This document shows, piece after piece, positions 1 through 59,385 of a DNA stretch of 59,385 nt. The stretch is taken from assembly GCA_009843915.1 (NCBI GenBank), contig VYCM01000011.1, forward strand, positions 1-59,385, written 5' to 3'. This DNA is from Acidimicrobiaceae bacterium. GTDB taxonomy: Bacteria > Actinomycetota > Acidimicrobiia > Acidimicrobiales > Aldehydirespiratoraceae. The translations under genes and the position numbers were made by a program. The stretch's first letter is position 1. Each line of letters starts with the position of its first letter. The notes under the pieces are model-generated. The model was not told where the DNA came from and did not search any database. It saw only the letters and a list, made by a program, of their open reading frames with translations.

Positions 1-2
1 AT

Positions 3-503
3 GCGCCGGACAAGGCGGGCGCGTTCGCCGAGATCTACCGCGTGCTGAAGCCCGGAGCCCTCTTCTGGGGTCAGGAGATGTGCATGACGGACAGGTTCGA
101 TCCCGGCGACGAACGGCATCGGGCCATGAAGCAGGACCTCATGCACGGCATCGCGCTCAAGGAGATCGCGACGTTCGGCGAGGTGAACCGGATGCTCGAA
201 TCGGTGGGTTTCGAGCTCATCGAGGGGATGGATCGGGGCGCTGAGGAGCACGGCTCGACCACGCCGTGGTATCAGCCCCTGGAGACTTGGAACAGGACCT
301 TGGGCAATTCCCTGATCGGGGTTCCACTTGGCCGCAAGACGGCCGGCGGGGGATCCAGGCTGGCCGAGGTGCTGAGGATCCTGCCGAAGGGCTCCGCGGA
401 CGTCGTCAAGATGCTGGATCAGACCGCCAGCGCCTACGCCGCCGGCGGCCGATCAGGGATCTTCACGCCCCTGTACTGCTTCCTGGCCCGCAAGCCTCTC
501 TAG
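3..503 (+). CDS. Sterol C-24 methyltransferase-like SAM methyltransferase, C-terminal part (5' truncated by window edge)
   Basis: The reading frame is open from the first bases, so only the last ~166 residues are present. It reads APDKAGAFAEIYRVLKPG, the post-motif segment of SMT/ERG6-type methyltransferases, followed by a region like their C-terminal domain (MCMTDRFDP, then VGFELIEGMD and a PWYQPL motif). These enzymes transfer a methyl group from SAM to a sterol side chain. The SAM-binding glycine motif lies outside the window, so the substrate is unproven; a related small-molecule methyltransferase is the alternative. The stop is TAG at 501-503. Confidence 0.7.
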   Translation, partial: APDKAGAFAEIYRVLKPGALFWGQEMCMTDRFDPGDERHRAMKQDLMHGIALKEIATFGEVNRMLESVGFELIEGMDRGAEEHGSTTPWYQPLETWNRTLGNSLIGVPLGRKTAGGGSRLAEVLRILPKGSADVVKMLDQTASAYAAGGRSGIFTPLYCFLARKPL

Positions 504-678
504 GTCCCAGACCGAGTCCGTCCAATTCCCCGGAATCCAATTCCCGGAAATGTTGATCGAATATGTCGGGATTTCGAGGACGCGCCTCTAGATTGCACTG
601 TCACCGTTGCAAACGCGGTTCGTGACCGGTCCGTAGCTCCGGTGAGTCAGCGCCATCAACACAGGAGGCAGCAACCCG

Positions 679-1233
679 ATGACCAGCGCAAACGTCGACA
701 ACGGCGTGAACGTCGAACACCTGCTGGGTGCCCGCAACGCCCTCACCGAGGCACGCGACGCGGCCCAGTTCACCTGGAAGGCCACCAATGAGTGGTTGAA
801 CGGCACTCACAGCCGCTCCTCGGTCGACAGCTACCACGGGCTCGGCGAGGAGCACCAGCATCGCTCGACCTTCACCTTCGAGGCCGATCACCCCCTGGTG
901 TTCGGGGCCGAGGACAACGCGGCCACGCCGGTCGAGCTGGTCCTGGCCGGCCTGGCCAGCTGCCTCACCGCCGGGGTGGCCGCGGTCGCCCAGAACCGCG
1001 AGATCCAGCTGCGATCGGTCAAGGCCACGCTGGAGGGCAGCATGGACATCCTCGGCATCCTCGGCGGCGACCCGGACGTGCGCAACGGGTTCAACGACGT
1101 CAAGGTCTCCTATGACATCGACGCCGACGCCAGCCCCGACGAGATCAGGGCGCTGGTGGCCCAGTCCCAGAAGCGGTCGGCCGTCTACGACATCATCACC
1201 AACCCGACCAACGTGAGCGTCGAGGTCAACTAG
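679..1233 (+). CDS. OsmC family protein
   Basis: This 184-residue protein has the OsmC fold signature: an N-terminal strand region, TPVELVLAGLASCLTAG around the first conserved cysteine, and a C-terminal KRSAVYDIITNPTNV segment. OsmC/Ohr proteins reduce organic peroxides with a pair of cysteines. Here only the first (in ASCLTAG) is present; the second site reads KRSAVYD with serine, as in a known subgroup of the family, so classic two-cysteine peroxidase chemistry is doubtful. The start is well supported: AGGAGG at 663-668 sits 10 bases before the ATG. It appears to be a single-gene unit. Confidence 0.88.
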   Translation: MTSANVDNGVNVEHLLGARNALTEARDAAQFTWKATNEWLNGTHSRSSVDSYHGLGEEHQHRSTFTFEADHPLVFGAEDNAATPVELVLAGLASCLTAGVAAVAQNREIQLRSVKATLEGSMDILGILGGDPDVRNGFNDVKVSYDIDADASPDEIRALVAQSQKRSAVYDIITNPTNVSVEVN

Positions 1234-1236
1234 CCC

Positions 1237-1260
1237 GGACCCGGCCCCCGTTGGGGGGTC
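1237..1260 (+). terminator. GC-rich hairpin after the OsmC gene
   Basis: The five bases CCCCC are followed by GTT and GGGGG within an outer GACCC/GGGTC pairing, directly after the OsmC stop. There is no clear U-tract, so this is only a possible terminator. Confidence 0.35.
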
Positions 1261-1272
1261 GTTGGCGAATTC

Positions 1273-2523
1273 ATGAAGACAACCACTGTCGTTGTGGGGG
1301 CCGGGCACTCCGGCCTGGCCGTCAGCCGACGCCTCACCGAGCGCTCCATCGATCACGTCGTGATCGAGCGGGGCGAGGTCGCCAACTCCTGGCGGACCCA
1401 GCGCTGGGATTCTCTGCGTCTGCTGACCCCCAACTGGCAGAGCCGGCTGCCCGGCTACGACTACGGGGCCCACGGCGGCCGCGACCCCGACGGCTTCATG
1501 TCGATGCCGGAGGTCGTCCGGTTCATGTCGGACTACGCCCGGCTCGTCGACGCCCCGGTCAGGACCGGCACGACGGTCACTTCGGTGCGCTCTGCGGGTG
1601 CCGGCTACATCGTCGACACCGACCGGGGCCGCTGGGAGTGCAAGACCGTGGTGCTGGCCTCAGGCGGGTTCAACGTCGCCAAAGTGCCGGAGCTGGGCGG
1701 TGCGCCACCGGCGTCCGTGACCGCTATGGGCGCGTTCGAGTACCGCAACCCCGCGGCGCTGGCTCCCGGCGGGGTGCTGGTGGTGGGCGCCTCCGCCACC
1801 GGCGTCCAGATCGCCGACGAGGTGCACCGCTCCGGCCGTCCCGTCACCGTGGCGGTCGGCGAGCATGTGCGCATGCCCCGCCTCTACCGGGGTCGCGACA
1901 TCCTGTGGTGGATGGAGCGCTCAGGCCTGTTCGACGAGCGCTACGACGAGGTCGACGATGTCGTGCGGGTGCGCCGCACCCCGTCGCCGCAGCTGGTGGG
2001 CACCCCCGAACGGGCCACGCTCGACCTCAATGCCCTCACCGACCGAGGCGTGAGTCTGGTGGGGCGGCTCGCGGCCCTGCGGGGCACCGAGGCGCTGTTG
2101 TCGGGATCGCTGACAAACAAGTGCGAGTTGGCCGATCTCAAGCTGGGCCGGCTCCTCGACACCTTCGACGAGTGGGCGGCGGAGAGCCGCGTCGATGCGG
2201 TGGGACCGCCTGAGCGGTTCGCGCCCACCCGGGTTTCGCCGTCACCGCCGCTGCGGCTGGACCTGGCACGCGGGGAGATCCGCACCATCATCTGGGCCAC
2301 CGGCTTCAGGCCCGAATATTCGTGGCTCGACGTGCCGGTGCTCGACCACAAGGGCCAGATCCGCCACGACGGCGGCGTGGTCACCGGGTCCCCCGGCCTC
2401 TATGTCATCGGGCTGAACTTCCTGCGTCGACGCAAGTCGAGTTTCATCCACGGCGCCGGCGACGACAGCCGGGACCTGGTCTCACACCTGGCCAGCCACC
2501 TCGATTCGCTGGTGGCGGCCTGA
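1273..2523 (+). CDS. FAD/NAD(P)-binding oxidoreductase, flavin monooxygenase-like
   Basis: The 416-residue protein starts with a dinucleotide-binding motif (VVVGAGHSGLAVSRRL, residues ~6-21), followed by NSWRTQRWDSLRLLTPNW, typical of Baeyer-Villiger/flavin-containing monooxygenase relatives. A second nucleotide-binding glycine motif (VLVVGASATGVQIADEV) lies near residue 170 and the ATG-type motif IIWATGFRPEYSWL near residue 340. It is probably a soluble NADPH-dependent oxidoreductase. The substrate cannot be read. It converges on the aminomutase gene with only 10 bases between stops. Confidence 0.82.
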   Translation: MKTTTVVVGAGHSGLAVSRRLTERSIDHVVIERGEVANSWRTQRWDSLRLLTPNWQSRLPGYDYGAHGGRDPDGFMSMPEVVRFMSDYARLVDAPVRTGTTVTSVRSAGAGYIVDTDRGRWECKTVVLASGGFNVAKVPELGGAPPASVTAMGAFEYRNPAALAPGGVLVVGASATGVQIADEVHRSGRPVTVAVGEHVRMPRLYRGRDILWWMERSGLFDERYDEVDDVVRVRRTPSPQLVGTPERATLDLNALTDRGVSLVGRLAALRGTEALLSGSLTNKCELADLKLGRLLDTFDEWAAESRVDAVGPPERFAPTRVSPSPPLRLDLARGEIRTIIWATGFRPEYSWLDVPVLDHKGQIRHDGGVVTGSPGLYVIGLNFLRRRKSSFIHGAGDDSRDLVSHLASHLDSLVAA

Positions 2524-2533
2524 TCACCCTTAC

Positions 2534-4093
2534 CTAGCTAGATGATGTGCGGGGCTGGACCGGAGTCCGGTGCTTGTGGATCTCCTCGTCGCGATGGCGC
2601 TCGGCCGGCGTGCGGCGTGTCGGTCCCGCAGAGTTCGACCCCTCCCGGGTGACGGGTATCCGCACCCTCTGGGGCCTCTGGAAGTTGAACAAGCCGGCTT
2701 CGTCGATGATGACCCTGTCGTCGTAGTCGTCGAACCACAGAGCCTCGGGGTTGCGCCCGACGATGGCCGTCTTGCCTCGGTCGCCTGCATCGGCCGGGCT
2801 GCGGAGCACCTTGAACACCACCACACCGTTCTCGGCGCCGGGCAGGCCCGGGATCGGCTCGTCGGTGACCGTGGCGACCTCTGTCTTGCCCTTGAAGTGC
2901 ACCAAGGTGAGCCGGGCGTGGGCTTCCACTCCCGAGAGTCCCTGCTGGGACTCGTTGAGGATGCGCCAGGCGGTCTCGACAGGCACGTTGAACGCCTTGT
3001 AGGCGACGATGTTGCGCCCGCCGAAGAAGTAGTGGTTCTCGATCCGGGCCGCCTTGAGAGTCCGCTGCAGGATCCTGAGGGCGTCGGGGTCGTCGTTGAC
3101 GCCCCTGATGATCGGCGACTGGTTCTCGACGCAGATCCAGCCCCTGGAGGTGACCGCGTCCACGGCGCGCTTGACGCTGGGATGCCACTGGTACTGGCCG
3201 TTCTCGCCCTTGGCGTATTCGCCGTCGCCAACCTTGATCAGCAGCTCGTCGGGATGGTTGAAGTGGACCATCAGACGGAGCGACACGTCGGGGTAGACCT
3301 CGTGGAACCGGTCGAGCATCGACATGAACGCGTCGTCGAACCGGTCGGGGTGGAAGGCCAGCTCCTTGGTGCCCACTCTGATCACCTCCACCCCGGCTTC
3401 GGCCAGTGCGGTGAACCAGCCGGCCAGCTTGGAGTTGGGCAGCACCATCGGATCGCCGCCCGAGAGCAGGACTTCGCGCAGCTTGGGCCGCCCGGTCTCG
3501 GGGTGTGCGCCCCCGTTGGTCTCAACCGCCGCGTTGTGGGCCCTGATGTAGTCGCTTACCTCCTTGAGCTGGGCAAGGCCCTTCTTCTTGACGGTGCCAT
3601 CGGCGTGCGCGATGTCCTTTCGGGCTATCAGCTCCTCGCGGTAGCAGAACCGGCAGTGGGCCGAGCAGGTGGAGATCACGTACAGCAGCGCCATCTCGTA
3701 CTTGTGGAGCAGTCCCTCGACCGGGCTGTAGTCGAGCTGCCCGGCGGGGTCCTCGTCGCCCTCGAGGTTGGCCGTCTCGTCGGCCGAGGCCTTGACGAGC
3801 TTCTGGAGGGCCGGGCTGACTCTGGCCATCTCGAAGTAGTGGCGGGTGATCTTCACCGGCATCCGGGACTCGACGTCGCGGTCGGTCCCGCGGAGTTCTC
3901 GCAGTTCAGCCAGCTCCTCCGGTGTGTAGAAGCCCTCCATGTCGGCGGGCGCGCCGTCGTCGATGAACGGGTCCAGACCGTTCACGATCTGCCGGTCGTA
4001 GCGCGGGTTCTCGACTTGATCGAGGACTAATCGCTCCCGATCGGTGGGCTCATATTTTGGTCGGCGGGTTCTGGTCTGTTCTGTGCGTGTCAT
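2534..4093 (-). CDS. KamA-family radical SAM aminomutase (lysine/glutamate 2,3-aminomutase-like)
   Basis: This 519-residue protein has the radical SAM cluster motif C143-x3-C147-x2-C150 (STCSAHCRFCYR), a SGGDPM motif for SAM binding, and a C-terminal part with HFKGKTEV, where PLP would be bound by lysine in KamA enzymes. Lysine 2,3-aminomutases move an amino group from the alpha to the beta carbon using 4Fe-4S, SAM and PLP; beta-lysine or beta-glutamate often serves as a compatible solute or a building block. The sequence is more diverged and longer at the C-terminus than classic KamA, so the substrate is open. It is monocistronic and convergent with the flavoprotein gene. Confidence 0.8.
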   Translation of the reverse strand: MTRTEQTRTRRPKYEPTDRERLVLDQVENPRYDRQIVNGLDPFIDDGAPADMEGFYTPEELAELRELRGTDRDVESRMPVKITRHYFEMARVSPALQKLVKASADETANLEGDEDPAGQLDYSPVEGLLHKYEMALLYVISTCSAHCRFCYREELIARKDIAHADGTVKKKGLAQLKEVSDYIRAHNAAVETNGGAHPETGRPKLREVLLSGGDPMVLPNSKLAGWFTALAEAGVEVIRVGTKELAFHPDRFDDAFMSMLDRFHEVYPDVSLRLMVHFNHPDELLIKVGDGEYAKGENGQYQWHPSVKRAVDAVTSRGWICVENQSPIIRGVNDDPDALRILQRTLKAARIENHYFFGGRNIVAYKAFNVPVETAWRILNESQQGLSGVEAHARLTLVHFKGKTEVATVTDEPIPGLPGAENGVVVFKVLRSPADAGDRGKTAIVGRNPEALWFDDYDDRVIIDEAGLFNFQRPQRVRIPVTREGSNSAGPTRRTPAERHRDEEIHKHRTPVQPRTSSS

Positions 4094-4298
4094 GTCAATT
4101 CTCGGGTCCCTTTAGCTGGCGCCGGGGGGCAGTCCATCGAGCGGGCTGGCTCTGGGGCCGTGCCTGCCGGAGTGTCGGTCCGTCACGTGCGCCGATTGGG
4201 GACTAGTCATCATGGCAGGTATTCCACAGGTGTGCAAAACGATGAACTACTAGTACACGTTTCGCGGGAACTTCACCCCGCGTCTGCGGTTGAGCCGG

Positions 4299-4304
4299 TA
4301 CCGT
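4299..4304 (+). promoter_or_regulatory. Candidate -10 box for serS (leaderless)
   Basis: TACCGT ends 7 bases before the GTG start and there is no Shine-Dalgarno, suggesting a leaderless transcript. Confidence 0.5.
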
Positions 4305-4311
4305 CTGCGGC

Positions 4312-5598
4312 GTGCTCGACCTACGCCTGCTGAGGACTGAGCCCGACACTGTCAAGGCCGCCGTCGCCCGGAGGGGCGAGCCCACCGCGCCCCTGGACCA
4401 GGTTGTGATCCACGACGAGCGCCGTCGCGCCGTCGTCAGCGAGGCCGACGATCTGAGGGCGGAGGTCAAGCGCATCTCTGCCGAGGTCGGCGCCATGCAC
4501 CGCGACGGACGGGCCGACGATGCCGAGGAGTTGCGGGCCCGCAGCCGGGAGCTGGGCTCCCGCATCGACGAGTTGGCCGCCGAGGCCGACCAGCTGGAGG
4601 AGTGGATCAGGCGAATCCTTCTCTTCGTCCCCAACATGCCGGCCGATGATTGTCCCGACGGCTCGGGCCCCGACGACAACGTCGTGGTACGCACGATCGG
4701 CTACGACGCCGGCTCCTACGGCGACCACAACCGGGTACCGCACTGGGACATCGGCACCGAGCTCGGCATCCTCGACATCGATCGGGCCGTGCGCATGTCG
4801 GGCGCGATGTTCGCGATGTACCGCGGGCTGGGCGCCCGGCTGGTGCGGGCCCTCATCGACTACGGGCTGGATCGCAATCGCGACCTGTATGAGGAGATCC
4901 GGCCGCCCACGCTGGTGCGCACCGAGACGATGACCAGCACCGGCCATCTGCCCAAGTTCTCCGACGACGCCTACCAGCTCGAACGCGACGGGCTGTGGGC
5001 CATCCCCACCGCCGAGGTGCCGCTCACTTCACTGCTGTCGGGTGAGATCGTCGACGAGGCCGATCTGCCCATGAGGCTGATGGGCCACACGTCCTGCTTC
5101 CGGCGCGAGGCCGGCTCGGCCGGGCGCGACACCCGGGGGCTGCTGCGGGTTCACGAGTTCGACAAGGTGGAGCTTTACGGGTTCTGCACGCCCGAGCAGG
5201 CCGCCGACATCCACGCTGAGATCCTCGACCGGGCCGAGCGGGCCATCGTCGACCTGGGCCTGGCCTACCGGGTGCTCGACCTGTGCGCCGCCGATCTGGG
5301 CGATGCCTCGGCCCGGACCTTCGACATCGAGGCCTACGCGCCCGGATCGGACCGCTGGCTGGAGGTCTCCAGCGTGTCGTGGTGCCGCGACTACCAGACC
5401 CGCCGGGCCGATGTCCGGTACCGCCCGGCTGCCGGGGGCCGCACCCAGATGGTGCACAGCCTCAACGGCTCGGGCCTGGCCGTGCCCCGGGTATGGGCCT
5501 CACTGGTCGAGACGTACCGCCAGCCCGACGGCTCGATAGCGGTTCCCGAGGCCCTGCACCCTTACATGGGCGGGATCACGTCCATCGGGCCGGCCTGA
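4312..5598 (+). CDS. serS: Seryl-tRNA synthetase
   Basis: This 428-residue class II synthetase charges tRNA-Ser with serine. It begins MLDLRLLRTEPDTVKAAVARRG, standard for SerRS, followed by the N-terminal coiled-coil arm (residues ~30-105). The motif 2 region FRREAGSAGRDTRGLLRVHEF and motif 3 region HSLNGSGLAVPRVWASLVE are clear, and the protein ends at the usual ALHPYMGG. The GTG start matches the family N-terminus exactly. A methyltransferase gene begins 2 bases after the stop. Confidence 0.97.
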   Translation: MLDLRLLRTEPDTVKAAVARRGEPTAPLDQVVIHDERRRAVVSEADDLRAEVKRISAEVGAMHRDGRADDAEELRARSRELGSRIDELAAEADQLEEWIRRILLFVPNMPADDCPDGSGPDDNVVVRTIGYDAGSYGDHNRVPHWDIGTELGILDIDRAVRMSGAMFAMYRGLGARLVRALIDYGLDRNRDLYEEIRPPTLVRTETMTSTGHLPKFSDDAYQLERDGLWAIPTAEVPLTSLLSGEIVDEADLPMRLMGHTSCFRREAGSAGRDTRGLLRVHEFDKVELYGFCTPEQAADIHAEILDRAERAIVDLGLAYRVLDLCAADLGDASARTFDIEAYAPGSDRWLEVSSVSWCRDYQTRRADVRYRPAAGGRTQMVHSLNGSGLAVPRVWASLVETYRQPDGSIAVPEALHPYMGGITSIGPA

Positions 5599-5600
5599 GG

Positions 5601-6236
5601 GTGTCTGGAACGATCAGCTGGCTCAAGCCTGAGCGCGAGGTGGTGAAGCCGGCGCGGTTCGGCTCGGACCACCCGATGCGGACCGTCACCGAGCAGATCG
5701 GCTCCGGCGGTGGCTGGTCGCCGGAGCGAGCGTCGTTCGTGGCCGGCGTCTTCGATCAGTTGAGCGTCGACTGGCACGCTGATCACAGCGGCGACCTTCG
5801 GCTGGCGCCGTTGGAGGACGCACTCGACCGGGGCGATGTTGGACGAGGCCGGTGGGTGGAGATCGGCTGCGGGACCGGCGCGGCCACCGAGCGCATCGCG
5901 ACCCGCGGCCCGGTGGCCGCCGCTCTGGACTTGTCGCCGAGAATGCTCGCCCTCGCCGATTCGAGCGTGGCGCCGTTCGTGCGGGCCGATGCCAGCGCGC
6001 TGCCGCTGGCGACCGGCTCGGTCGACGTGATGGTGCTGGTCAACATGTTCATGTTCGCGGCCGAGTACGACCGGGCGCTGGCTCCCGGCGGCCGGTTCGT
6101 GTGGATCAGCACCATGGGCGACGAGACGCCCATCTACTTGCCTCCCCAGGAGGTGGTGGAGTTCCTGCCGGGCCATTGGACGGCCATCGGCAGCTACGCC
6201 GGCACCGGCTTCTGGCTAGTTGTTCGACGGAGTTAG
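5601..6236 (+). CDS. Class I SAM-dependent methyltransferase
   Basis: The 211-residue protein contains WVEIGCGTGAATERIA (SAM motif I), AALDLSPRMLALAD (motif II acidic loop), ADASALPLATGSVDVMVLVNMFMF (motif IV) and ALAPGGRFVWIS (post-motif). The frame is open far upstream inside serS, but GTG at 5601, two bases after the serS stop, gives a normal N-terminus (VSGTISWLKPER). It is probably translationally coupled to serS. The methyl acceptor is unknown. Confidence 0.78.
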   Translation: MSGTISWLKPEREVVKPARFGSDHPMRTVTEQIGSGGGWSPERASFVAGVFDQLSVDWHADHSGDLRLAPLEDALDRGDVGRGRWVEIGCGTGAATERIATRGPVAAALDLSPRMLALADSSVAPFVRADASALPLATGSVDVMVLVNMFMFAAEYDRALAPGGRFVWISTMGDETPIYLPPQEVVEFLPGHWTAIGSYAGTGFWLVVRRS

Positions 6237-6272
6237 CCGGCCGCAGCGAGGCCGGAGGACCCGGTGCCGTCC

Positions 6273-6278
6273 TAGAGT
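6273..6278 (+). promoter_or_regulatory. Candidate -10 box for pdxH (leaderless)
   Basis: TAGAGT ends 6 bases before the GTG start and no ribosome-binding site is seen. Confidence 0.5.
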
Positions 6279-6284
6279 CGGGGC

Positions 6285-6935
6285 GTGGACCTTGCCCAGA
6301 TGCGCGAGCAGTACTCCGAGGTGGGGCTCCGTGAGGCCGATGTCGCCGACGATCCGATCGTCCAGTTCAGGCGCTGGTTTGATGAGTGGCTGGCGGCCAA
6401 GCCCTACGACGCCAACGCGTTCATCGTGGCTACCACCGACGCCGACGGATGGCCCTCAGCTCGGGCGGTGCTCCTCAAGGGCTTGGATGAGCGGGGTTTC
6501 GTGTTCCACACCAACCGTCACTCAGCCAAGGGACTGGACTTGGAGGCCTCGGGCCGGGCCGCGCTGTGCTTCCTGTGGCACCCGGTCGAGCGTCAGGTCC
6601 GGGTAGTGGGCACGGTCGAGCATCTGCCCGACGACGAGAGTGACGCCTACTTCGCATCCCGGCCCCGCGGCGCACAGATCGCGGCCTCCGCCTCGCCGCA
6701 GTCACAGGTGATCGCCGACCGGGCCGAACTGGAGCGCCTGACGGCCGAGACCGAGGGTCGTTTCGCGAGTGACGAGATGGTGCCACGGCCCTCACACTGG
6801 GGCGGCTATCTGGTGAGACCTCACACCGTGGAGTTCTGGCAGGGCCGCCGCAGCCGCCTGCACGACCGCCTGCGCTACCGCCGGCAGGACTCCCCGTTCG
6901 GGGCAACCTGGCTGATCGAGCGCCTCGCGCCCTGA
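6285..6935 (+). CDS. pdxH: Pyridoxamine 5'-phosphate oxidase
   Basis: This 216-residue FMN enzyme oxidises pyridoxine/pyridoxamine phosphate to pyridoxal phosphate, the last step of vitamin B6 synthesis and salvage. Family signatures are present: SARAVLLKGLDERGFVFHTN (FMN and substrate binding), WHPVERQVRVVGTVE, ASPQSQVI, RPSHWGGYLV, EFWQGRRSRLHDRLRY, and the C-terminal W-x-x-ERLAP. Start is GTG. The 3' end overlaps the convergent gene for a PGA-hydrolase-like protein by 61 bases. Confidence 0.96.
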   Translation: MDLAQMREQYSEVGLREADVADDPIVQFRRWFDEWLAAKPYDANAFIVATTDADGWPSARAVLLKGLDERGFVFHTNRHSAKGLDLEASGRAALCFLWHPVERQVRVVGTVEHLPDDESDAYFASRPRGAQIAASASPQSQVIADRAELERLTAETEGRFASDEMVPRPSHWGGYLVRPHTVEFWQGRRSRLHDRLRYRRQDSPFGATWLIERLAP

Positions 6936-7549
6936 GGGGCGGTCCAGGCGTCGACGGCGCCCACCAGGGCGTCGATGAGCGTGCTGACCTGGGGCGCCCG
7001 GGGCGTGCCCTCGTGATCCGACCAGTTGCGGGCTTCCTTGTTCCAGCGGATGGTCGGCGGGAGTTCCAACTGCACGCCCGCGTTGGGGGGCAGGTTGACC
7101 GGGTTGGCCTCGTGCAGGCCCCGTAAGCCGCGCGGGATGTCGTCGAGATCGTCGACCACCCCGAACGCGTCGGGAAGAGCGGCTCGCAAGTGCTCGGCGA
7201 GGTGGTTGGCCAGCTCCCGGTTGCGTCCGCCCAGGAGCACGTTCCAGAACTGGGTCTCACGCCCGTAGCCGTGCACGGCGATGACCGTGTCGACGTGGTC
7301 GAGGAACTGCCGGAGCATGGTGGAGTGCTCGGGCCGGATGGTGATGGAGGGAACGTGCTCCCGCAGCGGCGCGTGCTGGATCACCGCGTACAGGGAGGCT
7401 CCGGTGCGGGTTGCGACTTCTCGGGCGATCACGTCGGTGGTGCGTTCCAGGTTGCCCCCGTGGAAGGCCATGATCCCGAACGGGTCCCGCAGCTCGCACA
7501 CCTCGTCCACATCCGGGTGGGCGAGCAGCGCCGGAAACGTGCTGGTCAA
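6875..7549 (-). CDS. Poly-gamma-glutamate hydrolase family protein
   Basis: The 224-residue protein resembles phage-derived poly-gamma-glutamate hydrolases (PF05908): an early FHGGNLERTTDVIA motif (probable zinc ligand His and Glu), VIQHAPLREH, an inner HSTMLRQFLDHVDTVIAVHGYG segment, and a late VQLELPPTIR segment matching the family's conserved end. The frame is open upstream, but the TTG at 7549 overlaps the ccdA stop as TTGA and gives a sensible coupled start. The family cuts gamma-linked glutamate polymers; the role in this host is unknown. Confidence 0.72.
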   Translation of the reverse strand: MTSTFPALLAHPDVDEVCELRDPFGIMAFHGGNLERTTDVIAREVATRTGASLYAVIQHAPLREHVPSITIRPEHSTMLRQFLDHVDTVIAVHGYGRETQFWNVLLGGRNRELANHLAEHLRAALPDAFGVVDDLDDIPRGLRGLHEANPVNLPPNAGVQLELPPTIRWNKEARNWSDHEGTPRAPQVSTLIDALVGAVDAWTAPQGARRSISQVAPNGESCRR

Positions 7550-8691
7550 CTTGGTGGGCTGAAAGTGATCGGCGCGGGCCGCTCGCGGTGCCTGACCCGT
7601 CTCACGGCCCGCCAGGCGATCCAGAGGACCAGGGCTGTGAACAGGATCTCCAGCGGTACTCCGTAACGGGCCGGATCGGTGAACCAGTGGCCGATGCGCA
7701 GCGGCCATCCGGCCACGAAGCGCCAAACCGGCAGGACCACGAACTCGGCCCGGTTGAAGTAGAACTCGACCACCAGGTAGAGCGCCACATAGGCCGCGCT
7801 CACCGTGCGGCGCAGAAGTGCGCTGGTCTCGCCCTGGCGCCAGCCCAGCACCAGCACGCCTAGCACCCCCAACCCGCACAGAACGCCGATGCGCTCGGCA
7901 GTGGCGTCATCGATCCAGTTGCTGACCGCCGCCTGGAACTCGGTGAACTTTTCGACGAAGACGTTGCTGGCCAGCGGATCGTCGATGACCTGCAGTTCCC
8001 ACCAGCCGTAGTTGGCGACGTAGATCCCCGATGCGATCAGCACCAGTCCCGAGACCGGGTTGATCCAGCGGAACATCTTGCGCATCGCGGGGACCACGCT
8101 GGAGCGGGCCAGCGCCAGCGCCAGGGTCAGGAACGTGATGACCGCCCCCATCCCGACGCCGTAGGCCACGAAGTTGGCGGCGCCGTTGGCCACGCCGTCG
8201 GCCGAGAAGCTGGCCGCCACCGCCGCGATGAACAAGCCGATCGTGCACGACAGCGACACCACCGCGTAGCTGACGCCGAACATGAACACGGACCCAAGGC
8301 CCCGGCTGCCGGTACCCCGGTTCATCTTCGGCAACCGCAGGTTGATGGCCCGCCCGGCCAGCAGCCACAGGCCCAGCAGAGCCATGATCGCCCCGATGGC
8401 GATGGTGACGTAGCCGATGCGGTCGAGCACCGTGCCCTGGCTGAGCACCGTCTCGAACAGCGCACCGAAGGCGCCGAACACGACCACGAAACCGGCGGTG
8501 AGCGTGAGGGCCACCACAAGGGCCCGCAACATCGCGCCCAGCGCCTGCGCGCCCGATGACGGCCGTGCATCGTCGGACTGCTCGACACCGATGAAGTACC
8601 CGAGGTAGGCGGGTAGCAGGGCGAAACCGCAGGGGTTGAACGCGGCCACCAGTCCCAGCGAGAAGGGGTAGGCGAGTGTGGCCAGATCCAT
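7546..8691 (-). CDS. ccdA: CcdA/DsbD-type cytochrome c biogenesis membrane protein
   Basis: The 381-residue integral membrane protein carries the two cysteine motifs of CcdA: FNPCGFALLPAYLG in the first membrane segment and SLSCTIGLF in the fourth. These cysteines pass electrons from cytoplasmic thioredoxin to extracytoplasmic thiol proteins. It is longer than minimal CcdA (about 230 residues); the extra C-terminal ~150 residues carry more hydrophobic stretches. The TlpA-like gene lies immediately upstream on the same strand, a usual redox partner. A GGAGG stands about 8 bases before the ATG. Confidence 0.9.
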   Translation of the reverse strand: MDLATLAYPFSLGLVAAFNPCGFALLPAYLGYFIGVEQSDDARPSSGAQALGAMLRALVVALTLTAGFVVVFGAFGALFETVLSQGTVLDRIGYVTIAIGAIMALLGLWLLAGRAINLRLPKMNRGTGSRGLGSVFMFGVSYAVVSLSCTIGLFIAAVAASFSADGVANGAANFVAYGVGMGAVITFLTLALALARSSVVPAMRKMFRWINPVSGLVLIASGIYVANYGWWELQVIDDPLASNVFVEKFTEFQAAVSNWIDDATAERIGVLCGLGVLGVLVLGWRQGETSALLRRTVSAAYVALYLVVEFYFNRAEFVVLPVWRFVAGWPLRIGHWFTDPARYGVPLEILFTALVLWIAWRAVRRVRHRERPAPITFSPPS

Positions 8692-8729
8692 GGTCCTAGC
8701 CTCCGGTCACCGCGTCGAGATCCATTGCC

Positions 8730-9323
8730 CTACGGTCTAGCCGCTATGCCGAGCCCATCCTCGATGAACTCGGCCAGCGACTTCGCGTCGAGCGCTCCGG
8801 CGAAGGTGTCTACCAGCTCTCCGATGGGCGAGACGAGGGCGGTGGTGGGCATGGCGATGCTCCCGGTCGCCTCGTACACCTCCAGGTCCGGGTCCCAGCC
8901 CACGTCGTAGGTGACGCCGGTCCTCTCGACCAGATTGAGGGCGGCCTGGGTCGACTGGTCCTGTGAGAGTCCGAGGAACGCCACCTGACCGTCGAGTTCC
9001 TCGAAGACTTCCTGGAATTCGGGCATCTCCCTGACGCAGGGCGGGCACCACGACGCGAAGAAGTTCACCACCAGCGGCGTGCCCTCGTAGTCGGCCAGGG
9101 TGCCGGCACCGCCGTCGAAGCGGTCGAAGGTCAACTCGGACAGGTCGGTGCCGTCACCGGCGCCGGGCTCCAGGACGGCCTGCGCGACGAATGCGATGCC
9201 GGCCGCGGCCAGCACCACGGCAATGCCGGCGAGGAGGCGCGGTCGGATGCTGCCTCGCGGGTCTGGCTCGGCTTTCGTGGCGCGGCCATCCTCGGCGGCA
9301 CCGGCGTCTCCGTGGTCAGTCAC
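8730..9323 (-). CDS. TlpA-like membrane-anchored thioredoxin
   Basis: A 197-residue protein with a cytoplasmic N-terminus of ~27 residues, one membrane anchor (LLAGIAVVLAAAGIAFVAQAVL) and an external thioredoxin fold with the active site SWCPPC. The cis-proline region reads IAMPTTALVSP. TlpA/ResA proteins reduce disulfides outside the membrane, for example in cytochrome c maturation, receiving electrons from CcdA, which is encoded next. The start overlaps the preceding metallo-hydrolase gene by 8 bases. Confidence 0.88.
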   Translation of the reverse strand: MTDHGDAGAAEDGRATKAEPDPRGSIRPRLLAGIAVVLAAAGIAFVAQAVLEPGAGDGTDLSELTFDRFDGGAGTLADYEGTPLVVNFFASWCPPCVREMPEFQEVFEELDGQVAFLGLSQDQSTQAALNLVERTGVTYDVGWDPDLEVYEATGSIAMPTTALVSPIGELVDTFAGALDAKSLAEFIEDGLGIAARP

Positions 9324-10443
9324 GCGGTGGGGACCCCGCCCGTTCGGGTGTCCGAGGTTCGTAGTGCAGCAGGCCGTCGGGGTCGCGACTGCTGTCGGCT
9401 TCTCCGATCACGCGGAGGTGCTCCAGATGGGCGAAGGTCTCGCTGGCGGCCATGTCGCCCCAGGCCCGCTCGCTGAACAGCTCCTTCATGTAGGCCTCCA
9501 CCGGAGCTCTGCCCAGCGCGGACGCGGCCGCCCGGAGCGTGTCGAGCCGCTCGCCGTGGTGGCGGCGGATGCTGGCCGTGCGACCCCGCAGATCGGTGAA
9601 GGGATGACCGTGGGCGGGCAGGCACACGTTGACGCCACCGAACGCGCCCACCCGCTCCAGGGACGAGAAGAAGGCCGCCAGCGGGTCTTCGAGGTCGGTC
9701 GAGCCCGCGATGTGGGGCGTGATGGTGGGCAGCACGTGGTCGCCCGACAGCAGCACGCCCTCGGTCGGATCCCACAGGCACAGGTGGTCGGTCGTGTGGC
9801 CCGGCGTGTGCACTGCGAACCAGTCCCGCCCGGCCAGTCGCACGGCGTCGCCGTCGGCGACCCGGATGGTCGGCTCCGGCACCCTGAAGCGGGGCAGGCT
9901 GCCGGCGGCGCCGGTCTGGATGGAGAGCCTGATGGCCTCGTCGGGCGGCGGCTCGCGCGGCGTCCCCCAGGGGGTGCTGCCCCGGTTCGCCAGCTTCGCC
10001 TTCCACATCTCGACCAGCGCGTCGGGGTTCAGTTCCAGCAGCTCCAGGTCGATGTCGGCGTTGGCGTCGTCGGCCGCGGGGCTGGACGTGAACGCAGCGT
10101 GGGCCAGCAGTTCGGCGCCGGTCTCCTCCCGCAGCTGGTGGCTGCCGCCGTAGTGGTCGGGGTGAGAGTGGGTGACGACGGTGGTGTGCACGCGCCGCAT
10201 GGGAATGCCGGCCTGCCGGAGCCGGTCGCCCAGCGCGGCCCACGACTCCTCACCGGGCAGTCCCGGATCCACCAGCGCCACACCGTCGGAGTCGACCAGG
10301 GCGTAGCAGTTGACGTGGCCGAGGCCGGGCATGCTGATGGGCAGCTGCATCCGCAGCACCCCCGGCGCCACCTCGGTCACCTCCGAGGCTGCGGGCTCCT
10401 GCTCCTGTTTGGTGTACGTCGTCCGGGTCATCGAAGTTCTCAA
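9316..10443 (-). CDS. MBL-fold metallo-hydrolase
   Basis: The protein (375 residues) has the metallo-beta-lactamase motifs: THSHPDHYGG (two-metal HxHxDH), VHTPGHTTDHLC, LLSGDHVLP and CLPAHGHPF. The long form with a C-terminal alpha-helical extension resembles hydroxyacylglutathione hydrolase/LACTB2-like enzymes. The listed start is a TTG that overlaps the orn stop as TTGA; an in-frame ATG at 10431 is the alternative and neither has a strong ribosome-binding site. It lies in an orn-MBL-tlpA-ccdA-hydrolase run. The substrate is unknown. Confidence 0.85.
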   Translation of the reverse strand: MRTSMTRTTYTKQEQEPAASEVTEVAPGVLRMQLPISMPGLGHVNCYALVDSDGVALVDPGLPGEESWAALGDRLRQAGIPMRRVHTTVVTHSHPDHYGGSHQLREETGAELLAHAAFTSSPAADDANADIDLELLELNPDALVEMWKAKLANRGSTPWGTPREPPPDEAIRLSIQTGAAGSLPRFRVPEPTIRVADGDAVRLAGRDWFAVHTPGHTTDHLCLWDPTEGVLLSGDHVLPTITPHIAGSTDLEDPLAAFFSSLERVGAFGGVNVCLPAHGHPFTDLRGRTASIRRHHGERLDTLRAAASALGRAPVEAYMKELFSERAWGDMAASETFAHLEHLRVIGEADSSRDPDGLLHYEPRTPERAGSPPRD

Positions 10444-10982
10444 GCGCCGGTGCCGATGAACCCTGCCCGCCGGTACCAGCGCAGCTCCTCCAGGCTCTCG
10501 GTGATGTCGTCGAGGGCCCGATGGCCTCCAGCTTTGGCTGGTGCACCCTCATACACCGATGGTTGCCAGCGGCGGGCCAGCTCTTTCACCGTCGACACGT
10601 CGATCGACCGGTAGTGCAGGAAGTTTTCGATCTCCGGGAGGTACTGGGCCAGGAACCGGCGGTCGGTGCCGATGGAATTCCCGCACAGCGGGACGGTGCG
10701 GGGCTCGTCGATGTGCTCCCGCAGGAAGGCGAGCACGGCCGCACCGGCGTCGGCCAGGCTCACGGTCGAGGATCTCACTTGCTCCAGCAGGCCGCTGGTG
10801 GTGTGCATGGTCCGGACGGTGTCGTCCATGCGGGCCAGCGCCTCCTCTGGCTGGTGGATGACGAGATCGGGCCCGGTGGCCACGATCTCGAGGTCGTCGT
10901 CGGTGATCAGGGCGGCGATCTCGACGATGGAGTGGAACCCGGGATCGAGGCCGGTCATCTCCAAGTCCATCCAGGCGAGCAC
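10440..10982 (-). CDS. orn: Oligoribonuclease
   Basis: This 180-residue 3'-5' exonuclease degrades 2-5 nt RNA ends to mononucleotides, including pGpG. It has the DEDDh set: WMDLEMTGLDP (Exo I, D and E), the PLCGNSIGTDRRFL segment (Exo II) and HRALDDITESLEEL (Exo III). YRSIDVSTVKELARRW is a further hallmark. Start is GTG; a TATCCT -10 element ends 6 bases upstream, so the mRNA is probably leaderless. Confidence 0.96.
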   Translation of the reverse strand: MLAWMDLEMTGLDPGFHSIVEIAALITDDDLEIVATGPDLVIHQPEEALARMDDTVRTMHTTSGLLEQVRSSTVSLADAGAAVLAFLREHIDEPRTVPLCGNSIGTDRRFLAQYLPEIENFLHYRSIDVSTVKELARRWQPSVYEGAPAKAGGHRALDDITESLEELRWYRRAGFIGTGA

Positions 10983-10988
10983 TGAGGC

Positions 10989-10994
10989 AGGATA
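10989..10994 (-). promoter_or_regulatory. Candidate -10 box for orn (leaderless)
   Basis: Read on the minus strand this is TATCCT, ending 6 bases before the GTG start. Confidence 0.5.
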
Positions 10995-11046
10995 ACTAGG
11001 CCCATAGGCGCTGCGGGATGGTCGCCCACCCGCTCGACCTCTTGGC

Positions 11047-11052
11047 TACTCT
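11047..11052 (+). promoter_or_regulatory. Candidate -10 box for dut (leaderless)
   Basis: TACTCT ends 6 bases before the GTG start; no Shine-Dalgarno is visible. Confidence 0.5.
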
Positions 11053-11058
11053 CAGCCG

Positions 11059-11499
11059 GTGCTCGATGTTCCCGTACTGCGGCTCGACCCGGACCTGCCC
11101 CTTCCGGGCTATGCCCGGCCCGGCGATGCTGGCATCGACCTTATGGCCCGGAGCGTCACGGTCCTAGCGCCCGGAGGGGGGCGGGCGCTGGTGCCGACCG
11201 GGGTGGCCGTGTCGTTGCCGGAGGGCTGCGCGGGCTTCGTTCTCCCTCGCAGCGGGCTCGCCCTCAAGCATGGTGTGACCTGCCTCAACACTCCCGGCTT
11301 GATCGATTCCGGCTACCGGGGAGAGCTGAAGGTGATCCTGGTGAACACCGACCCGTCCGAGCCGTTCACGGTGGAGCGGGGCGAGCGCATCGCCCAGCTG
11401 GTGGTGATGGCGGTGGAGCAGGTGCGCCTGGTGGAAGTGGAGAGCCTCGAGCCGTCCACGCGCGGCGACCAGGGCTTCGGCTCGACCGGCCGCTGGTAG
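11059..11499 (+). CDS. dut: dUTP diphosphatase
   Basis: The 146-residue trimeric dUTPase hydrolyses dUTP to dUMP and PPi, keeping uracil out of DNA and supplying dTMP synthesis. All five motifs are visible: PGDAGIDLMA (I), VLPRSGLALKHG (II), GLIDSGYRGELKVILVN (III), GERIAQLVV (IV) and the C-terminal RGDQGFGSTGRW (V, the flexible arm). Length is normal. It converges on lysC with 3 bases between stops. Confidence 0.97.
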   Translation: MLDVPVLRLDPDLPLPGYARPGDAGIDLMARSVTVLAPGGGRALVPTGVAVSLPEGCAGFVLPRSGLALKHGVTCLNTPGLIDSGYRGELKVILVNTDPSEPFTVERGERIAQLVVMAVEQVRLVEVESLEPSTRGDQGFGSTGRW

Positions 11500-11502
11500 G
11501 AG

Positions 11503-14350
<2,848 letters not shown>

Positions 14351-14387
14351 ACCCGTCACGGACGGCCCTGCCGCCGCCGGACTCCGG

Positions 14388-15428
14388 TCAGGCGACCCGG
14401 TGCAGGAGCGAGCGGCCCTCGATCACTGCGAGCAGGTTGGTGTACTCCGACCGGCGCACGTCTACGTCGATGACCAGCCCGGCCTGGGCCGAGTGAGGCG
14501 TGAGCACCACGTTGGCCCTTCGGTCGGAGGCCAGGTCGATGAGCGGATTGTCGGGCCGGACCGGCTCCCAGGCGAAGCCGTCGGTGGCTACGCCGCCCAG
14601 ATGGCCGGTCCGGTAGGCATCGGCCACAGCCTCCTCGTCTAGCAGGCTGCTGGCTCCGGCGTTGATCAACAGCGCGCCGGGCCGGAGGCGACTCAGGAAC
14701 GTCGCATCGGCGATCCCGGCCGTCTCGGCTGAATGGGGCAAGAGCAGGACCACCACGTCGGATCGGTCGAGCAGCTCGTCGAGTCCGGCGTAGGCGATCT
14801 GGAGCTGCTCCTCGGCCCAGTCCGGCAGCCGGTTGCGGCGGTGGTATCGGAGTTCGCAGCCGAAGCTGCCGAGGCGCAGCGCCAGCTCGGTTCCGATCTC
14901 GCCGAGGCCGACTATCCCGACGGCGCAGTCCCGCAGTTGGCGAACGCCCTGCATTCTCGACCAGTCGATGAGGAAGGTGTCGGCGTCGCACCGCTGGGGC
15001 GTCCCCCATGCCTCGCTGGCCTCCACGACGATCTGCTCGGCTTCGCGGGTGCGTTTGAGCAGGGCCATCATCTGCATGACCACATGCTCGGCCACCATCG
15101 TGCACTGCGGCAGGGGCCAACGGCACACCGGAACCCCGGCCCGGCGGGCCGCGTCGAGGTCGATGTCGTGGACCTGTAGTCCGAGGCGCTGGATCAGCCG
15201 CAGTCGGCTCCCGGCTTCGATGATGGGCGCATCGATCACTCTCGACCGTTCGCTGACCAGTAACTCGGCGTCGGCCACCGCGTCGATGATCTCGGAATCT
15301 GAGGGCGACCCGAGCATGACCAGCTCGATCTGGTCGGGGCAGGCGGCTCGGGCCACTTCCTGGTGAACGGGTGCCCGCTGGGTCACGTAGACGGCGCGGT
15401 GCAGGCGCCGGCTCACACCGTCGGCCAC
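14388..15428 (-). CDS. D-isomer-specific 2-hydroxyacid dehydrogenase homologue lacking the catalytic arginine
   Basis: The 346-residue protein has the NAD-binding motif GIVGLGEIGTELALRLG (residues ~171-187), the substrate segment IQRLGLQVHDID, catalytic Glu in FAWEP (E288) and catalytic His in LTPHSAQ (H312). The family's conserved arginine, expected in the NxxRG loop, is replaced: the loop reads INAGASSLLD, with Ala at position 259. It may bind ligand without normal 2-keto acid reduction, or use another chemistry. The start lies 16 bases inside the end of the amidohydrolase gene, so the two are probably coupled. Confidence 0.82.
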   Translation of the reverse strand: MADGVSRRLHRAVYVTQRAPVHQEVARAACPDQIELVMLGSPSDSEIIDAVADAELLVSERSRVIDAPIIEAGSRLRLIQRLGLQVHDIDLDAARRAGVPVCRWPLPQCTMVAEHVVMQMMALLKRTREAEQIVVEASEAWGTPQRCDADTFLIDWSRMQGVRQLRDCAVGIVGLGEIGTELALRLGSFGCELRYHRRNRLPDWAEEQLQIAYAGLDELLDRSDVVVLLLPHSAETAGIADATFLSRLRPGALLINAGASSLLDEEAVADAYRTGHLGGVATDGFAWEPVRPDNPLIDLASDRRANVVLTPHSAQAGLVIDVDVRRSEYTNLLAVIEGRSLLHRVA

Positions 15429-16810
15429 TCGGATTCCAGCCCGGTAACGCCGGCTCGCGCCGCCACCACCCGGTATCGGCTGCGCACGTCGTCCAGCACG
15501 GCCGCCTCGTCCATGGTGAGGACTACCCGATTGCGCATGACGGTTCGACCGTTGACCACCACCGTGTCGACGTCCCGGCCCTGGGCTGCGAATACTGCGG
15601 TGGCCACCGGGTTCCAGACAGGCTGAAGGTGCGGGGCGTCGGTGTCTATGGTGATGAAGTCGGCCTTCTTGCCCGGCTCCAGCGAGCCGAGCGAATCCCC
15701 CAGCCCGAGGGCCTTGGCGCCGTTCAGCGTGGCCATCTCCAGCACTGTCTCAGGGCCGATGGCCAGGCGTGTTCCGGCCCGCTGCCGGGCCGAATGGCAA
15801 GCGATGCGCATGTCCCGCAGCAGGTCGAGATTGGCGTTGGACGGAGCGGCATCGCAGCCCAGTGCCACGTTGACTCCGGCTTCGAGCATGTCGGTCACCG
15901 CGGCCGGACCCCAAGCCGCGGAGGCGTTGTTGGCCGGGTTGTGCGACACCGACGTGCCGGTGGAGGCCAACAGCCGGTGGTCGTCATCGTCGGCCACGGT
16001 GCAATGGGCCAGCACAGTGCGGGGCCCGAGCAGCCCGTGGCCACCGGCGAGTTCGACGTGGCTGCGGAACCCGAGGCTTCGGGCGAAGTCATTGTCGGAG
16101 GGCAGTTCGGCGAGGTGGATGGTGATGCCCATGTCGCGGGCCCGGGCCAGTTCCGACACCTCGTCGTAGAGCGACAGATCGCAGGCCGGCTCGGCCGACC
16201 GGCAGCCGAACCACACCTGGAGCCGGCCGTCGCCGGCTCCCTCCCAGCGATCATGGGCGTCGAGCGTCTGCTGTATGGAGGACTCCCTGGTCTGCCACAT
16301 GCCGTGATGCCAGCCCAACTCGTCGCGGGTCTCGGGGCTGACGGCCATGACCACCTTTCCAAGGGCAGATCTGATGCCCGATTCCACGCACACCTCGGCG
16401 ATCCCGTCGAAGCCGTAGCGCTCGGCCAGCAGGCACTCCACGAATCCGGTGGTACCCGACTTGAGCATCTCCAGGACGCCCAGGCGGGCGCTGGCGGCGG
16501 CGTCGGCTTCGCTGTAGGAGCCCTGCAGCGGGAAGATGCGGGCGAACAGCCAGCTCGAGAAGTCGGGGAGCCGCTTTCCCTCCGACACGCCCCGCAGCAT
16601 GGTCTGGGCCAGGTGCACATGGGTGTCGATCAGCCCCGGCATCACGATGTGGCCTCCGACGTCGACCTCTTCGGCGTCGGGATAGCGGCTGCGCAACTCC
16701 GCCGTCTTGCCCACCGCCGCGATGCGGTCGCCGGTGACCACCAGCGCGCCGTCTTCGATGATCTCCCTGCTCGGGTTCATCGTGATGATGGTTCCGCGGG
16801 TGAAGATCAC
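15413..16810 (-). CDS. ATZ/TRZ-type amidohydrolase (cytosine deaminase/8-oxoguanine deaminase-like)
   Basis: A ~465-residue metal-dependent hydrolase of the AtzB/TrzN/MtaD group, which deaminate or dechlorinate purine- or triazine-like rings. Metal sites are visible: DTHVHLAQTML (HxH), ITIHLAE (His and Glu), VLAHCTVADDDDH (His) and LGCDAAPSNANLDLL (Asp), plus the family ending PGKKADFITID. The frame opens at 16879, but that would overlap the transporter gene; GTG at 16810 (or 16819) begins at the conserved VIFTRGTIITMN. It is followed by the hydroxyacid dehydrogenase homologue. The true substrate is unknown. Confidence 0.85.
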   Translation of the reverse strand: MIFTRGTIITMNPSREIIEDGALVVTGDRIAAVGKTAELRSRYPDAEEVDVGGHIVMPGLIDTHVHLAQTMLRGVSEGKRLPDFSSWLFARIFPLQGSYSEADAAASARLGVLEMLKSGTTGFVECLLAERYGFDGIAEVCVESGIRSALGKVVMAVSPETRDELGWHHGMWQTRESSIQQTLDAHDRWEGAGDGRLQVWFGCRSAEPACDLSLYDEVSELARARDMGITIHLAELPSDNDFARSLGFRSHVELAGGHGLLGPRTVLAHCTVADDDDHRLLASTGTSVSHNPANNASAAWGPAAVTDMLEAGVNVALGCDAAPSNANLDLLRDMRIACHSARQRAGTRLAIGPETVLEMATLNGAKALGLGDSLGSLEPGKKADFITIDTDAPHLQPVWNPVATAVFAAQGRDVDTVVVNGRTVMRNRVVLTMDEAAVLDDVRSRYRVVAARAGVTGLESEWPTV

Positions 16811-16844
16811 AGGCGACACCGTAACGGCGGGGATCGCGCCCGTT

Positions 16845-17687
16845 CTAGGCCGACGTCGCGCCGGGGCGGCTTCCGGCAATTGCCACTATCACTAGGCCGA
16901 TGCCGAGCAGTTCTTGGCCGCTGGGCACCTGGGCCAGGGCGGCCAGCCCCACAACGGTGGCGGTGACGGGCAGCAGGGCCTGCAGCAGGGCGAAGCGGGG
17001 CGGGTCGACCCGGCGCATCACTGCCTGATCGATCCGGTAGGGGATCACGTTGGACAGCAACCCGGTGGCGACGCCCAGCGCGATCACCAGCGGGGCGTCC
17101 AGCGCGTCGCCCACCGCCGAGATGCCGAAGGGACCGATGGCCACCGCGCCGGCGAGCATCCCCAGACCCAGTCCGTCCACCGAGGCCGGGCTGCGGGCCA
17201 CCCGGTGGCCGAGCAGGATGTAGCCCGCCCAGAACGCGCCGGCCAGCAGCGCGAAGGTCACCCCCCGGGCGGTGCCCTCGGCCTCCACTCCGGCCAGCAC
17301 CAGCACACCGGCGATGGCCAGTATCAGCGCCCCCGCCGAACGCAGGGTGCGGGCCCCGACCGCGGCCACCACCACCGGTCCGGTGAACTCGATGGCTACC
17401 GCGTTTCCCAGCGGCAGCTTGTCCATGGCCAGGTAGAAGCACAGATTCATGGCGGCCAGCGACACGCCGAAGGCCGCGGCCCTCCCCAACACTGCCAGCT
17501 CCCAGCGACGGCGCCACGAGCGTCGCAGCAGCACGATCATGGCGCCCGCGCCCAGCACCCGGAGCAGAGCCACCCCGCTGGGCGCCAGTTCGTCGAACAG
17601 CGTGGCGGCGACGGCTGCGCCCATGTACTGCGAGACCGCTCCGACCATGAACAGAGCCTCGGGAGGGAGCGCTCGGAGGCGCATCAC
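16845..17687 (-). CDS. EamA-family (RhtA-like) drug/metabolite exporter
   Basis: The 280-residue protein has about ten hydrophobic segments in two EamA repeats, with FYLAMDKLPLGNAVAIEFTGPVVVA in the first and NVIPYRIDQAVMRRVDPPRFALLQALLPV in the second, both typical of RhtA-type exporters of amino acids and other metabolites. It sits upstream of the amidohydrolase and dehydrogenase on the same strand, suggesting one small functional unit. The exported molecule is unknown. Confidence 0.85.
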   Translation of the reverse strand: MMRLRALPPEALFMVGAVSQYMGAAVAATLFDELAPSGVALLRVLGAGAMIVLLRRSWRRRWELAVLGRAAAFGVSLAAMNLCFYLAMDKLPLGNAVAIEFTGPVVVAAVGARTLRSAGALILAIAGVLVLAGVEAEGTARGVTFALLAGAFWAGYILLGHRVARSPASVDGLGLGMLAGAVAIGPFGISAVGDALDAPLVIALGVATGLLSNVIPYRIDQAVMRRVDPPRFALLQALLPVTATVVGLAALAQVPSGQELLGIGLVIVAIAGSRPGATSA

Positions 17688-17696
17688 GACCCCGGA

Positions 17697-17702
17697 TAGG
17701 GT
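17697..17702 (+). promoter_or_regulatory. Candidate -10 box for the flavin reductase gene (leaderless)
   Basis: TAGGGT ends 6 bases before the ATG. Confidence 0.45.
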
Positions 17703-17708
17703 GAGGTC

Positions 17709-18206
17709 ATGGCACTCGACGACCAGCTCGTGAACCGGCTCACCTGGAAGATCCCCAACGCTCTGGCGCTGATCGGGTCGCGCTCAGGGTCCGAACGCAA
17801 CGGTATGACCGCAAGCTGGATCACGCAGTTGTCGATGGAGCCCGTGCTCATAGGTGTCGGCGTGGACAATACGGCAGTGACGCACCGTCTCATCTCCGAG
17901 GGAGGCTCGTTCACCGTGAACCTGTGGAACGCCGAGGACACCCGGGTGTTCGTCAAGTTCTCCAAGCCCGCCACCTACGCCGACGGAACCCTCAACGGGC
18001 GGGCCGTGAAGGAGGCGACCACCGGCGCGCCGGTGTTCACCGAGGCCATCGCCTGGATGGACTGCGAGGTGCGTCACGCCGTCGATCTGGGCACCCACAC
18101 CCTGTTCGTGGGCGAGCTGGTGGACGGCGACATCCAAGTCGACGAGGCACGCTCCGCCTCGATGAGCGACACCCGCATGAAGTACGGAGGCGTCAAGCGC
18201 CACTGA
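17709..18206 (+). CDS. Flavin reductase-like FMN-binding split-barrel protein
   Basis: A 165-residue protein with the flavin reductase domain: IPNALALIGSRSGSERNGMTASWITQLSMEP, then VGVDNTAVTHRLISEGGSFTVNLW and a late THTLFVGELVDGDI. HpaC-type reductases of this fold supply reduced flavin to two-component hydroxylases. The HpaB-like gene lies 1.3 kb downstream on the same strand, so it is a plausible partner, which is inference. The end overlaps the convergent MFS gene by 14 bases. Confidence 0.82.
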   Translation: MALDDQLVNRLTWKIPNALALIGSRSGSERNGMTASWITQLSMEPVLIGVGVDNTAVTHRLISEGGSFTVNLWNAEDTRVFVKFSKPATYADGTLNGRAVKEATTGAPVFTEAIAWMDCEVRHAVDLGTHTLFVGELVDGDIQVDEARSASMSDTRMKYGGVKRH

Positions 18207-19455
18207 GCTCGCGGCCGGCGGCGCCCGAGCGGCTGCGGGCGGCGGCCACGAGGCCGAGTCCTGCGCAGGCCGCGGTGATGGCTCCCACCGCTATCAGGGC
18301 GGTGCGGCTGCCGAAGGCGTCCACCATCCAGCCCAGGATGGGCCCGCCGACGGCGCGGGCCCCTACGAAGACGACCCCGTACGCCGCGGACACCCGGCCC
18401 TGCAGGCGCGGATCGGCCGCGGTCTGCACCGATCCGTTGGAAAGGCTCAAGAACCCGCCGCCGAAGGTGCCTACCACGAAGATGACCGCTACCCCGGCAA
18501 GCAGGTGGTTCACTGCAGCCAGCGGGACCATGGCCGCGCTGAACACCGCCAGCAGGATCGCCAGGCTGCGCGCCCCCTCCAGCTTCGATGCCGCCATCAT
18601 CACCGAGCCGATCAGGCTGCCGATGGCCATGACCTGGGCCAGGACCGCGAACGTGCCCGCCCCGCTGGCCAGCTGCTTGTCGGCGACGACCGGAAGCAGC
18701 ACCGCCAGGTTCCAGCCGAACAGGGTGAACGAGCACAGCAGGGCCAGCGGTATTGTCACTGCCGGGGTGCGCATCAGGTAGCCGAGCACCCGGCCCCCGG
18801 CGGCTCGGGCTGCTTTCGACGCGGTGGCGGTGGTGGTCGCCACCCGGAGCACCAGCATGGCTGCGAGCAGCGATGTCACTCCGTTCACTGCGAAGCAGGC
18901 CCATGCCGCGGACAGACTCAGGAAGAGCCAGGCGGCGCCGCTGCCCAGGAACCGACCGATCGACATCACCGAGGTGTGCAGCCGGGCCGCCCGGTCGATC
19001 CCGTCGGCGAGGACGACATCACGCACGAAGGCCCGCCGTAGCGGCGTGTCAATGGCACCGATCACGCCCAGCACCGCGACGGCTCCGAACAGCACCGCCA
19101 GCGGCAGGTCTTCTCCCATCGCTAGCGCGAGGAGTGCCAGCGCACCGGCGACGACGGACTTCGAGCCCTGAGTGGAGGCCAGCAGCCGGCGCCGGTCCTT
19201 GCGGTCGGCCAGCGTTCCCGCCAGCGGCGCGAGAACGACGGCCGAGCCCGACCGGACCGCAACGGTGAGTCCGACTACGAATGCGCTGCCGGTGATCTCA
19301 TACACCAGCCATACCTCCGCGAGGTGGTGGGCCCACATCCCTGCGCCGTGCAGGAACTGGGCACCCGCGTAGCGGCGGAAGTTGGGGTTGCTCAGCGTGT
19401 CGGTCAGCCGGCCCAGCGCGAGCCTCACGCGCTCATCACTCCGACAGTTTGACAT
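18193..19455 (-). CDS. MFS transporter (EntS/MFS_3-like exporter)
   Basis: About 420 residues with twelve hydrophobic segments. The start YAGAQFLHGAGMWAHHLAEVWLVYEITGSAFVVGL and the loop LAGTLADRKDRRRLL (MFS motif A) match the EntS/MFS_3 exporter group. The frame extends to TTG at 19476, which would lie inside the operator-like palindrome at 19461-19481; ATG at 19455 is preferred and GTG at 19428 possible. It is divergent from the hpaB run and probably exports a compound linked to that pathway. Confidence 0.85.
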   Translation of the reverse strand: MSNCRSDERVRLALGRLTDTLSNPNFRRYAGAQFLHGAGMWAHHLAEVWLVYEITGSAFVVGLTVAVRSGSAVVLAPLAGTLADRKDRRRLLASTQGSKSVVAGALALLALAMGEDLPLAVLFGAVAVLGVIGAIDTPLRRAFVRDVVLADGIDRAARLHTSVMSIGRFLGSGAAWLFLSLSAAWACFAVNGVTSLLAAMLVLRVATTTATASKAARAAGGRVLGYLMRTPAVTIPLALLCSFTLFGWNLAVLLPVVADKQLASGAGTFAVLAQVMAIGSLIGSVMMAASKLEGARSLAILLAVFSAAMVPLAAVNHLLAGVAVIFVVGTFGGGFLSLSNGSVQTAADPRLQGRVSAAYGVVFVGARAVGGPILGWMVDAFGSRTALIAVGAITAACAGLGLVAAARSRSGAAGRELSGA

Positions 19456-19460
19456 CTCAG

Positions 19461-19481
19461 GCAGGTTGTCAGACAATCTGC
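19461..19481. promoter_or_regulatory. FadR/GntR-type operator palindrome
   Basis: A 21-bp palindrome with arms GCAGNTTGTC and GACAANCTGC around a central A. The core TTGTCAGACAA fits TNGTNNNACNA, the known recognition pattern of FadR-subfamily GntR regulators. It lies in the divergent region between the MFS gene and the hpaB run, and a FadR/FCD regulator is encoded at 22423-23238, so autogenous pathway control is likely. Confidence 0.7.
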
Positions 19482-19532
19482 CATGAGGGCGGGCCTCTGT
19501 GGCGCGGCCTTCGTCGTTCTCCTGGAGGATGG

Positions 19533-21005
19533 ATGCGCACTGGGGACAGCTATGTCGAGTCGTTGCGAGACGGTCGCAACGTGATCCTCGACGGTGTTCC
19601 GGTCGAAGACGTCGCCTCCCACCCGGCCTTCTCGGCCGGTGTGCGCACCGTGGCCCGGCTCTACGACTTCGCGGCCGACCCGGCCAACCGACAGCTCATG
19701 ACCTACGAGTCGCCCACCGACGGGCGCCCGGTGAACCTGAGCTGGCTGGTGCCCCGCTCGGTGGACGACCTGCGCCGCCGGCGATTGGCCATCGAGGCCT
19801 GGTCGGAGCTGAGCTTCGGCTATCTGGGCCGGTCGCCTGACCACGTGGCCTCCTTCTTCGCCGGCTTCTCGGGCTCACTCGACACCTTCGCCAAGGCCGG
19901 CGACCGTTACGCCGAGAACGTGCAACGCTTCTACGAGTGGGCCCGGGACGAGGACCTCTACGTCACGTACACCATCATCCACCCCCAGATCGACCGGTCG
20001 AAGGGTCCCCACGAGCAGTACGAGCCCAATCTCTACGCCTCCATCGCCCGCTCCAGCGAGGACGGTGTAGTGGTGCGGGGCGCGCAGATGCTCGGGACCG
20101 GCACGCTGATGTCGGACTACCTGTTCGTCAGTTCCATCCAGCCCCTGCCGCCCGGCGCCGACGACTACGGACTGTCGGTGGCGATCCCCGTGAATCACCC
20201 CCGGCTGCGCATCTACCCCCGCCGACCCTACGGCCGCGACATCACCGCGGCCGGCGACTACCCGCTGTCGGCCGCCTACGACGAGACCGACGCGTTGGTG
20301 GTCTTCGACGATGTGGACGTGCCCGCCGAGCACGTGTTCGTCGACCGCGACCGGGACATCACCTTAGCGCAGTTCAACCGCACCCCGGCCCATCTGCTGG
20401 GCAACACCCAGGCCCAGATCCGCTACGCGGTGAAGATGAGGTTCCTGGCCGGGCTCGCCTCCCAGTTGGCCGAATGGTCGGGCCAGGCCAAGGACCGGAA
20501 CTTCCAGTTGAGCCTGGCCCGGGTGGCGGCTCAGGCGTCGGTGCCCTACGGGATGGTGCTGGCGGGGGAGTACAACGCCACCATCGACGGCAACGGCGTG
20601 GCCCGGCCCGACCCGGAGATGCTGTACGCGGCCATGACGCTGCAGCCGGCGCTGTACCGCGACATCACCTACGCCTTGCGGGAGATGACCGGCGGGACCA
20701 CCATCCAGGTGCCGTCGTCGGTGAGCGCCTGGGACGACCCGGTCACCCGGGCCGACTTCGAGCGCTTCGTGCGCTGGCCCGAGGTGGACGCCGAGCACCG
20801 GGTGGCCCTGCTGAAGCTGGTGTGGGACGCCATCGGCTCGGAGTTCGCCAGCCGGCACTTCCAGTACGAGATGTTCTACGCCGGGTCGGCCTCCGTGGTC
20901 CAGGGCCGCCTGTACCGCAACTACGACTGGGAGCGGGCCCGCTCCATGGTGCTGCGCTGCCTGGCCGAGACCCCCGGCCCCCACCGAGAGGGGGACGGCT
21001 CGTGA
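19533..21005 (+). CDS. 4-hydroxyphenylacetate 3-monooxygenase (HpaB)-type flavin hydroxylase, large subunit
   Basis: The 490-residue protein matches the HpaB/PvcC family: TGDSYVESLRDGRNVILDG at the start, YTIIHPQIDRSK, LGTGTLMSDYLFVSS, FDDVDVPAEHVFVD in the middle domain and a C-terminal acyl-CoA-dehydrogenase-like helical domain. These FADH2-dependent enzymes hydroxylate phenols ortho to an existing OH using a separate flavin reductase. The ATG at 19533 follows a GGAGG at 19524-19528 with short spacing. Its stop overlaps the ubiD start as GTGA. The phenolic substrate is unknown. Confidence 0.88.
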   Translation: MRTGDSYVESLRDGRNVILDGVPVEDVASHPAFSAGVRTVARLYDFAADPANRQLMTYESPTDGRPVNLSWLVPRSVDDLRRRRLAIEAWSELSFGYLGRSPDHVASFFAGFSGSLDTFAKAGDRYAENVQRFYEWARDEDLYVTYTIIHPQIDRSKGPHEQYEPNLYASIARSSEDGVVVRGAQMLGTGTLMSDYLFVSSIQPLPPGADDYGLSVAIPVNHPRLRIYPRRPYGRDITAAGDYPLSAAYDETDALVVFDDVDVPAEHVFVDRDRDITLAQFNRTPAHLLGNTQAQIRYAVKMRFLAGLASQLAEWSGQAKDRNFQLSLARVAAQASVPYGMVLAGEYNATIDGNGVARPDPEMLYAAMTLQPALYRDITYALREMTGGTTIQVPSSVSAWDDPVTRADFERFVRWPEVDAEHRVALLKLVWDAIGSEFASRHFQYEMFYAGSASVVQGRLYRNYDWERARSMVLRCLAETPGPHREGDGS

Positions 21006-22426
21006 CTGCGGCCGAGCCGGTCGGCGTTCTTGACACCGGTTTCCGGACGGCCCTGAGACGTCTCGACCGGGCCGGGCTGCTGGCCAGGGTGTCGCGCACC
21101 GTCGATTTCGACCTAGAGGCCGCGGCCATGATGAAGCACCACGACGCTGGCGCGGCGCTGCTGTTCGAGAGCGTCAAGGACCACGACATTCCGGTGGTCG
21201 GCAACGTGTTCGCCACCCCCGCGTCGTCGGAGGCGGCCATGGGCCTCGACCGCGACCGCCTGCGGGCCGCGCTGGCCCGGGGCATCCGCACCGACGTCGA
21301 GCCCGCCGCGGCGAGCGACCCGCCGGCCCAGCAGAACGTGTGGCGCTCGGGCGAGATCGACCTGGGGGCGCAGCTTCCCGTGCTCAAGCACGCCCCGGGC
21401 GACGGCGGCCGCTTCGTCACCGCCGGCGTGCTCATTGTCCGGGATCCGCTCACCGGCGTGCGCAACGCCTCCTTCCACCGGCTCCAGCTCATCGGCCCCG
21501 ACGAGGTCGCGGTCAAGATCGACCACGGACGCCATCTCGGCCGGGCCCTCGACCACGCTGTCGAGATGGGCCAGGACCTGCCCGTGGCCGTCTGCATCGG
21601 CACCGACGTGGCCCTGATCTACGCCGCCTCAACCATGGGCGCGCTCATGCCTGAGAGCCGCGACGAGCTGTGCGCGGCCGGGGGCTGCCGCGGCGCGCCC
21701 CTGCCGGTGGCGCCCGGGGTGTCGCAGGACATCGACGTTCCCGCCGACACCGAGATCGTGCTGGAGGGTGTGATCCGGGCCGGCGCGAGCGTCACCGAGG
21801 GCCCCTTCGGCGAGTTCGTCGGCTATGCCTCGCCCGCCGGTCCCGCTCCGACGATGCACGTGACCGCGGTCACGGCCCGCGACGAGCCCGTCTACCACGC
21901 CATCAACGGCGCCGGCCGCGAGACCATCGTGTTGCGCAAGCACGTGCTGGAGGTGGCCGCGCTGGAGGCGGTCCGGCCGGTGACACAGATCGTCAGCGAC
22001 GTGTGCATGCCGCCGGGAGGACTTCACCGGTTCCATCTGGTGATGGCGCTGTCGAAGCGGTACGAGCGTGACAACGGCATGGGCCGCAACGCCGCGCTGG
22101 CCGCGTTCGGGGCCCTCAAGGATCTCAACATGATCGTGCTGGTCGACGACGACATCGATCTGCACGATCCCGACGACGTGGCCTACGCGCTGGCCACCCG
22201 CTTCGACGCCGCGTCCGATCTGGTGGTCCTACCCGGCATGCGGGGCCACGAGTACGTGCGCACATCGCAGGCCGGCGTGGGCACCAAGGCCATCCTGGAC
22301 GCTTCGGTGCCCTTCGAGAGCCGCGCCGACTTCGAGCGCATCTCGTTCGCCGCGCCCTCCGGCGACGAGCTCGACGCGGTCTACTCCGGTACGACGGTGT
22401 TGAGTTGGCTGGGTGAGAATCCATGA
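21002..22426 (+). CDS. UbiD-family prenylated-FMN decarboxylase
   Basis: This ~474-residue protein shows the UbiD fold: FHRLQLIGPDEVAVKID, IGTDVALIYAASTMG, EIVLEGVIRAGASVTEGPFGEFVGY, and the late IVLVDDDIDLHDPDDVAYALATR. UbiD enzymes reversibly decarboxylate aromatic or unsaturated acids with prenylated FMN, made by a UbiX partner not seen in this window. The GTG start overlaps the hpaB stop (GTGA), so the two are translationally coupled. A hydroxylase next to a decarboxylase suggests processing of a phenolic acid. Confidence 0.9.
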   Translation: MTAAEPVGVLDTGFRTALRRLDRAGLLARVSRTVDFDLEAAAMMKHHDAGAALLFESVKDHDIPVVGNVFATPASSEAAMGLDRDRLRAALARGIRTDVEPAAASDPPAQQNVWRSGEIDLGAQLPVLKHAPGDGGRFVTAGVLIVRDPLTGVRNASFHRLQLIGPDEVAVKIDHGRHLGRALDHAVEMGQDLPVAVCIGTDVALIYAASTMGALMPESRDELCAAGGCRGAPLPVAPGVSQDIDVPADTEIVLEGVIRAGASVTEGPFGEFVGYASPAGPAPTMHVTAVTARDEPVYHAINGAGRETIVLRKHVLEVAALEAVRPVTQIVSDVCMPPGGLHRFHLVMALSKRYERDNGMGRNAALAAFGALKDLNMIVLVDDDIDLHDPDDVAYALATRFDAASDLVVLPGMRGHEYVRTSQAGVGTKAILDASVPFESRADFERISFAAPSGDELDAVYSGTTVLSWLGENP

Positions 22427-23238
22427 AGCTCAGCCGCGAGACGCTCGCCGACCGGCTGCAGGAGCAGCTCAAGCGCCAGATGCTGTCGGGCCGCCTGGCG
22501 CCGGGCGCGGTCATGCCGTCGGAGCGCGAGCTGCGGGAGGTGTTCGGCGTGGGACGCACCACGGTGCGTGAGGCGCTCCAGGGCCTGGTGTCGTCGGGCT
22601 TCCTGACCCGCGAATCGGGTCGGCTGATCGTGCAGCACCCCACCGACATCAGCCCCCGGATGCTCGACCTCGCGGCCCGGGCCTCCGACGCATCGGTCCA
22701 GCAGGTATTCGATGTGCGCAAGCTGCTGGAGATCCACGCGGCCGGCTTGGCCGCGGCCAATCGCACTACCGACGACCTCGCCGAGATCGCCGCGTGCCTC
22801 GGGCGCATGGACACCCAGGACGAGGCCCAGTACCACACCGCCGACCGCAGCTTCCACTGCGCGGTGGTGCGAGCATCCCAGAACACCGTCCTGGCCGAGC
22901 TCTATGAGGCCGGCCTCGGGCTCTTCTTCCGCAAGCCGGCCTTCTGGCGGGTGTTCACCCGCGCTCCCGAGCAGCGCCATCGCGTGGGTTCGGGCTACGA
23001 GGGCCATCTGCAGATACACGATGCCATCGCCCGCCAGGACGCCGATCTGGCCCGCGAGCAGATGCGACGCCATCTGCTACAGGTCGAGCAGAGCCTCCTG
23101 GCCGTGATGCACGAGACCGTCGATGTGGCCTACGAGACCCCCGCCGTGATGCACGGGACTCTCGACGCGGCCGAGGATCCGTCGCCGGAACCGTCCCCTA
23201 CCACCTCCCCCGCCGAGGAGACAGAGAGGAAGCCATGA
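22423..23238 (+). CDS. GntR-family transcriptional regulator with FCD domain
   Basis: The 271-residue protein has an N-terminal winged helix (residues ~5-70, with MPSERELREVFGVGRTTVREALQGL) and a helical FCD domain (ADRSFHCAVVRAS, GHLQIHDAIARQDADLAREQMRRHL) with the His ligands for a metal and organic acid. It overlaps ubiD by ATGA. The palindrome at 19461-19481 fits its expected site. It probably represses the run until an acid ligand is present. The last ~35 residues are a low-complexity tail rich in Pro, Glu and Thr. Confidence 0.9.
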   Translation: MKLSRETLADRLQEQLKRQMLSGRLAPGAVMPSERELREVFGVGRTTVREALQGLVSSGFLTRESGRLIVQHPTDISPRMLDLAARASDASVQQVFDVRKLLEIHAAGLAAANRTTDDLAEIAACLGRMDTQDEAQYHTADRSFHCAVVRASQNTVLAELYEAGLGLFFRKPAFWRVFTRAPEQRHRVGSGYEGHLQIHDAIARQDADLAREQMRRHLLQVEQSLLAVMHETVDVAYETPAVMHGTLDAAEDPSPEPSPTTSPAEETERKP

Positions 23239-24482
23239 GACAGGGATACCGGGTGATCGACGCCGACACCCACGTCACCCCATCGGTCGAGGTGCTCGTC
23301 GACTACGGCGACCGCGAACTCAAGGACCGAGCCGACGAGCTGACCCCCTATGTCCGGGTGACGAAGCCGACCGCGGGCCGGGGCCATCCCACCCATCCCT
23401 ACGGTGTGGTCCGGGTCAACCCCCAGCCCTACAACCGTGTGGCCGGGCACAAGCCCGATGCCGCGGTGGACACCCGGGGGGCGGGCGCCAAGGGGGCCCT
23501 CGAGGGCCGGGTCCAGAACCTGGCGGTGAAGCCCATCGCCGACGGCATCCAGCACACCAACTCCGAGGGCCGTCTGGCCAACATGGACGTTGAAGGGGTG
23601 GATATCAACTTCATCATCCCGGGCACCTGGGCGCCGGGCAGCACCGCCCTGGACCTGAGCCTGGCCAAGGCCATGTACCGCTCCTACCACCGCTACATGG
23701 CCGACTACTGCTCGGCCGACCCCCGCCGTCTCAAGGGACTGCTGCTGGCACCGGGCGCCGATCCCGAATGGGCCGCCGACACGATCCGCGAGCACGCTGG
23801 CGATGAGTGGCTGGCCGCAGTGTGGCCGGTGCTGCCCGAGGGTCTGCCGGTGGACGATCCCGACCTGGAGCCGATCTGGCAGGCGATGGACGAGGCCGAC
23901 CTGCCCATCATGCACCACAGCTTCTTCTACGAGGCGCCCTACTTCCCCGGCTACCGCGACATCTGGGGCAACGTGGCCGTGGCCCGCACCGCCGCCCATG
24001 TCTGGGGGGCGCAGAGGCTCATGGCGTACGTGCTGGTGTCGGGGATGCTGGACCGCTACCCGAATCTGCGGGTGGCCACCGTGGAGACCGGCCACGGCTG
24101 GCTGCCGCACTGGATCATCCGCCTCACCAGCCAGATCGACTACGTCAAGGGCGCCGTGCCCGCCGACCTCAAGCACACCCCGCTCGAGTACGTGCAGATG
24201 GGCCGGGTGTTCTGCGCCATCGAGCAGCACGAGGGAGCCGAGATGACCAAGGCGGTCATCGACATCCTCGGCGACGGTGTGCTCATGTACGAGTCGGACT
24301 TCCCTCATCCCGAGTGCTACTACCCGAACAGCACCGACAACGTGATCTCATGGGGCCCCGTGATCGGCGAGGAAGCCCTGCGCAAGCTGATGGCAGACAA
24401 CGCGGCCCGCTACCTGCGGCTGCTGTCGGTCCCCTGGGACGACGGGCCCAGTGACAATGGACGGCACAGCAATGGACGTTGA
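23235..24482 (+). CDS. Amidohydrolase-2 (ACMSD-like) family protein
   Basis: The 415-residue TIM-barrel protein starts YRVIDADTHVTPSVEVLVDYG (first metal region), contains PIMHHSFFYEAPYFPG with a likely metal His, and ends with the family's MYESDFPHPECYYPNSTD carrying the catalytic Asp. Members include ACMSD and resorcylate decarboxylases, so this is a second candidate decarboxylase or hydrolase in the run after UbiD. ATGA overlap with the regulator gene; GAGG just upstream. The substrate is unknown. Confidence 0.82.
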   Translation: MRQGYRVIDADTHVTPSVEVLVDYGDRELKDRADELTPYVRVTKPTAGRGHPTHPYGVVRVNPQPYNRVAGHKPDAAVDTRGAGAKGALEGRVQNLAVKPIADGIQHTNSEGRLANMDVEGVDINFIIPGTWAPGSTALDLSLAKAMYRSYHRYMADYCSADPRRLKGLLLAPGADPEWAADTIREHAGDEWLAAVWPVLPEGLPVDDPDLEPIWQAMDEADLPIMHHSFFYEAPYFPGYRDIWGNVAVARTAAHVWGAQRLMAYVLVSGMLDRYPNLRVATVETGHGWLPHWIIRLTSQIDYVKGAVPADLKHTPLEYVQMGRVFCAIEQHEGAEMTKAVIDILGDGVLMYESDFPHPECYYPNSTDNVISWGPVIGEEALRKLMADNAARYLRLLSVPWDDGPSDNGRHSNGR

Positions 24483-24879
24483 GCAGGCGCTCGAGCTGGT
24501 GCAGCAGGCCCGGGCCATCGGGGCCGAACGGGGCATCAACGCCACCGTGGCCGTGCACGACGACGCCGGCCATCCCCTGGTAGTCGTGCGGGGCAAGCGC
24601 TGGCACGGGCCCTACATGGCCATGGGCAAGGCCCGGCTGGCCGCCGCCTTCGCCAAGCCCACCAAGGACCTCGTCGCGCAGTGGGCCGACCGGCCCCTGT
24701 TCCCCACCAGTCTCGTGGAAATCATCCCTGGAGGGGTCACCGTCAATCCCGGCGGTGTGCCTCTGTTCTCCGACGGCGTTTGCGTGGGCGCCATCGGCGT
24801 GGGCGGGGGCTCCCCCCAGATCGACCACGAGATCGCGGCCGCGGCCGCGGACCAATTCCACGGTTCCCAAGGCACCTAG
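24451..24879 (+). CDS. GlcG/HbpS-like (PduO C-terminal type) protein
   Basis: A ~140-residue protein with the GlcG fold: ALELVQQARAIGAERG, ATVAVHDDAGHPLVVVRG, AMGKARLAAAFAKPT and the glycine-rich FSDGVCVGAIGVGGGSPQIDHEIAAAA. The family binds haem or corrinoids in some members and is often found in catabolic clusters with no fixed role. GTG at 24451, ATG at 24457 or ATG at 24472 could start it; all overlap the amidohydrolase end, showing coupling. Confidence 0.8.
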   Translation: MTMDGTAMDVEQALELVQQARAIGAERGINATVAVHDDAGHPLVVVRGKRWHGPYMAMGKARLAAAFAKPTKDLVAQWADRPLFPTSLVEIIPGGVTVNPGGVPLFSDGVCVGAIGVGGGSPQIDHEIAAAAADQFHGSQGT

Positions 24880-24923
24880 ATCTGATGAATTCAGTTCACA
24901 GACCCAAAGGAGGAAACAGCAAA

Positions 24924-26786
24924 ATGCGATACATCCGGAAGAGACTGGGGGTGCCGCTCGCGGCGCTCTTCGTCCTCTCGCTGATCGCCGCGAGCTGCGG
25001 CGACGACGAGGCGGACGCACCCGCGGCGCCGGTGGTCGACACGGCTGCCGTCGAGGCGGCGCAGGCCGAGGCCGACGCCGCCGAGGCCGAAGCCGAGGCC
25101 GCTCGAGCAGAGGCTGAAGCGGCTGCTTCGGCCGCCGCCGAGGCTGAGGCGGCCCTGGCCGACGCCGCGGCCGCGGCGGCTGAGGCGAGCGCGGAGCAAC
25201 AGGCCGAGGCGCAGGCTGCCTTGGAGGCGGCCCAGGCCGATGCTGCCGCCGCGCAGGAAGCCGCGGCTGCGGCCGAGTCGCGGGCCTCGGAGGCCGAGAC
25301 TGCGGCCGGTGAGGCCGCCGCCGCCCTGGAGGCGGCCACCGCCGAGCCTGAGCCGGCTGCCCCGACCGGGGATCCCGGAAGGGTCGTCATCGCCGTCACC
25401 ACCGAGCCCTCGACGCTCGACCCGCAGGCCGTCAACGACCGCAGCTCGCGGGTAGTGACCGCCAACCTCTTCGAGTCGCTGCTGGGCCGTGACGCCTCGA
25501 CGGCTCTGGTCCCGGTGCTGGCCACCGGCTACGAGGCATTCGACGACGACACCTGGCGCTTCACGGTGCGCGAGGGCGTCACCTTCCACGACGGCCAGGC
25601 CCTCGATGCCCAGGCCGTGGCGGATGCCCTGAACCGCATGCTGGACCCGGACTACTCGACCCAGCGAGACTCGTACATCCGGGGCATGACCTCCGTGGAG
25701 GCGGTGGATGCCTACACCGTCGACATCCACACCGACGGGGTCAACGCCACCCTGCCGCTGCAGATCGCGCAGCTCCCCATCTTCGCGCCGGGTACGGCCG
25801 ACACGGTGGGTGAGAACCCGGTGGGGACCGGTCCATACATGTTCGAGTCCTGGGAGCGCGGCCAGCAGATCACCGCGGTGCGGAATGCGAACTACTGGGG
25901 CGATGCGCCGTCGATCGACGCGTTCACGGTGCGGTTCATCCCCGACAAGCAGACGTCGCTGGCCGCCCTGCAGGCCGGCGAGGTCGACCTGGTGCTGGAC
26001 ATCCTGCCCGAGCAGGTTCCGCTGGTGCCCCAGGCGCTCAGCGTCCCCGCCACCGAGTACAGCTACATAGCGCTCAACGCGCTCCGTCCGGATCTGGCCC
26101 CGCCCGAGATTCGGGTCGCCATGAACCTGGCGGTGGACAAGGAGCTGATCGCGGAGACGCTCTATGAGGGCTACGCCGAGCCCAATCACGCCCAGCACCT
26201 GTCGCCGGGGATGCTCGGCTACAACCCCGACGTCGGCCCGTTCCCGTACGACCCGGATCAGGCCCGCGAGATCATGGCCTCGCACGGCTGGAACGAGGAC
26301 AACCCCTTGTTCCTCGAGATCTACGCGCCGATCGGCCGGTACCTGCGCGGCGTGGAGACGACTCAGGCGGTGGCCACGATGCTGAACGACGTCGGCTTCA
26401 ACACCGAGGTACGGCTCGCCGAGTGGACCCGCTTCCGCGCCGGCAGCCGGATCAGGGGCGAAGAGCCCGGCGCCTATGACGCTCGCTACGGCTGGAACTC
26501 CAACGAGTGGTTCGACGGGGCCCGTACCCGCAACTTCCTGGTGTGCGGCGGCTCGTCCTCCAAGCTGTGCGACGAGTACGTGACGGAGCAGTTCGAGATG
26601 GCCGGCTCGACGACCGACCAGGAGCTGCGCAACGTCCTCTACCAGAGGGCCTGGGCCCGCCTGCATGAGAACCCCCATGCCATCTACCTGCTTCAGCAGG
26701 ACCTGATCTACGGCGCGACGGAGCGTCTCGACTGGCAGCCCCGGCTCGACGACGAGTACCTCGTGTCGGAGATGAGCCTGAACTAG
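24924..26786 (+). CDS. Peptide-type ABC transporter substrate-binding lipoprotein with long Ala/Glu coiled-coil tether
   Basis: A 620-residue lipoprotein. Signal peptide with lipobox-like LIAASC (Cys at ~27), then ~110 residues almost entirely of Ala, Glu, Asp and Gln (residues ~40-145) predicted to be helical coiled coil, then a family 5 binding domain from VVIAVTTEPSTLDPQ onward, with FTVREGVTFHDGQ and NPVGTGPYMFESWERG. The ATG is set by AAAGGAGG at 24907-24914. Family 5 proteins bind peptides, opines, nickel or sugars. The tether would hold the domain away from the membrane, which is unusual. A hairpin follows the stop. Confidence 0.88.
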   Translation: MRYIRKRLGVPLAALFVLSLIAASCGDDEADAPAAPVVDTAAVEAAQAEADAAEAEAEAARAEAEAAASAAAEAEAALADAAAAAAEASAEQQAEAQAALEAAQADAAAAQEAAAAAESRASEAETAAGEAAAALEAATAEPEPAAPTGDPGRVVIAVTTEPSTLDPQAVNDRSSRVVTANLFESLLGRDASTALVPVLATGYEAFDDDTWRFTVREGVTFHDGQALDAQAVADALNRMLDPDYSTQRDSYIRGMTSVEAVDAYTVDIHTDGVNATLPLQIAQLPIFAPGTADTVGENPVGTGPYMFESWERGQQITAVRNANYWGDAPSIDAFTVRFIPDKQTSLAALQAGEVDLVLDILPEQVPLVPQALSVPATEYSYIALNALRPDLAPPEIRVAMNLAVDKELIAETLYEGYAEPNHAQHLSPGMLGYNPDVGPFPYDPDQAREIMASHGWNEDNPLFLEIYAPIGRYLRGVETTQAVATMLNDVGFNTEVRLAEWTRFRAGSRIRGEEPGAYDARYGWNSNEWFDGARTRNFLVCGGSSSKLCDEYVTEQFEMAGSTTDQELRNVLYQRAWARLHENPHAIYLLQQDLIYGATERLDWQPRLDDEYLVSEMSLN

Positions 26787-26820
26787 CACGTCAGGCTGGT
26801 TGGCTTGCTGTTGACCTGCT

Positions 26821-26854
26821 GGCCCGGCTCGGTCGCTTTGGGCCGAGCCGGGCC
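26821..26854 (+). terminator. Intercistronic 12-bp GC hairpin after the binding-protein gene
   Basis: Arms at 26821-26832 and 26843-26854 are perfectly complementary (12 bp) with a 10-nt loop and no U-tract. Lying between the binding-protein and permease genes, it probably attenuates readthrough or protects the upstream mRNA, so binding protein exceeds permease. Confidence 0.6.
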
Positions 26855-26882
26855 CGGCAGGGCTGAGCGTCCATAGGTATCG

Positions 26883-27923
26883 ATGGGAATGCAGACGACG
26901 ACGGAGACCATGCCGCCGTCGCAGCGGCCGCGGCGCGGCGGGCTGCGGCGATGGCTGCGCGACCTGCGGGCCGGGTCCGATCGCCTCGCCGTCGGAGGGT
27001 CGCTGAGCGGCCTGCTGCTGCGGAGGCTTCGCGACGGCGTCATCGTGCTGCTGCTCGTGGTGACGGTGATCTTCTTCCTCGCCCACGTCGTCGGCAACCC
27101 GGCGCTGGTGTTCGCGCCGGTCGACGCCACCGATGAGCACATAGCCGAACTCCACCGCCAGTTCGGTCTGGACCGTCCGGTCGCGGAGCGCTACTGGGAG
27201 TACCTGGTCGGCCTGGCCCAGCTCGACTTCGGCGAGTCGACCTGGCAGCAGCGCCCCGCCATCGATGCGGTGAAGGAGGCGTTGCCGTCCACGATCTACC
27301 TCACCGTCGTCGGCCTGGGCGCGGCCGCGGTACTGGGGGTGGTGCCCGGCATCGTGGCGGGTGCCAGAGCGCGCAAGCCGTTTGACAAGACCTCGAACCT
27401 GCTGTCGGTGGCGGCGCTGTCGGTGCCGAACTTCTGGCTGGGGCTGCTGCTGATCCTGGTGCTCGGTGTGCAGCTCGGCTGGCTTCCCACCTCGGGGCGT
27501 TTCGAGACGGCCAGCATCGTGATGCCTGCGCTCACCTTGGGCATCGTGCATGGCGGCCGCATCTTCCAGCTTGTGCGCTCGGCGACGTTCGAGGAGATGT
27601 CCAAGCCGTACGTGACCGTGGCCCGCAGCAAGGGCCTCACCGAGTGGAACATCCTGCGCCGCCACGTGGTCCGCAACACCGGGGTCACCACGGCGACCAT
27701 CGTCGGATGGGAGTACGTGCGGATGTGGGGCGGCGCGGTGTTCGCCATCGAGTATGTGTTCGCCTGGCCGGGTGTGGGCCTGCTGACCATCGACGCCGCC
27801 CACCGCCAGGACTTCTTCGTGCTTCAGGCGGCGGTAATCATCGCGGGGGCGTTCGTGATCTTCAGCAACCTGCTCATCGATATGGGCTACCAGTTCATCG
27901 ACCGCAGGATCGCGGCCAGCTGA
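26883..27923 (+). CDS. ABC transporter permease, DppB type
   Basis: The 346-residue permease has a cytoplasmic N-terminus of ~45 residues, longer than usual, then six membrane segments. Family marks include LHRQFGLDRPVAERYWEYLVGLAQLDFGES, LPSTIYLTVVGLGAAAVLGV, and the EAA-type loop YVTVARSKGLTEWNILRRHVVRN that contacts the ATPases. With DppC-type permease and two ATPases following, this makes a complete peptide/opine-type importer. Confidence 0.92.
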   Translation: MGMQTTTETMPPSQRPRRGGLRRWLRDLRAGSDRLAVGGSLSGLLLRRLRDGVIVLLLVVTVIFFLAHVVGNPALVFAPVDATDEHIAELHRQFGLDRPVAERYWEYLVGLAQLDFGESTWQQRPAIDAVKEALPSTIYLTVVGLGAAAVLGVVPGIVAGARARKPFDKTSNLLSVAALSVPNFWLGLLLILVLGVQLGWLPTSGRFETASIVMPALTLGIVHGGRIFQLVRSATFEEMSKPYVTVARSKGLTEWNILRRHVVRNTGVTTATIVGWEYVRMWGGAVFAIEYVFAWPGVGLLTIDAAHRQDFFVLQAAVIIAGAFVIFSNLLIDMGYQFIDRRIAAS

Positions 27924-28822
27924 TGAGCGTCATCGTCGCCAAACGCACGGGCACGGATCCGGGCCGCACCTCGCAGCACCGCGTCTGGAGCCGCCTCATC
28001 GAGGCGCTGGGCAGCCGGGGCTGGATCCTGCTGGTGCTCTTCCTGGTGCTGCTGGTGGCGGCCTCGATCGTGCCCGACGTGTTCGCCCCGCACGACCATG
28101 AGACCCAGAACCTGCGGGCCCGCCTGCTGGCGCCGGGAGAGTCCTCGCCCGACGGCCTGCACCTGCTCGGAACCGACAGCCTGGGCCGGGACCTCTTCTC
28201 CCGGATGGTGATCGGCACCCGGCTCACCATGTTCATCGCGGTGACCGCCACCCTCATCGGCGCGGCCATAGGCGTGCTGTTCGGGCTGCTGGGCGGCTAC
28301 TTCGGCGGGCGCACCGACCGGCTGCTGATGCGCCTGGGCGAGGCCCAGACGGCGATGCCGATGTTCCTGGTGGCCATCCTGCTGCTGAGCCTGCTCGGGC
28401 CCAGCGTAGGAATCCTGCTGGTGGTGCTGCCGTGCCTGGTGTGGCCGATCTTCGCCCGCGTGGTGCGGGCCGAGGCCCTGCGGCTGCGCGAGGAGACTTT
28501 CATCGAGGCCTCGATCGCCACCGGCTGCTCCACCTCGACCATTCTCGGCCGGCACCTGCTGCCCAACGTCGCGCCCCGCATCCTGGTGCTCTGTGTGGTG
28601 GAGATCGGCCATGTGATGCTCTCGGAGGCCGGTCTCAGCTTCTTGGGCGTGGGCGTACAGCCCCCCGACACCACCTGGGGGCTGCTGATCTCCGAGGGCA
28701 GGCCTCTGCTGGCGGTGGCCTGGTGGCTCACGATCCTGCCCGGTGTGCTGCTGGGCATCACGGTGCTGGTGCTCAACCTTCTGGGCCGCTACTGGGAGGC
28801 CCGCTCGGGGGCGGCCGGATGA
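27923..28822 (+). CDS. ABC transporter permease, DppC type
   Basis: A 299-residue permease. The DppB-type stop and this ATG share one base (TGATG), so translation is coupled. Membrane segments begin at ILLVLFLVLLVAASIVPDVF; LLGTDSLGRDLFSRMVIGTRLTMFIA is the hallmark DppC segment, and ETFIEASIATGCSTSTILGRHLLPNVAPRIL is the EAA loop. The frame is open upstream inside the previous gene; the coupled ATG gives the proper N-terminus. Confidence 0.92.
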   Translation: MSVIVAKRTGTDPGRTSQHRVWSRLIEALGSRGWILLVLFLVLLVAASIVPDVFAPHDHETQNLRARLLAPGESSPDGLHLLGTDSLGRDLFSRMVIGTRLTMFIAVTATLIGAAIGVLFGLLGGYFGGRTDRLLMRLGEAQTAMPMFLVAILLLSLLGPSVGILLVVLPCLVWPIFARVVRAEALRLREETFIEASIATGCSTSTILGRHLLPNVAPRILVLCVVEIGHVMLSEAGLSFLGVGVQPPDTTWGLLISEGRPLLAVAWWLTILPGVLLGITVLVLNLLGRYWEARSGAAG

Positions 28823-28853
28823 GGCCCCGGTCTGCAGATCTGGGGGCGGCCCG

Positions 28854-29879
28854 ATGAGCGGCATGCCCCTGCTCGAGGTCGAGGACCTCCACGTCACGTT
28901 CCGCACCGCCTCAGGTCCAGTGCACGCGGTGGATGGAGTGAGCTTCACGATGAAGCCCGGTTCGTCGCTGGGGGTGGTGGGCGAGAGCGGCAGCGGCAAG
29001 AGCGTCACCGCCCGGGCCCTGCTACGCCTGTTCGCGATCACCGACGACGTTCAGATCTCCGGGGCGGTTCATTTTGACGGCCAGGATCTGTTGCGCATCG
29101 ACGAGCGCAGGCTGCGCGATGTGCGCGGCGGGCAGATCGGCATGATCTTCCAGGACCCGCTCACGTCGCTGAATCCGCTGATGGCGGTGGGCGAGCAGAT
29201 CGCCGAGTCGCTGCGCCTGCACCGGGGAATGAGTCGATCCGAAGCGGCCGCGGAGGCCGTCGAGCTGCTGGCCCGGGTCGGCATCGCCGACCCCGAGCAG
29301 CGGGCTACGGAGCTCCCCAGCAGCTTCAGCGGCGGCATGCGCCAGCGGGTGATGATCTCGCTGGCCATCGCCTGCCGGCCCCGCATGCTCATCGCGGACG
29401 AGCCCACCACCGCCCTCGACGTGACCGTGCAGGCCGAGATCCTTCTGCTGCTCGACGAGCTGCGCCGGTCCGAGGGCATGGCGCTGATGTTGATCACCCA
29501 CGACTTCGGCGTGGTCGCCGCCACCTGCGATGACGTGCAGGTCATGTACGCGGGCAAGCTGGTGGAGAAGGCCTCCATGGCCCATCTCTTCGACCGGGCC
29601 AACCACCCCTACACCGAGGGACTGCTGCGCCTGGTGCCCCGCTTCGAGGACGCCCACACCGGACGGCTGCATCCCATCGGTGGCCAGCCGCCGATCACCG
29701 GCGGGGGCGGCTCGTCGTGCGCCTTCGCGCCGCGGTGCAGCTACGCCGTCGACCGCTGCCGGTCCGAGGTGCCGCCCGAGGTGGCGGTCGGTCCCCAGCA
29801 CCTCAGCGCCTGCTGGCTGGCCACCGACCGGGCCAAGGACACCACCGAGGCGGGCCAGCCCTGGAGGCGGGCCCAATGA
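28854..29879 (+). CDS. ABC transporter ATP-binding protein, DppD type
   Basis: A 341-residue ATPase with Walker A GESGSGKS, Q-loop FQDPLTSLNP, signature FSGGMRQRV and Walker B MLIADEPTTALDV. The C-terminal oligopeptide-transporter extension carries CAFAPRCSYAVDRC, the cysteine motif that binds a 4Fe-4S cluster in some DppD/OppD proteins. It energises import with the DppF-type partner encoded next. GGGGGCGG just upstream of the ATG is a weak ribosome-binding site. Confidence 0.93.
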   Translation: MSGMPLLEVEDLHVTFRTASGPVHAVDGVSFTMKPGSSLGVVGESGSGKSVTARALLRLFAITDDVQISGAVHFDGQDLLRIDERRLRDVRGGQIGMIFQDPLTSLNPLMAVGEQIAESLRLHRGMSRSEAAAEAVELLARVGIADPEQRATELPSSFSGGMRQRVMISLAIACRPRMLIADEPTTALDVTVQAEILLLLDELRRSEGMALMLITHDFGVVAATCDDVQVMYAGKLVEKASMAHLFDRANHPYTEGLLRLVPRFEDAHTGRLHPIGGQPPITGGGGSSCAFAPRCSYAVDRCRSEVPPEVAVGPQHLSACWLATDRAKDTTEAGQPWRRAQ

Positions 29880-30898
29880 GCGTGCTCGAGGTGGATGACG
29901 TCGTCGTGGAGTTCGACACCGACGGAGGCCGCATCACCGCGGTGGACGGGGTGTCGCTGCATCTGGCCACCGGCGAGACGCTGGGCCTGGTGGGGGAGAG
30001 CGGCTGCGGCAAGTCCACGCTGGCTCGGGCCATCATGCAGCTGGTCCCGATGCAGAGGGGCTCGGTGCGACTCGAGGGCATCGACCTCGGCTCGTTGTCG
30101 CGGCGGGAGCTGCGCCGCATGCGCCACCGCATACAGATGGTGTTCCAGGACCCCCGCGGCTCGCTCGACCCCCGCATGAACGTGTCGACCCTCATCGGCG
30201 AGCCGCTGAGGGTTCACGGCATCGGCGACCGGGCCAGCCGCGCCAAGGCGGTGGCCGAGGCCATGGAACTGGTGGGGCTGCCGGCCGCGGTGGCCGATCG
30301 CCTTCCCAGCGAGCTGAGCGGCGGCCAGCAGCAGCGGGTCGGCATCGCCCGGGCCATAGTCACCGATCCGGCCGTGCTGGTCTGCGACGAGCCCGTGTCC
30401 GCGCTGGACGTGTCGATCCAGGCCCAGATCATCAACGTCCTCGACGAACTGCGCGACGAGCTGAGCGTGGCCATGCTGTTCATCGCCCACGACCTGTCGG
30501 TAGTACGCCATCTCAGCGACCGGGTGGCGGTCATGTACCTCGGCCAGATCGTCGAGACGGGAACGGCCTCCGAGGTGTTCGGCGAGCCCCGCCATCCCTA
30601 CACGCATGGCCTGATCTCGTCGGTGCCCCGAGCCGACGCCGAGAGTGCGGCCCGCCTCCAGACGGCCCGCCGCATGGTGCTGGGCGAACTGCCCAGCCTC
30701 CTCGACCCGCCGTCGGGATGCCGCTACCGCACTCGCTGCCCTTACGCCACCGCCCAGTGTGCCGAGGCCGAGCCGCCGCCCGAGCCGGTCGGTCGGGCCG
30801 GCGGCCTGCACACGGTGCGGTGCCACCACTGGCGCACGATCGTCAGCGCTGCGCCGGAGCCCCAGGAGTCCGCTACCAGTCAGGAGCTGGCAATATGA
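29876..30898 (+). CDS. ABC transporter ATP-binding protein, DppF type
   Basis: A 340-residue ATPase coupled to the preceding gene by ATGA. Walker A is GESGCGKS, Q-loop FQDPRGSLDP, signature LSGGQQQRV and Walker B AVLVCDEPVSALDV. The C-terminal extension has CRYRTRCPYATAQC. It pairs with the DppD-type ATPase beneath the two permeases. The frame is open upstream, but the coupled ATG begins with the normal SVLEVDDVVVEFD strand. Confidence 0.93.
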   Translation: MSVLEVDDVVVEFDTDGGRITAVDGVSLHLATGETLGLVGESGCGKSTLARAIMQLVPMQRGSVRLEGIDLGSLSRRELRRMRHRIQMVFQDPRGSLDPRMNVSTLIGEPLRVHGIGDRASRAKAVAEAMELVGLPAAVADRLPSELSGGQQQRVGIARAIVTDPAVLVCDEPVSALDVSIQAQIINVLDELRDELSVAMLFIAHDLSVVRHLSDRVAVMYLGQIVETGTASEVFGEPRHPYTHGLISSVPRADAESAARLQTARRMVLGELPSLLDPPSGCRYRTRCPYATAQCAEAEPPPEPVGRAGGLHTVRCHHWRTIVSAAPEPQESATSQELAI

Positions 30899-31275
30899 GC
30901 GATCGCACTGCAATAAGCACGGACGGAGCCCCCACGCCGACCGGCCCGTTCAGTCAGGCCATCCGGGTGGGGAACCTGGTGTTCACTGCGGGACAGGCGG
31001 GACGCAACCGCGACACCGGCGAGATGGGCGACATCGGCGAGCAGGCCGACTGGGCGCTGCGCAACATCAGCAACATCCTGGCCGCCGCCGGCGCCTCGAT
31101 GGCCGGCGTGGTCAAGACCACCGTCTACCTCAAGGAGGGCACACCCACCGGACCCCTCAATGAGCAGTGGGTAAAGCACTTTCCGGAGCCCCTGCCCGCC
31201 CGGTCCTCGGTGTTCGTGGCCCGTCTGAAGAACCCCGAGATGCTCATCGAAGTCGAGGCGGTCGCCGTTGTCTGA
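30895..31275 (+). CDS. RidA-family (YjgF/YER057c/UK114) protein
   Basis: A 126-residue trimeric protein. GPFSQAIRVGNLVFTAGQAGRNRDTGEMG, VVKTTVYLKE and ARSSVFVARLKNPEMLIEVEAVAVV are the family blocks; the Arg of PARS is in place of the catalytic Arg of RidA. These enzymes hydrolyse reactive enamine/imine intermediates released by PLP enzymes; catabolic-cluster members may act on pathway intermediates. ATGA overlap with the dppF-type gene, and CAGGAG provides the ribosome-binding site. Confidence 0.9.
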   Translation: MSDRTAISTDGAPTPTGPFSQAIRVGNLVFTAGQAGRNRDTGEMGDIGEQADWALRNISNILAAAGASMAGVVKTTVYLKEGTPTGPLNEQWVKHFPEPLPARSSVFVARLKNPEMLIEVEAVAVV

Positions 31276-32902
31276 CCCCGCTTCCAGCCGGGCTGTGATC
31301 AGCGCGGGCTGCCGGGAGGCGGCCGACGTCGGCGCGGCGGTGCTAGCGTCGGGAGGGAACGCGGTCGACGCGGCCATCGCCGCCTCCGCGGTGCAGTGCG
31401 TCCGCGAGCTGCCCTGGTGCGGTCTGGGCGGTGACGGCTTCGCGCTCGTTTCGGGATCCGACGGCTGCGTCGAGGCGCTCAACGGCGCCGGCGCGGTGCC
31501 GCGGGCTCTGGCCACCACCCCGATTCCGGGTGGCACCCTGCCCCGCTACGGTCCGCTGTCGATCTCGGTTCCGGGCTTGGTGGACGCCTGGTGGCGGCTG
31601 TGGGAGCGCCACGGGACACGGTCGTTCGCTTCTCTCGTGGAACCGGCTGCCGCGCTTGCCGACGACGGGTTCGCCCTCGACACCGCTTTCACGCGGGCCC
31701 TCGACCGGGTTCGGCTTGCGACCGGCCCTGACGATCCGTTCGTCTCGGAATTCTGCGATGGCAACGGCTCGGCCATCGGCGAGGGCTTCCGGTTGCCGGC
31801 TCTGGCCCGGACGCTGCGCGAGATCGGGGCCGATGGGCGGTCCGTGTTCTACGAGGGCCGCCTGGCCCGGGCCGTCGTGGACACGCTCGACCGGCTCGGC
31901 GGCCTGGTCTCGGCCGAGGACCTCCTGGAGCACTCGTCCGACTTCGAGGCGCCCCTCACCATTCGCTACGGCTCGGCCGAGGTGTCGGTGACGCCTCCGG
32001 TGTCGATGGGCTGGGTGCTCCTGCAGCTCTTGCTGCTCTATGACCGCCTGGAGGGTCGGCTCATCGACGACGAGGCCGACCGGATCGATCTGATGGTGCG
32101 CTGCAAGCACGCCGCATTCGCGGACTTGGGCTTGATGTCCCGCTGGCAGGAGGCGGCCGATGTGGTCCCGGTCCTCAACGGTGACTCCGTCGAACGCTGG
32201 TGCTCCCGCATCAGTGAGCAGCGCCGCTCGCAGCCTGCGCCCGTGGCTGCGTCGGTCGCGCCGGCTGCGGCCACCGGAACGGACACCACCTGCCTTTCGG
32301 TGGTCGACGACCAGGGCCTCATGGTGACCTTCATCCACAGTCTCTTCAACGAGTTCGGCTCACGGGTGGTGGTACCGGGAACCGGGATCGTGCTCAACGA
32401 CCGGCTGGCCAAGCAGCCCGCCCGGGTCGGGCAGTCACCCGAGCCGCCGCGTTTCCGTCGCCCGCTGCACACTCTCGTCGGCTATCACGTCGCCCAGCGG
32501 GGCCGGCGGCTGGTCGGGGCCACTCCCGGCGGGCGGGGCCAGGTGCAGACCAACTTCCAGGTTCTGCGAGCCATCATCGACGACGACGCCTCGCCGCAGG
32601 CGGCCGTCGACACGCCCCGCTGGCTGTCGGGAACGCCTCGGCTGCCCGACTCCGAGGATCTGTTGTTCCTCGAGCACGGCTTTCCCGACGGCCTCGACGC
32701 AGAGTTGGCCCGGCGCGGCCACACGGTCGCCGACGAAACGCCTGCCGACGCCGACCTGTTCGGAAGCTGCACCATCGTTGGTTGTTGCACCCAGCCGACC
32801 GGTTCCCTGGCCGCGGCCGACCACCGGAGGGGAGCCGCGCTCGCTCTCGTCGAGGATCCCGACGACTCCGGCCGTCCCCGTACTCGAAAGGAGATCCCAT
32901 GA
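31268..32902 (+). CDS. Gamma-glutamyltransferase family protein (Ntn hydrolase)
   Basis: A 544-residue protein of the GGT family: REAADVGAAVLASGGNAVDAAIAASAVQCV and LPWCGLGGDGFALV near the N-terminus, then TDTTCLSVVDDQGLMVTFIHSLF around the expected self-cleavage site where the second Thr would become the nucleophile, and ATPGGRGQVQTNFQVL later. No signal peptide is visible, so it is probably cytoplasmic, acting on a gamma-glutamyl or similar amide. The TTG start overlaps the RidA gene by 8 bases and the stop overlaps the next ATG. Confidence 0.83.
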   Translation: MSDPASSRAVISAGCREAADVGAAVLASGGNAVDAAIAASAVQCVRELPWCGLGGDGFALVSGSDGCVEALNGAGAVPRALATTPIPGGTLPRYGPLSISVPGLVDAWWRLWERHGTRSFASLVEPAAALADDGFALDTAFTRALDRVRLATGPDDPFVSEFCDGNGSAIGEGFRLPALARTLREIGADGRSVFYEGRLARAVVDTLDRLGGLVSAEDLLEHSSDFEAPLTIRYGSAEVSVTPPVSMGWVLLQLLLLYDRLEGRLIDDEADRIDLMVRCKHAAFADLGLMSRWQEAADVVPVLNGDSVERWCSRISEQRRSQPAPVAASVAPAAATGTDTTCLSVVDDQGLMVTFIHSLFNEFGSRVVVPGTGIVLNDRLAKQPARVGQSPEPPRFRRPLHTLVGYHVAQRGRRLVGATPGGRGQVQTNFQVLRAIIDDDASPQAAVDTPRWLSGTPRLPDSEDLLFLEHGFPDGLDAELARRGHTVADETPADADLFGSCTIVGCCTQPTGSLAAADHRRGAALALVEDPDDSGRPRTRKEIP

Positions 32903-34152
32903 CCGACGTCCTGTCCGCCCCGAAGTTCGGGCCGAGGGCCATCACCTACCCCCACCCGATCAACCACGACTGGTACGACTGGCCGACGTTCTCCGAAGCC
33001 GAGTTCGAGCGGCGCCACAACTTGGTGAGGGGCTTCATGGCCGAGCACGACCTCGACTGCCTGCTGGTGGCCGGCGCCGCCCACCTGTGGGACCGCGGCT
33101 GGGCCAACGTGCGGTGGATCACCAACTACATGGGGACCATGGAGCTCGACAGCTTCGTGATCTTTCCCGCCGAGGGCGAGCCGACCCTGGCCATCCTCGG
33201 CCTCAACGCCCGCCTGCCCGACCGGGTCACCCGTTCGATCTTCCCCGACGTGCGCGGCGCCCTCAACACCCGCACCATCCTGGTGGACCGGCTCGACGAG
33301 CTGGGCCTGCACCGGGGCAGGGTGGGCATCGTGAACCCCACCCCGTACCTGTCGGTGTCGCGGGACCACTGGGCCGCCCTCACGGGGACCTACCCGCAGA
33401 TCGAGTTCGCGGAGTTCTCCGACGAGTTCTGGAAGATGCGGCTGGTGCTGTCCGACGAGGAGGTCGCCTGCCTGGAGGAGGCGGCCCGCATCGGCGACGC
33501 CACCCAGGTGGCGGTGATGGAGCAGCTCCGCCCCGGCATGACCGAGCACGACCTGTTCCGGATCATCTACTCCACCATCGCCGCCGAGCGGGGCGAGATC
33601 CCGTGCATGGTCCTGGCCGGCAGCGAGTCGATGAGCAGCCCCACCAGCGGTTTCCAGCGGCCCCGGCCCATCGGGCGCACCATCACCTCCGACGATGTGC
33701 TGCTGATGGAGGTCGGGGCCCGCGACCCGCACGGCTACGAGGCCCAGACGGGCAAGGCGATGGTGTTCTCCGAGCCGCCGCCCGACTACGCCGACCTGCT
33801 GGACGTGATGCTGGAGGCCTACCACCGGGTGGTGGCCGAGCTCAAGCCCGGATGCACCGCCAAGGAGCTGCGGGCCGCGGGCAGCATCATCACCGAGCGG
33901 GGCTACACCATCGTGGCGCCGCTGGTGCACGGCGTGTTCAACCCGATCGACGCCGGGCCGTTCGTGGGCACGTCGCACCGGCCCGACAAGGACGTGGTGC
34001 TGGAGCCCAACATGGCGCTGTGCGTGGAGATCCACCCGTGCACCACCGACATCATCAAGGGCGTGTTCATGGGCGACTCCTACGTGATCACCGCCGACGG
34101 CGCCCGCAACATCAACCACCGCCTAGAGCCGAAGGTCTACGAATTGGGGTGA
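32899..34152 (+). CDS. M24-fold (creatinase/Xaa-Pro peptidase-like) protein with altered metal ligands
   Basis: A 417-residue two-domain protein: N-terminal creatinase domain (residues ~35-180) and pita-bread domain (~190-410). At the first ligand site it has E271 (MEVGA) where peptidases have Asp, and the second Asp site reads Q283 in GYEAQTGK instead of SDxTR. The His region (LVHGVFNP) and the Glu in CVEIHP remain, while the last ligand region reads GDSYVITADG. It may be metal-free like creatinase, hydrolysing a C-N bond. AAAGGAG at 32887-32893 sets the ATG, which overlaps the previous stop. Confidence 0.85.
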   Translation: MTDVLSAPKFGPRAITYPHPINHDWYDWPTFSEAEFERRHNLVRGFMAEHDLDCLLVAGAAHLWDRGWANVRWITNYMGTMELDSFVIFPAEGEPTLAILGLNARLPDRVTRSIFPDVRGALNTRTILVDRLDELGLHRGRVGIVNPTPYLSVSRDHWAALTGTYPQIEFAEFSDEFWKMRLVLSDEEVACLEEAARIGDATQVAVMEQLRPGMTEHDLFRIIYSTIAAERGEIPCMVLAGSESMSSPTSGFQRPRPIGRTITSDDVLLMEVGARDPHGYEAQTGKAMVFSEPPPDYADLLDVMLEAYHRVVAELKPGCTAKELRAAGSIITERGYTIVAPLVHGVFNPIDAGPFVGTSHRPDKDVVLEPNMALCVEIHPCTTDIIKGVFMGDSYVITADGARNINHRLEPKVYELG

Positions 34153-34158
34153 TCGCCC

Positions 34159-34515
34159 ATGGCCGAGAAACCTGAGCTGGAGTTCCACATTCCCGATGGG
34201 CCGTGGCGCCCCGCGGGCGGCCCGGTGGAGGGCATCGACGAGATGATCCTGTCCACCGCCGGCCGGCCCGACGGGGCCTACACCCGGCTGATGCGCTTCG
34301 CGCCGGGGGTGGACTCGTCGCCCAACGGGGTGCTCACCCATCACTTCTGGGAGGAGGTGTACATCGTGCAGGGCGACCTCACCGACCTGCGCTTGGGCGA
34401 GACGTTCACCGCCGGCATGTACGCCTGCCGCCCGCCGGGCATGCCCCACGGCCCGTGGCGCAGCACATCCGGTGTGCTGATGGTCGAGTTCCGCACCGGC
34501 GGCTACAACCCCTAG
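34159..34515 (+). CDS. Cupin-domain protein
   Basis: A 118-residue single cupin of the ChrR/YlbA-like type: GVLTHHFWEEVYIVQGDLTDLRLG is cupin motif 1 with metal-binding His and Glu residues, and YACRPPGMPHGPW is motif 2 with a His. It begins 6 bases after the M24-type gene. It may be an isomerase/dioxygenase or sensor for a pathway intermediate. Confidence 0.85.
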   Translation: MAEKPELEFHIPDGPWRPAGGPVEGIDEMILSTAGRPDGAYTRLMRFAPGVDSSPNGVLTHHFWEEVYIVQGDLTDLRLGETFTAGMYACRPPGMPHGPWRSTSGVLMVEFRTGGYNP

Positions 34516-34567
34516 CCGATCGTTCTGTGAGCAGATATGCCGACTGAGGCGGCTCAATTGCGCACGA

Positions 34568-35248
34568 ATGCGGCCCGACAAGTTGCTGGCCGTGCAGCTT
34601 GAGATCGACGGGTTCGAGCGGGCGTTCGCGCCCGAAGCACTGGTCGTTATCGGCTACGCGGGCCGGGACCGGGCCGCGGTCGAGCACCACATCGACGAAC
34701 TGGCCGCTCTGGGTGTCGCCCGGCCGCCGAGCATCCCGCTGTTCATGGCGTTCTCGCCCGGGTTGATCGCGCAGGAGCCGTCGATTGCGGTGACCGGGGC
34801 GAACACCTCCGGCGAGGCCGAGATCGTCGTGGTGGTCGACGGCGACGAAGCCTTCGTGACCGTCGGCTCCGACCACACCGACCGCGACCTGGAAGCGGTC
34901 CACATGATCGCCTCTAAGGCGGTCTGCCCCAAGCCGGTGGCTGCATCCGGCTGGACTGTCGACGCGGTGGGGGATCGATGGGAGGACCTGGCGCTGCGCA
35001 GCCGCATCGACGGTGACGTGCTGTACCAGGACGGATCGGCCGCCACGAACCTGCATCCTCTGGAGCTGGTGGCGGCCATACCGTGGTCCGGCCGCCCGCC
35101 GGGCTGCTTCGTGGCCTTCACCGGCACCGTGCCGGTGATCGGCGACATACGGCCCAGCGCCGGCTTCCGGGCCGAACTGGGCGGTCCGGGCCTGCCGCCG
35201 ATCGAGTTGAGCTATCGGGTGGAAACGGTGCCGGAGCTGGCTGTTTGA
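34568..35248 (+). CDS. DUF2848 family protein
   Basis: The 226-residue protein matches DUF2848 as I know it: ALVVIGYAGRDRAAVEHHIDELAALGVARPPSIPLFM, a central TVGSDHTDRDLEAVHMIASKAVCPKPVA and LYQDGSAATNLHPLELV. The family has distant likeness to fumarylacetoacetate hydrolases and often lies in amide/hydantoin catabolic clusters; no activity is established. It is the last gene of the run that begins with hpaB. The ATG has no clear ribosome-binding site. Confidence 0.75.
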   Translation: MRPDKLLAVQLEIDGFERAFAPEALVVIGYAGRDRAAVEHHIDELAALGVARPPSIPLFMAFSPGLIAQEPSIAVTGANTSGEAEIVVVVDGDEAFVTVGSDHTDRDLEAVHMIASKAVCPKPVAASGWTVDAVGDRWEDLALRSRIDGDVLYQDGSAATNLHPLELVAAIPWSGRPPGCFVAFTGTVPVIGDIRPSAGFRAELGGPGLPPIELSYRVETVPELAV

Positions 35249-35286
35249 AACGCCGCGTCGGCGGCGGGCGCTCTCGACCCTGACCG

Positions 35287-35619
35287 CTACAGATCGCTGC
35301 CGGGAGCGTTTTCTTGCGACGACCGGCGGGCGTCGAGCCACTCCCTGGCCTGGCGGGCCCGCTGCTGCACGATCGCGACGGGGTCGTCCAGTCCCTGCTC
35401 CCGGCGCCTGGCGGTCCAGCGAGCCCCGAGACTGGCGGCCACCGCTCCCGCGGCCGCCGCGACGAGCGCCACGGCGAGGACGGTGACCGCGGCGAGGCTG
35501 AGTGCGGCCACGAGCCGCCTCAGTCCGAGGATCCTCGCCGGTCCGATCGACAGCGTCCGGTCCCGCCCGGACCTCTCCGAGCGCCAGGACACCCGACCTT
35601 CGAGTAGCAGCTCCCTCAC
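35287..35619 (-). CDS. Small single-pass membrane protein, unknown
   Basis: A 110-residue frame with an N-terminal strand-like part, one strong hydrophobic segment (LVAALSLAAVTVLAVALVAAAAGAVAASL, residues ~35-63), then a basic tail ARWTARRREQGLDDPVAIVQQRARQAREWLDAR. The amphipathic tail and membrane segment look protein-like, and the opposite-strand frame does not. No family is recognised. Confidence 0.5.
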   Translation of the reverse strand: MRELLLEGRVSWRSERSGRDRTLSIGPARILGLRRLVAALSLAAVTVLAVALVAAAAGAVAASLGARWTARRREQGLDDPVAIVQQRARQAREWLDARRSSQENAPGSDL

Positions 35620-35696
35620 GCGGCCGTCCCCCGTCGGAATGACTGTTGCCCCTTCGAGGGTACTGCCCGATCCTGGGTCCGGGTGTGCGGCCGCGG

Positions 35697-35702
35697 TAGC
35701 GT
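35697..35702 (+). promoter_or_regulatory. Candidate -10 box for the amidotransferase gene (leaderless)
   Basis: TAGCGT ends 6 bases before the ATG. Confidence 0.45.
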
Positions 35703-35708
35703 CGTCGG

Positions 35709-36422
35709 ATGCGGCTGCTCGTGCTTCAGCACATCGATTGCGAGCATCCCGGCCGCCTGCGCGACTTCCTGAGGGCCGACGGCATCGAGTGGACCGCGGT
35801 GGAGCTCGACGAGGGCGAGCCCATCCCGCCGCTGGAGGACTTCGACGCCATGTGGGTGATGGGCGGCCCGATGGACGTGTGGGACGTGGAGGAGCACCCG
35901 TGGCTGGTGCCCGAGAAGCAGGCCATCCGCCGCTGGGTGCGGGAACTGGAGAAGCCGTTCCTAGGGGTCTGCCTCGGCCATCAGCTGCTGGCCGATGCCC
36001 TGGGAGGGACCTGCGGTCCGCAGCGCCCGCCCGAGATCGGGGTGCTGGCGGTGGAATTGACGCCGGAGGGCCGCGCCGACCCGATCTTCGAGCAGATGGC
36101 CGATCAGCAGCACGCGCTGCAGTGGCACTCGGTGGCCGTGGCCCAGCCGCCGGAGGACGCGGTGGTGCTGGCCAGCTCCCCGGTGTGCCGGGTGCAGGCC
36201 ATGCGGGTGGGCGAGCGGGCCTGGTCGATGCAGTACCACGTGGAGGTCGAGGACGACACCGTCCGCAACTGGGGGGAGATCCCCGCCTACCGCCAAGCGC
36301 TGGAGTCCGTGCTCGGCGAAGACTCTGTCGACGCGCTGGCCGCCGATGCCGACCGCCACATGGACGGCTTCGTGTCCGACGCCGAGCAGCTCTACCGCAA
36401 CTTCATGTCCGCCGCCTCGTAG
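35709..36422 (+). CDS. Class I glutamine amidotransferase (GMP synthase-like domain)
   Basis: A 237-residue stand-alone amidotransferase. FLGVCLGHQLLADALGG holds the nucleophilic Cys, and MQYHVEVEDDTV the catalytic His and Glu. MWVMGGPMDVWDVEEHPWL precedes the oxyanion region. Such proteins (YdhF/gamma-glutamyl hydrolase-like relatives) hydrolyse glutamine or gamma-glutamyl amides; no synthetase partner is adjacent. It is the last clearly chromosomal gene before the accessory island, and a GC hairpin follows the stop. Confidence 0.85.
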   Translation: MRLLVLQHIDCEHPGRLRDFLRADGIEWTAVELDEGEPIPPLEDFDAMWVMGGPMDVWDVEEHPWLVPEKQAIRRWVRELEKPFLGVCLGHQLLADALGGTCGPQRPPEIGVLAVELTPEGRADPIFEQMADQQHALQWHSVAVAQPPEDAVVLASSPVCRVQAMRVGERAWSMQYHVEVEDDTVRNWGEIPAYRQALESVLGEDSVDALAADADRHMDGFVSDAEQLYRNFMSAAS

Positions 36423-36730
36423 CACCCCGAGCACTCGGGGTCTATGAGGGTTCTCGGTGTGGAACTGTCGACCCTTCGCAAGTAGGCCCGACCTCGACGT
36501 TCGCCGCGCTGTTGCGACCCCTTGCCCAGAAATCGGGGTGGGGGTCGCCCAGTTTTGAAAACGGTTGCAGCCAGCCATAGGTGCAGGAACCCGGCGTTGA
36601 CCTGCGGGTTCGGCGGCAGATGATGTTTGTTCCAGAACGCAGATCGGACCGGATTAGAAGCGTGTGGTGCAGCGATGGTAAGCGCGGCTGTCCGTGGAGA
36701 TCTCGTCTCGATCTGGCCACCTGCAGACTG
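36423..36730. other. Island boundary region without a gene
   Basis: After the terminator hairpin there is an inverted repeat GCGACCCC at 36514-36521 with GGGGTCGC at 36541-36548. No gene is credible here. No copy of the tRNA-Pro 3' end was found, so no attachment site can be named. Confidence 0.5.
36425..36440 (+). terminator. GC hairpin after the amidotransferase gene
   Basis: CCCCGA and TCGGGG pair around GCAC, three bases after the stop; no long U-tract. Confidence 0.5.
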
Positions 36731-37189
36731 CTAACGAGATCGGCTGCTTCTCGGTGGGATGTAGGAATCTCGCCGTTTCCTGATCGTAGGAAGGCGGAAT
36801 ATCCGACTGAGCCATGAGCGAGGGTGCACATCGCTCGGTTGCGATGCGAGCAGTCGTTCCCGCTCTATGTACGCGTATTCGTCACGGCGGTCCGGATCGA
36901 TCGGCTTCGCCCATATGACAGAGCTGTTCTTGATCAAGTAGTGGCTGCCGCAGCTAGCACTAGTCCAGACGGACCCGCCTGTGGGACCGTCGAGCGAGAC
37001 GGTCTTGCCATCGAAATGAACGTGCCACCGGCTTGGATGCAGAGTCAGGACGGTCAGGTGGCCGCAACCGCATGGGCAGCGCAAGTTGGCCACCCGGTGC
37101 TTGTGGCTGATCCAGAGTTCGCCATCCTTGATCGAGTCCGTGTCAGGCAATAGCTCTACGAAGATGGGTCGGAGTCTCAGAAGCGTCAC
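36731..37189 (-). CDS. DUF6527 family zinc-binding-like protein of a ubiquitin-like conjugation operon
   Basis: A 152-residue protein with a putative zinc site C38-x-C40-x-C42 (RCPCGCGHLTVL) and C80-x2-H83 (SCGSHYLI), surrounded by HFDGKTVSLDG and SSVIWA, which fit DUF6527 as I know it. This family is commonly found with ThiF/E1 and multiubiquitin-type proteins, function not established. The start overlaps the E1 stop by four bases (ATGA), so it is the third gene of a coupled operon. The last ~50 residues are basic and variable. Confidence 0.75.
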   Translation of the reverse strand: MTLLRLRPIFVELLPDTDSIKDGELWISHKHRVANLRCPCGCGHLTVLTLHPSRWHVHFDGKTVSLDGPTGGSVWTSASCGSHYLIKNSSVIWAKPIDPDRRDEYAYIERERLLASQPSDVHPRSWLSRIFRLPTIRKRRDSYIPPRSSRSR

Positions 37190-38352
37190 TCCTTGGGAGG
37201 TACGACGACGCGAGGGCCTTCAAGCCGGAATCGGTGGAGGAAGGAATCGGATTCTGAGGTGTATTGCCCTGTGCGTCGCCGCCATTCCATCACGGCTAGG
37301 CACGCCGCCATCGCATTCACTTCTGGGAGCTGGACGTTTCGATAACCGGGAAGATCACCACGAGCGCGCGCATTCGGTACGGCATCCTTCCACTCCATGG
37401 AGCCTGCTGGGTAGAAGCTCGTGGTTATTGCACCACTGATGGCGGCGCCGTCCACCGTGATGCTCACACCGGAATCTATGAACGGGATCCCTGCCTCCGA
37501 GAGTGCCTCGTAGACGGCATCCTGACGCGGCGAATCGCTGTCAGGCAGCTGGTCGATACACACGAAGGCAAAGTCAATGGGGTGATCCGAGAGGAACCCA
37601 GCAAACTGCAGTGTGCTGTCCACCCGGATGGCGTGGGCGTGGATGCCCTCCCGGAGGGACGAGTACTTGGCGTGGTAGTAGGCGACCTTGCTGAGAGGCT
37701 CGCTGTGTTGCGACTCAATCTCGTCGGTGGTCGGCGCTCCCGGTGCGCGCATGAAGTTGTGCCAGTCGAAGTCGTCGGAATCCAGAAGATGGATCTCGGC
37801 AGGCGTCTTGACCAGGAGGTCCAGGATGTAGGCACCCGTACCGCCTGCGCCGATGATGGCGATGCGATGACCGCGGATTCTGTCCTGAACGGGGCCGATC
37901 CCGGATCGTTCTTCAAAGGTATTGCCTATCTTGAACGGGTCAGGGGCTGCATGAAACGATGAGCCATGACCGGCCTCGAAGACGGCACCCACTATCCGCT
38001 TCGCGTACCGATAGACCACCTCCCTCGCTGAGTGATCGTCTTGATCCTTCTTCTTGATGGAAATGTCAGACCATGTATGTTCATCACCGGCAAGCCAGCG
38101 CTTAAGGGGTGTGCCATCTGCGTAGTAGACACGTCCGTCCTGCGCTTCATCAGTCCTGATGCGGACTGCATGGACAGCACCACCTATCCGGTCGTTTGGT
38201 CTTCCGCTCCCGGGGTCACGGGATTTCTCGATTTGGCAGGAACCAACTTCCCCGTTCTTCAGCAGGCAGGGAACACCAAGTGCGCGAACCACATCGTGGT
38301 CTTCTACGACCGTGAAGCTGACCTGCTTAGCGAACGCGTCGAGGTGGTCCAT
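37186..38352 (-). CDS. ThiF/E1-like adenylyltransferase of a prokaryotic ubiquitin-like system
   Basis: A 388-residue protein with two parts: an N-terminal domain (~1-155) resembling that placed before ThiF in multiubiquitin operons (probably DUF6791), and an E1 adenylation domain with GAGGTG (168-173), HLLDSDDFDWHNFMRAPGAP (D191, N199, R202 region), FVCIDQ and IPFIDSGVSITVDG, and a final YRNVQLPEVNAMAACLAVMEW. No CxxC zinc pairs are seen. It should adenylate the C-terminus of the ubiquitin-like protein encoded just upstream; stop and start share bases (TAATG). No separate E2 or JAB protease gene is next to it. Confidence 0.82.
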   Translation of the reverse strand: MDHLDAFAKQVSFTVVEDHDVVRALGVPCLLKNGEVGSCQIEKSRDPGSGRPNDRIGGAVHAVRIRTDEAQDGRVYYADGTPLKRWLAGDEHTWSDISIKKKDQDDHSAREVVYRYAKRIVGAVFEAGHGSSFHAAPDPFKIGNTFEERSGIGPVQDRIRGHRIAIIGAGGTGAYILDLLVKTPAEIHLLDSDDFDWHNFMRAPGAPTTDEIESQHSEPLSKVAYYHAKYSSLREGIHAHAIRVDSTLQFAGFLSDHPIDFAFVCIDQLPDSDSPRQDAVYEALSEAGIPFIDSGVSITVDGAAISGAITTSFYPAGSMEWKDAVPNARARGDLPGYRNVQLPEVNAMAACLAVMEWRRRTGQYTSESDSFLHRFRLEGPRVVVPPKE

Positions 38353-38600
38353 TACGAGACGTGTTCAGGGTCCACTGAGAAGCTGGTCCCGTCCTTCACG
38401 TCGACGGTCTTCCCCGGCAAGAGGACTCCGTCTTCGCCCTTAAGGTCGTCTTGGTAGTCGATGCCGGGTGTGCCGATGATGTGGATTCCTTCGGATTCGT
38501 GAAGCTTGTTCCAGATCTCGACGATCTCCTTGTAAGTGACAGTGGGGCCTTTGACCTTGTATTCGCGGCCGCTCACGATGATTTCAGTGTCACCGTTCAT
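38352..38600 (-). CDS. Single-domain ubiquitin-like protein (multiubiquitin family)
   Basis: This 82-residue protein is a beta-grasp candidate of the Multi_ubiq type: IIVSGREYKVKGPTVTYKEIVEIWNKL, then HIIGTPGIDYQDD, then GVLLPGKTVDVKDGTSFSVDP. Known relatives usually carry two or more such domains; this has one. It ends DPEHVS, without a Gly-Gly tail. GGAGGT 6 bases before the ATG is a strong ribosome-binding site. It is the first gene of the overlapping Ubl-E1-DUF6527 operon and the likely modifier protein. Confidence 0.78.
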   Translation of the reverse strand: MNGDTEIIVSGREYKVKGPTVTYKEIVEIWNKLHESEGIHIIGTPGIDYQDDLKGEDGVLLPGKTVDVKDGTSFSVDPEHVS

Positions 38601-38947
38601 TGGATGTACCTCCGTTGATTTCGGAATTGGTTGCTGACAGCACGAGTTCTCGTCTGCAGATGCGGTCAGGTGCTGCCCCGACGCGTTCCGTGCATCGCTT
38701 AGGGTCGACCACCATGGAAAATGCCATGATCTCGGCCCGGGTCCGCACTACACTGCGACCCGATGCATGTTCAGTGCGGAGCGCGAGGACGTGCAAGCCT
38801 TCGGGGGTGCACACGGCGGGACGCCTCGCCTTGGAGGCTCCGCCCGCACACCCGAGGATGCCATCTTGACGACAAAACTCTCGCATGGCTTAATCTTATC
38901 ACACGCTATTCCTCCTATGCGCGTGACTGCTGACCATATTTTCCGGA
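38601..38947. other. Divergent promoter region between the ubiquitin-like operon and the XRE-ImmA gene
   Basis: Holds an A/T-richer stretch at about 38888-38945 suited to promoters in both directions. A minus-strand frame at 38590-38886 (98 codons) overlaps the ubiquitin-like start and shows no recognisable protein features, so I do not call it. Confidence 0.4.
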
Positions 38948-40138
38948 ATGCCCCCTCACCTGGCAGATCCTGGTGATCCAGTTGGCAGCGACCAGCAACA
39001 TGAACGGGGCCAGGTGACGCAGCGGCCGGCCGCGGAGTTGCTGGAGATGGCCCGGAGCGTGTCGCCGGTGTTCTCCGGCTCTCGACTAGTAGCGATGCGA
39101 GAACTGCTTGGGCGGACGCAAGGTGACGTGGCTGCTGCCACCGGGATCAGCCCGTCGGCCCTTAGCCAGGCCGAGCGTGGGGACACGACCTTGTCCGCGG
39201 CCAACATCGTCCGGGTCGCGTCGTTTCTTGAGGTGCCGCCCGCCGCCTTCGTTGAGCAGCCTGAGCCTCAAGTAGCTCTGATTCCTCAGTTCCGACATCT
39301 GCGCCGCACGCCCAAGCGTGAGCAGCGCCAAGCCAAGCAACTCGTGTACGCCACGGCACAGGTTGCCCAGGTGCTTCAGCAGTCCGTTCAATTCCCTGAG
39401 CCGTTCGAGTGCGACGAAGCTGTCGATCCCGACCTACCCATCGAGGAGGCCAAGAAAAAGGTCGAGCGGGCCGCAGCCCAAGCCAGGGAAGCCCTGGACG
39501 TACCGCCCGACGATCCCATCGGTGACGATGTCATGGGCCTCCTAGAGGCCGGCGGGATCACCGTCGTAAGAGATCCAGACACCGGCGAGGACATCGACGC
39601 ATACTCCGCGATAGTTGATGACCTGCCAATCATCGTGCTCTACGGTGGAGACGACTGTGTTTGGGATCGTGACAATTACAACCTCGCCCATGAACTAGGG
39701 CATCTTGTGATGCACCGCGGAACCCAACGCGACCCAGGCACACGAACCGTCGAAGCGCAGGCCCACCGCTTCGCTGGAGCATTCCTCGGTCCAAAGAAAG
39801 CAATACGGTCGCAGCTACCCACTGATCTGGACTGGGGCCGTTACCTCCAACTAAAGCGCACCTGGGGTCTGTCGATGGCGGCTCTCGTACGCCGGGCGAA
39901 AGACCTCAACGTGATCGATGACGCGACCTACACGCGAGCGATGAAGCAGCGCAGCTCGTACGGCTGGCGCTTCAAAGAACCGGGATCTAAGGACCGCGCT
40001 GTGCCAGAACCGCAGTACCTCAAGCTTGCGGCATCTCTATCCGGTATGTCCGCTGAGCAGCTCGCGGACCGCACCTACCTGCCCACCCGAGTGGTGGAGC
40101 GGATCATCGGCAAGCCGCTCCCCTCGCTGGTGGCCTGA
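38948..40138 (+). CDS. XRE-family regulator fused to ImmA/IrrE (M78) metallopeptidase domain
   Basis: A 396-residue protein: an N-terminal helix-turn-helix (residues ~45-100, LVAMRELLGRTQGDVAAATGISPSALSQAERG), a central helical region, and an M78 peptidase domain with HELGH (NLAHELGHLVMH) and a later EAQAHRFAGAFL Glu region. ImmR/ImmA and IrrE proteins of this kind cleave repressors in mobile elements or stress responses. GTG at 39014 (VTQRPAAELLEMAR) is an alternative start. It is divergent from the ubiquitin-like operon and is its likely regulator, by position only. Confidence 0.85.
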   Translation: MPPHLADPGDPVGSDQQHERGQVTQRPAAELLEMARSVSPVFSGSRLVAMRELLGRTQGDVAAATGISPSALSQAERGDTTLSAANIVRVASFLEVPPAAFVEQPEPQVALIPQFRHLRRTPKREQRQAKQLVYATAQVAQVLQQSVQFPEPFECDEAVDPDLPIEEAKKKVERAAAQAREALDVPPDDPIGDDVMGLLEAGGITVVRDPDTGEDIDAYSAIVDDLPIIVLYGGDDCVWDRDNYNLAHELGHLVMHRGTQRDPGTRTVEAQAHRFAGAFLGPKKAIRSQLPTDLDWGRYLQLKRTWGLSMAALVRRAKDLNVIDDATYTRAMKQRSSYGWRFKEPGSKDRAVPEPQYLKLAASLSGMSAEQLADRTYLPTRVVERIIGKPLPSLVA

Positions 40139-40553
40139 CGATCATCCAGCCGTCCACCTAGGCAGGTCAGCCTCCAAGTCGTCTGACGTGCAGGCATGTG
40201 CGCCGACTATCAGGAAGCCTCCGTGCGCGCCCCGGGTGGCCTCGTGTGCGCTCCAGAGGGCCGCATGGCCTACAGGTCGCAGCACCAGGGCGCAGCGCCT
40301 ACAGCATCTAGCCGTGGCCGCGGAGCGCAACTTCGGGTGTCTTCTGGAGGCCCGTGGAGGGTGGTGCCGACGGCAGCCAGGAGCTGGTCGAGGCGCTCCA
40401 AGTATGGGGTCTGACGTGGGGCCTTGCAGATTCTGTCGCGTCTGAGCGAGGGCGGTGAGGTTGGCGGGCGGTTGTCTGCCAGAGGACTGGTGGTTGCCTT
40501 CGGCTCGACTACACGAAAGGCAAGCATTCATGCGCAGTCAACGAGAGAAGGAC
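40139..40553. other. Leader region with repeat copy A, upstream of the 188-residue paralogue
   Basis: Holds repeat copy A (40211-40289) and, from about 40280 to 40430, a stretch clearly similar to 50575-50705 (shared GCGCAACTTCG, CTGGAGGCCCG and GGGTCTGAC blocks). Both lie before paralogous genes. It may contain a regulatory leader. Confidence 0.5.
40211..40289 (+). repeat. Interspersed ~75-bp repeat, copy A
   Basis: Shares the blocks AGCCTCCGTG, GGCCTCGTGT, CGCTCCAGA and TGGCCTACAGG with copies B and C. It lies 73 bases after the XRE-ImmA gene. Confidence 0.65.
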
Positions 40554-41120
40554 ATGGACATCCGGCAGGCCATCCTCCGACAATGTCGCTTCGCGATGGA
40601 GGAGAACTGGAACCGGATGATGCTCGGCGCGTACGCGTGGGCCAGCGAGCGTGGCATCAGCGAGTGCGAACTCCACACCCGCGAGTTGTGGTGGGATCAC
40701 CTCACCGCCACGTGGCTCAACCTCGGCACGCCAGACGACAAGGTCGAGTGGCCCTGCGGTATCACCGTCGCGGACGTCGTGATTCGCGACGTCTACACGC
40801 TCGCCCATTCCACACACGCAAACTTGACCCCGAACCAGCACGCAACCTTGTGGGCCGAGCACTACCCGCTAGACCCACCAGAGGAGCAATGCTGGTGGGT
40901 GACAGACCGAGATTGGCTGACGGTGCTCGACTGTCTAGTCAGCGCAGCGTTGACCGAAGATGCGGCAACCGCGACCGTCGCCCTGGTGAGCAACAGCCAG
41001 GGCGAGAAGCAGCTCTGGGTGGAGCTGCGCGAATCCGGGATTCAGAAGTTCAAGCGGCCGAGTCTCGCGGTCGACACCCCCAGCCCGCCGTCGATGAACG
41101 GTAGTTCTCCTAACTCCTGA
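40554..41120 (+). CDS. Unknown protein, paralogue 1 of a two-member family in this island
   Basis: A 188-residue soluble protein with no recognised family. It is clearly related to the gene at 50854: shared segments include ELxxREL, WLNLGTPDDKVEWPCGITVADVVIRD here versus WRNLGSPASRVRWPSDITLADVRLRD there, and LWVELRESGIQKF versus FWLELNQSGIKKL. The ATG at 40554 follows GAGAGAAGG; ATG at 40530 is a less likely start. The two genes also share upstream sequence. Rich in Trp and acidic residues. Confidence 0.7.
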   Translation: MDIRQAILRQCRFAMEENWNRMMLGAYAWASERGISECELHTRELWWDHLTATWLNLGTPDDKVEWPCGITVADVVIRDVYTLAHSTHANLTPNQHATLWAEHYPLDPPEEQCWWVTDRDWLTVLDCLVSAALTEDAATATVALVSNSQGEKQLWVELRESGIQKFKRPSLAVDTPSPPSMNGSSPNS

Positions 41121-41181
41121 GCCTCCGTGTCGGCCACCAAGGCCCGCGTGTCCGCTCTCTGCGGCCTGGTGGCCTACAAGG
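41115..41181 (+). repeat. Interspersed ~75-bp repeat, copy B
   Basis: More diverged copy sharing GAGCCTCCGTGTCGGCC, CGTGTCCGCTC and TGGCCTACA with copy C. It starts at the stop codon of paralogue 1. Confidence 0.6.
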
Positions 41182-41330
41182 GTCTGAGTGCCCTACAGGT
41201 TCTGGCTCAGCGCCGGGACGTGACGCAGGCCGCGTAGCCTTAGTTGCCGCTGGTCGAGGTCAGATCAGTGTCTGAGCCTTCGTCGAAAGCGTGGGAACTC
41301 AGTAGAGGGTGCCATTCAGTCCGCTTGCGC

Positions 41331-42296
41331 TCAGGCGCAGGACTCGCGAAGCGATTCCTTGAAGGCGGTGTAGCCGGGCGAGCCTGCGACTGTCTCCCAT
41401 AGCAGAGATGCGAGGTTCCGGTACTCGTTCCACTCGCGCTCAATCTCTGCTATGCGTCTCTCAAGCTCCTTCTCTACCGCCTCGTGAGCTTCCTGCGCCT
41501 CTCGTTCCTTCGCCAGCCGTTCGTCTCGTTCTTGGTCTGACTCCTCCGGATTCTCCTCCGGTGGTCCCGTCAACTCCACACCTAGCTCATGCCTCACCTC
41601 GTCCTCTAGTCCCCGTAGTGCCGTGTCCGGGTGCTCTGGAAGAGGTTCGTCTGCGGGGACTGCGTCGGATGCCGCCGCCACAGCCGGATCAGCAGCGATG
41701 AGAGCTTCCCACGCACGCTCAAGGGCGACTCCCTCTGTGCCGGTAGTGACTGATCCTCTGGCCCGGTGGAGCTGCTCGATAGCTGCTTCCGCGGCTCGCG
41801 TATGGTCCGAGCCCAGAACGTAGAGCTGATCGTAGGCGTCGAAGTAGGCGTCAGTGGCCTCCGCTCTGTCCAGTTCATCGGTGGCCAAGTCCTGAGCACG
41901 CTGAGCTTCCTCCAGTGCGGCTTCGCCAGCCGCCAGCGCGACAGCGGCCTTGTCACGCTCATCCCACACCCTCTGGATGTCTGCGCACCAATCGAAGCGA
42001 TTTCCCAGCCGCACCTGCTCGGAGGCCGCGGTTATGGTCGGAGCGGCCATCGCGTCGGATTCGTCCGAGCCACTCCGCTCGGCGGTGGTGGAAGTGGCTG
42101 AGGAGTCACGTTCGGCCGTGATCTCGATTTCTGCATCGATGGCAATCGAGTCCGGCTCGTCATCGCCGCCGCAGGCGCTCAGTAGGCCGAGCACTAGGGA
42201 CAGCAACGCCGCCAAGGCCAGCCCGTTGGTGACATGTCCTCTCCTGGTCAGCGCCCTGTCGCGGCCTGGATGGTCATCGTGTGGCTCGGCTGGCAT
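41331..42296 (-). CDS. Putative lipoprotein with coiled-coil domain, unknown
   Basis: About 321 residues. Start chosen at ATG 42296 because a structured leader with GGAGGGAG ends there. A membrane/signal segment (LALAALLSLVLGLLSAC) ends in a lipobox with Cys near residue 41, then an acidic Ser/Thr-rich linker, and two coiled-coil regions (DERDKAAVALAAGEAALEEAQRAQ, and ERLAKEREAQEAHEAVEKELERRIAEIEREW) flanking a charged middle. No catalytic motif seen. Probably anchored outside the membrane. Its leader is shared with the exported-protein gene at 56060-56758. Confidence 0.7.
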   Translation of the reverse strand: MPAEPHDDHPGRDRALTRRGHVTNGLALAALLSLVLGLLSACGGDDEPDSIAIDAEIEITAERDSSATSTTAERSGSDESDAMAAPTITAASEQVRLGNRFDWCADIQRVWDERDKAAVALAAGEAALEEAQRAQDLATDELDRAEATDAYFDAYDQLYVLGSDHTRAAEAAIEQLHRARGSVTTGTEGVALERAWEALIAADPAVAAASDAVPADEPLPEHPDTALRGLEDEVRHELGVELTGPPEENPEESDQERDERLAKEREAQEAHEAVEKELERRIAEIEREWNEYRNLASLLWETVAGSPGYTAFKESLRESCA

Positions 42297-42435
42297 GGTG
42301 GCTCCCTCCGGTGCGGGTTGGGCTTTCGTGCCAGCGAATGCCTGTGACCGAGCCGGAGGGGGCCATGGCGAGGCCCACCCGCGGTGGTCCCCGGTCACTG
42401 ATGGGAGTTGGCTAAGGCTCCCGACATTCGCTGGC
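42297..42435 (-). promoter_or_regulatory. Structured 5' leader (candidate translational riboswitch), copy 1
   Basis: A 139-nt leader. Helices (plus-strand coordinates): P1 42330-42340/42425-42435; P2 42403-42407/42418-42422; P3 42344-42350/42392-42398; P4 42313-42323/42373-42382; and 42304-42311/42353-42360, in which the ribosome-binding site (GGAGGG) pairs with CCCTCC. P1 and P3 cross P4 and the last helix, so the fold is a pseudoknot or a switch. The copy at 56759-56899 keeps all five helices with different sequences in most of them. Confidence 0.75.
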
Positions 42436-42442
42436 GAGCGGC

Positions 42443-42471
42443 ACCGTAGCGGTAGCCGTCGGAGGGGGCAA
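42443..42471 (-). promoter_or_regulatory. Promoter of structured leader copy 1
   Basis: On the minus strand: TTGCCC (-35), 17 bp, TACGGT (-10), 7 bases before the first P1 nucleotide, so transcription should start at P1. Confidence 0.65.
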
Positions 42472-42608
42472 GCTCCTCGCCCGGCTGGTAGCTAGCGGGA
42501 GCGGTGCGCTGCCACGGATGTTGCGGGCATGGCCGCGCACTCCCTATGTGGCCGGGAGGCGCTGTTGCTTTCTGGGCGAGCTGCTGCGGACTGGTCCTCT
42601 AGCCTGAG

Positions 42609-43151
42609 ATGATGACCGACAACTTCAACAAGGCGCTGCCCTACCTCAAGTCGCTCTCAGTCCTTGAACTGCTTCGAGTCCATCGTTGGACGCTCCACAA
42701 GCTCTACGACCTTAAGGTCGTCCGAACATTGAATGCGCCGCAAGCAGATTGGGCTGAGAGATTGGTAGCGAAGGCATACAGGGGGAAACGTGCCGAATCC
42801 AGCGCAAAGGGCTATGACATAATCGCCAGCGACCAGTCACTATTGCAGGTCAAGTCGACAGTCATCGGTAAGCGCAAGAGAAGGTGGAGCAACTCTTCAT
42901 CGTTCCGGTCAGAGAAATTTAACAAGCTAGTCGTCGTGATATTCGATGCTGAAGATCTGAGCGTAAGGAGAGCGGCAGAATTCTCACGCGACGAAATTCA
43001 GCATAATCTAAGGTATCAGGAGTATGTCAACGGTTCAAGGCTGGTGATCAGGGATTCACTCATGGACGCTGGTGTAGATGTCACTGCCCGTCTTCAGCAG
43101 GCAGCGAAGGCGATTGACAGAGAAACGGATGTCGCGCTATGCGAGAGGTAA
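42609..43151 (+). CDS. PD-(D/E)XK nuclease-like protein (DUF6998-like)
   Basis: A 180-residue protein with a likely nuclease core: E50 in WAERLVAK, D70 in KGYDIIA, and Q80-V-K82 in LLQVKST, spaced like a PD-(D/E)XK site in which Q replaces the acidic residue. A helical N-terminus precedes it. I believe it belongs to DUF6998, but cannot search. The A/T-richer composition shows recent transfer. First gene of a cassette with a 53-residue zinc-ribbon gene and a second nuclease-like gene. Confidence 0.65.
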   Translation: MMTDNFNKALPYLKSLSVLELLRVHRWTLHKLYDLKVVRTLNAPQADWAERLVAKAYRGKRAESSAKGYDIIASDQSLLQVKSTVIGKRKRRWSNSSSFRSEKFNKLVVVIFDAEDLSVRRAAEFSRDEIQHNLRYQEYVNGSRLVIRDSLMDAGVDVTARLQQAAKAIDRETDVALCER

Positions 43152-43201
43152 ATCCGACATCTTGTTCCACCACAAATTATTAGAAGGAAAGGGAACGACC
43201 G

Positions 43202-43363
43202 ATGAATTGTAGTTTCTGTTCAGAAGCCTATGAGGTTAAAGGAAGCCGGCTAAACTTACGAAAGCCCGGGTTGTGTCCTCCCTGCGCACGTATGGTTATC
43301 ATTGAAGAACAGATCATCGGATGCACCGCAGAAATCAGAGATCTGCTCGTACGGCCCAAGTAG
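43202..43363 (+). CDS. Small zinc-ribbon protein, 53 residues
   Basis: A short gene starting MNCSFCSEAYEVKG, then LCPPCARMVIIEEQIIGC and a LLVRPK end. Two CxxC pairs (C3/C6 and C25/C28) form a probable zinc ribbon or knuckle, followed by one helix. AAAGGGAACG precedes the ATG. It lies between the two nuclease-like genes, 50 bases after the first and 14 before the second, so it is probably one operon. No family is known to me. Confidence 0.65.
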   Translation: MNCSFCSEAYEVKGSRLNLRKPGLCPPCARMVIIEEQIIGCTAEIRDLLVRPK

Positions 43364-43377
43364 CCTGAGAGGACGCT

Positions 43378-44604
43378 ATGGCTGGACCACTGTTTCGAGA
43401 TCTTGAACTGGACGATCTACTGGCAGAACAGCAGAGAAAGATCGCAAGAGAGATTGACTCTATATCTGAGGAACGGCTACTGAAGTCATCTCACTCAGAT
43501 CTACACAGTTACATGCTGGAGCGTTACTTGGTGACCCCGATTGAGATCGACGAAGATGGCATTCGGATAGAATACGGTGATGTACAAGTGGATGTGAGTC
43601 ACCGGTACAGTCATATGGTCGGGGATAGAATCTTACCCACGAGAGTTACGGGTACGAGATTCCTCTATTTCGTACCAACAACAGGAGCGACCTCGCTGCT
43701 TAGGTGTCGTCCTTCTACATACTCACTTGACGGAGGGATCGACGCGTCATATCAAGATGATGAGTTGGTCTTCGTCTATGACCGCACATCTGAAGAGGCC
43801 ACTGGTGTTGGTGACGAGTTCAAACGCGATCTGAAGCGACTCAAACAGTACCTAGGTTGGGCGGCACAGGATGTGCGACAACACAACCAGGAGATCGAAG
43901 AGCAGATTGATCGATGGCTGTCCGCGCGGCGCGAGAAGGTTCTCCATGATCGAAATATCGTAGCGAATCTGGGCTATCCCCTGAGGCGAAGTTCTGGAGT
44001 GCCTAAGACCTATGTGACACCGAAGGTAAAGCGGAAGGTCGCATCGAAGCTGCCCAGTGTGTCAACGGAGCCGTTTGAGCCTGAACCCGCTCTTGACATG
44101 GAGAACTATGAGCATATCTTGTCAGTTGTGGGCAACATGGTCTTGGTCATGGAAAGAAGCCCTCGGGCCTTTCGCGAAATGAAGGAGGAGGATCTGAGGC
44201 ATCACTTCCTGGTACAGCTCAATGGCCAGTACGAAGGATGCGCTACGGGAGAGACCTTCAACTATGAGGGTAGGACAGACATTCTCATTAGGGAGGGCCA
44301 CAAGAACGTCTTCATTGCAGAGTGCAAGTTCTGGACGGGGCCGTCCGGCATGCGTCGTGCAGTCGACCAGCTCTTGGGCTACACGAGCTGGCGGGACACC
44401 AAGACAGCCCTCTTGATATTCAACCGCGACAGGAAGATGTCCACCGTCTTGGAGAAGATTCCGGACGTAGTGAAGGGCCACATCAACTTCAAGAAGGAGG
44501 TCGCTTGCGACCTAGAGTCTGGGTTCCGGTTCATCCTGGGACATCGTAATGATTCGAATCGAGAGGTCATACTCACCGTCCTAGCGTTCGATGTGCCGGT
44601 CTGA
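43378..44604 (+). CDS. PD-(D/E)XK endonuclease-like protein
   Basis: A 408-residue protein. The N-terminal ~200 residues are charged and partly helical (EEQIDRWLSARREKVLHDR), a basic linker follows, and the C-terminal ~160 residues form a restriction-endonuclease fold: EEDLRHHFLVQLNGQYEG, then D301 in EGRTDILI and E315-C-K317 in FIAECKFW, the metal-binding triad, and a later DQLLGYTSWRDTKTALLIF. It probably cuts DNA or RNA in defence, but no methylase or helicase is adjacent. Part of the 42.6-44.6 kb cassette. Confidence 0.7.
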   Translation: MAGPLFRDLELDDLLAEQQRKIAREIDSISEERLLKSSHSDLHSYMLERYLVTPIEIDEDGIRIEYGDVQVDVSHRYSHMVGDRILPTRVTGTRFLYFVPTTGATSLLRCRPSTYSLDGGIDASYQDDELVFVYDRTSEEATGVGDEFKRDLKRLKQYLGWAAQDVRQHNQEIEEQIDRWLSARREKVLHDRNIVANLGYPLRRSSGVPKTYVTPKVKRKVASKLPSVSTEPFEPEPALDMENYEHILSVVGNMVLVMERSPRAFREMKEEDLRHHFLVQLNGQYEGCATGETFNYEGRTDILIREGHKNVFIAECKFWTGPSGMRRAVDQLLGYTSWRDTKTALLIFNRDRKMSTVLEKIPDVVKGHINFKKEVACDLESGFRFILGHRNDSNREVILTVLAFDVPV

Positions 44605-44744
44605 GGCTGGATGACTCCCTTCGTTTCTGGCGGGGATCCCAGGAGTCACCACAGCCTCACGAGCACCCTATTGCTTCCGACAGCCATCGAACAACCCTGA
44701 CGTATACCTTCGAAGCACAGCGAGCATGTCTTTCGCTCGATTGC

Positions 44745-45434
44745 TCAAACGCCCAAGAACTTGTTGTTCAACTCCGATGTTCGGAACGCAAGTGTGATAT
44801 CGCGTATATCTCCGATGTTCAATATGAGCGGATCATCTCCAACGGTACGCGTATCGATCACGAACCGGTATTCCCTTTGGTAGCTGTAGCGATCTTGTTT
44901 CCAAAAGGCTGCCTCAACATCGAAGTGATGGCCATGGTAGATATCAGGATTGTAGTAGTTGACTCCTGCGCACCGCATTCGATAGTCGTTAGCTGTCACT
45001 GCCTTCCCTATGCGACGAATGAATTCGCTGACATTGTTTATGACGACTGCGTATTGTCCTAGCGAGAAGCATGACCCAGGAAACGCAAGTTGTGACCTTG
45101 TTCCTATGGGGATTTCCTCCGGCATATGCTTCAGTTCGTCTTTGGTAAGGCATCCGGCATAGGTGCAATAGATGTTGAGATAGTTGAGCCAGTTCCAGTG
45201 CATCTCGACAGGCCCTGCCAGGTCAGGCGTCAGGTTCCAGCCGTTGATCACGAGGCTGCTGATCCTGTCCGGCTGATGCCAAGCAATCGCACCTTCGTGC
45301 CGATCCAGCCGCCCGGAGGCATCCTCGTCCTCCATCTGCTTGAACCATGACAGCCTCTTGGCATGGATCTTGCCATCGAGGAGATCTTGGACGTATGCCT
45401 CCTTGGTGAGGAACTTGACAAGGAAAAGGATCAT
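44745..45434 (-). CDS. Unknown protein, 229 residues
   Basis: Starts MILFLVKFLTKEAYVQDLLDGKIHAKRLSWFKQMED, then DRHEGAIAWHQPD, a Trp/Tyr-rich middle and an end with YSYQREYRFVIDT and DIRDITLAFRT. The frame extends to 45545, but the sequence before ATG 45434 is arginine-rich and unlike the rest. The pattern (small N-terminal Leu/Tyr strand, REYRFVID near the end) recalls island proteins of unknown role, perhaps with an ADP-ribosyltransferase-like fold; this is a guess. Low-GC, transferred. Confidence 0.6.
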   Translation of the reverse strand: MILFLVKFLTKEAYVQDLLDGKIHAKRLSWFKQMEDEDASGRLDRHEGAIAWHQPDRISSLVINGWNLTPDLAGPVEMHWNWLNYLNIYCTYAGCLTKDELKHMPEEIPIGTRSQLAFPGSCFSLGQYAVVINNVSEFIRRIGKAVTANDYRMRCAGVNYYNPDIYHGHHFDVEAAFWKQDRYSYQREYRFVIDTRTVGDDPLILNIGDIRDITLAFRTSELNNKFLGV

Positions 45435-45856
45435 GATCTCGGGCGCACGCCGGGATCGGTCGCGGGGCATCCGTCGGATGCAGGCCGCTCGACGTCCATC
45501 CGGATCCCAGCGTGGAGCACAGCAGCTCTCGCGGCGAGCAGACAAGAGGGCGTTTGGATCGCTGCGTGTAACCGTACCGACGTCTGAAAGCCGTGGCTAG
45601 CTCCGCATGCCATCAATGTAGTTTAGGGACGAGAAGGATCGCTTCCCGTGGTCGTCTGGCCGTCACCCAGGACATGGTCGTGGTGGCGACACTGGACTGG
45701 ACGTCAGGTGCGACGAAGTGGCCCGGCCGAGGATCAGGAGCCTCCGTGTCGGCCCCGCAGGGCCTCGTGTCCGCTCCAGATGGCCGGTTGGCCTACAGGC
45801 CGCAGCACGGACGAGGTAGCGCCAGCATCGACCACATCCGCTGAGCCGTTGCTAGA
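45435..45856. other. Non-coding region with repeat copy C
   Basis: No credible gene. Repeat copy C lies at 45735-45810, ending 46 bases before the next start. Nothing else is recognised. Confidence 0.4.
45735..45810 (+). repeat. Interspersed ~75-bp repeat, copy C
   Basis: Aligned with copy A almost end to end: GCCTCCGTG, GGCCTCGTGT, CGCTCCAGA, GGCCG and TTGGCCTACAGG blocks, with substitutions between. Confidence 0.65.
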
Positions 45857-46741
45857 GTGGTGGAAAGCAAGTGGAAAAGCTGGTGGGAGAAAGTCACCCC
45901 CTTGCCCCTGTTCCAACTCCCCGAGGCACCAAGGTACCGGCTGCAGCGCGCACCCCTGGTGCAAGCCATCGCGCAGGTCCGATACCCGATCATCGCCAGG
46001 CTTGAGTCGCTGTCGGGCATAGCGCCGCTACAGGACGCGCTCCGGGAGGACTTCCCCTACATGGAGCAGGAGATGGCCCAAGAGGTCTCGCTGGTGGTTG
46101 GACCCGCTGGGCCAGCGGCCGGGGCCAGCGAAGCTTCGATCACCTGGAAACTAACGAACGACTCCGGCACCCAGATCGTGGTCGGTGCTGGCAGCGCTTC
46201 GCTCTCTGCGGGTGCCTCTTACACGACCGTCGAGGCCTTCGCCGCTGACTTCGAGCGCATGTTGAATGCCCTCATATCAGTAGGCGTTCCCCGTTGTGAT
46301 CGACTAGGGGTAAGGTACCTCTCGGTAGCCGAGGATCTTCCAGGAGAGGACCGCTCATGGCGGCGTTGGTTCAAGCCTGAATTGCTCGGGTGGGCAGGTT
46401 CTGAGATCATCGCTGACGGCGTGCTGGAGACTTCAATCAACCAGGTGATGCTGAGGCAGCCACCCACAGGTGATCTATCAGGGCCTCCAGCAGACATCCA
46501 AGCCACCGTGCGCCATGGTGCAGTACCGGGCCAGACTCAAGTACCTAGCATTCCACCGCTTCATATAGCAGTTCCGTCGTATCTGATTGACCTGGACGTA
46601 TATTCGGTCGGACATCAGCGATTTCAGCCAGCGTCGATACTCGAACAGTTTGAGTTGTTTCATCAGCAGATAGACCGGTTCTTCTTCTGGTCATTGACAG
46701 ATGAAGGCGCGAAGCACTTTGGAATGGTCAATGACACCTAA
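45857..46741 (+). CDS. TIGR04255 family protein
   Basis: A 294-residue protein with the start typical of TIGR04255: PLFQLPEAPRYRLQRAPLVQAIAQVRYP, then GIAPLQDALREDFPYMEQE, a central WKLTNDSGTQIVVGAGSASLS strand pair, RCDRLGVRYLSVAEDL, and a C-terminal helical SILEQFELFHQQIDRFFFWSLTDEG. The family is sporadically distributed and has no proven function. GTG start; the stop overlaps the next start by 11 bases, linking it to a helix-turn-helix protein. Confidence 0.82.
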   Translation: MVESKWKSWWEKVTPLPLFQLPEAPRYRLQRAPLVQAIAQVRYPIIARLESLSGIAPLQDALREDFPYMEQEMAQEVSLVVGPAGPAAGASEASITWKLTNDSGTQIVVGAGSASLSAGASYTTVEAFAADFERMLNALISVGVPRCDRLGVRYLSVAEDLPGEDRSWRRWFKPELLGWAGSEIIADGVLETSINQVMLRQPPTGDLSGPPADIQATVRHGAVPGQTQVPSIPPLHIAVPSYLIDLDVYSVGHQRFQPASILEQFELFHQQIDRFFFWSLTDEGAKHFGMVNDT

Positions 46742-47279
46742 CGCGGTATCTACCCTAGTGCCTTCTTGGTCTGGAACTCCCTATCGAGATTCCACAGCGG
46801 ATCGGTTCCTTCAAGAGGAAGCTCCTGATCTTTGGAACATGTGGGTCATAACTCCCACGCGCGTCAGTAGACCAGCACTTCATACACAGATCATCGCCCA
46901 GGCGGTTATGGATTGGACAGGTTGGTCGCAGCGAAGATTGGCTCAGGTGTTGCAGGTATCTCATCCGACAGTTGCAGCACTCGTGCAAGGCAAGTCAGAA
47001 GCGCGGATAGGGGATCTATTCGATCGGCTCAACGAGGTTCACGCGGTTGCGAAGCGAGTGAATCTGCTTGCAGATCAGGATATTTCAGAGACCAACCGTC
47101 TCATGACAAGTCCATCCGATTCCGGAGATATCGCGATGGAACTCCTGTCTCAGCGCCAACCTGCTGAGGCTTATCTTGCTGCACTTGACGTCTTGCATCG
47201 CCATCGCGCTCCGTCCATGATGCAAAGCGTATGGCCGGCAAAGACGGATCAAGCGACGGTCGCTCTGTTTGACGGCTGA
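46731..47279 (+). CDS. Helix-turn-helix protein paired with the TIGR04255 gene
   Basis: About 182 residues. A helix-turn-helix (WTGWSQRRLAQVLQVSHPTVAALVQGKSEARIGDLFDRLNE, residues ~64-105) lies in the middle, with helical flanks and an AYLAALDVLHRHRAP end. ATG 46731 overlaps the previous gene, so expression is coupled. It may regulate the unit or act as an antitoxin-like partner. The 248-residue gene follows 24 bases later. Confidence 0.65.
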   Translation: MTPNAVSTLVPSWSGTPYRDSTADRFLQEEAPDLWNMWVITPTRVSRPALHTQIIAQAVMDWTGWSQRRLAQVLQVSHPTVAALVQGKSEARIGDLFDRLNEVHAVAKRVNLLADQDISETNRLMTSPSDSGDIAMELLSQRQPAEAYLAALDVLHRHRAPSMMQSVWPAKTDQATVALFDG

Positions 47280-47303
47280 TCACTCGCTCGGAGTTGTGGG
47301 GTT

Positions 47304-48050
47304 ATGTCCGACCTCTACACGGATGGATGGCGACAAGGCAGCGTAGTTAGCGGTGAGCTATCTGTTTCGCACTTCGCATTCGTTGATGGTGGTGAACGCC
47401 TCCTCACGCAGTCGTTCTCCCGTTGGATAGTTTGCACTCAGGATTGCGATCTGCATAATGCGAACGTTGATTTCGAGGATCCGCTAATCGAACTAAGGCC
47501 AGTCTTGCCCGAGGATCGTCCTATGGATTGGGGGATTAAGGGCCGCTACTTCAAGATAACGGACGATTCCTGGATTGATGCTAACGCTCCCCGCTGCCTA
47601 GTGACTCCGGCACTCCTGAACATGATGGCTTCACGCCGTGAGGAAGTATTGGATGAGAAGCGGCGAAGATACTTCAAGGCTTGGCTTGGACGCCGATATG
47701 ACCGGCCAGCAGTGCCGGAGCCGCTTGTCCCTTTGGCTAGAGAGATCGCAGCCAAGTGTTCAGACCGACGTGGGCGAGATGTCAGCGACAAAGTGCACGA
47801 TGTCCTTATGCAATTCAATGATGACACAAGTCCAGTGCGAGTCATCCTCTTTGGAGTGGTCTACGAGAGCGACGACATAGATGAAGTACGGGTCTGGCTC
47901 TCCGATGTGGGAACTCAGATTGACACAGAACTCGGTGTCCTGTTCGACGTGCGGGTCGCGACTCGTGCAAACACGCCGCTAGGGCTTGTAGAAGACAGCT
48001 ATTCGGCCGACTTGAGTCAACTGACGTGGAGCCGTCGCAAACCAACCTGA
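47304..48050 (+). CDS. Unknown protein following the TIGR04255/HTH pair
   Basis: A 248-residue protein containing SRWIVCTQDCDLHNANVDFEDPLIELRP, which resembles a recurring TQDCDL motif in phage- and island-borne proteins, then a long helical region with WLGRRYDRPAVPEPLVPLAREIA and an end with RVILFGVVYESDD. No enzyme class is recognised. It is probably the third component of the same unit. Confidence 0.6.
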   Translation: MSDLYTDGWRQGSVVSGELSVSHFAFVDGGERLLTQSFSRWIVCTQDCDLHNANVDFEDPLIELRPVLPEDRPMDWGIKGRYFKITDDSWIDANAPRCLVTPALLNMMASRREEVLDEKRRRYFKAWLGRRYDRPAVPEPLVPLAREIAAKCSDRRGRDVSDKVHDVLMQFNDDTSPVRVILFGVVYESDDIDEVRVWLSDVGTQIDTELGVLFDVRVATRANTPLGLVEDSYSADLSQLTWSRRKPT

Positions 48051-48240
48051 ATAGACTCGGACGGTGTGGAGGCCAAGCTGTGGTGCAGATGGCGCGTAGT
48101 GCTCGGCTCTGACGAGGCTTCGGCTGTGGCCTGTTGACTAGGATCAGGTTGCGCCGCGCCGTCACACCGGCGTACTAGCTTCCTGACGACGGCACGCTAC
48201 AGACATCCAAGCGGCAGACGTCAACTAGTAGTAGTCCGGC

Positions 48241-48936
48241 TCATACATCTGCACGGAAGGTCTCATGCTTGACTGGCCATCTCTCGCCACGCACACCTGT
48301 GATTATCCAATCTCCTCGCTCCGCTGTGGTCGGCCCTTCTAGGGTCATTACAGTTTGTCTTTCCTTGGCCCGCTGGGCATCCATCTGGACAGGCTTCTTG
48401 CTGAACCTATCCCCATCCACATAATCGTAAGTCTCACGAAAAATCTCATCATCGCAAGGATATTGCTCGCCTTCTATTCCGGTGATGATCCAATCACCTG
48501 TTTTGGCGTGTAGATCCCCCGCAGCGTTGAGGATAACACAGTCTCTGTCCACTTGATAGGCTGAAATCTCAACAGGTATTTTGCGGAAAGTTCCATCGAC
48601 ATAGTCTGCATACGGATCTTCTGGATAATCGTATCTGCCACCGAACCTCTCATAATATGCATCCAAAATAGATGTATCCTTAATCTCTGCTTCGCGCTCA
48701 GCTATCAACGTATCAAAGATTTCATAGTGCTCGTCCCAACTATAGTAATGATCCATCGGACCCAGAATGGGAGCTGGACCCGGGCTTAGCTGTTCGTGTC
48801 TGCCGCAATCTGGATACTGATGGTGTGTGGTATGTGGTATCACAGAGACTCTGCGCCTGCACTGTGTGCCCCTGGCCGTATCGCGCTTGCACTGAACAGT
48901 GATCCTCTGCTGTCGTTTTCTCCCAAATAGTGGCAT
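48241..48936 (-). CDS. PGDYG-domain protein with two tandem repeats
   Basis: A 231-residue protein. An N-terminal Cys/His-rich stretch (TVQCKRDTARGTQCRRR, residues ~12-45) is followed by acidic linkers and two copies of a domain: KIPVEISAYQ...GDWIITGIEGEQYPCDDEIFRETYD and KKPVQMDAQ...GDWIITGVRGERWPVKHETF. GDWIITG matches the PGDYG-type family found in phages and islands. GGGGAAG precedes the ATG. Function unknown. A/T-rich, mobile in style. Confidence 0.65.
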   Translation of the reverse strand: MPLFGRKRQQRITVQCKRDTARGTQCRRRVSVIPHTTHHQYPDCGRHEQLSPGPAPILGPMDHYYSWDEHYEIFDTLIAEREAEIKDTSILDAYYERFGGRYDYPEDPYADYVDGTFRKIPVEISAYQVDRDCVILNAAGDLHAKTGDWIITGIEGEQYPCDDEIFRETYDYVDGDRFSKKPVQMDAQRAKERQTVMTLEGPTTAERGDWIITGVRGERWPVKHETFRADV

Positions 48937-49084
48937 ATGAATCTTCCCCTATTACAATATACCATACTTCGGGAATAGATGGTGGATACGCAAGAACGCC
49001 ACGCAGGTACAGTGTGTCCTACGGAGACCCAATTCTTCTGAAACAGTACTAGGGCGATGATCTCGGGCGCGGCCTACTCGTTAC

Positions 49085-49459
49085 TTATCGATTAACTCTC
49101 TCTATCTGGACTGTCTCTTTCTCAGGGTACGGAAAGTTGATGAGGAGCCCTTCACTGAATCCGGCAGTGTTGAGATAGGCATGCAGTTGACCCCGATGGG
49201 TGTCTGAAATGTTCCTTGCAGCCTTTAGTTCCAAGATCAGATCTCCGACACGAAAGTCAAGCGACTGATCCCCCACATGCTCGCCCTTGTAAATGATTTC
49301 CTCTGTGGGCTGACGCTGATATGGGATCCCAGCTTGACGAAGCTCATACGCCAGCGCGTGCTCATAGACCGATTCGTTGTATCCGCCACCTAGCTCTTTG
49401 TATACCTCCTGTGCTAGTTCATTGAGCTGTTGGATGAACTGAGCTTTGTCGCTGGACAT
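49085..49459 (-). CDS. GxxExxY family protein (TIGR04256)
   Basis: A 124-residue protein with LGGGYNESVYEHALAYELRQAGIPY (the name motif G-x2-E-x2-Y), a central DFRVGDLILELKAARNIS that resembles a nuclease-like beta-sheet with E-x-K, and a C-terminal HAYLNTAGFSEGLLINFP. ATG 49459 is preferred over 49486 because GAAAGGAC stands 9 bases before it. Found widely in environmental bacteria, often near mobile elements; function unproven. Confidence 0.8.
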   Translation of the reverse strand: MSSDKAQFIQQLNELAQEVYKELGGGYNESVYEHALAYELRQAGIPYQRQPTEEIIYKGEHVGDQSLDFRVGDLILELKAARNISDTHRGQLHAYLNTAGFSEGLLINFPYPEKETVQIERVNR

Positions 49460-49791
49460 ATGACTGTGTCCTTTCTGCGTGGCCACTATTGTCGGATCGG
49501 GCGCAAGCTCTCACCCTACATGGGGAGTGGGTCGAGTAGGGACGCCGCAACGAGGACTGGGCTGCGACCTGCTGATAAGACACTGCCGCCGTCGTAGATG
49601 GAGGCAGCAGACTCTTCGTGGCATGTGTGCCTTACTCAGGTGAGCGATTTGGACTGGGGCCCTAGCCCCGCTAGTGGCCTCGCAGTACGCCGTAGTCCAT
49701 TCGTGTGCTCTCAGCGCGACTATTGGTGCCTCGTGGTGTGCTTGTCGCCTCAGATCCGGACGCGGAGTCGGACCGCTATACGAGCGGACAT
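49460..49791. other. Non-coding stretch between GxxExxY and the 172-residue gene
   Basis: No convincing gene, hairpin or repeat was recognised here. Confidence 0.4.
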
Positions 49792-50310
49792 TCAGTCCGT
49801 AGAGCCGGGCATATCCAGGTCGGGGATGCCGTGCACCCGAATGTCCTCGATGCTCGGAGGATCGAACCAGACGTCGTGGTAGGCGCAGGCTTCGGGCGCG
49901 ATGCGCCGGATGTGGTCGTCGTACGGGTCGTCTTCGACGGGCCGCGAGTCGAGGTAGATGGCCTTAGCGCTGCGGTGCTCCCACACCCAATCTGGCACCG
50001 GATGGCCGTCGCGGTCGCACAGCGCGTGGACGACGGCCGCGATGCGGGGCAGGTCTCGCCTGCGGGGAGTGAACCGGTGGTGCCAGCGCCGCCGCTTCGG
50101 AGGGTCCACGATCATGGCTTCGCGCAGCGAAGGGAAGCACGCCCAGTCCTTGGCTAGCTGGATCAGCACGGTCATGCGTCCACGTCCGTCCCACCTGCAC
50201 ATCAACCGAGGGGCCTCGGCAGCGGTGAATCCAGGCTCCGGCGGCGGTGGTCGCAGCGCCGAGCCGGGATCCGGTTGCGATGGGCTACCCATCTCGGGCC
50301 TCGTCAGCAC
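49792..50310 (-). CDS. Unknown Arg/Trp-rich protein
   Basis: Up to 172 residues. MTVLIQLAKDWACFPSLREAMIVDPPKRRRWHHRFTPRRRDLPRI begins the conserved-looking part, followed by PDWVWEHRSAKAIYLDSRPVEDDPYDDHIRRIAPEACAYHDVWFD. Start may be 50310 or the ATG at 50175. No family recognised; the composition and even codon use make a real gene likely. Confidence 0.5.
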   Translation of the reverse strand: MLTRPEMGSPSQPDPGSALRPPPPEPGFTAAEAPRLMCRWDGRGRMTVLIQLAKDWACFPSLREAMIVDPPKRRRWHHRFTPRRRDLPRIAAVVHALCDRDGHPVPDWVWEHRSAKAIYLDSRPVEDDPYDDHIRRIAPEACAYHDVWFDPPSIEDIRVHGIPDLDMPGSTD

Positions 50311-50853
50311 GCCTCACCATCTTCGCTCCCCGCAGGAACCTACCTGCTGATTGTTCTAGGGGTCGTCGGCGGCTGCGTGGGCGAGTTGTGGCTCGCTAGC
50401 GGTCGAAGATCGCGTGGTGGTACCCGCCGCTCGTCCCTGCCCCGGGAGCGGCCACGCGGCTACCGGGAGCCGGTGCATTGCTCGGCTGCCCGGCGATCCA
50501 ATAGCCAGCGATGCGCACGGATTGGCGAGATCCCGGTACTCCGCAGGGCAACCGCTGTTAGTGCCATCCGCAGCGTGCTCTCAGCGCCGCAGCCGCTACC
50601 TGGCGCGCAACTTCGAGGATTCTCTGGAGGCCCGCAGACCAAGGTGCCGGGGACGAACCGAGGGCCACCCGCTCCGCTCGGGATATTGGGTCTGACATGG
50701 GGATTCGTGCACTCGTAGGCGCTGAGACGCGGGTCGCTGGGCAGCAAGAGGTTGCCGCCCGGTTGGTGCGCTGCATTCCCTTCGGGTTGGCGCAGGAGCG
50801 GTCTCGCGGTGAGGCCGTCCGGTGCCGATGCAAGCCAGAGAGAACCCCACGCC
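50311..50853. other. Leader region upstream of paralogue 2
   Basis: From about 50575 to 50705 it resembles 40280-40430 (GCGCAACTTCG, CTGGAGGCCCG and GGGTCTGAC blocks). No gene is credible. The conservation suggests a regulatory leader that moved together with the coding part. Confidence 0.45.
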
Positions 50854-51918
50854 ATGACAATCCAAGAAGAAATCCAGGCGCAATGCAGCTTCACCAGAGA
50901 GGTGGATTGGTGCGACCTGCTGGCTCGCGCCGACGCCTGTGTCAGACAACCTGGCCTTAGCGCGCGCGAACTCGACATCCGCGAATTCGAGCGCTGCAAC
51001 CTCTATCGGGTTTGGCGCAACCTCGGCAGCCCAGCGAGCAGAGTCCGATGGCCCAGTGACATCACGCTGGCCGATGTCCGGCTCCGCGACCACCACTCCA
51101 CTCCCTCCTTGAGAGTCAACGCAGCGAACACCCCGAACGAGGTCGCCATGGTCTGGCAGGCGTGCTACGTGCCAGTCAACTCGCGCGCTCACCTGACTCA
51201 GCAGACACAGTGGCTGCCCTTGCTGCACGAGCTGGTCCAGAGGCAAATGGAGAATCCTGGGGCCAGAGCCAGATTCGTCTTGGCTAGCGACGACGACGCC
51301 AACCCGCAGTTCTGGCTGGAGCTGAACCAGTCCGGGATCAAGAAGCTGGCGAGAACCTGGATTCGGCATCAAATGGTCATCACTCGTACCCGCATCGTGC
51401 GATGCCATGAGGTGCGTGAGGGCGCGACTCTGGAGATGATCTGCGCTACGTGGGCGTCGACGTGTGCTCGTCGCCCCAGATCTCCGTTTCCAGTCGCATT
51501 TCCAGGCGCGCGATGGTCGGCAGCGTCGGCCACGTGTGGCCGTGCAGCAGATTGGCGAGCACCTTGGTCGACAGCCCGGTCTTTCGGCTCGTCTCGCGTA
51601 GCCCCCATCGGTTCGACTCCATGGCCTCGTGTAGCCGGAGCGCGGCACCACGTGCCAGATGAGCCTCGGGCGGCGCGACGACCGCCAGCTCGCAGTGCGG
51701 CCACCCGCCGGACTCGACGTAGAGGCTGGGCCTCGATTCGAGTCCGGTGCGCCGTCCCATGCGCCCAAAACCTAGCTGCGCGCATCTTCGGGCAGCTACA
51801 GAATTTCAATGGTTTATCTGTATTTAAAAGTTGCAAGGTGTCATACCGATCCGGTAGTGTGGCTATAAGGCCACAAGAGTGTGTGAAGCCAGCCAGAAGC
51901 GTGAAGAAGCTCCTATGA
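50854..51918 (+). CDS. Unknown protein, paralogue 2, with an unusual C-terminal extension
   Basis: Residues 1-170 match paralogue 1 at 40554-41120 (see shared blocks there). After SGIKKLART the frame continues for ~180 residues that are Arg/Ala/Ser-rich and run antisense to the HTH gene at 51446-51760, so they are probably not native protein; the original stop may have been lost by insertion or deletion. The stop overlaps the start of the integrase-like gene (ATGA). The start is ATG 50854 after GAGAGAACC. Confidence 0.55.
   Translation: MTIQEEIQAQCSFTREVDWCDLLARADACVRQPGLSARELDIREFERCNLYRVWRNLGSPASRVRWPSDITLADVRLRDHHSTPSLRVNAANTPNEVAMVWQACYVPVNSRAHLTQQTQWLPLLHELVQRQMENPGARARFVLASDDDANPQFWLELNQSGIKKLARTWIRHQMVITRTRIVRCHEVREGATLEMICATWASTCARRPRSPFPVAFPGARWSAASATCGRAADWRAPWSTARSFGSSRVAPIGSTPWPRVAGARHHVPDEPRAARRPPARSAATRRTRRRGWASIRVRCAVPCAQNLAARIFGQLQNFNGLSVFKSCKVSYRSGSVAIRPQECVKPARSVKKLL
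51446..51760 (-). CDS. Small XRE-type helix-turn-helix protein
   Basis: A 104-residue protein. LARGAALRLHEAMESNRWGLRETSRKTGLSTKVLANLLHGHTWPTLPTIARLEMRLE (residues ~35-95) is a full XRE helix-turn-helix. A short N-terminal part precedes it. It reads opposite to the frame of paralogue 2. Perhaps a regulator or antitoxin-like orphan. Confidence 0.65.
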   Translation of the reverse strand: MGRRTGLESRPSLYVESGGWPHCELAVVAPPEAHLARGAALRLHEAMESNRWGLRETSRKTGLSTKVLANLLHGHTWPTLPTIARLEMRLETEIWGDEHTSTPT

Positions 51919-52934
51919 GTGCCCAGAACCCGCAAGGCCAACCAGCCGACGTTGGCAACCCCGTCGAATGGGTTGCCAACGGTGATGCTGACGCGATCCG
52001 CGCCGCGTTCGAGGCGCTGCCTGCAGAAATCGCGGCGCTCATCGAGTCTTACATGCCCAACGTGAGCGCAGAGGACGCAGCGCTGCTGGATGAGGTGATG
52101 CCCACCGTGCGGGTCTGTGTCGCCGTAGCGAAGCCGCGGACCACACATCTGACGAAGCAATACCTATGGGCGACCTCTCGGCTGGGGTTGTGGTGGTACA
52201 AGAAGCGGAGAAGCCTGGACGTGGCGATGCTGAGCCAGCACAACGTCGAGCATTTCGTGTCGCACGTGACCAAGGACAAGGATCCGGGCTGGCGTCTCAC
52301 CGCGCGCTCGGCGCTGCAGAGTGTCGGACGAAGAGTGAACCCAACTGCGTGGCCGTTGAAGCCCGCCAAGGTGAGTGCTCGCGATGTGGCGCCGCCGTAT
52401 TCGCCCAGCGAAGAGGCGATGTTCGCGCACGCTGCGCTGCTGCCTGGGAGACGGAACAGGATAGCTCGGATATGGGTTGTGGTCGCGAGCCTCGGTGCGG
52501 GCATGAGCTGTAGCGAGATATCAGCCGCGACGACCGATGATCTAGTGGAACGCGACGACGGCCGCATCGTTGTGGCGGTGCGCGGTGTCAACGCTCGCAG
52601 CGTTCCGATCAGGGCTGCCTACACGGATATGGCACGAGAGGCCATTGCAGGCGCTCATGGCAACAGGTTCTTTCGCGGGACCAGCAAGAAGGCAGCCGCC
52701 ATTACTGCCGGACGGCTACCCGATGATCCGTATAGGTGCGGCAACTCTGAGGTGCTGGTGCTGCGCAGGGCTCGGAACACCTGGCTCGTCGCCCACATCG
52801 CAGCGAACACGGCACTGGTACCGCTGCGGGCTGTTGCGGGGCCGGTCTCAGTCAAGACGCTGAACAATCTCATCGCGCATGTGCGCGCCGAAATCGATCC
52901 CGAAGAAGCCATCGAAGAGGCGCTACGGGCATGA
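51915..52934 (+). CDS. Tyrosine-recombinase-like protein lacking clear catalytic residues
   Basis: A 339-residue protein. The N-terminal part has a SAM-like core-binding segment (KQYLWATSRLGLWWYKKRRSLDVAMLSQHNVEHFVSHV) and the C-terminal part follows the catalytic-domain layout (IARIWVVVASLGAGMSCSEISAATTDDLVERDDGRIVVAVRG). The usual Arg in the TGxRxSE loop reads GMSCSE, and no HxxR or Tyr site is evident, so strand-cleavage activity is doubtful. It overlaps the transposase gene by ATGA, so the pair is a unit. ATG 51915 chosen; the frame is open from 51879. Confidence 0.6.
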   Translation: MSAQNPQGQPADVGNPVEWVANGDADAIRAAFEALPAEIAALIESYMPNVSAEDAALLDEVMPTVRVCVAVAKPRTTHLTKQYLWATSRLGLWWYKKRRSLDVAMLSQHNVEHFVSHVTKDKDPGWRLTARSALQSVGRRVNPTAWPLKPAKVSARDVAPPYSPSEEAMFAHAALLPGRRNRIARIWVVVASLGAGMSCSEISAATTDDLVERDDGRIVVAVRGVNARSVPIRAAYTDMAREAIAGAHGNRFFRGTSKKAAAITAGRLPDDPYRCGNSEVLVLRRARNTWLVAHIAANTALVPLRAVAGPVSVKTLNNLIAHVRAEIDPEEAIEEALRA

Positions 52935-54231
52935 ATCGCCGCGTCCAGCACCGACGCGAGAAGCGTTTTGCCGACAAAGGCAGGGTCGACCCTCTGCTGT
53001 ATGGCCACATCGATGCCCAGCGGCAGCTGCCCGAGGACCACCCGAACCGCGATGACGGCCAGTTGTCGTCATCGCGGGGGAAGGAAATGGAGCTGCTCCA
53101 GTTCGTGCGCCGCAGCAAGGCCGCAGAGTTGATACAGCTCAGGCTCAACAGCCTCATCGACTCTGACGACGACAACCGTCTGGTTGGGCCTCGGCCCGGC
53201 CCCGAGTCGATGGTCACCACCGAGATGATGCTGCTCGCGACGCTGCTCGCCGCCCACATCAACAAGTCCTACAGGCGCACTGACCTGTCCAGGGTGCTGC
53301 TCGGGTTGCATCCCGATGTCGCGTTGGAGGTGGGCCTCATCGACGCCGATAACAACCTAGTGGTGCCGGGGTACAAGGTGCTGGCCTGGCAGCTCCGGCG
53401 CATGGAACGGGTGCTGCGCGAAGGCTGGACATACCAGGCCGACGACGACGAAGAGATCACCTTGTACAACCTGCAGTGGCTCATCAACCGCCTCATCAAG
53501 CACAGCATCCCCAGCAGCGAGCTGAAGAAGATCACCAACGTCACCGTGGACGATACCGATATCAAGGCATGGGGTGAGTGGAACAGGAACGCCAGCGACA
53601 AGGACGCAGCCAAAGACCCCATAGTGAAATTCCTCAAGGAATCAGTCGACCACCAGAGAGCGGAACCGACCGCCCGCACCATCCGCAAGAACGCCGAGAA
53701 AGCAGCCAGCAAGGGCCTGGAGATCGGACCCGACGGGCGTGTCATCTACGGCACCGACATAGACGCTCGCGCTGGTTGGAAGAGCAGCAACTCAGACGGT
53801 CCGGCCGGACCATTTGTCGGATACGTGGGCCGCATCGCGGTAGCCAGCTCGACAGTCAACTACTTCGGTGATCCTGACCCCTACCCCGATCCCGCCTCCG
53901 GTCTCACGAAGTCCATTCTCGACCCGGTCACGGCGTACATCACGGCTCTGCTGGTGGACCCAGCCGGGGTCAATCCCGGACCGGCGGGAGTGCTGCTCGT
54001 GGAGCACTCCCGCGAGATCGCGCCCAATATCACCGACGTCACCGCAGACCGGGGCTTCACGATGAAGAGGGACTTCCTGCGCCTCCTCCACGAGCAGAAT
54101 CTCAACGTGTTCATGGACCAGCCCAAGACCGTCATCACGAAGCCCACGACTGTGAAGCTCGGCAAGCAGGAGCACGTAGTCAATGTGCACTGCGGCACCA
54201 TCCTGCCTCTATGGACCCCCACCGAGTGGCT
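52931..54231 (+). pseudogene. DDE transposase, N-terminal part (split by IS1595-family element)
   Basis: The frame gives 434 residues before the insertion. It has a long helical N-terminus and the DDE core: TVDDTDIKAWG (D207-D210), RAGWKSS, FVGYVGRIAV and the second Asp in VTADRGF (D373). It resembles large DDE transposases of the IS1182-like style. The coding frame ends at 54231, where the 8-bp target duplication of the inserted element begins its second half; its 3' half, including the catalytic Glu, lies at 57330-57924. Excision would give 631 residues in one frame. Confidence 0.75.
54224..54231. repeat. Target site duplication, left copy
   Basis: GAGTGGCT immediately before the left inverted end; identical to 57322-57329. 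Confidence 0.85.
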
Positions 54232-54254
54232 GGTGACTACTTACGTGTTTAGCC
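54232..54254 (+). repeat. Left terminal inverted repeat of the IS1595-family element
   Basis: Starts GGTGACTACTTACGTG and ends TTTAGCC; pairs with 57299-57321 with one mismatch. Confidence 0.85.
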
Positions 54255-54309
54255 AAATGGCAGGTCAGGCCGGGGATTGATGTCACACCCCCTCGGTACT
54301 GTAGTGGCT

Positions 54310-55236
54310 ATGAGCAAGCCGCATGAGATCGTGAAGACCGGGATGAGTCTGGTGGCCTTCTTCCGCCGCTACCCGACCGACGCCGAAGCCGAAGCCCAGT
54401 TTGAGGCTTGGCGCTGGCCGACGGGACCGCAGTGTCCGCACTGTGCAAGCACTAGTGTCTCGTGTGTGAAGTCGCGTCGTCCGCAGCCGTTCCGGTGCCG
54501 TGGGTGTCGCCGTCATTTCTCGTTCAAGACCGACACTCCGATGCACGACTCCAAGTTGGGGGCGCAGACGTGGCTGTTGGCGCTGTTCCTGATCGTGTCG
54601 AACCCGAAGGGCCGTTCCAGCGTCCAGTTGGCTGCGGACTTGGGGATCACTCAGAAGTCGGCTTGGCACGTCGGCCACCGTGTTCGTAAGGCGCTGTCTG
54701 ACGGGTCGCTGCCCGGCTTCGACGGACCGGTTGAGGTCGATGAGACCTACATCGGCGGCAAGGCTAGGAACCGGCATCGTCGGCAGCGTGATCCCGGCAA
54801 GACTGCGGTTATCGGTGTCAAGGACCGCCAGTCCGGTCAGGTCGCGGCTACACCGGTGCACGACGTGAACACCGGCACCGCCGAAGCCATGGTGGCAGCC
54901 ACCACGAATGCCGGTGCGGACGTGTTCACCGACGGGTCGCGGGTGTACGACGGTCTGTCGGAGATGGGTTACGGCCATCAGCGGGTCATCCACAGCATCG
55001 GCGAGTACGTCCGCGGTCCTGTCTCCACGAACGGTGTCGAGAACTTCTGGTCCGGGTTGAAGCGCACCTACATCGGCACCTACCACTACTGGAGCGATGA
55101 GCACATCCACCGCTATGTGGATGAGCACTCGTTCCGGTACAACAACCGCAGCCGCCATATCACCGACCGCATGGCCGACGCGGCTGCGGCCATGAACGGC
55201 AGGCGGTTGCCATGGCGTGAACTGGTGGCAGCATGA
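54310..55236 (+). CDS. IS1595-family (ISXO2-like) transposase
   Basis: A 308-residue transposase. A zinc-ribbon (CPHC at ~33-36 and CRGC at ~56-59) precedes the DDE domain: VDETYIGGK (first Asp), VFTDGSRVYDGL (second Asp) and GVENFWSGLKRTYIGTYH, with the acidic residue, then DEHIHRYVDEHSFRYNNR. Length is normal for the family. The frame opens at 54277 with TTG, but ATG 54310 gives the family start. It moves the 3,090-bp element. Confidence 0.92.
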   Translation: MSKPHEIVKTGMSLVAFFRRYPTDAEAEAQFEAWRWPTGPQCPHCASTSVSCVKSRRPQPFRCRGCRRHFSFKTDTPMHDSKLGAQTWLLALFLIVSNPKGRSSVQLAADLGITQKSAWHVGHRVRKALSDGSLPGFDGPVEVDETYIGGKARNRHRRQRDPGKTAVIGVKDRQSGQVAATPVHDVNTGTAEAMVAATTNAGADVFTDGSRVYDGLSEMGYGHQRVIHSIGEYVRGPVSTNGVENFWSGLKRTYIGTYHYWSDEHIHRYVDEHSFRYNNRSRHITDRMADAAAAMNGRRLPWRELVAA

Positions 55237-55300
55237 GCCGCGGCCGTTGTGATGCTATAGTGATGCCGCGGCGACAGTACGACGTAGGAGTTCCCCCACC

Positions 55301-55528
55301 ATGACCACTGCCACGGACCCGGTTCGTAGTGTCCGGCGACCGGCTGAACCCACAGGCGACCGGCTCATCGACAACGCGATCCACAGCATCAAGACCGACA
55401 TCATGGACACCGAGGACCGCCTGATCGAACGAATGGACGAACGCTTCGACTCCGTGGACACGGACCTCCAAGCCATCAAAGCGAAACTCGACAAGGTTGT
55501 GGATCACTTGGGGATAGGCGATGCCTGA
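55301..55528 (+). CDS. Small coiled-coil protein in the IS1595-family element
   Basis: A 75-residue protein with a basic start and a heptad-like helix (IKTDIMDTEDRLIERMDERFDSVDTDLQAIKAKLDKVVDHL). GTAGGAG precedes the ATG. The stop overlaps the next small gene by 8 bases. Possibly a scaffold or accessory passenger protein. Confidence 0.6.
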   Translation: MTTATDPVRSVRRPAEPTGDRLIDNAIHSIKTDIMDTEDRLIERMDERFDSVDTDLQAIKAKLDKVVDHLGIGDA

Positions 55529-55643
55529 TCCTGAACCCTTTGATGGTCTGCCACTCGACGAACCGCTTGTCGATGAGGAGACATGGAACCGTGCCGGACG
55601 GCTGCTAGTGGCCGCGGACGCGGATGACGACGAAACCGCCTAG
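55521..55643 (+). CDS. Tiny acidic protein, 40 residues
   Basis: Begins MPDPEPFDGLPLDEPLVDEE, then TWNRAGRLLVAADADDDETA. It overlaps the previous stop and has the style of a coupled downstream gene. No family. It may be an antitoxin-like partner of the coiled-coil protein; this is a guess. Confidence 0.45.
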   Translation: MPDPEPFDGLPLDEPLVDEETWNRAGRLLVAADADDDETA

Positions 55644-55667
55644 ATGCGATCCCTGAACACGCCGTCT

Positions 55668-56027
55668 CTACTGGAATATGAGCGGCTGCGGGTCGGGTTC
55701 TGAGAACGCCACGTACATGCCCAACAGGAACGAGGCGACGGCGTAGACGATGACGATTGCTGCGATCCAGCCGATCCAGCGCTGGATCTGACGCATCGAC
55801 GCGACACTGGCAGCGAGCCAGCGGTCGAACTCGTCACCGGCCGGGTCGGGTGCGGTGCGGTCTGGTTCTGGTTCGGGTTGTGGCATCGGTTCGGGTTGGG
55901 TGCCGTCGTAGGAGTCGCGGCTGAGTACGCCTGAGTCGGCTACTTCGTCGCTCCAGGTGCCGTCGGCGTTGCGGCGGCGCGTGTCGTGGCGTCCGGTCGG
56001 ATCGGAATGCCAGCCTGCTACAGACAT
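55668..56027 (-). CDS. DUF2510-like protein with one membrane segment
   Basis: A 119-residue protein. The start SVAGWHSDPTGRHDTRRRNADGTWSDEVADSG is a DUF2510-type motif (normally GWYPDPxGR...YWDGxxWT). An acidic Pro/Glu linker follows and a C-terminal membrane segment WIGWIAAIVIVYAVASFLLGMYVAF. Such proteins are common in actinobacterial membranes with no fixed function. Passenger gene. Confidence 0.7.
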   Translation of the reverse strand: MSVAGWHSDPTGRHDTRRRNADGTWSDEVADSGVLSRDSYDGTQPEPMPQPEPEPDRTAPDPAGDEFDRWLAASVASMRQIQRWIGWIAAIVIVYAVASFLLGMYVAFSEPDPQPLIFQ

Positions 56028-56059
56028 GATGATGTTCTCCTTTGGTCAGACATGACGAA

Positions 56060-56758
56060 CTAGTCCCACGAGCGGGGAACCCTGAACTCGGGTGGACAGT
56101 CCGCGACCTTCTGGTGATAGACGATGCCGGCGCCTTCGGTGCCGAGCAGAATGAAGTTCATGTACCGGTCCGGGTCCCACAGTCTCGCCGGGTCGTAGCC
56201 GCAGCCGAGTTCCACATACCGGTGGCTTCCCGGTTCGGTGTAACTCATGTCCGTCTCGAAGGTCCAGACGTGTTCGACACCGGTCCCTAGATCAGCCATC
56301 CGCAGCGGCAGCCACTGTTGTTGATCGTCGACGCTGATGTAGCCGACCAGCCGGTGGATGCCGGGTTCCAGCACCGCTGGCGGCCAGTCGTAGTACACGT
56401 ATCCGACTTTGCCGACCGATGGTCCGGTCACGGACTGGCCGGTGTGGATGGTGTGCAGCAGTTCCATCATGTCGGATCGTGTGAAGTCGTCAGACACGTC
56501 CGCGCCGAGCACGTCGTCGTAGAAGCGTTCCATGAAGATCAGCGCATGATCCTTGGACAGCGGCGTTGACGGCCGGAACGTCCCGTCGCCATAGCCGGTC
56601 GTCACGCCAGCATCGGCAGCCCAGTGGATCGCATCAGCTTGCGGGTGGTCGGCTGGCACATCGGAGAACCGCTGGCCGGTCTGGGCGATGGCGGTGCCGC
56701 CTACCAGCACGGCGACGGCGATGACGGCAATCAGGAGGCGTCGGACGTGGCGACGCAT
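56060..56758 (-). CDS. Secreted SLH-domain protein
   Basis: A 232-residue protein with a signal peptide (LLIAVIAVAVLVGGTAIAQ), one S-layer homology domain (RFSDVPADHPQADAIHWAADAGVTTGYGDGTFRPSTPLSKDHALIFMERF) and a C-terminal domain with VGYVYYDWPPAVLEPGIHRLVGYISV and YRYVELGCGYDP-like strands (SHRYVELGCGYDPARLW). It probably sits in the cell wall or outside. Its mRNA has the structured leader at 56759-56899. Passenger of the IS element. Confidence 0.78.
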   Translation of the reverse strand: MRRHVRRLLIAVIAVAVLVGGTAIAQTGQRFSDVPADHPQADAIHWAADAGVTTGYGDGTFRPSTPLSKDHALIFMERFYDDVLGADVSDDFTRSDMMELLHTIHTGQSVTGPSVGKVGYVYYDWPPAVLEPGIHRLVGYISVDDQQQWLPLRMADLGTGVEHVWTFETDMSYTEPGSHRYVELGCGYDPARLWDPDRYMNFILLGTEGAGIVYHQKVADCPPEFRVPRSWD

Positions 56759-56899
56759 GGTGGCTCCCTTCGGTGCGGACTGGGGTTCTTGCCGTGAACG
56801 CCGTGCACCCGAACCGAAGGGAGCCTCGGGAACCCCTTACGGTCCGCAACATGTTCGGGTGCATCACGGGAGCGGCAAGGCTCCCACGACGTTTACGGC
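56759..56899 (-). promoter_or_regulatory. Structured 5' leader (candidate translational riboswitch), copy 2
   Basis: A 141-nt leader. Helices (plus-strand coordinates): P1 56791-56803/56887-56899; P2 56868-56873/56880-56885; P3 56804-56814/56853-56863 (11 bp perfect); P4 56775-56780/56842-56847 and 56782-56788/56830-56836; SD-sequestering 56762-56773/56814-56825 (12 bp perfect, contains AAGGGAG). The same arrangement as copy 1, mostly with different bases but kept pairing. Confidence 0.78.
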
Positions 56900-56906
56900 G
56901 ACCGAC

Positions 56907-56935
56907 ACCGTAGAAGACGGAGGCCAGTCCGGCAA
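56907..56935 (-). promoter_or_regulatory. Promoter of structured leader copy 2
   Basis: On the minus strand: TTGCCG (-35), 17 bp, TACGGT (-10), 7 bases before P1, identical in geometry to copy 1. Confidence 0.65.
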
Positions 56936-56993
56936 ACGCGGCCGGTCGCCCACAGATGAGGCCGCGGACCGTAGCCTCGATCCCAAGCGCGAA

Positions 56994-57020
56994 GCAGCCG
57001 GGACTCGTAATCCCGGCTGC
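56994..57020 (+). other. 10-bp hairpin upstream of the FnIII-like gene
   Basis: GCAGCCGGGA (56994-57003) and TCCCGGCTGC (57011-57020) pair perfectly around a 7-base loop, 41 bases before the start; a terminator or leader stem. Confidence 0.5.
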
Positions 57021-57061
57021 CAGCGATCCACAACCCCATCAGAGAGAAGGGAACCTACGTC

Positions 57062-57316
57062 ATGACAGTACAGAGAATAGACGAACGCACCGCCAACGGC
57101 AAGCCGCGATTCCGCTACCAAGTACAGCGCAGCACGTTCGGCGGACCATGGCGGATCATCGCCGACGACCTACCCGACACCGCCTTCACCGACGATGATG
57201 TCGAACCTGGAGTCGAGTACGACTACCGAGTCCGCGCTAAGAACAGCCATGGCATCTTCGGTCCCTTCGCCACCGTGGGACCGATCAGTCCACGCCATGG
57301 CTACACACGTAAGTAG
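57062..57316 (+). CDS. Fibronectin type III-like small protein
   Basis: An 84-residue protein whose end PGVEYDYRVRAKNSHGIFGPFATVGPIS is the typical FnIII C-terminal strand pair. The start has RFRYQVQRSTFGGPWRIIADDLPDTAF. GAGAGAAGGGAAC precedes the ATG. No signal peptide. It reaches into the right inverted repeat. Passenger. Confidence 0.7.
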   Translation: MTVQRIDERTANGKPRFRYQVQRSTFGGPWRIIADDLPDTAFTDDDVEPGVEYDYRVRAKNSHGIFGPFATVGPISPRHGYTRK

Positions 57317-57321
57317 TCACC
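57299..57321 (-). repeat. Right terminal inverted repeat of the IS1595-family element
   Basis: Reverse complement of 54232-54254 except one base; also holds the stop region of the FnIII-like gene. Confidence 0.85.
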
Positions 57322-57329
57322 GAGTGGCT
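57322..57329. repeat. Target site duplication, right copy
   Basis: GAGTGGCT, identical to 54224-54231. Confidence 0.85.
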
Positions 57330-57924
57330 GATGCCGCCGAAGCACCTAAAGCGCGACGGCAAAGAGGGCGCGCTCGCGAAGTGGTACGCCGAACGCTTCC
57401 GTGCCTTCGCCTACCAGATCAAGGGATACGGCGATGACGGGAGCATCCGAATCCGGACTCCGATTGAGATCGGGAAGGCCACCGATACTGCCGCTACCGA
57501 AGCATCAGGCGACTACAGCTCGATCCTGCTCCCCGACGACGCCGAGCGCACGACAGGCTCCCGCCAGTCCCTAACGGTGCCCGTCGAACAACGCGACCAC
57601 TGGCAGCGAGCGCCCTACGGCACGCCGGCATGGTGCGAGGCGTATAGCTCGGGACGCAGCACCGTGGAGAGCGTGAACGGCAGGCTCAAGGAGAAGGGCG
57701 GACTGAAGCGGGACAACTGCCAAGCGATGGGCCTAGCGCCCATAACCCTGTCCACGCTGGCGCTCGTCGTGATCTACAACCTGGGCAAGACCTCCGACAA
57801 GCTGTTGAAGCAGAGCGACTCCAGCGGCGGCGCATGCAAGCGGCCCAGCGGCCCCGTAGCGAGGCCGAGGTCCGGCTCCGAGCGCCGCCGCGCCGCCCAG
57901 GCCGCGACCCGCGCACCTCCCTAG
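57330..57924 (+). pseudogene. DDE transposase, C-terminal part (split by IS1595-family element)
   Basis: After the target duplication the frame resumes as MPPKHLKRDGKEGALAKWYAERFRAFAYQIKGYG and later WQRAPYGTPAWCEAYSSGRSTVESVNGRLKEKGGLKRDNCQAMGLAPITLSTLALVVIYNL, the classic 3' end of large DDE transposases; the Glu in TVESVN (about E547 of the joined protein) is the third catalytic residue. Removing the element and one target copy restores the frame exactly. As it stands neither half is a full enzyme. Confidence 0.78.
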
Positions 57925-57946
57925 ACACGGCTGAAGCTCCCTCTAG

Positions 57947-57973
57947 GTGCTGACGGCGATAGGCCGTCAGCAC
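57947..57973. terminator. 11-bp perfect hairpin after the transposase
   Basis: GTGCTGACGGC and GCCGTCAGCAC pair around GATAG, 23 bases after the stop; likely a terminator or end-structure of the transposon. Confidence 0.6.
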
Positions 57974-58077
57974 CAGCGCGTCCCTGCACAAGTCCGCTCC
58001 AGCCACGAGCGCATCCGGCATAGCAAGACCTGCCACAGAAGGCAGTGAACCTCATCGACACAGCCTAAATCGAGGGA

Positions 58078-58119
58078 AGAGCCGCCGGATTCGTCTAACT
58101 CGCGAACCCGAGCGGCTCT
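58078..58119 (-). terminator. Hairpin 3' of tRNA-Pro
   Basis: AGAGCCGC (58078-58085) and GCGGCTCT (58112-58119) pair; on the minus strand it lies about 20 bases beyond the tRNA 3' end and is probably its terminator. Confidence 0.5.
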
Positions 58120-58139
58120 AACTCATGAAGGGTCTACTG

Positions 58140-58213
58140 TCGGGCAGGCGGGATTTGAACCCACGACCTCCTCGTCCCGAACGAGGCGCGCTACCAAGCT
58201 GCGCCACTGCCCG
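58140..58213 (-). tRNA. tRNA-Pro (anticodon CGG)
   Basis: A 74-nt cloverleaf on the minus strand: acceptor CGGGCAG/CTGCCCG, D-arm GCGCAGCTTGGTAGCGC, anticodon stem CCTCG/CGAGG with loop TTCGGGA (anticodon CGG), T-arm GTGGGTTCAAATCCCGC, discriminator A. CCA is not encoded. Its 3' end faces the accessory island, a common integration site. Confidence 0.95.
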
Positions 58214-58260
58214 TGTGCAGCGCGGGAAAGGTTAGCCGGGAACCGTTGCCGGCCACGCTC

Positions 58261-58641
58261 TCAGGCGGGAGCGGCTGCGTCGGCCAGGGTGGATGCCACC
58301 AGGCGGGCCAGGCGCATCGGGTTGATCGGCTTCACCAGCCAGGCGTCGGCTTCACTGCGGCGGGCCAGGAACTCGTCGGCGTCGCGGTCGAGCAGCATTA
58401 TCACCGGACGGCGCTCCAGTCGGCCCATGCCCTCCTCCTGGCGGACGGCCAGGCATGCCGCCATGCCGCCCATGTTGCCAACCTGCATGTCGAGCAGCAC
58501 CAGATGAGGTTCGACAAGCTCGATCGCGTCGAGGGTGTCCGCGCCCTGCCTCACCCGGTGAAGTCGGTAGTCGCCGCTCAGTGCCGCCTCGCACTGTTCC
58601 GCGATCCAGTCGGCGTCGGTAACCAGCAACACGTCGGCCAC
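58261..58641 (-). CDS. Response-regulator receiver-like protein
   Basis: A 126-residue stand-alone receiver domain. The acidic pair is in LLVTDADW, the phospho-acceptor Asp in HLVLLDMQVGNMGG and the Lys in WLVKPINP. The Thr/Ser normally after the fourth strand is not present (VIMLLDRDADE), so signalling may be atypical. GTG 58641 preferred; a minus-strand TACGAT box ends 7 bases upstream. Divergent from the STAS gene. No kinase in view. Confidence 0.75.
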   Translation of the reverse strand: MADVLLVTDADWIAEQCEAALSGDYRLHRVRQGADTLDAIELVEPHLVLLDMQVGNMGGMAACLAVRQEEGMGRLERRPVIMLLDRDADEFLARRSEADAWLVKPINPMRLARLVASTLADAAAPA

Positions 58642-58648
58642 GGCGCAG

Positions 58649-58654
58649 ATCGTA
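58649..58654 (-). promoter_or_regulatory. Candidate -10 box for the receiver-like gene (leaderless)
   Basis: TACGAT on the minus strand ends 7 bases before the GTG start. Confidence 0.4.
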
Positions 58655-58692
58655 CCGGCTCGCTGGCTACCCCGATATCCGCAGCGACGGTA

Positions 58693-58698
58693 TATCCT
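58693..58698 (+). promoter_or_regulatory. Candidate -10 box for the STAS gene (leaderless)
   Basis: TATCCT ends 6 bases before the GTG start. Confidence 0.45.
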
Positions 58699-58704
58699 CC
58701 TCCC

Positions 58705-59058
58705 GTGCTGGACATCGAGTCTTTCCGCAACGAGGCAGGGTCGTACCACCTGCTTCGCCCCACCGGGGAGCTCGATGCCTACACCGTCGCCCAGTTCCGC
58801 GAGGCTCTGGCCGAGCACGCCACCTCGGGCCGTCTCGTGGTCGATCTCTGCGGCGTGCCCTTCATCGATTCGGCCGGCCTCGGCGCGCTCATCGGCGGGA
58901 TCCGCCGCATCCGCGAGAACGAGGGCCGGGTCGTCGTGTACTGCAACGGCACCACACTGCTCCGCCTGCTTCACACCACCGGCTTCGACCGCATAGTGCC
59001 GGTGGAAGAGACCCTTGAGGCCGCCGTCGGCGCCCTCGACCGCGATCCCGACGCCTAG
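58705..59058 (+). CDS. STAS-domain anti-sigma factor antagonist
   Basis: A 117-residue SpoIIAA/RsbV-like protein: TGELDAYTVAQFREAL at the N-terminus, VVDLCGVPFIDSAGLGALIGGIRRI with the Ser that anti-sigma kinases phosphorylate, and a C-terminal LLHTTGFDRIVPVEETLEAAV. It would release a sigma factor by binding an anti-sigma ATPase such as the one at 12849-13250, though no link is shown. Start is GTG. Confidence 0.88.
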   Translation: MLDIESFRNEAGSYHLLRPTGELDAYTVAQFREALAEHATSGRLVVDLCGVPFIDSAGLGALIGGIRRIRENEGRVVVYCNGTTLLRLLHTTGFDRIVPVEETLEAAVGALDRDPDA

Positions 59059-59104
59059 AGGCCGAGCGGGCAGGCGGCGGCACCGTTCCCTACTGCATCG
59101 TCCG

Positions 59105-59385
59105 ATGAGGCTCACCCGGCGGGTCCGCGTGCTCTCGCTCGCGGCTGTGCTTCTGGGGGCGGCACTGGTGATGGGCCTGCCTGCGGCTGCCGCCTCGAAC
59201 ACGACCGGCGTTGCCGCGCAGGCAGGGCCGGGAGTGGTGGACGTCGTCGAGGTCTCGGGCTATCTCGACCCGATCATGGCCGACTTCATCGAGCGGTCCA
59301 TCGACAAGGCCGTGGCCGACGGCTCGCTCGGCCTGGTGCTGCAGGTGAACAGCTCCCGGGCCACCGTCGACGACCAGCGGCTTCG
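59105..59385 (+). CDS. NfeD/ClpP-class membrane serine protease family, N-terminal part (truncated by window edge)
   Basis: The first ~94 residues: signal/anchor (VLSLAAVLLGAALVMGLPAAAAS), then VVDVVEVSGYLDPIMADFIERSIDKAVADGSLGLVLQVNSS, a ClpP/crotonase-like start as in NfeD proteins. These cleave or organise membrane proteins, often with a stomatin partner. The active Ser would lie beyond the window. Confidence 0.65.
   Translation, partial: MRLTRRVRVLSLAAVLLGAALVMGLPAAAASNTTGVAAQAGPGVVDVVEVSGYLDPIMADFIERSIDKAVADGSLGLVLQVNSSRATVDDQRL

Follow-up and report, generated by a model that had tools for sequence, protein, structure and literature searches.

A Covarying 5′ Leader Class of Acidimicrobiia with a Putative Double-Pseudoknot Lock of the Ribosome-Binding Site

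Introduction

The contig VYCM01000011.1 of an Acidimicrobiaceae bacterium, of which a stretch of 59,385 nucleotides was analysed here (the window), contains two minus-strand genes for a lipoprotein-like protein and an SLH-domain protein, each headed by a leader that starts shortly behind a promoter-like pair of boxes and ends at the start codon. A preliminary description, made from the sequence alone, regarded these leaders as a candidate riboswitch class. This raises the question of whether they share an actual RNA fold, how widely such leaders are distributed, and what they may do to the gene behind. The evidence described below favors a cis-regulatory RNA class of the Acidimicrobiia in which a double pseudoknot would lock the ribosome-binding site and exert translational control on the gene behind, a reading to which we assign a probability of about 0.8.

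Results and Discussion

Two Leaders in the Window

A sequence check located both leaders on the minus strand exactly as described previously. As RNA, copy 1 runs from 42435 to 42297 (139 nt) and is followed by an ATG at 42296, and copy 2 runs from 56899 to 56759 (141 nt) and is followed by an ATG at 56758. The TACGGT box 7 nt ahead of helix P1 and the TTGCC(C/G) box 17 bp further up were also confirmed at their coordinates in both copies. The parts are as follows.

42466–42471 (−): −35 box of copy 1, TTGCCC
42443–42448 (−): −10 box of copy 1, TACGGT; predicted transcription start at approximately 42435
42423–42435 (−): 5′ strand of P1 of copy 1, GCCAGCGAATGTC
42403–42422 (−): P2 hairpin of copy 1, GGGAG...CTCCC
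42392–42398 (−): 5′ strand of P3 of copy 1, GTGACCG
42369–42382 (−): A of copy 1, the 5′ half of the P3 loop, partner of A′
42353–42365 (−): B of copy 1, the anti-Shine–Dalgarno half of the P3 loop, partner of B′
42344–42350 (−): 3′ strand of P3 of copy 1, CGGTCAC
42330–42342 (−): 3′ strand of P1 of copy 1, GGCATTCGCTGGC
42313–42328 (−): A′ of copy 1, the linker strand
42299–42311 (−): B′ of copy 1, CCGGAGGGAGCCA, containing the Shine–Dalgarno (SD) sequence
41331–42296 (−): lipoprotein-like gene P0001 behind copy 1, 321 aa, without a Pfam family
56930–56935 (−): −35 box of copy 2, TTGCCG
56907–56912 (−): −10 box of copy 2, TACGGT
56759–56899 (−): leader copy 2, whole
56899–56888/56802–56791 (−): P1 of copy 2
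56885–56868 (−): P2 of copy 2
56863–56854/56813–56804 (−): P3 of copy 2
56847–56831 and 56825–56814 (−): A and B of copy 2
56787–56775 and 56773–56762 (−): A′ and B′ of copy 2
56060–56758 (−): SLH-domain exported protein P0002 behind copy 2, 232 aa, Pfam PF00395, E 1.3e-11

From 5′ to 3′, the elements are arranged as the 5′ strand of P1, the P2 hairpin, a short joint, the 5′ strand of P3, and a large loop in which A is separated from the subsequent B by a short joint containing an invariant C. These are followed by the 3′ strands of P3 and P1, then A′, the SD-bearing B′, (A)CC, and finally the start codon. As previously proposed, P1, P2, P3, and the SD-containing helix can be formed in both window copies from different bases. 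The P3 described for copy 1 was correct; that of copy 2 (TGCACCCGAA/TTCGGGTGCA) comprises 10 bp and reaches the 11 bp assigned earlier only by using one base of B. The full arrangement of the helices is not a plain row, as A′ also pairs with A of the P3 loop. Single-sequence folding gave z-scores that are suggestive but not decisive (−3.13 and −1.95 for copies 1 and 2, respectively), and copy 1 by itself folds into P1/P3. Since two sequences alone prove little, the case rests on 71 copies of relatives (E < 3e-4).

The longest open reading frame (ORF) of the lipoprotein gene starts at a GTG (42398) within the leader, which would conflict with the ATG start. The surroundings of copy 2 contain an IS1595-type transposase gene on one side (54277–55236 (+), Pfam E 3e-36) and on the other a fragment that matches a DDE transposase below threshold (57331–57924 (+)). 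They sit in a stretch of lower GC content (35–55 kb, 56–64% versus 67–70% before) near a tRNA-Pro, which is probably an acquired island. A gene for an HTH and IrrE-like metallopeptidase protein (38948–40138 (+)) is located near the border of this stretch.

Relatives and Distribution

The first relatives in the same genus were found by using a 23-base pattern around the SD, and covariance models were then built from four copies (R1) and thirty copies (R2). R1 gave 19 matches in 9 of the 16 genomes of the genus, including the own genome, which is likewise counted in the order and class below. R2 detected the leader in at least 28 of the 397 genomes sampled in the order, which represent 5 of 203 genera and four families. 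In the class, it was detected in at least 16 of 395 genomes, consisting of ten of the same order and six of a further family (f81); five of the latter are counted, as the match in one (G533) was judged false. Spread beyond the order was hence observed for two genera of this one further family. A sample of 296 genomes of the phylum yielded the own genome and one marginal match, which was judged false. The order, class, and phylum samples overlap, and all of these counts are lower bounds, because the filters were strict and 60, 7, 7, or 10 candidates (7 for the order, 7 for the class, and 10 for the phylum) were scored per genome in groups of more than 40 genomes. The matches L129 and L133 (33 and 30 bits) were judged false, as an anchored search found no good B:B′ before a start. 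Six copies of family f35 (L098, L111, L113, L114, L119, and L121) appeared by eye to form a long-insert subtype with A located further upstream; the model misaligns this subtype, so that the class may be wider than counted.

A gapped pattern located 27 stretches in named contigs, of which 24 were matched by R1 at E ≤ 0.1. Nineteen contigs are titled as Acidimicrobiia-type, including Ca. Poriferisocius and Sva0996, the latter of which we take to be acidimicrobial, four are titled only "bacterium", and four carry other names (Deltaproteobacteria, Terriglobia, Streptomyces, and Gemmatimonadetes). The names of the MAG series presumably denote sponge metagenomes for the most part. Flanking pieces of the Gemmatimonadetes and Terriglobia MAG loci (L077 and L071) are 74–93% identical to acidimicrobial loci, over approximately 1.2 kb for L077 and in short pieces of 38–301 bp for L071. 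This similarity suggests that both contigs are probably misbinned, with horizontal transfer of the leader as a less favored alternative. The Deltaproteobacteria locus (L055), which scored 13–17 bits with R2, was judged to be a chance pattern match. The Streptomyces sp. SID4985 locus (L072, 3207–3361 (−)) scored 26.2 bits with R2 (E 2.7e-4, on 21.6 kb that had been chosen by the pattern). It contains a 12-bp anti-SD/SD pair, present by choice of the pattern, followed by a start and an ORF; its P1, P3, and A:A′ lie outside the usual arrangement, and R1 did not match it. This locus may be either a chance match or a distant relative. A viral origin was considered and dropped upon finding 0 exact pattern matches in viral contigs.

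Pairing and Covariation of the P1–P3 Scaffold

Alignment A9 contains 71 copies, obtained from 80 matches after leaving out nine with E > 8e-4, all in loci with a stronger match (eight on the opposite strand and one elsewhere in L050). In this alignment, 93.6% of the P1/P2/P3 cells were paired, compared with 56.7% for shuffled and 28–42% for slid strands. Cells changed on both sides numbered 546 versus 141 upon shuffling, and the covariation score was 0.784 versus 0.188; none of these three values was reached in any of 500 shuffles. A count of the pairs that show at least one double-sided change (25/25 versus 23.6 shuffled, as high in 107/500) did not discriminate. Since the alignment was fitted to P1–P3, these pair counts are inflated.

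Further evaluation was made with a reduced set of copies. Sixteen of the 71 (L053, L068, L098, L100, L102, L103, L111, L113, L114, L116, L117, L118, L119, L121, L122, and L123) were dropped from the promoter, unpaired-base, fold-energy, ranking, and 44-copy strand-swap tests, because P1 was apparently misplaced by the model in the long-insert subtype or because the copy was truncated or weak. Dereplication of the other 55 at 80% gave 44 copies, among which window copy 1 (L033) is represented by L034. For a wider strand-swap set, L103, L117, and L118 alone were left out, which gave 56 copies from the 71 after dereplication. When all 10,296 column pairs of the 44 copies were ranked by covariation without reference to structure, the top 19 were all located in P1/P2/P3. 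Pairing of own strands was also far stronger than that of strands swapped between copies, with z-scores of −23.6 for P1 and −17.2 for P3 (each 0/10,000; 44 copies). The own strand outranked all others in 37 (P1), 16 (P3), 15 (A), and 8 (B) of the 56 copies. The covariation expected in further homologues was observed, and the leaders are conserved mainly through pairing. P2 is a more variable element, which together with its GCC loop is missing, reduced, or altered in many copies (e.g., L083 and L092). The P2 loop (UNGCC) paired weakly with the 3′ end of P1 (z −2.5, 83/10,000, 34 copies).

Two Crossing Helices around the Ribosome-Binding Site

The helices A:A′ and B:B′ lie outside the covariance model and hence provide fairer tests than P1–P3. 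A:A′, formed between the linker and the P3 loop, gave a strand-swap z-score of −15.3 (0/10,000; 44 dereplicated copies) with a mean energy of −17.3 kcal/mol for own strands versus −10.8 for swapped ones, and it was also 0/10,000 in the wider set of 56 copies. It is composed of GCGGGT/ACCCGC, GGGC/GCCC, and TCG/CGA in copy 1, and of GCGGAC/GTCCGC and GGGGTT/AACCCC in copy 2. B:B′, in which the anti-SD pairs with the SD over 12–13 bp, gave a z-score of −10.5 (0/10,000; 44 copies). Its strands were 96.1% paired versus 32–70% for slid ones and 91.2% for shuffled ones, the last value being high because B:B′ is well conserved. Double-sided changes were nonetheless found in 10 of its 13 pairs (shuffled mean 5.0, 0/500), and its column pairs occupied covariation ranks 33–35 and 38 of the 10,296. 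Examples of such compensation are GGCTCTCTCCGG/CCGGAGAGAGCC in L050 and GGCTCTCCCTGG/CCAGGGAGGGCC in L045. Wrong strand combinations exhibited z-scores of +0.3 (A:B′), +0.2 (B:A′), −0.1 (P1-5′:A′), +0.9 (P2 loop:A′), and −1.4 (A:P1-3′). A hairpin between A and B (P4) gave a strand-swap z-score of −2.1 (152/10,000) versus −15.3 for A:A′, and it was set aside.

As A and B are located inside P1/P3 and A′ and B′ outside, A:A′ and B:B′ each constitute a pseudoknot on the scaffold, and they also cross each other. In pseudoknot-free folding, the P1/P3 fold was better than a fold with B:B′ only in 37 of the 44 copies; the latter was equal or better in 7, including window copy 2, for which the two differ by 0.2 kcal/mol (−65.4 for B:B′ only versus −65.2). 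This indicates that B:B′ most likely closes as a pseudoknot without destroying P1 and P3. The two pseudoknots would presumably form simultaneously. The B:B′ duplex averages approximately −25 kcal/mol. The earlier placement of the ribosome-binding site within the 3′ strand of one helix was correct; it corresponds to the SD in B′, which stands just ahead of the start codon in most copies, and either the SD or B:B′ is damaged or missing in L079, L103, L117, and L118. Invariant unpaired positions are few, consisting of one C before B and (A)CC after B′ (44 copies), and G-U pairs occur within the helices. In L124–L128 and L132 of family f81, B′ carries GGGACC in place of GGGAGCC, and B is changed to match (GGTCCC), leaving the lock one pair shorter. 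A few copies were also inspected by eye for a conserved peptide-coding frame within the leader; the frame is not kept, and this reading was rejected.

Promoter and Start of the Transcript

For the promoter, dereplication on the upstream sequence left 52 copies. A TANNNT hexamer starts exactly 13 nt ahead of P1 in 34 of them and between −14 and −11 in 43, and it is present between −40 and −15 of P1 in 0 of the 52. TTG is located 36–38 nt ahead of P1 in 28 of the 52. Such a fixed distance between promoter and P1 predicts transcription to start at the first base of P1, which would be the 5′ end of the mRNA.

Genes behind the Leader

In 55 of the 71 copies, the controlled start position opens an ORF that is non-redundant and 35 aa or longer; among the rest, 14 have only shorter ORFs (< 35 aa), one lacks a start, and one is a duplicate. 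An N-terminal hydrophobic segment was detected in 40 of the 55 ORFs, compared with 3 of 50 ORFs of the window and 13 of 98 ORFs of the named loci; the starts of both control sets were called crudely. Pfam analysis of nine proteins behind leaders gave matches for four and none for five. These matches are a ResIII helicase domain, RCC1 repeats, fibronectin type III domains, and a trypsin-like domain, the last in a split frame behind one of the copies of L067. SLH proteins, lipoproteins, and short membrane proteins were also found downstream. The gene products had been called unrelated, which holds for the two window genes, yet four of the five lipoprotein homologues in the genus (the own one included) lie behind a leader, one of them as the second gene. 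SLH genes were rejected as the defining theme of a regulon, since the leader was found at only 2 of 20 SLH loci fetched from the genus, some of which are cut by contig ends; by eye, one f81 leader (L124) precedes an SLH-like protein. No metabolic theme was seen among the downstream genes, which have export and not a pathway in common. Neither a ribosomal protein nor an obvious RNA-binding regulator was seen downstream in a survey made mostly by eye, with Pfam applied to the two window genes and nine others.

The helicase-like gene, which has a ResIII match and a weak type III restriction match, provides a clue to the start codon. At its four orthologous loci (L034, L035, L040, and L044, the same loci as L073, L062, L065, and L060), the controlled ATG opens an ORF of 27–31 aa, and the stop of this ORF overlaps the start of the helicase-like gene as ATGA in 4/4. 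Such a stop/start overlap is a mark of translational coupling. This suggests that the ATG after B′ is truly used as a start. The coupling is lacking in L036 and L043, 2 of the six distinct short-ORF loci examined. A gene of this helicase/type III restriction-like kind behind the leader is possibly a defence gene under the same control.

Mobility of the Promoter-Leader Module

L033 and L034 share 203 bp at 85% identity, covering the promoter and leader, and the genes behind them differ. L035 and L036 likewise share 185 bp at 94%, with different sequences behind. The promoter and leader may thus constitute a module of approximately 190 bp that is copied ahead of various genes, most of which encode exported or membrane proteins. 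At the orthologous helicase-like locus, the P1–P3 part differs between species, and the versions of L034 and L035 resemble the leaders L033 and L036, which suggests swapping or gene conversion between leaders.

Comparison with Known RNA Elements

In agreement with the novelty proposed earlier, no family of Rfam 15 matched the window at gathering score except one tRNA. Searches of both leaders to E 10 gave seven matches, all far below gathering, and 14 loci with relatives gave no match to E 0.1. The class was also not found in the available text of three structured-RNA surveys (PMC2864571, PMC8632094, and PMC11109978) or in a literature search at the level of titles and opening lines of abstracts. 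By Rfam 15 and this literature search, it looks undescribed.

By gene context, the "SLH motif" comes closest among published elements. This riboswitch candidate is described as a cis-regulatory RNA before S-layer homology genes and genes of unknown function, with a cell-wall signal such as c-di-GMP proposed by its authors; the accessible text reports it in Synergistaceae, Clostridia, Negativicutes, and metagenomes, and not in Actinomycetota (PMC6429828). The comparison made here covers gene context and distribution. SLH genes are a minority among the present leaders, and the 27 contigs of the pattern scan include no Synergistota or Firmicutes, unlike the distribution given in that text. The nearest elements by mechanism are the alpha-operon and rpsO operators, in which uS4 and uS15, respectively, bind pseudoknots around start sites (PMC10931766, as far as its text was available). 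They resemble the present leaders in having a pseudoknot at the ribosome-binding site or start region; in these operators it controls initiation, as is proposed for the leaders. The leader class differs from these operators in its genes, in that no ribosomal protein was seen behind it, and in having five helices of which two cross the scaffold. In the preQ1-II/III, SAM-II, and c-di-GMP-II riboswitches, the SD region forms the 3′ strand of a pseudoknot. The leaders resemble them in this location of the SD; they differ in being approximately 140 nt long, GC-rich, and conserved mainly through pairing, without a near-gathering Rfam match.

Proposed Mechanism and Alternatives

The preliminary description is thus upheld in its core, namely a class of 5′ leaders that are structured, covary, contain pseudoknots, and carry the ribosome-binding site in one helix. 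The position of the promoter, the five helices, the involvement of the SD, the modularity, and the gene context are readings from sequence comparison, from which the following mechanism is proposed. Transcription would begin at the first base of P1, and P1, P2, and P3 would fold into a three-way-junction scaffold. The large P3 loop would then capture the tail of the leader by pairing A with A′, the linker after P1, and B with B′ over 12–13 bp. In this double-pseudoknot state, the ribosome would be unable to load, so that B:B′ would repress translation. A putative signal of small-molecule or protein nature would either allow translation by opening B:B′ or close it.

What kind of control this represents can be weighed from the same data. 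The leaders may be true riboswitches, in which the B:B′ lock is stabilised or released when the three-way junction and double pseudoknot bind a small molecule, possibly a general signal of the second-messenger or ion type. Such an assignment is plausible at somewhat less than even odds. A multi-helix conserved structure was found upstream of the gene, with junction, pseudoknots, and an expression platform whose 3′ strand can sequester the SD. Its sharing by many unrelated genes, as with general signals, and its patchy spread over five genera and four families of the order and two genera of a further family are consistent with a riboswitch. Against it speak the few conserved unpaired positions (C before B and (A)CC after B′), the loss or change of P2 and its GCC loop in many copies, and the genes themselves, among which no metabolic theme was seen. 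An operator for an RNA-binding protein that holds or opens the pseudoknot fits equally well, and we likewise regard it as a serious candidate short of an even chance. It has precedents in uS4 and uS15, which act on their own mRNAs in this manner, and is favored by the conservation of structure but mostly not of loop sequence; the genes examined, however, include neither a ribosomal protein nor an obvious RNA-binding regulator.

It is improbable that the leader is a passive element, such as a 5′ stem that protects against decay from the 5′ end combined with constant low translation, or a lock melted by temperature. P1 does begin at the predicted first transcribed base and the helices are mostly GC-rich, but a stabiliser would need far less than five covarying helices of which two cross. 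B:B′, at approximately −25 kcal/mol on average, is too firm a duplex for a usual RNA thermometer, in which the SD lies in a weak helix that melts near the growth temperature. We consider it very improbable that the module is a DNA element, that is, a recombination or insertion site whose palindromes only mimic an RNA fold. A module of approximately 190 bp that is common to different genes, with P1 as an inverted repeat beside the promoter, would suit such an element; however, its span runs from the predicted transcription start to the start codon, the SD is part of the crossing arrangement of A:A′ and B:B′, and the helices contain G-U pairs.

Conclusions

The leaders are hence best read as a cis-regulatory RNA class of the Acidimicrobiia with a putative double-pseudoknot lock of the ribosome-binding site. 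A more far-reaching version, which we consider doubtful, is that a new riboswitch class, built on a three-way junction with two mutually crossing pseudoknots, senses one diffusible signal and thereby sets much of the surface and secreted repertoire, together with the helicase/restriction-like gene, of marine and sponge-associated Acidimicrobiia, its cassette spreading from gene to gene. The fold, in which two pseudoknot helices cross each other, is unusual, and the class is absent from Rfam 15 and occurs in a bacterial class for which the literature searched yielded little on RNA regulation. Through it, many surface proteins that otherwise lack annotation in marine and sponge-associated bacteria would be joined in one likely regulon, which may provide a handle on what they respond to.
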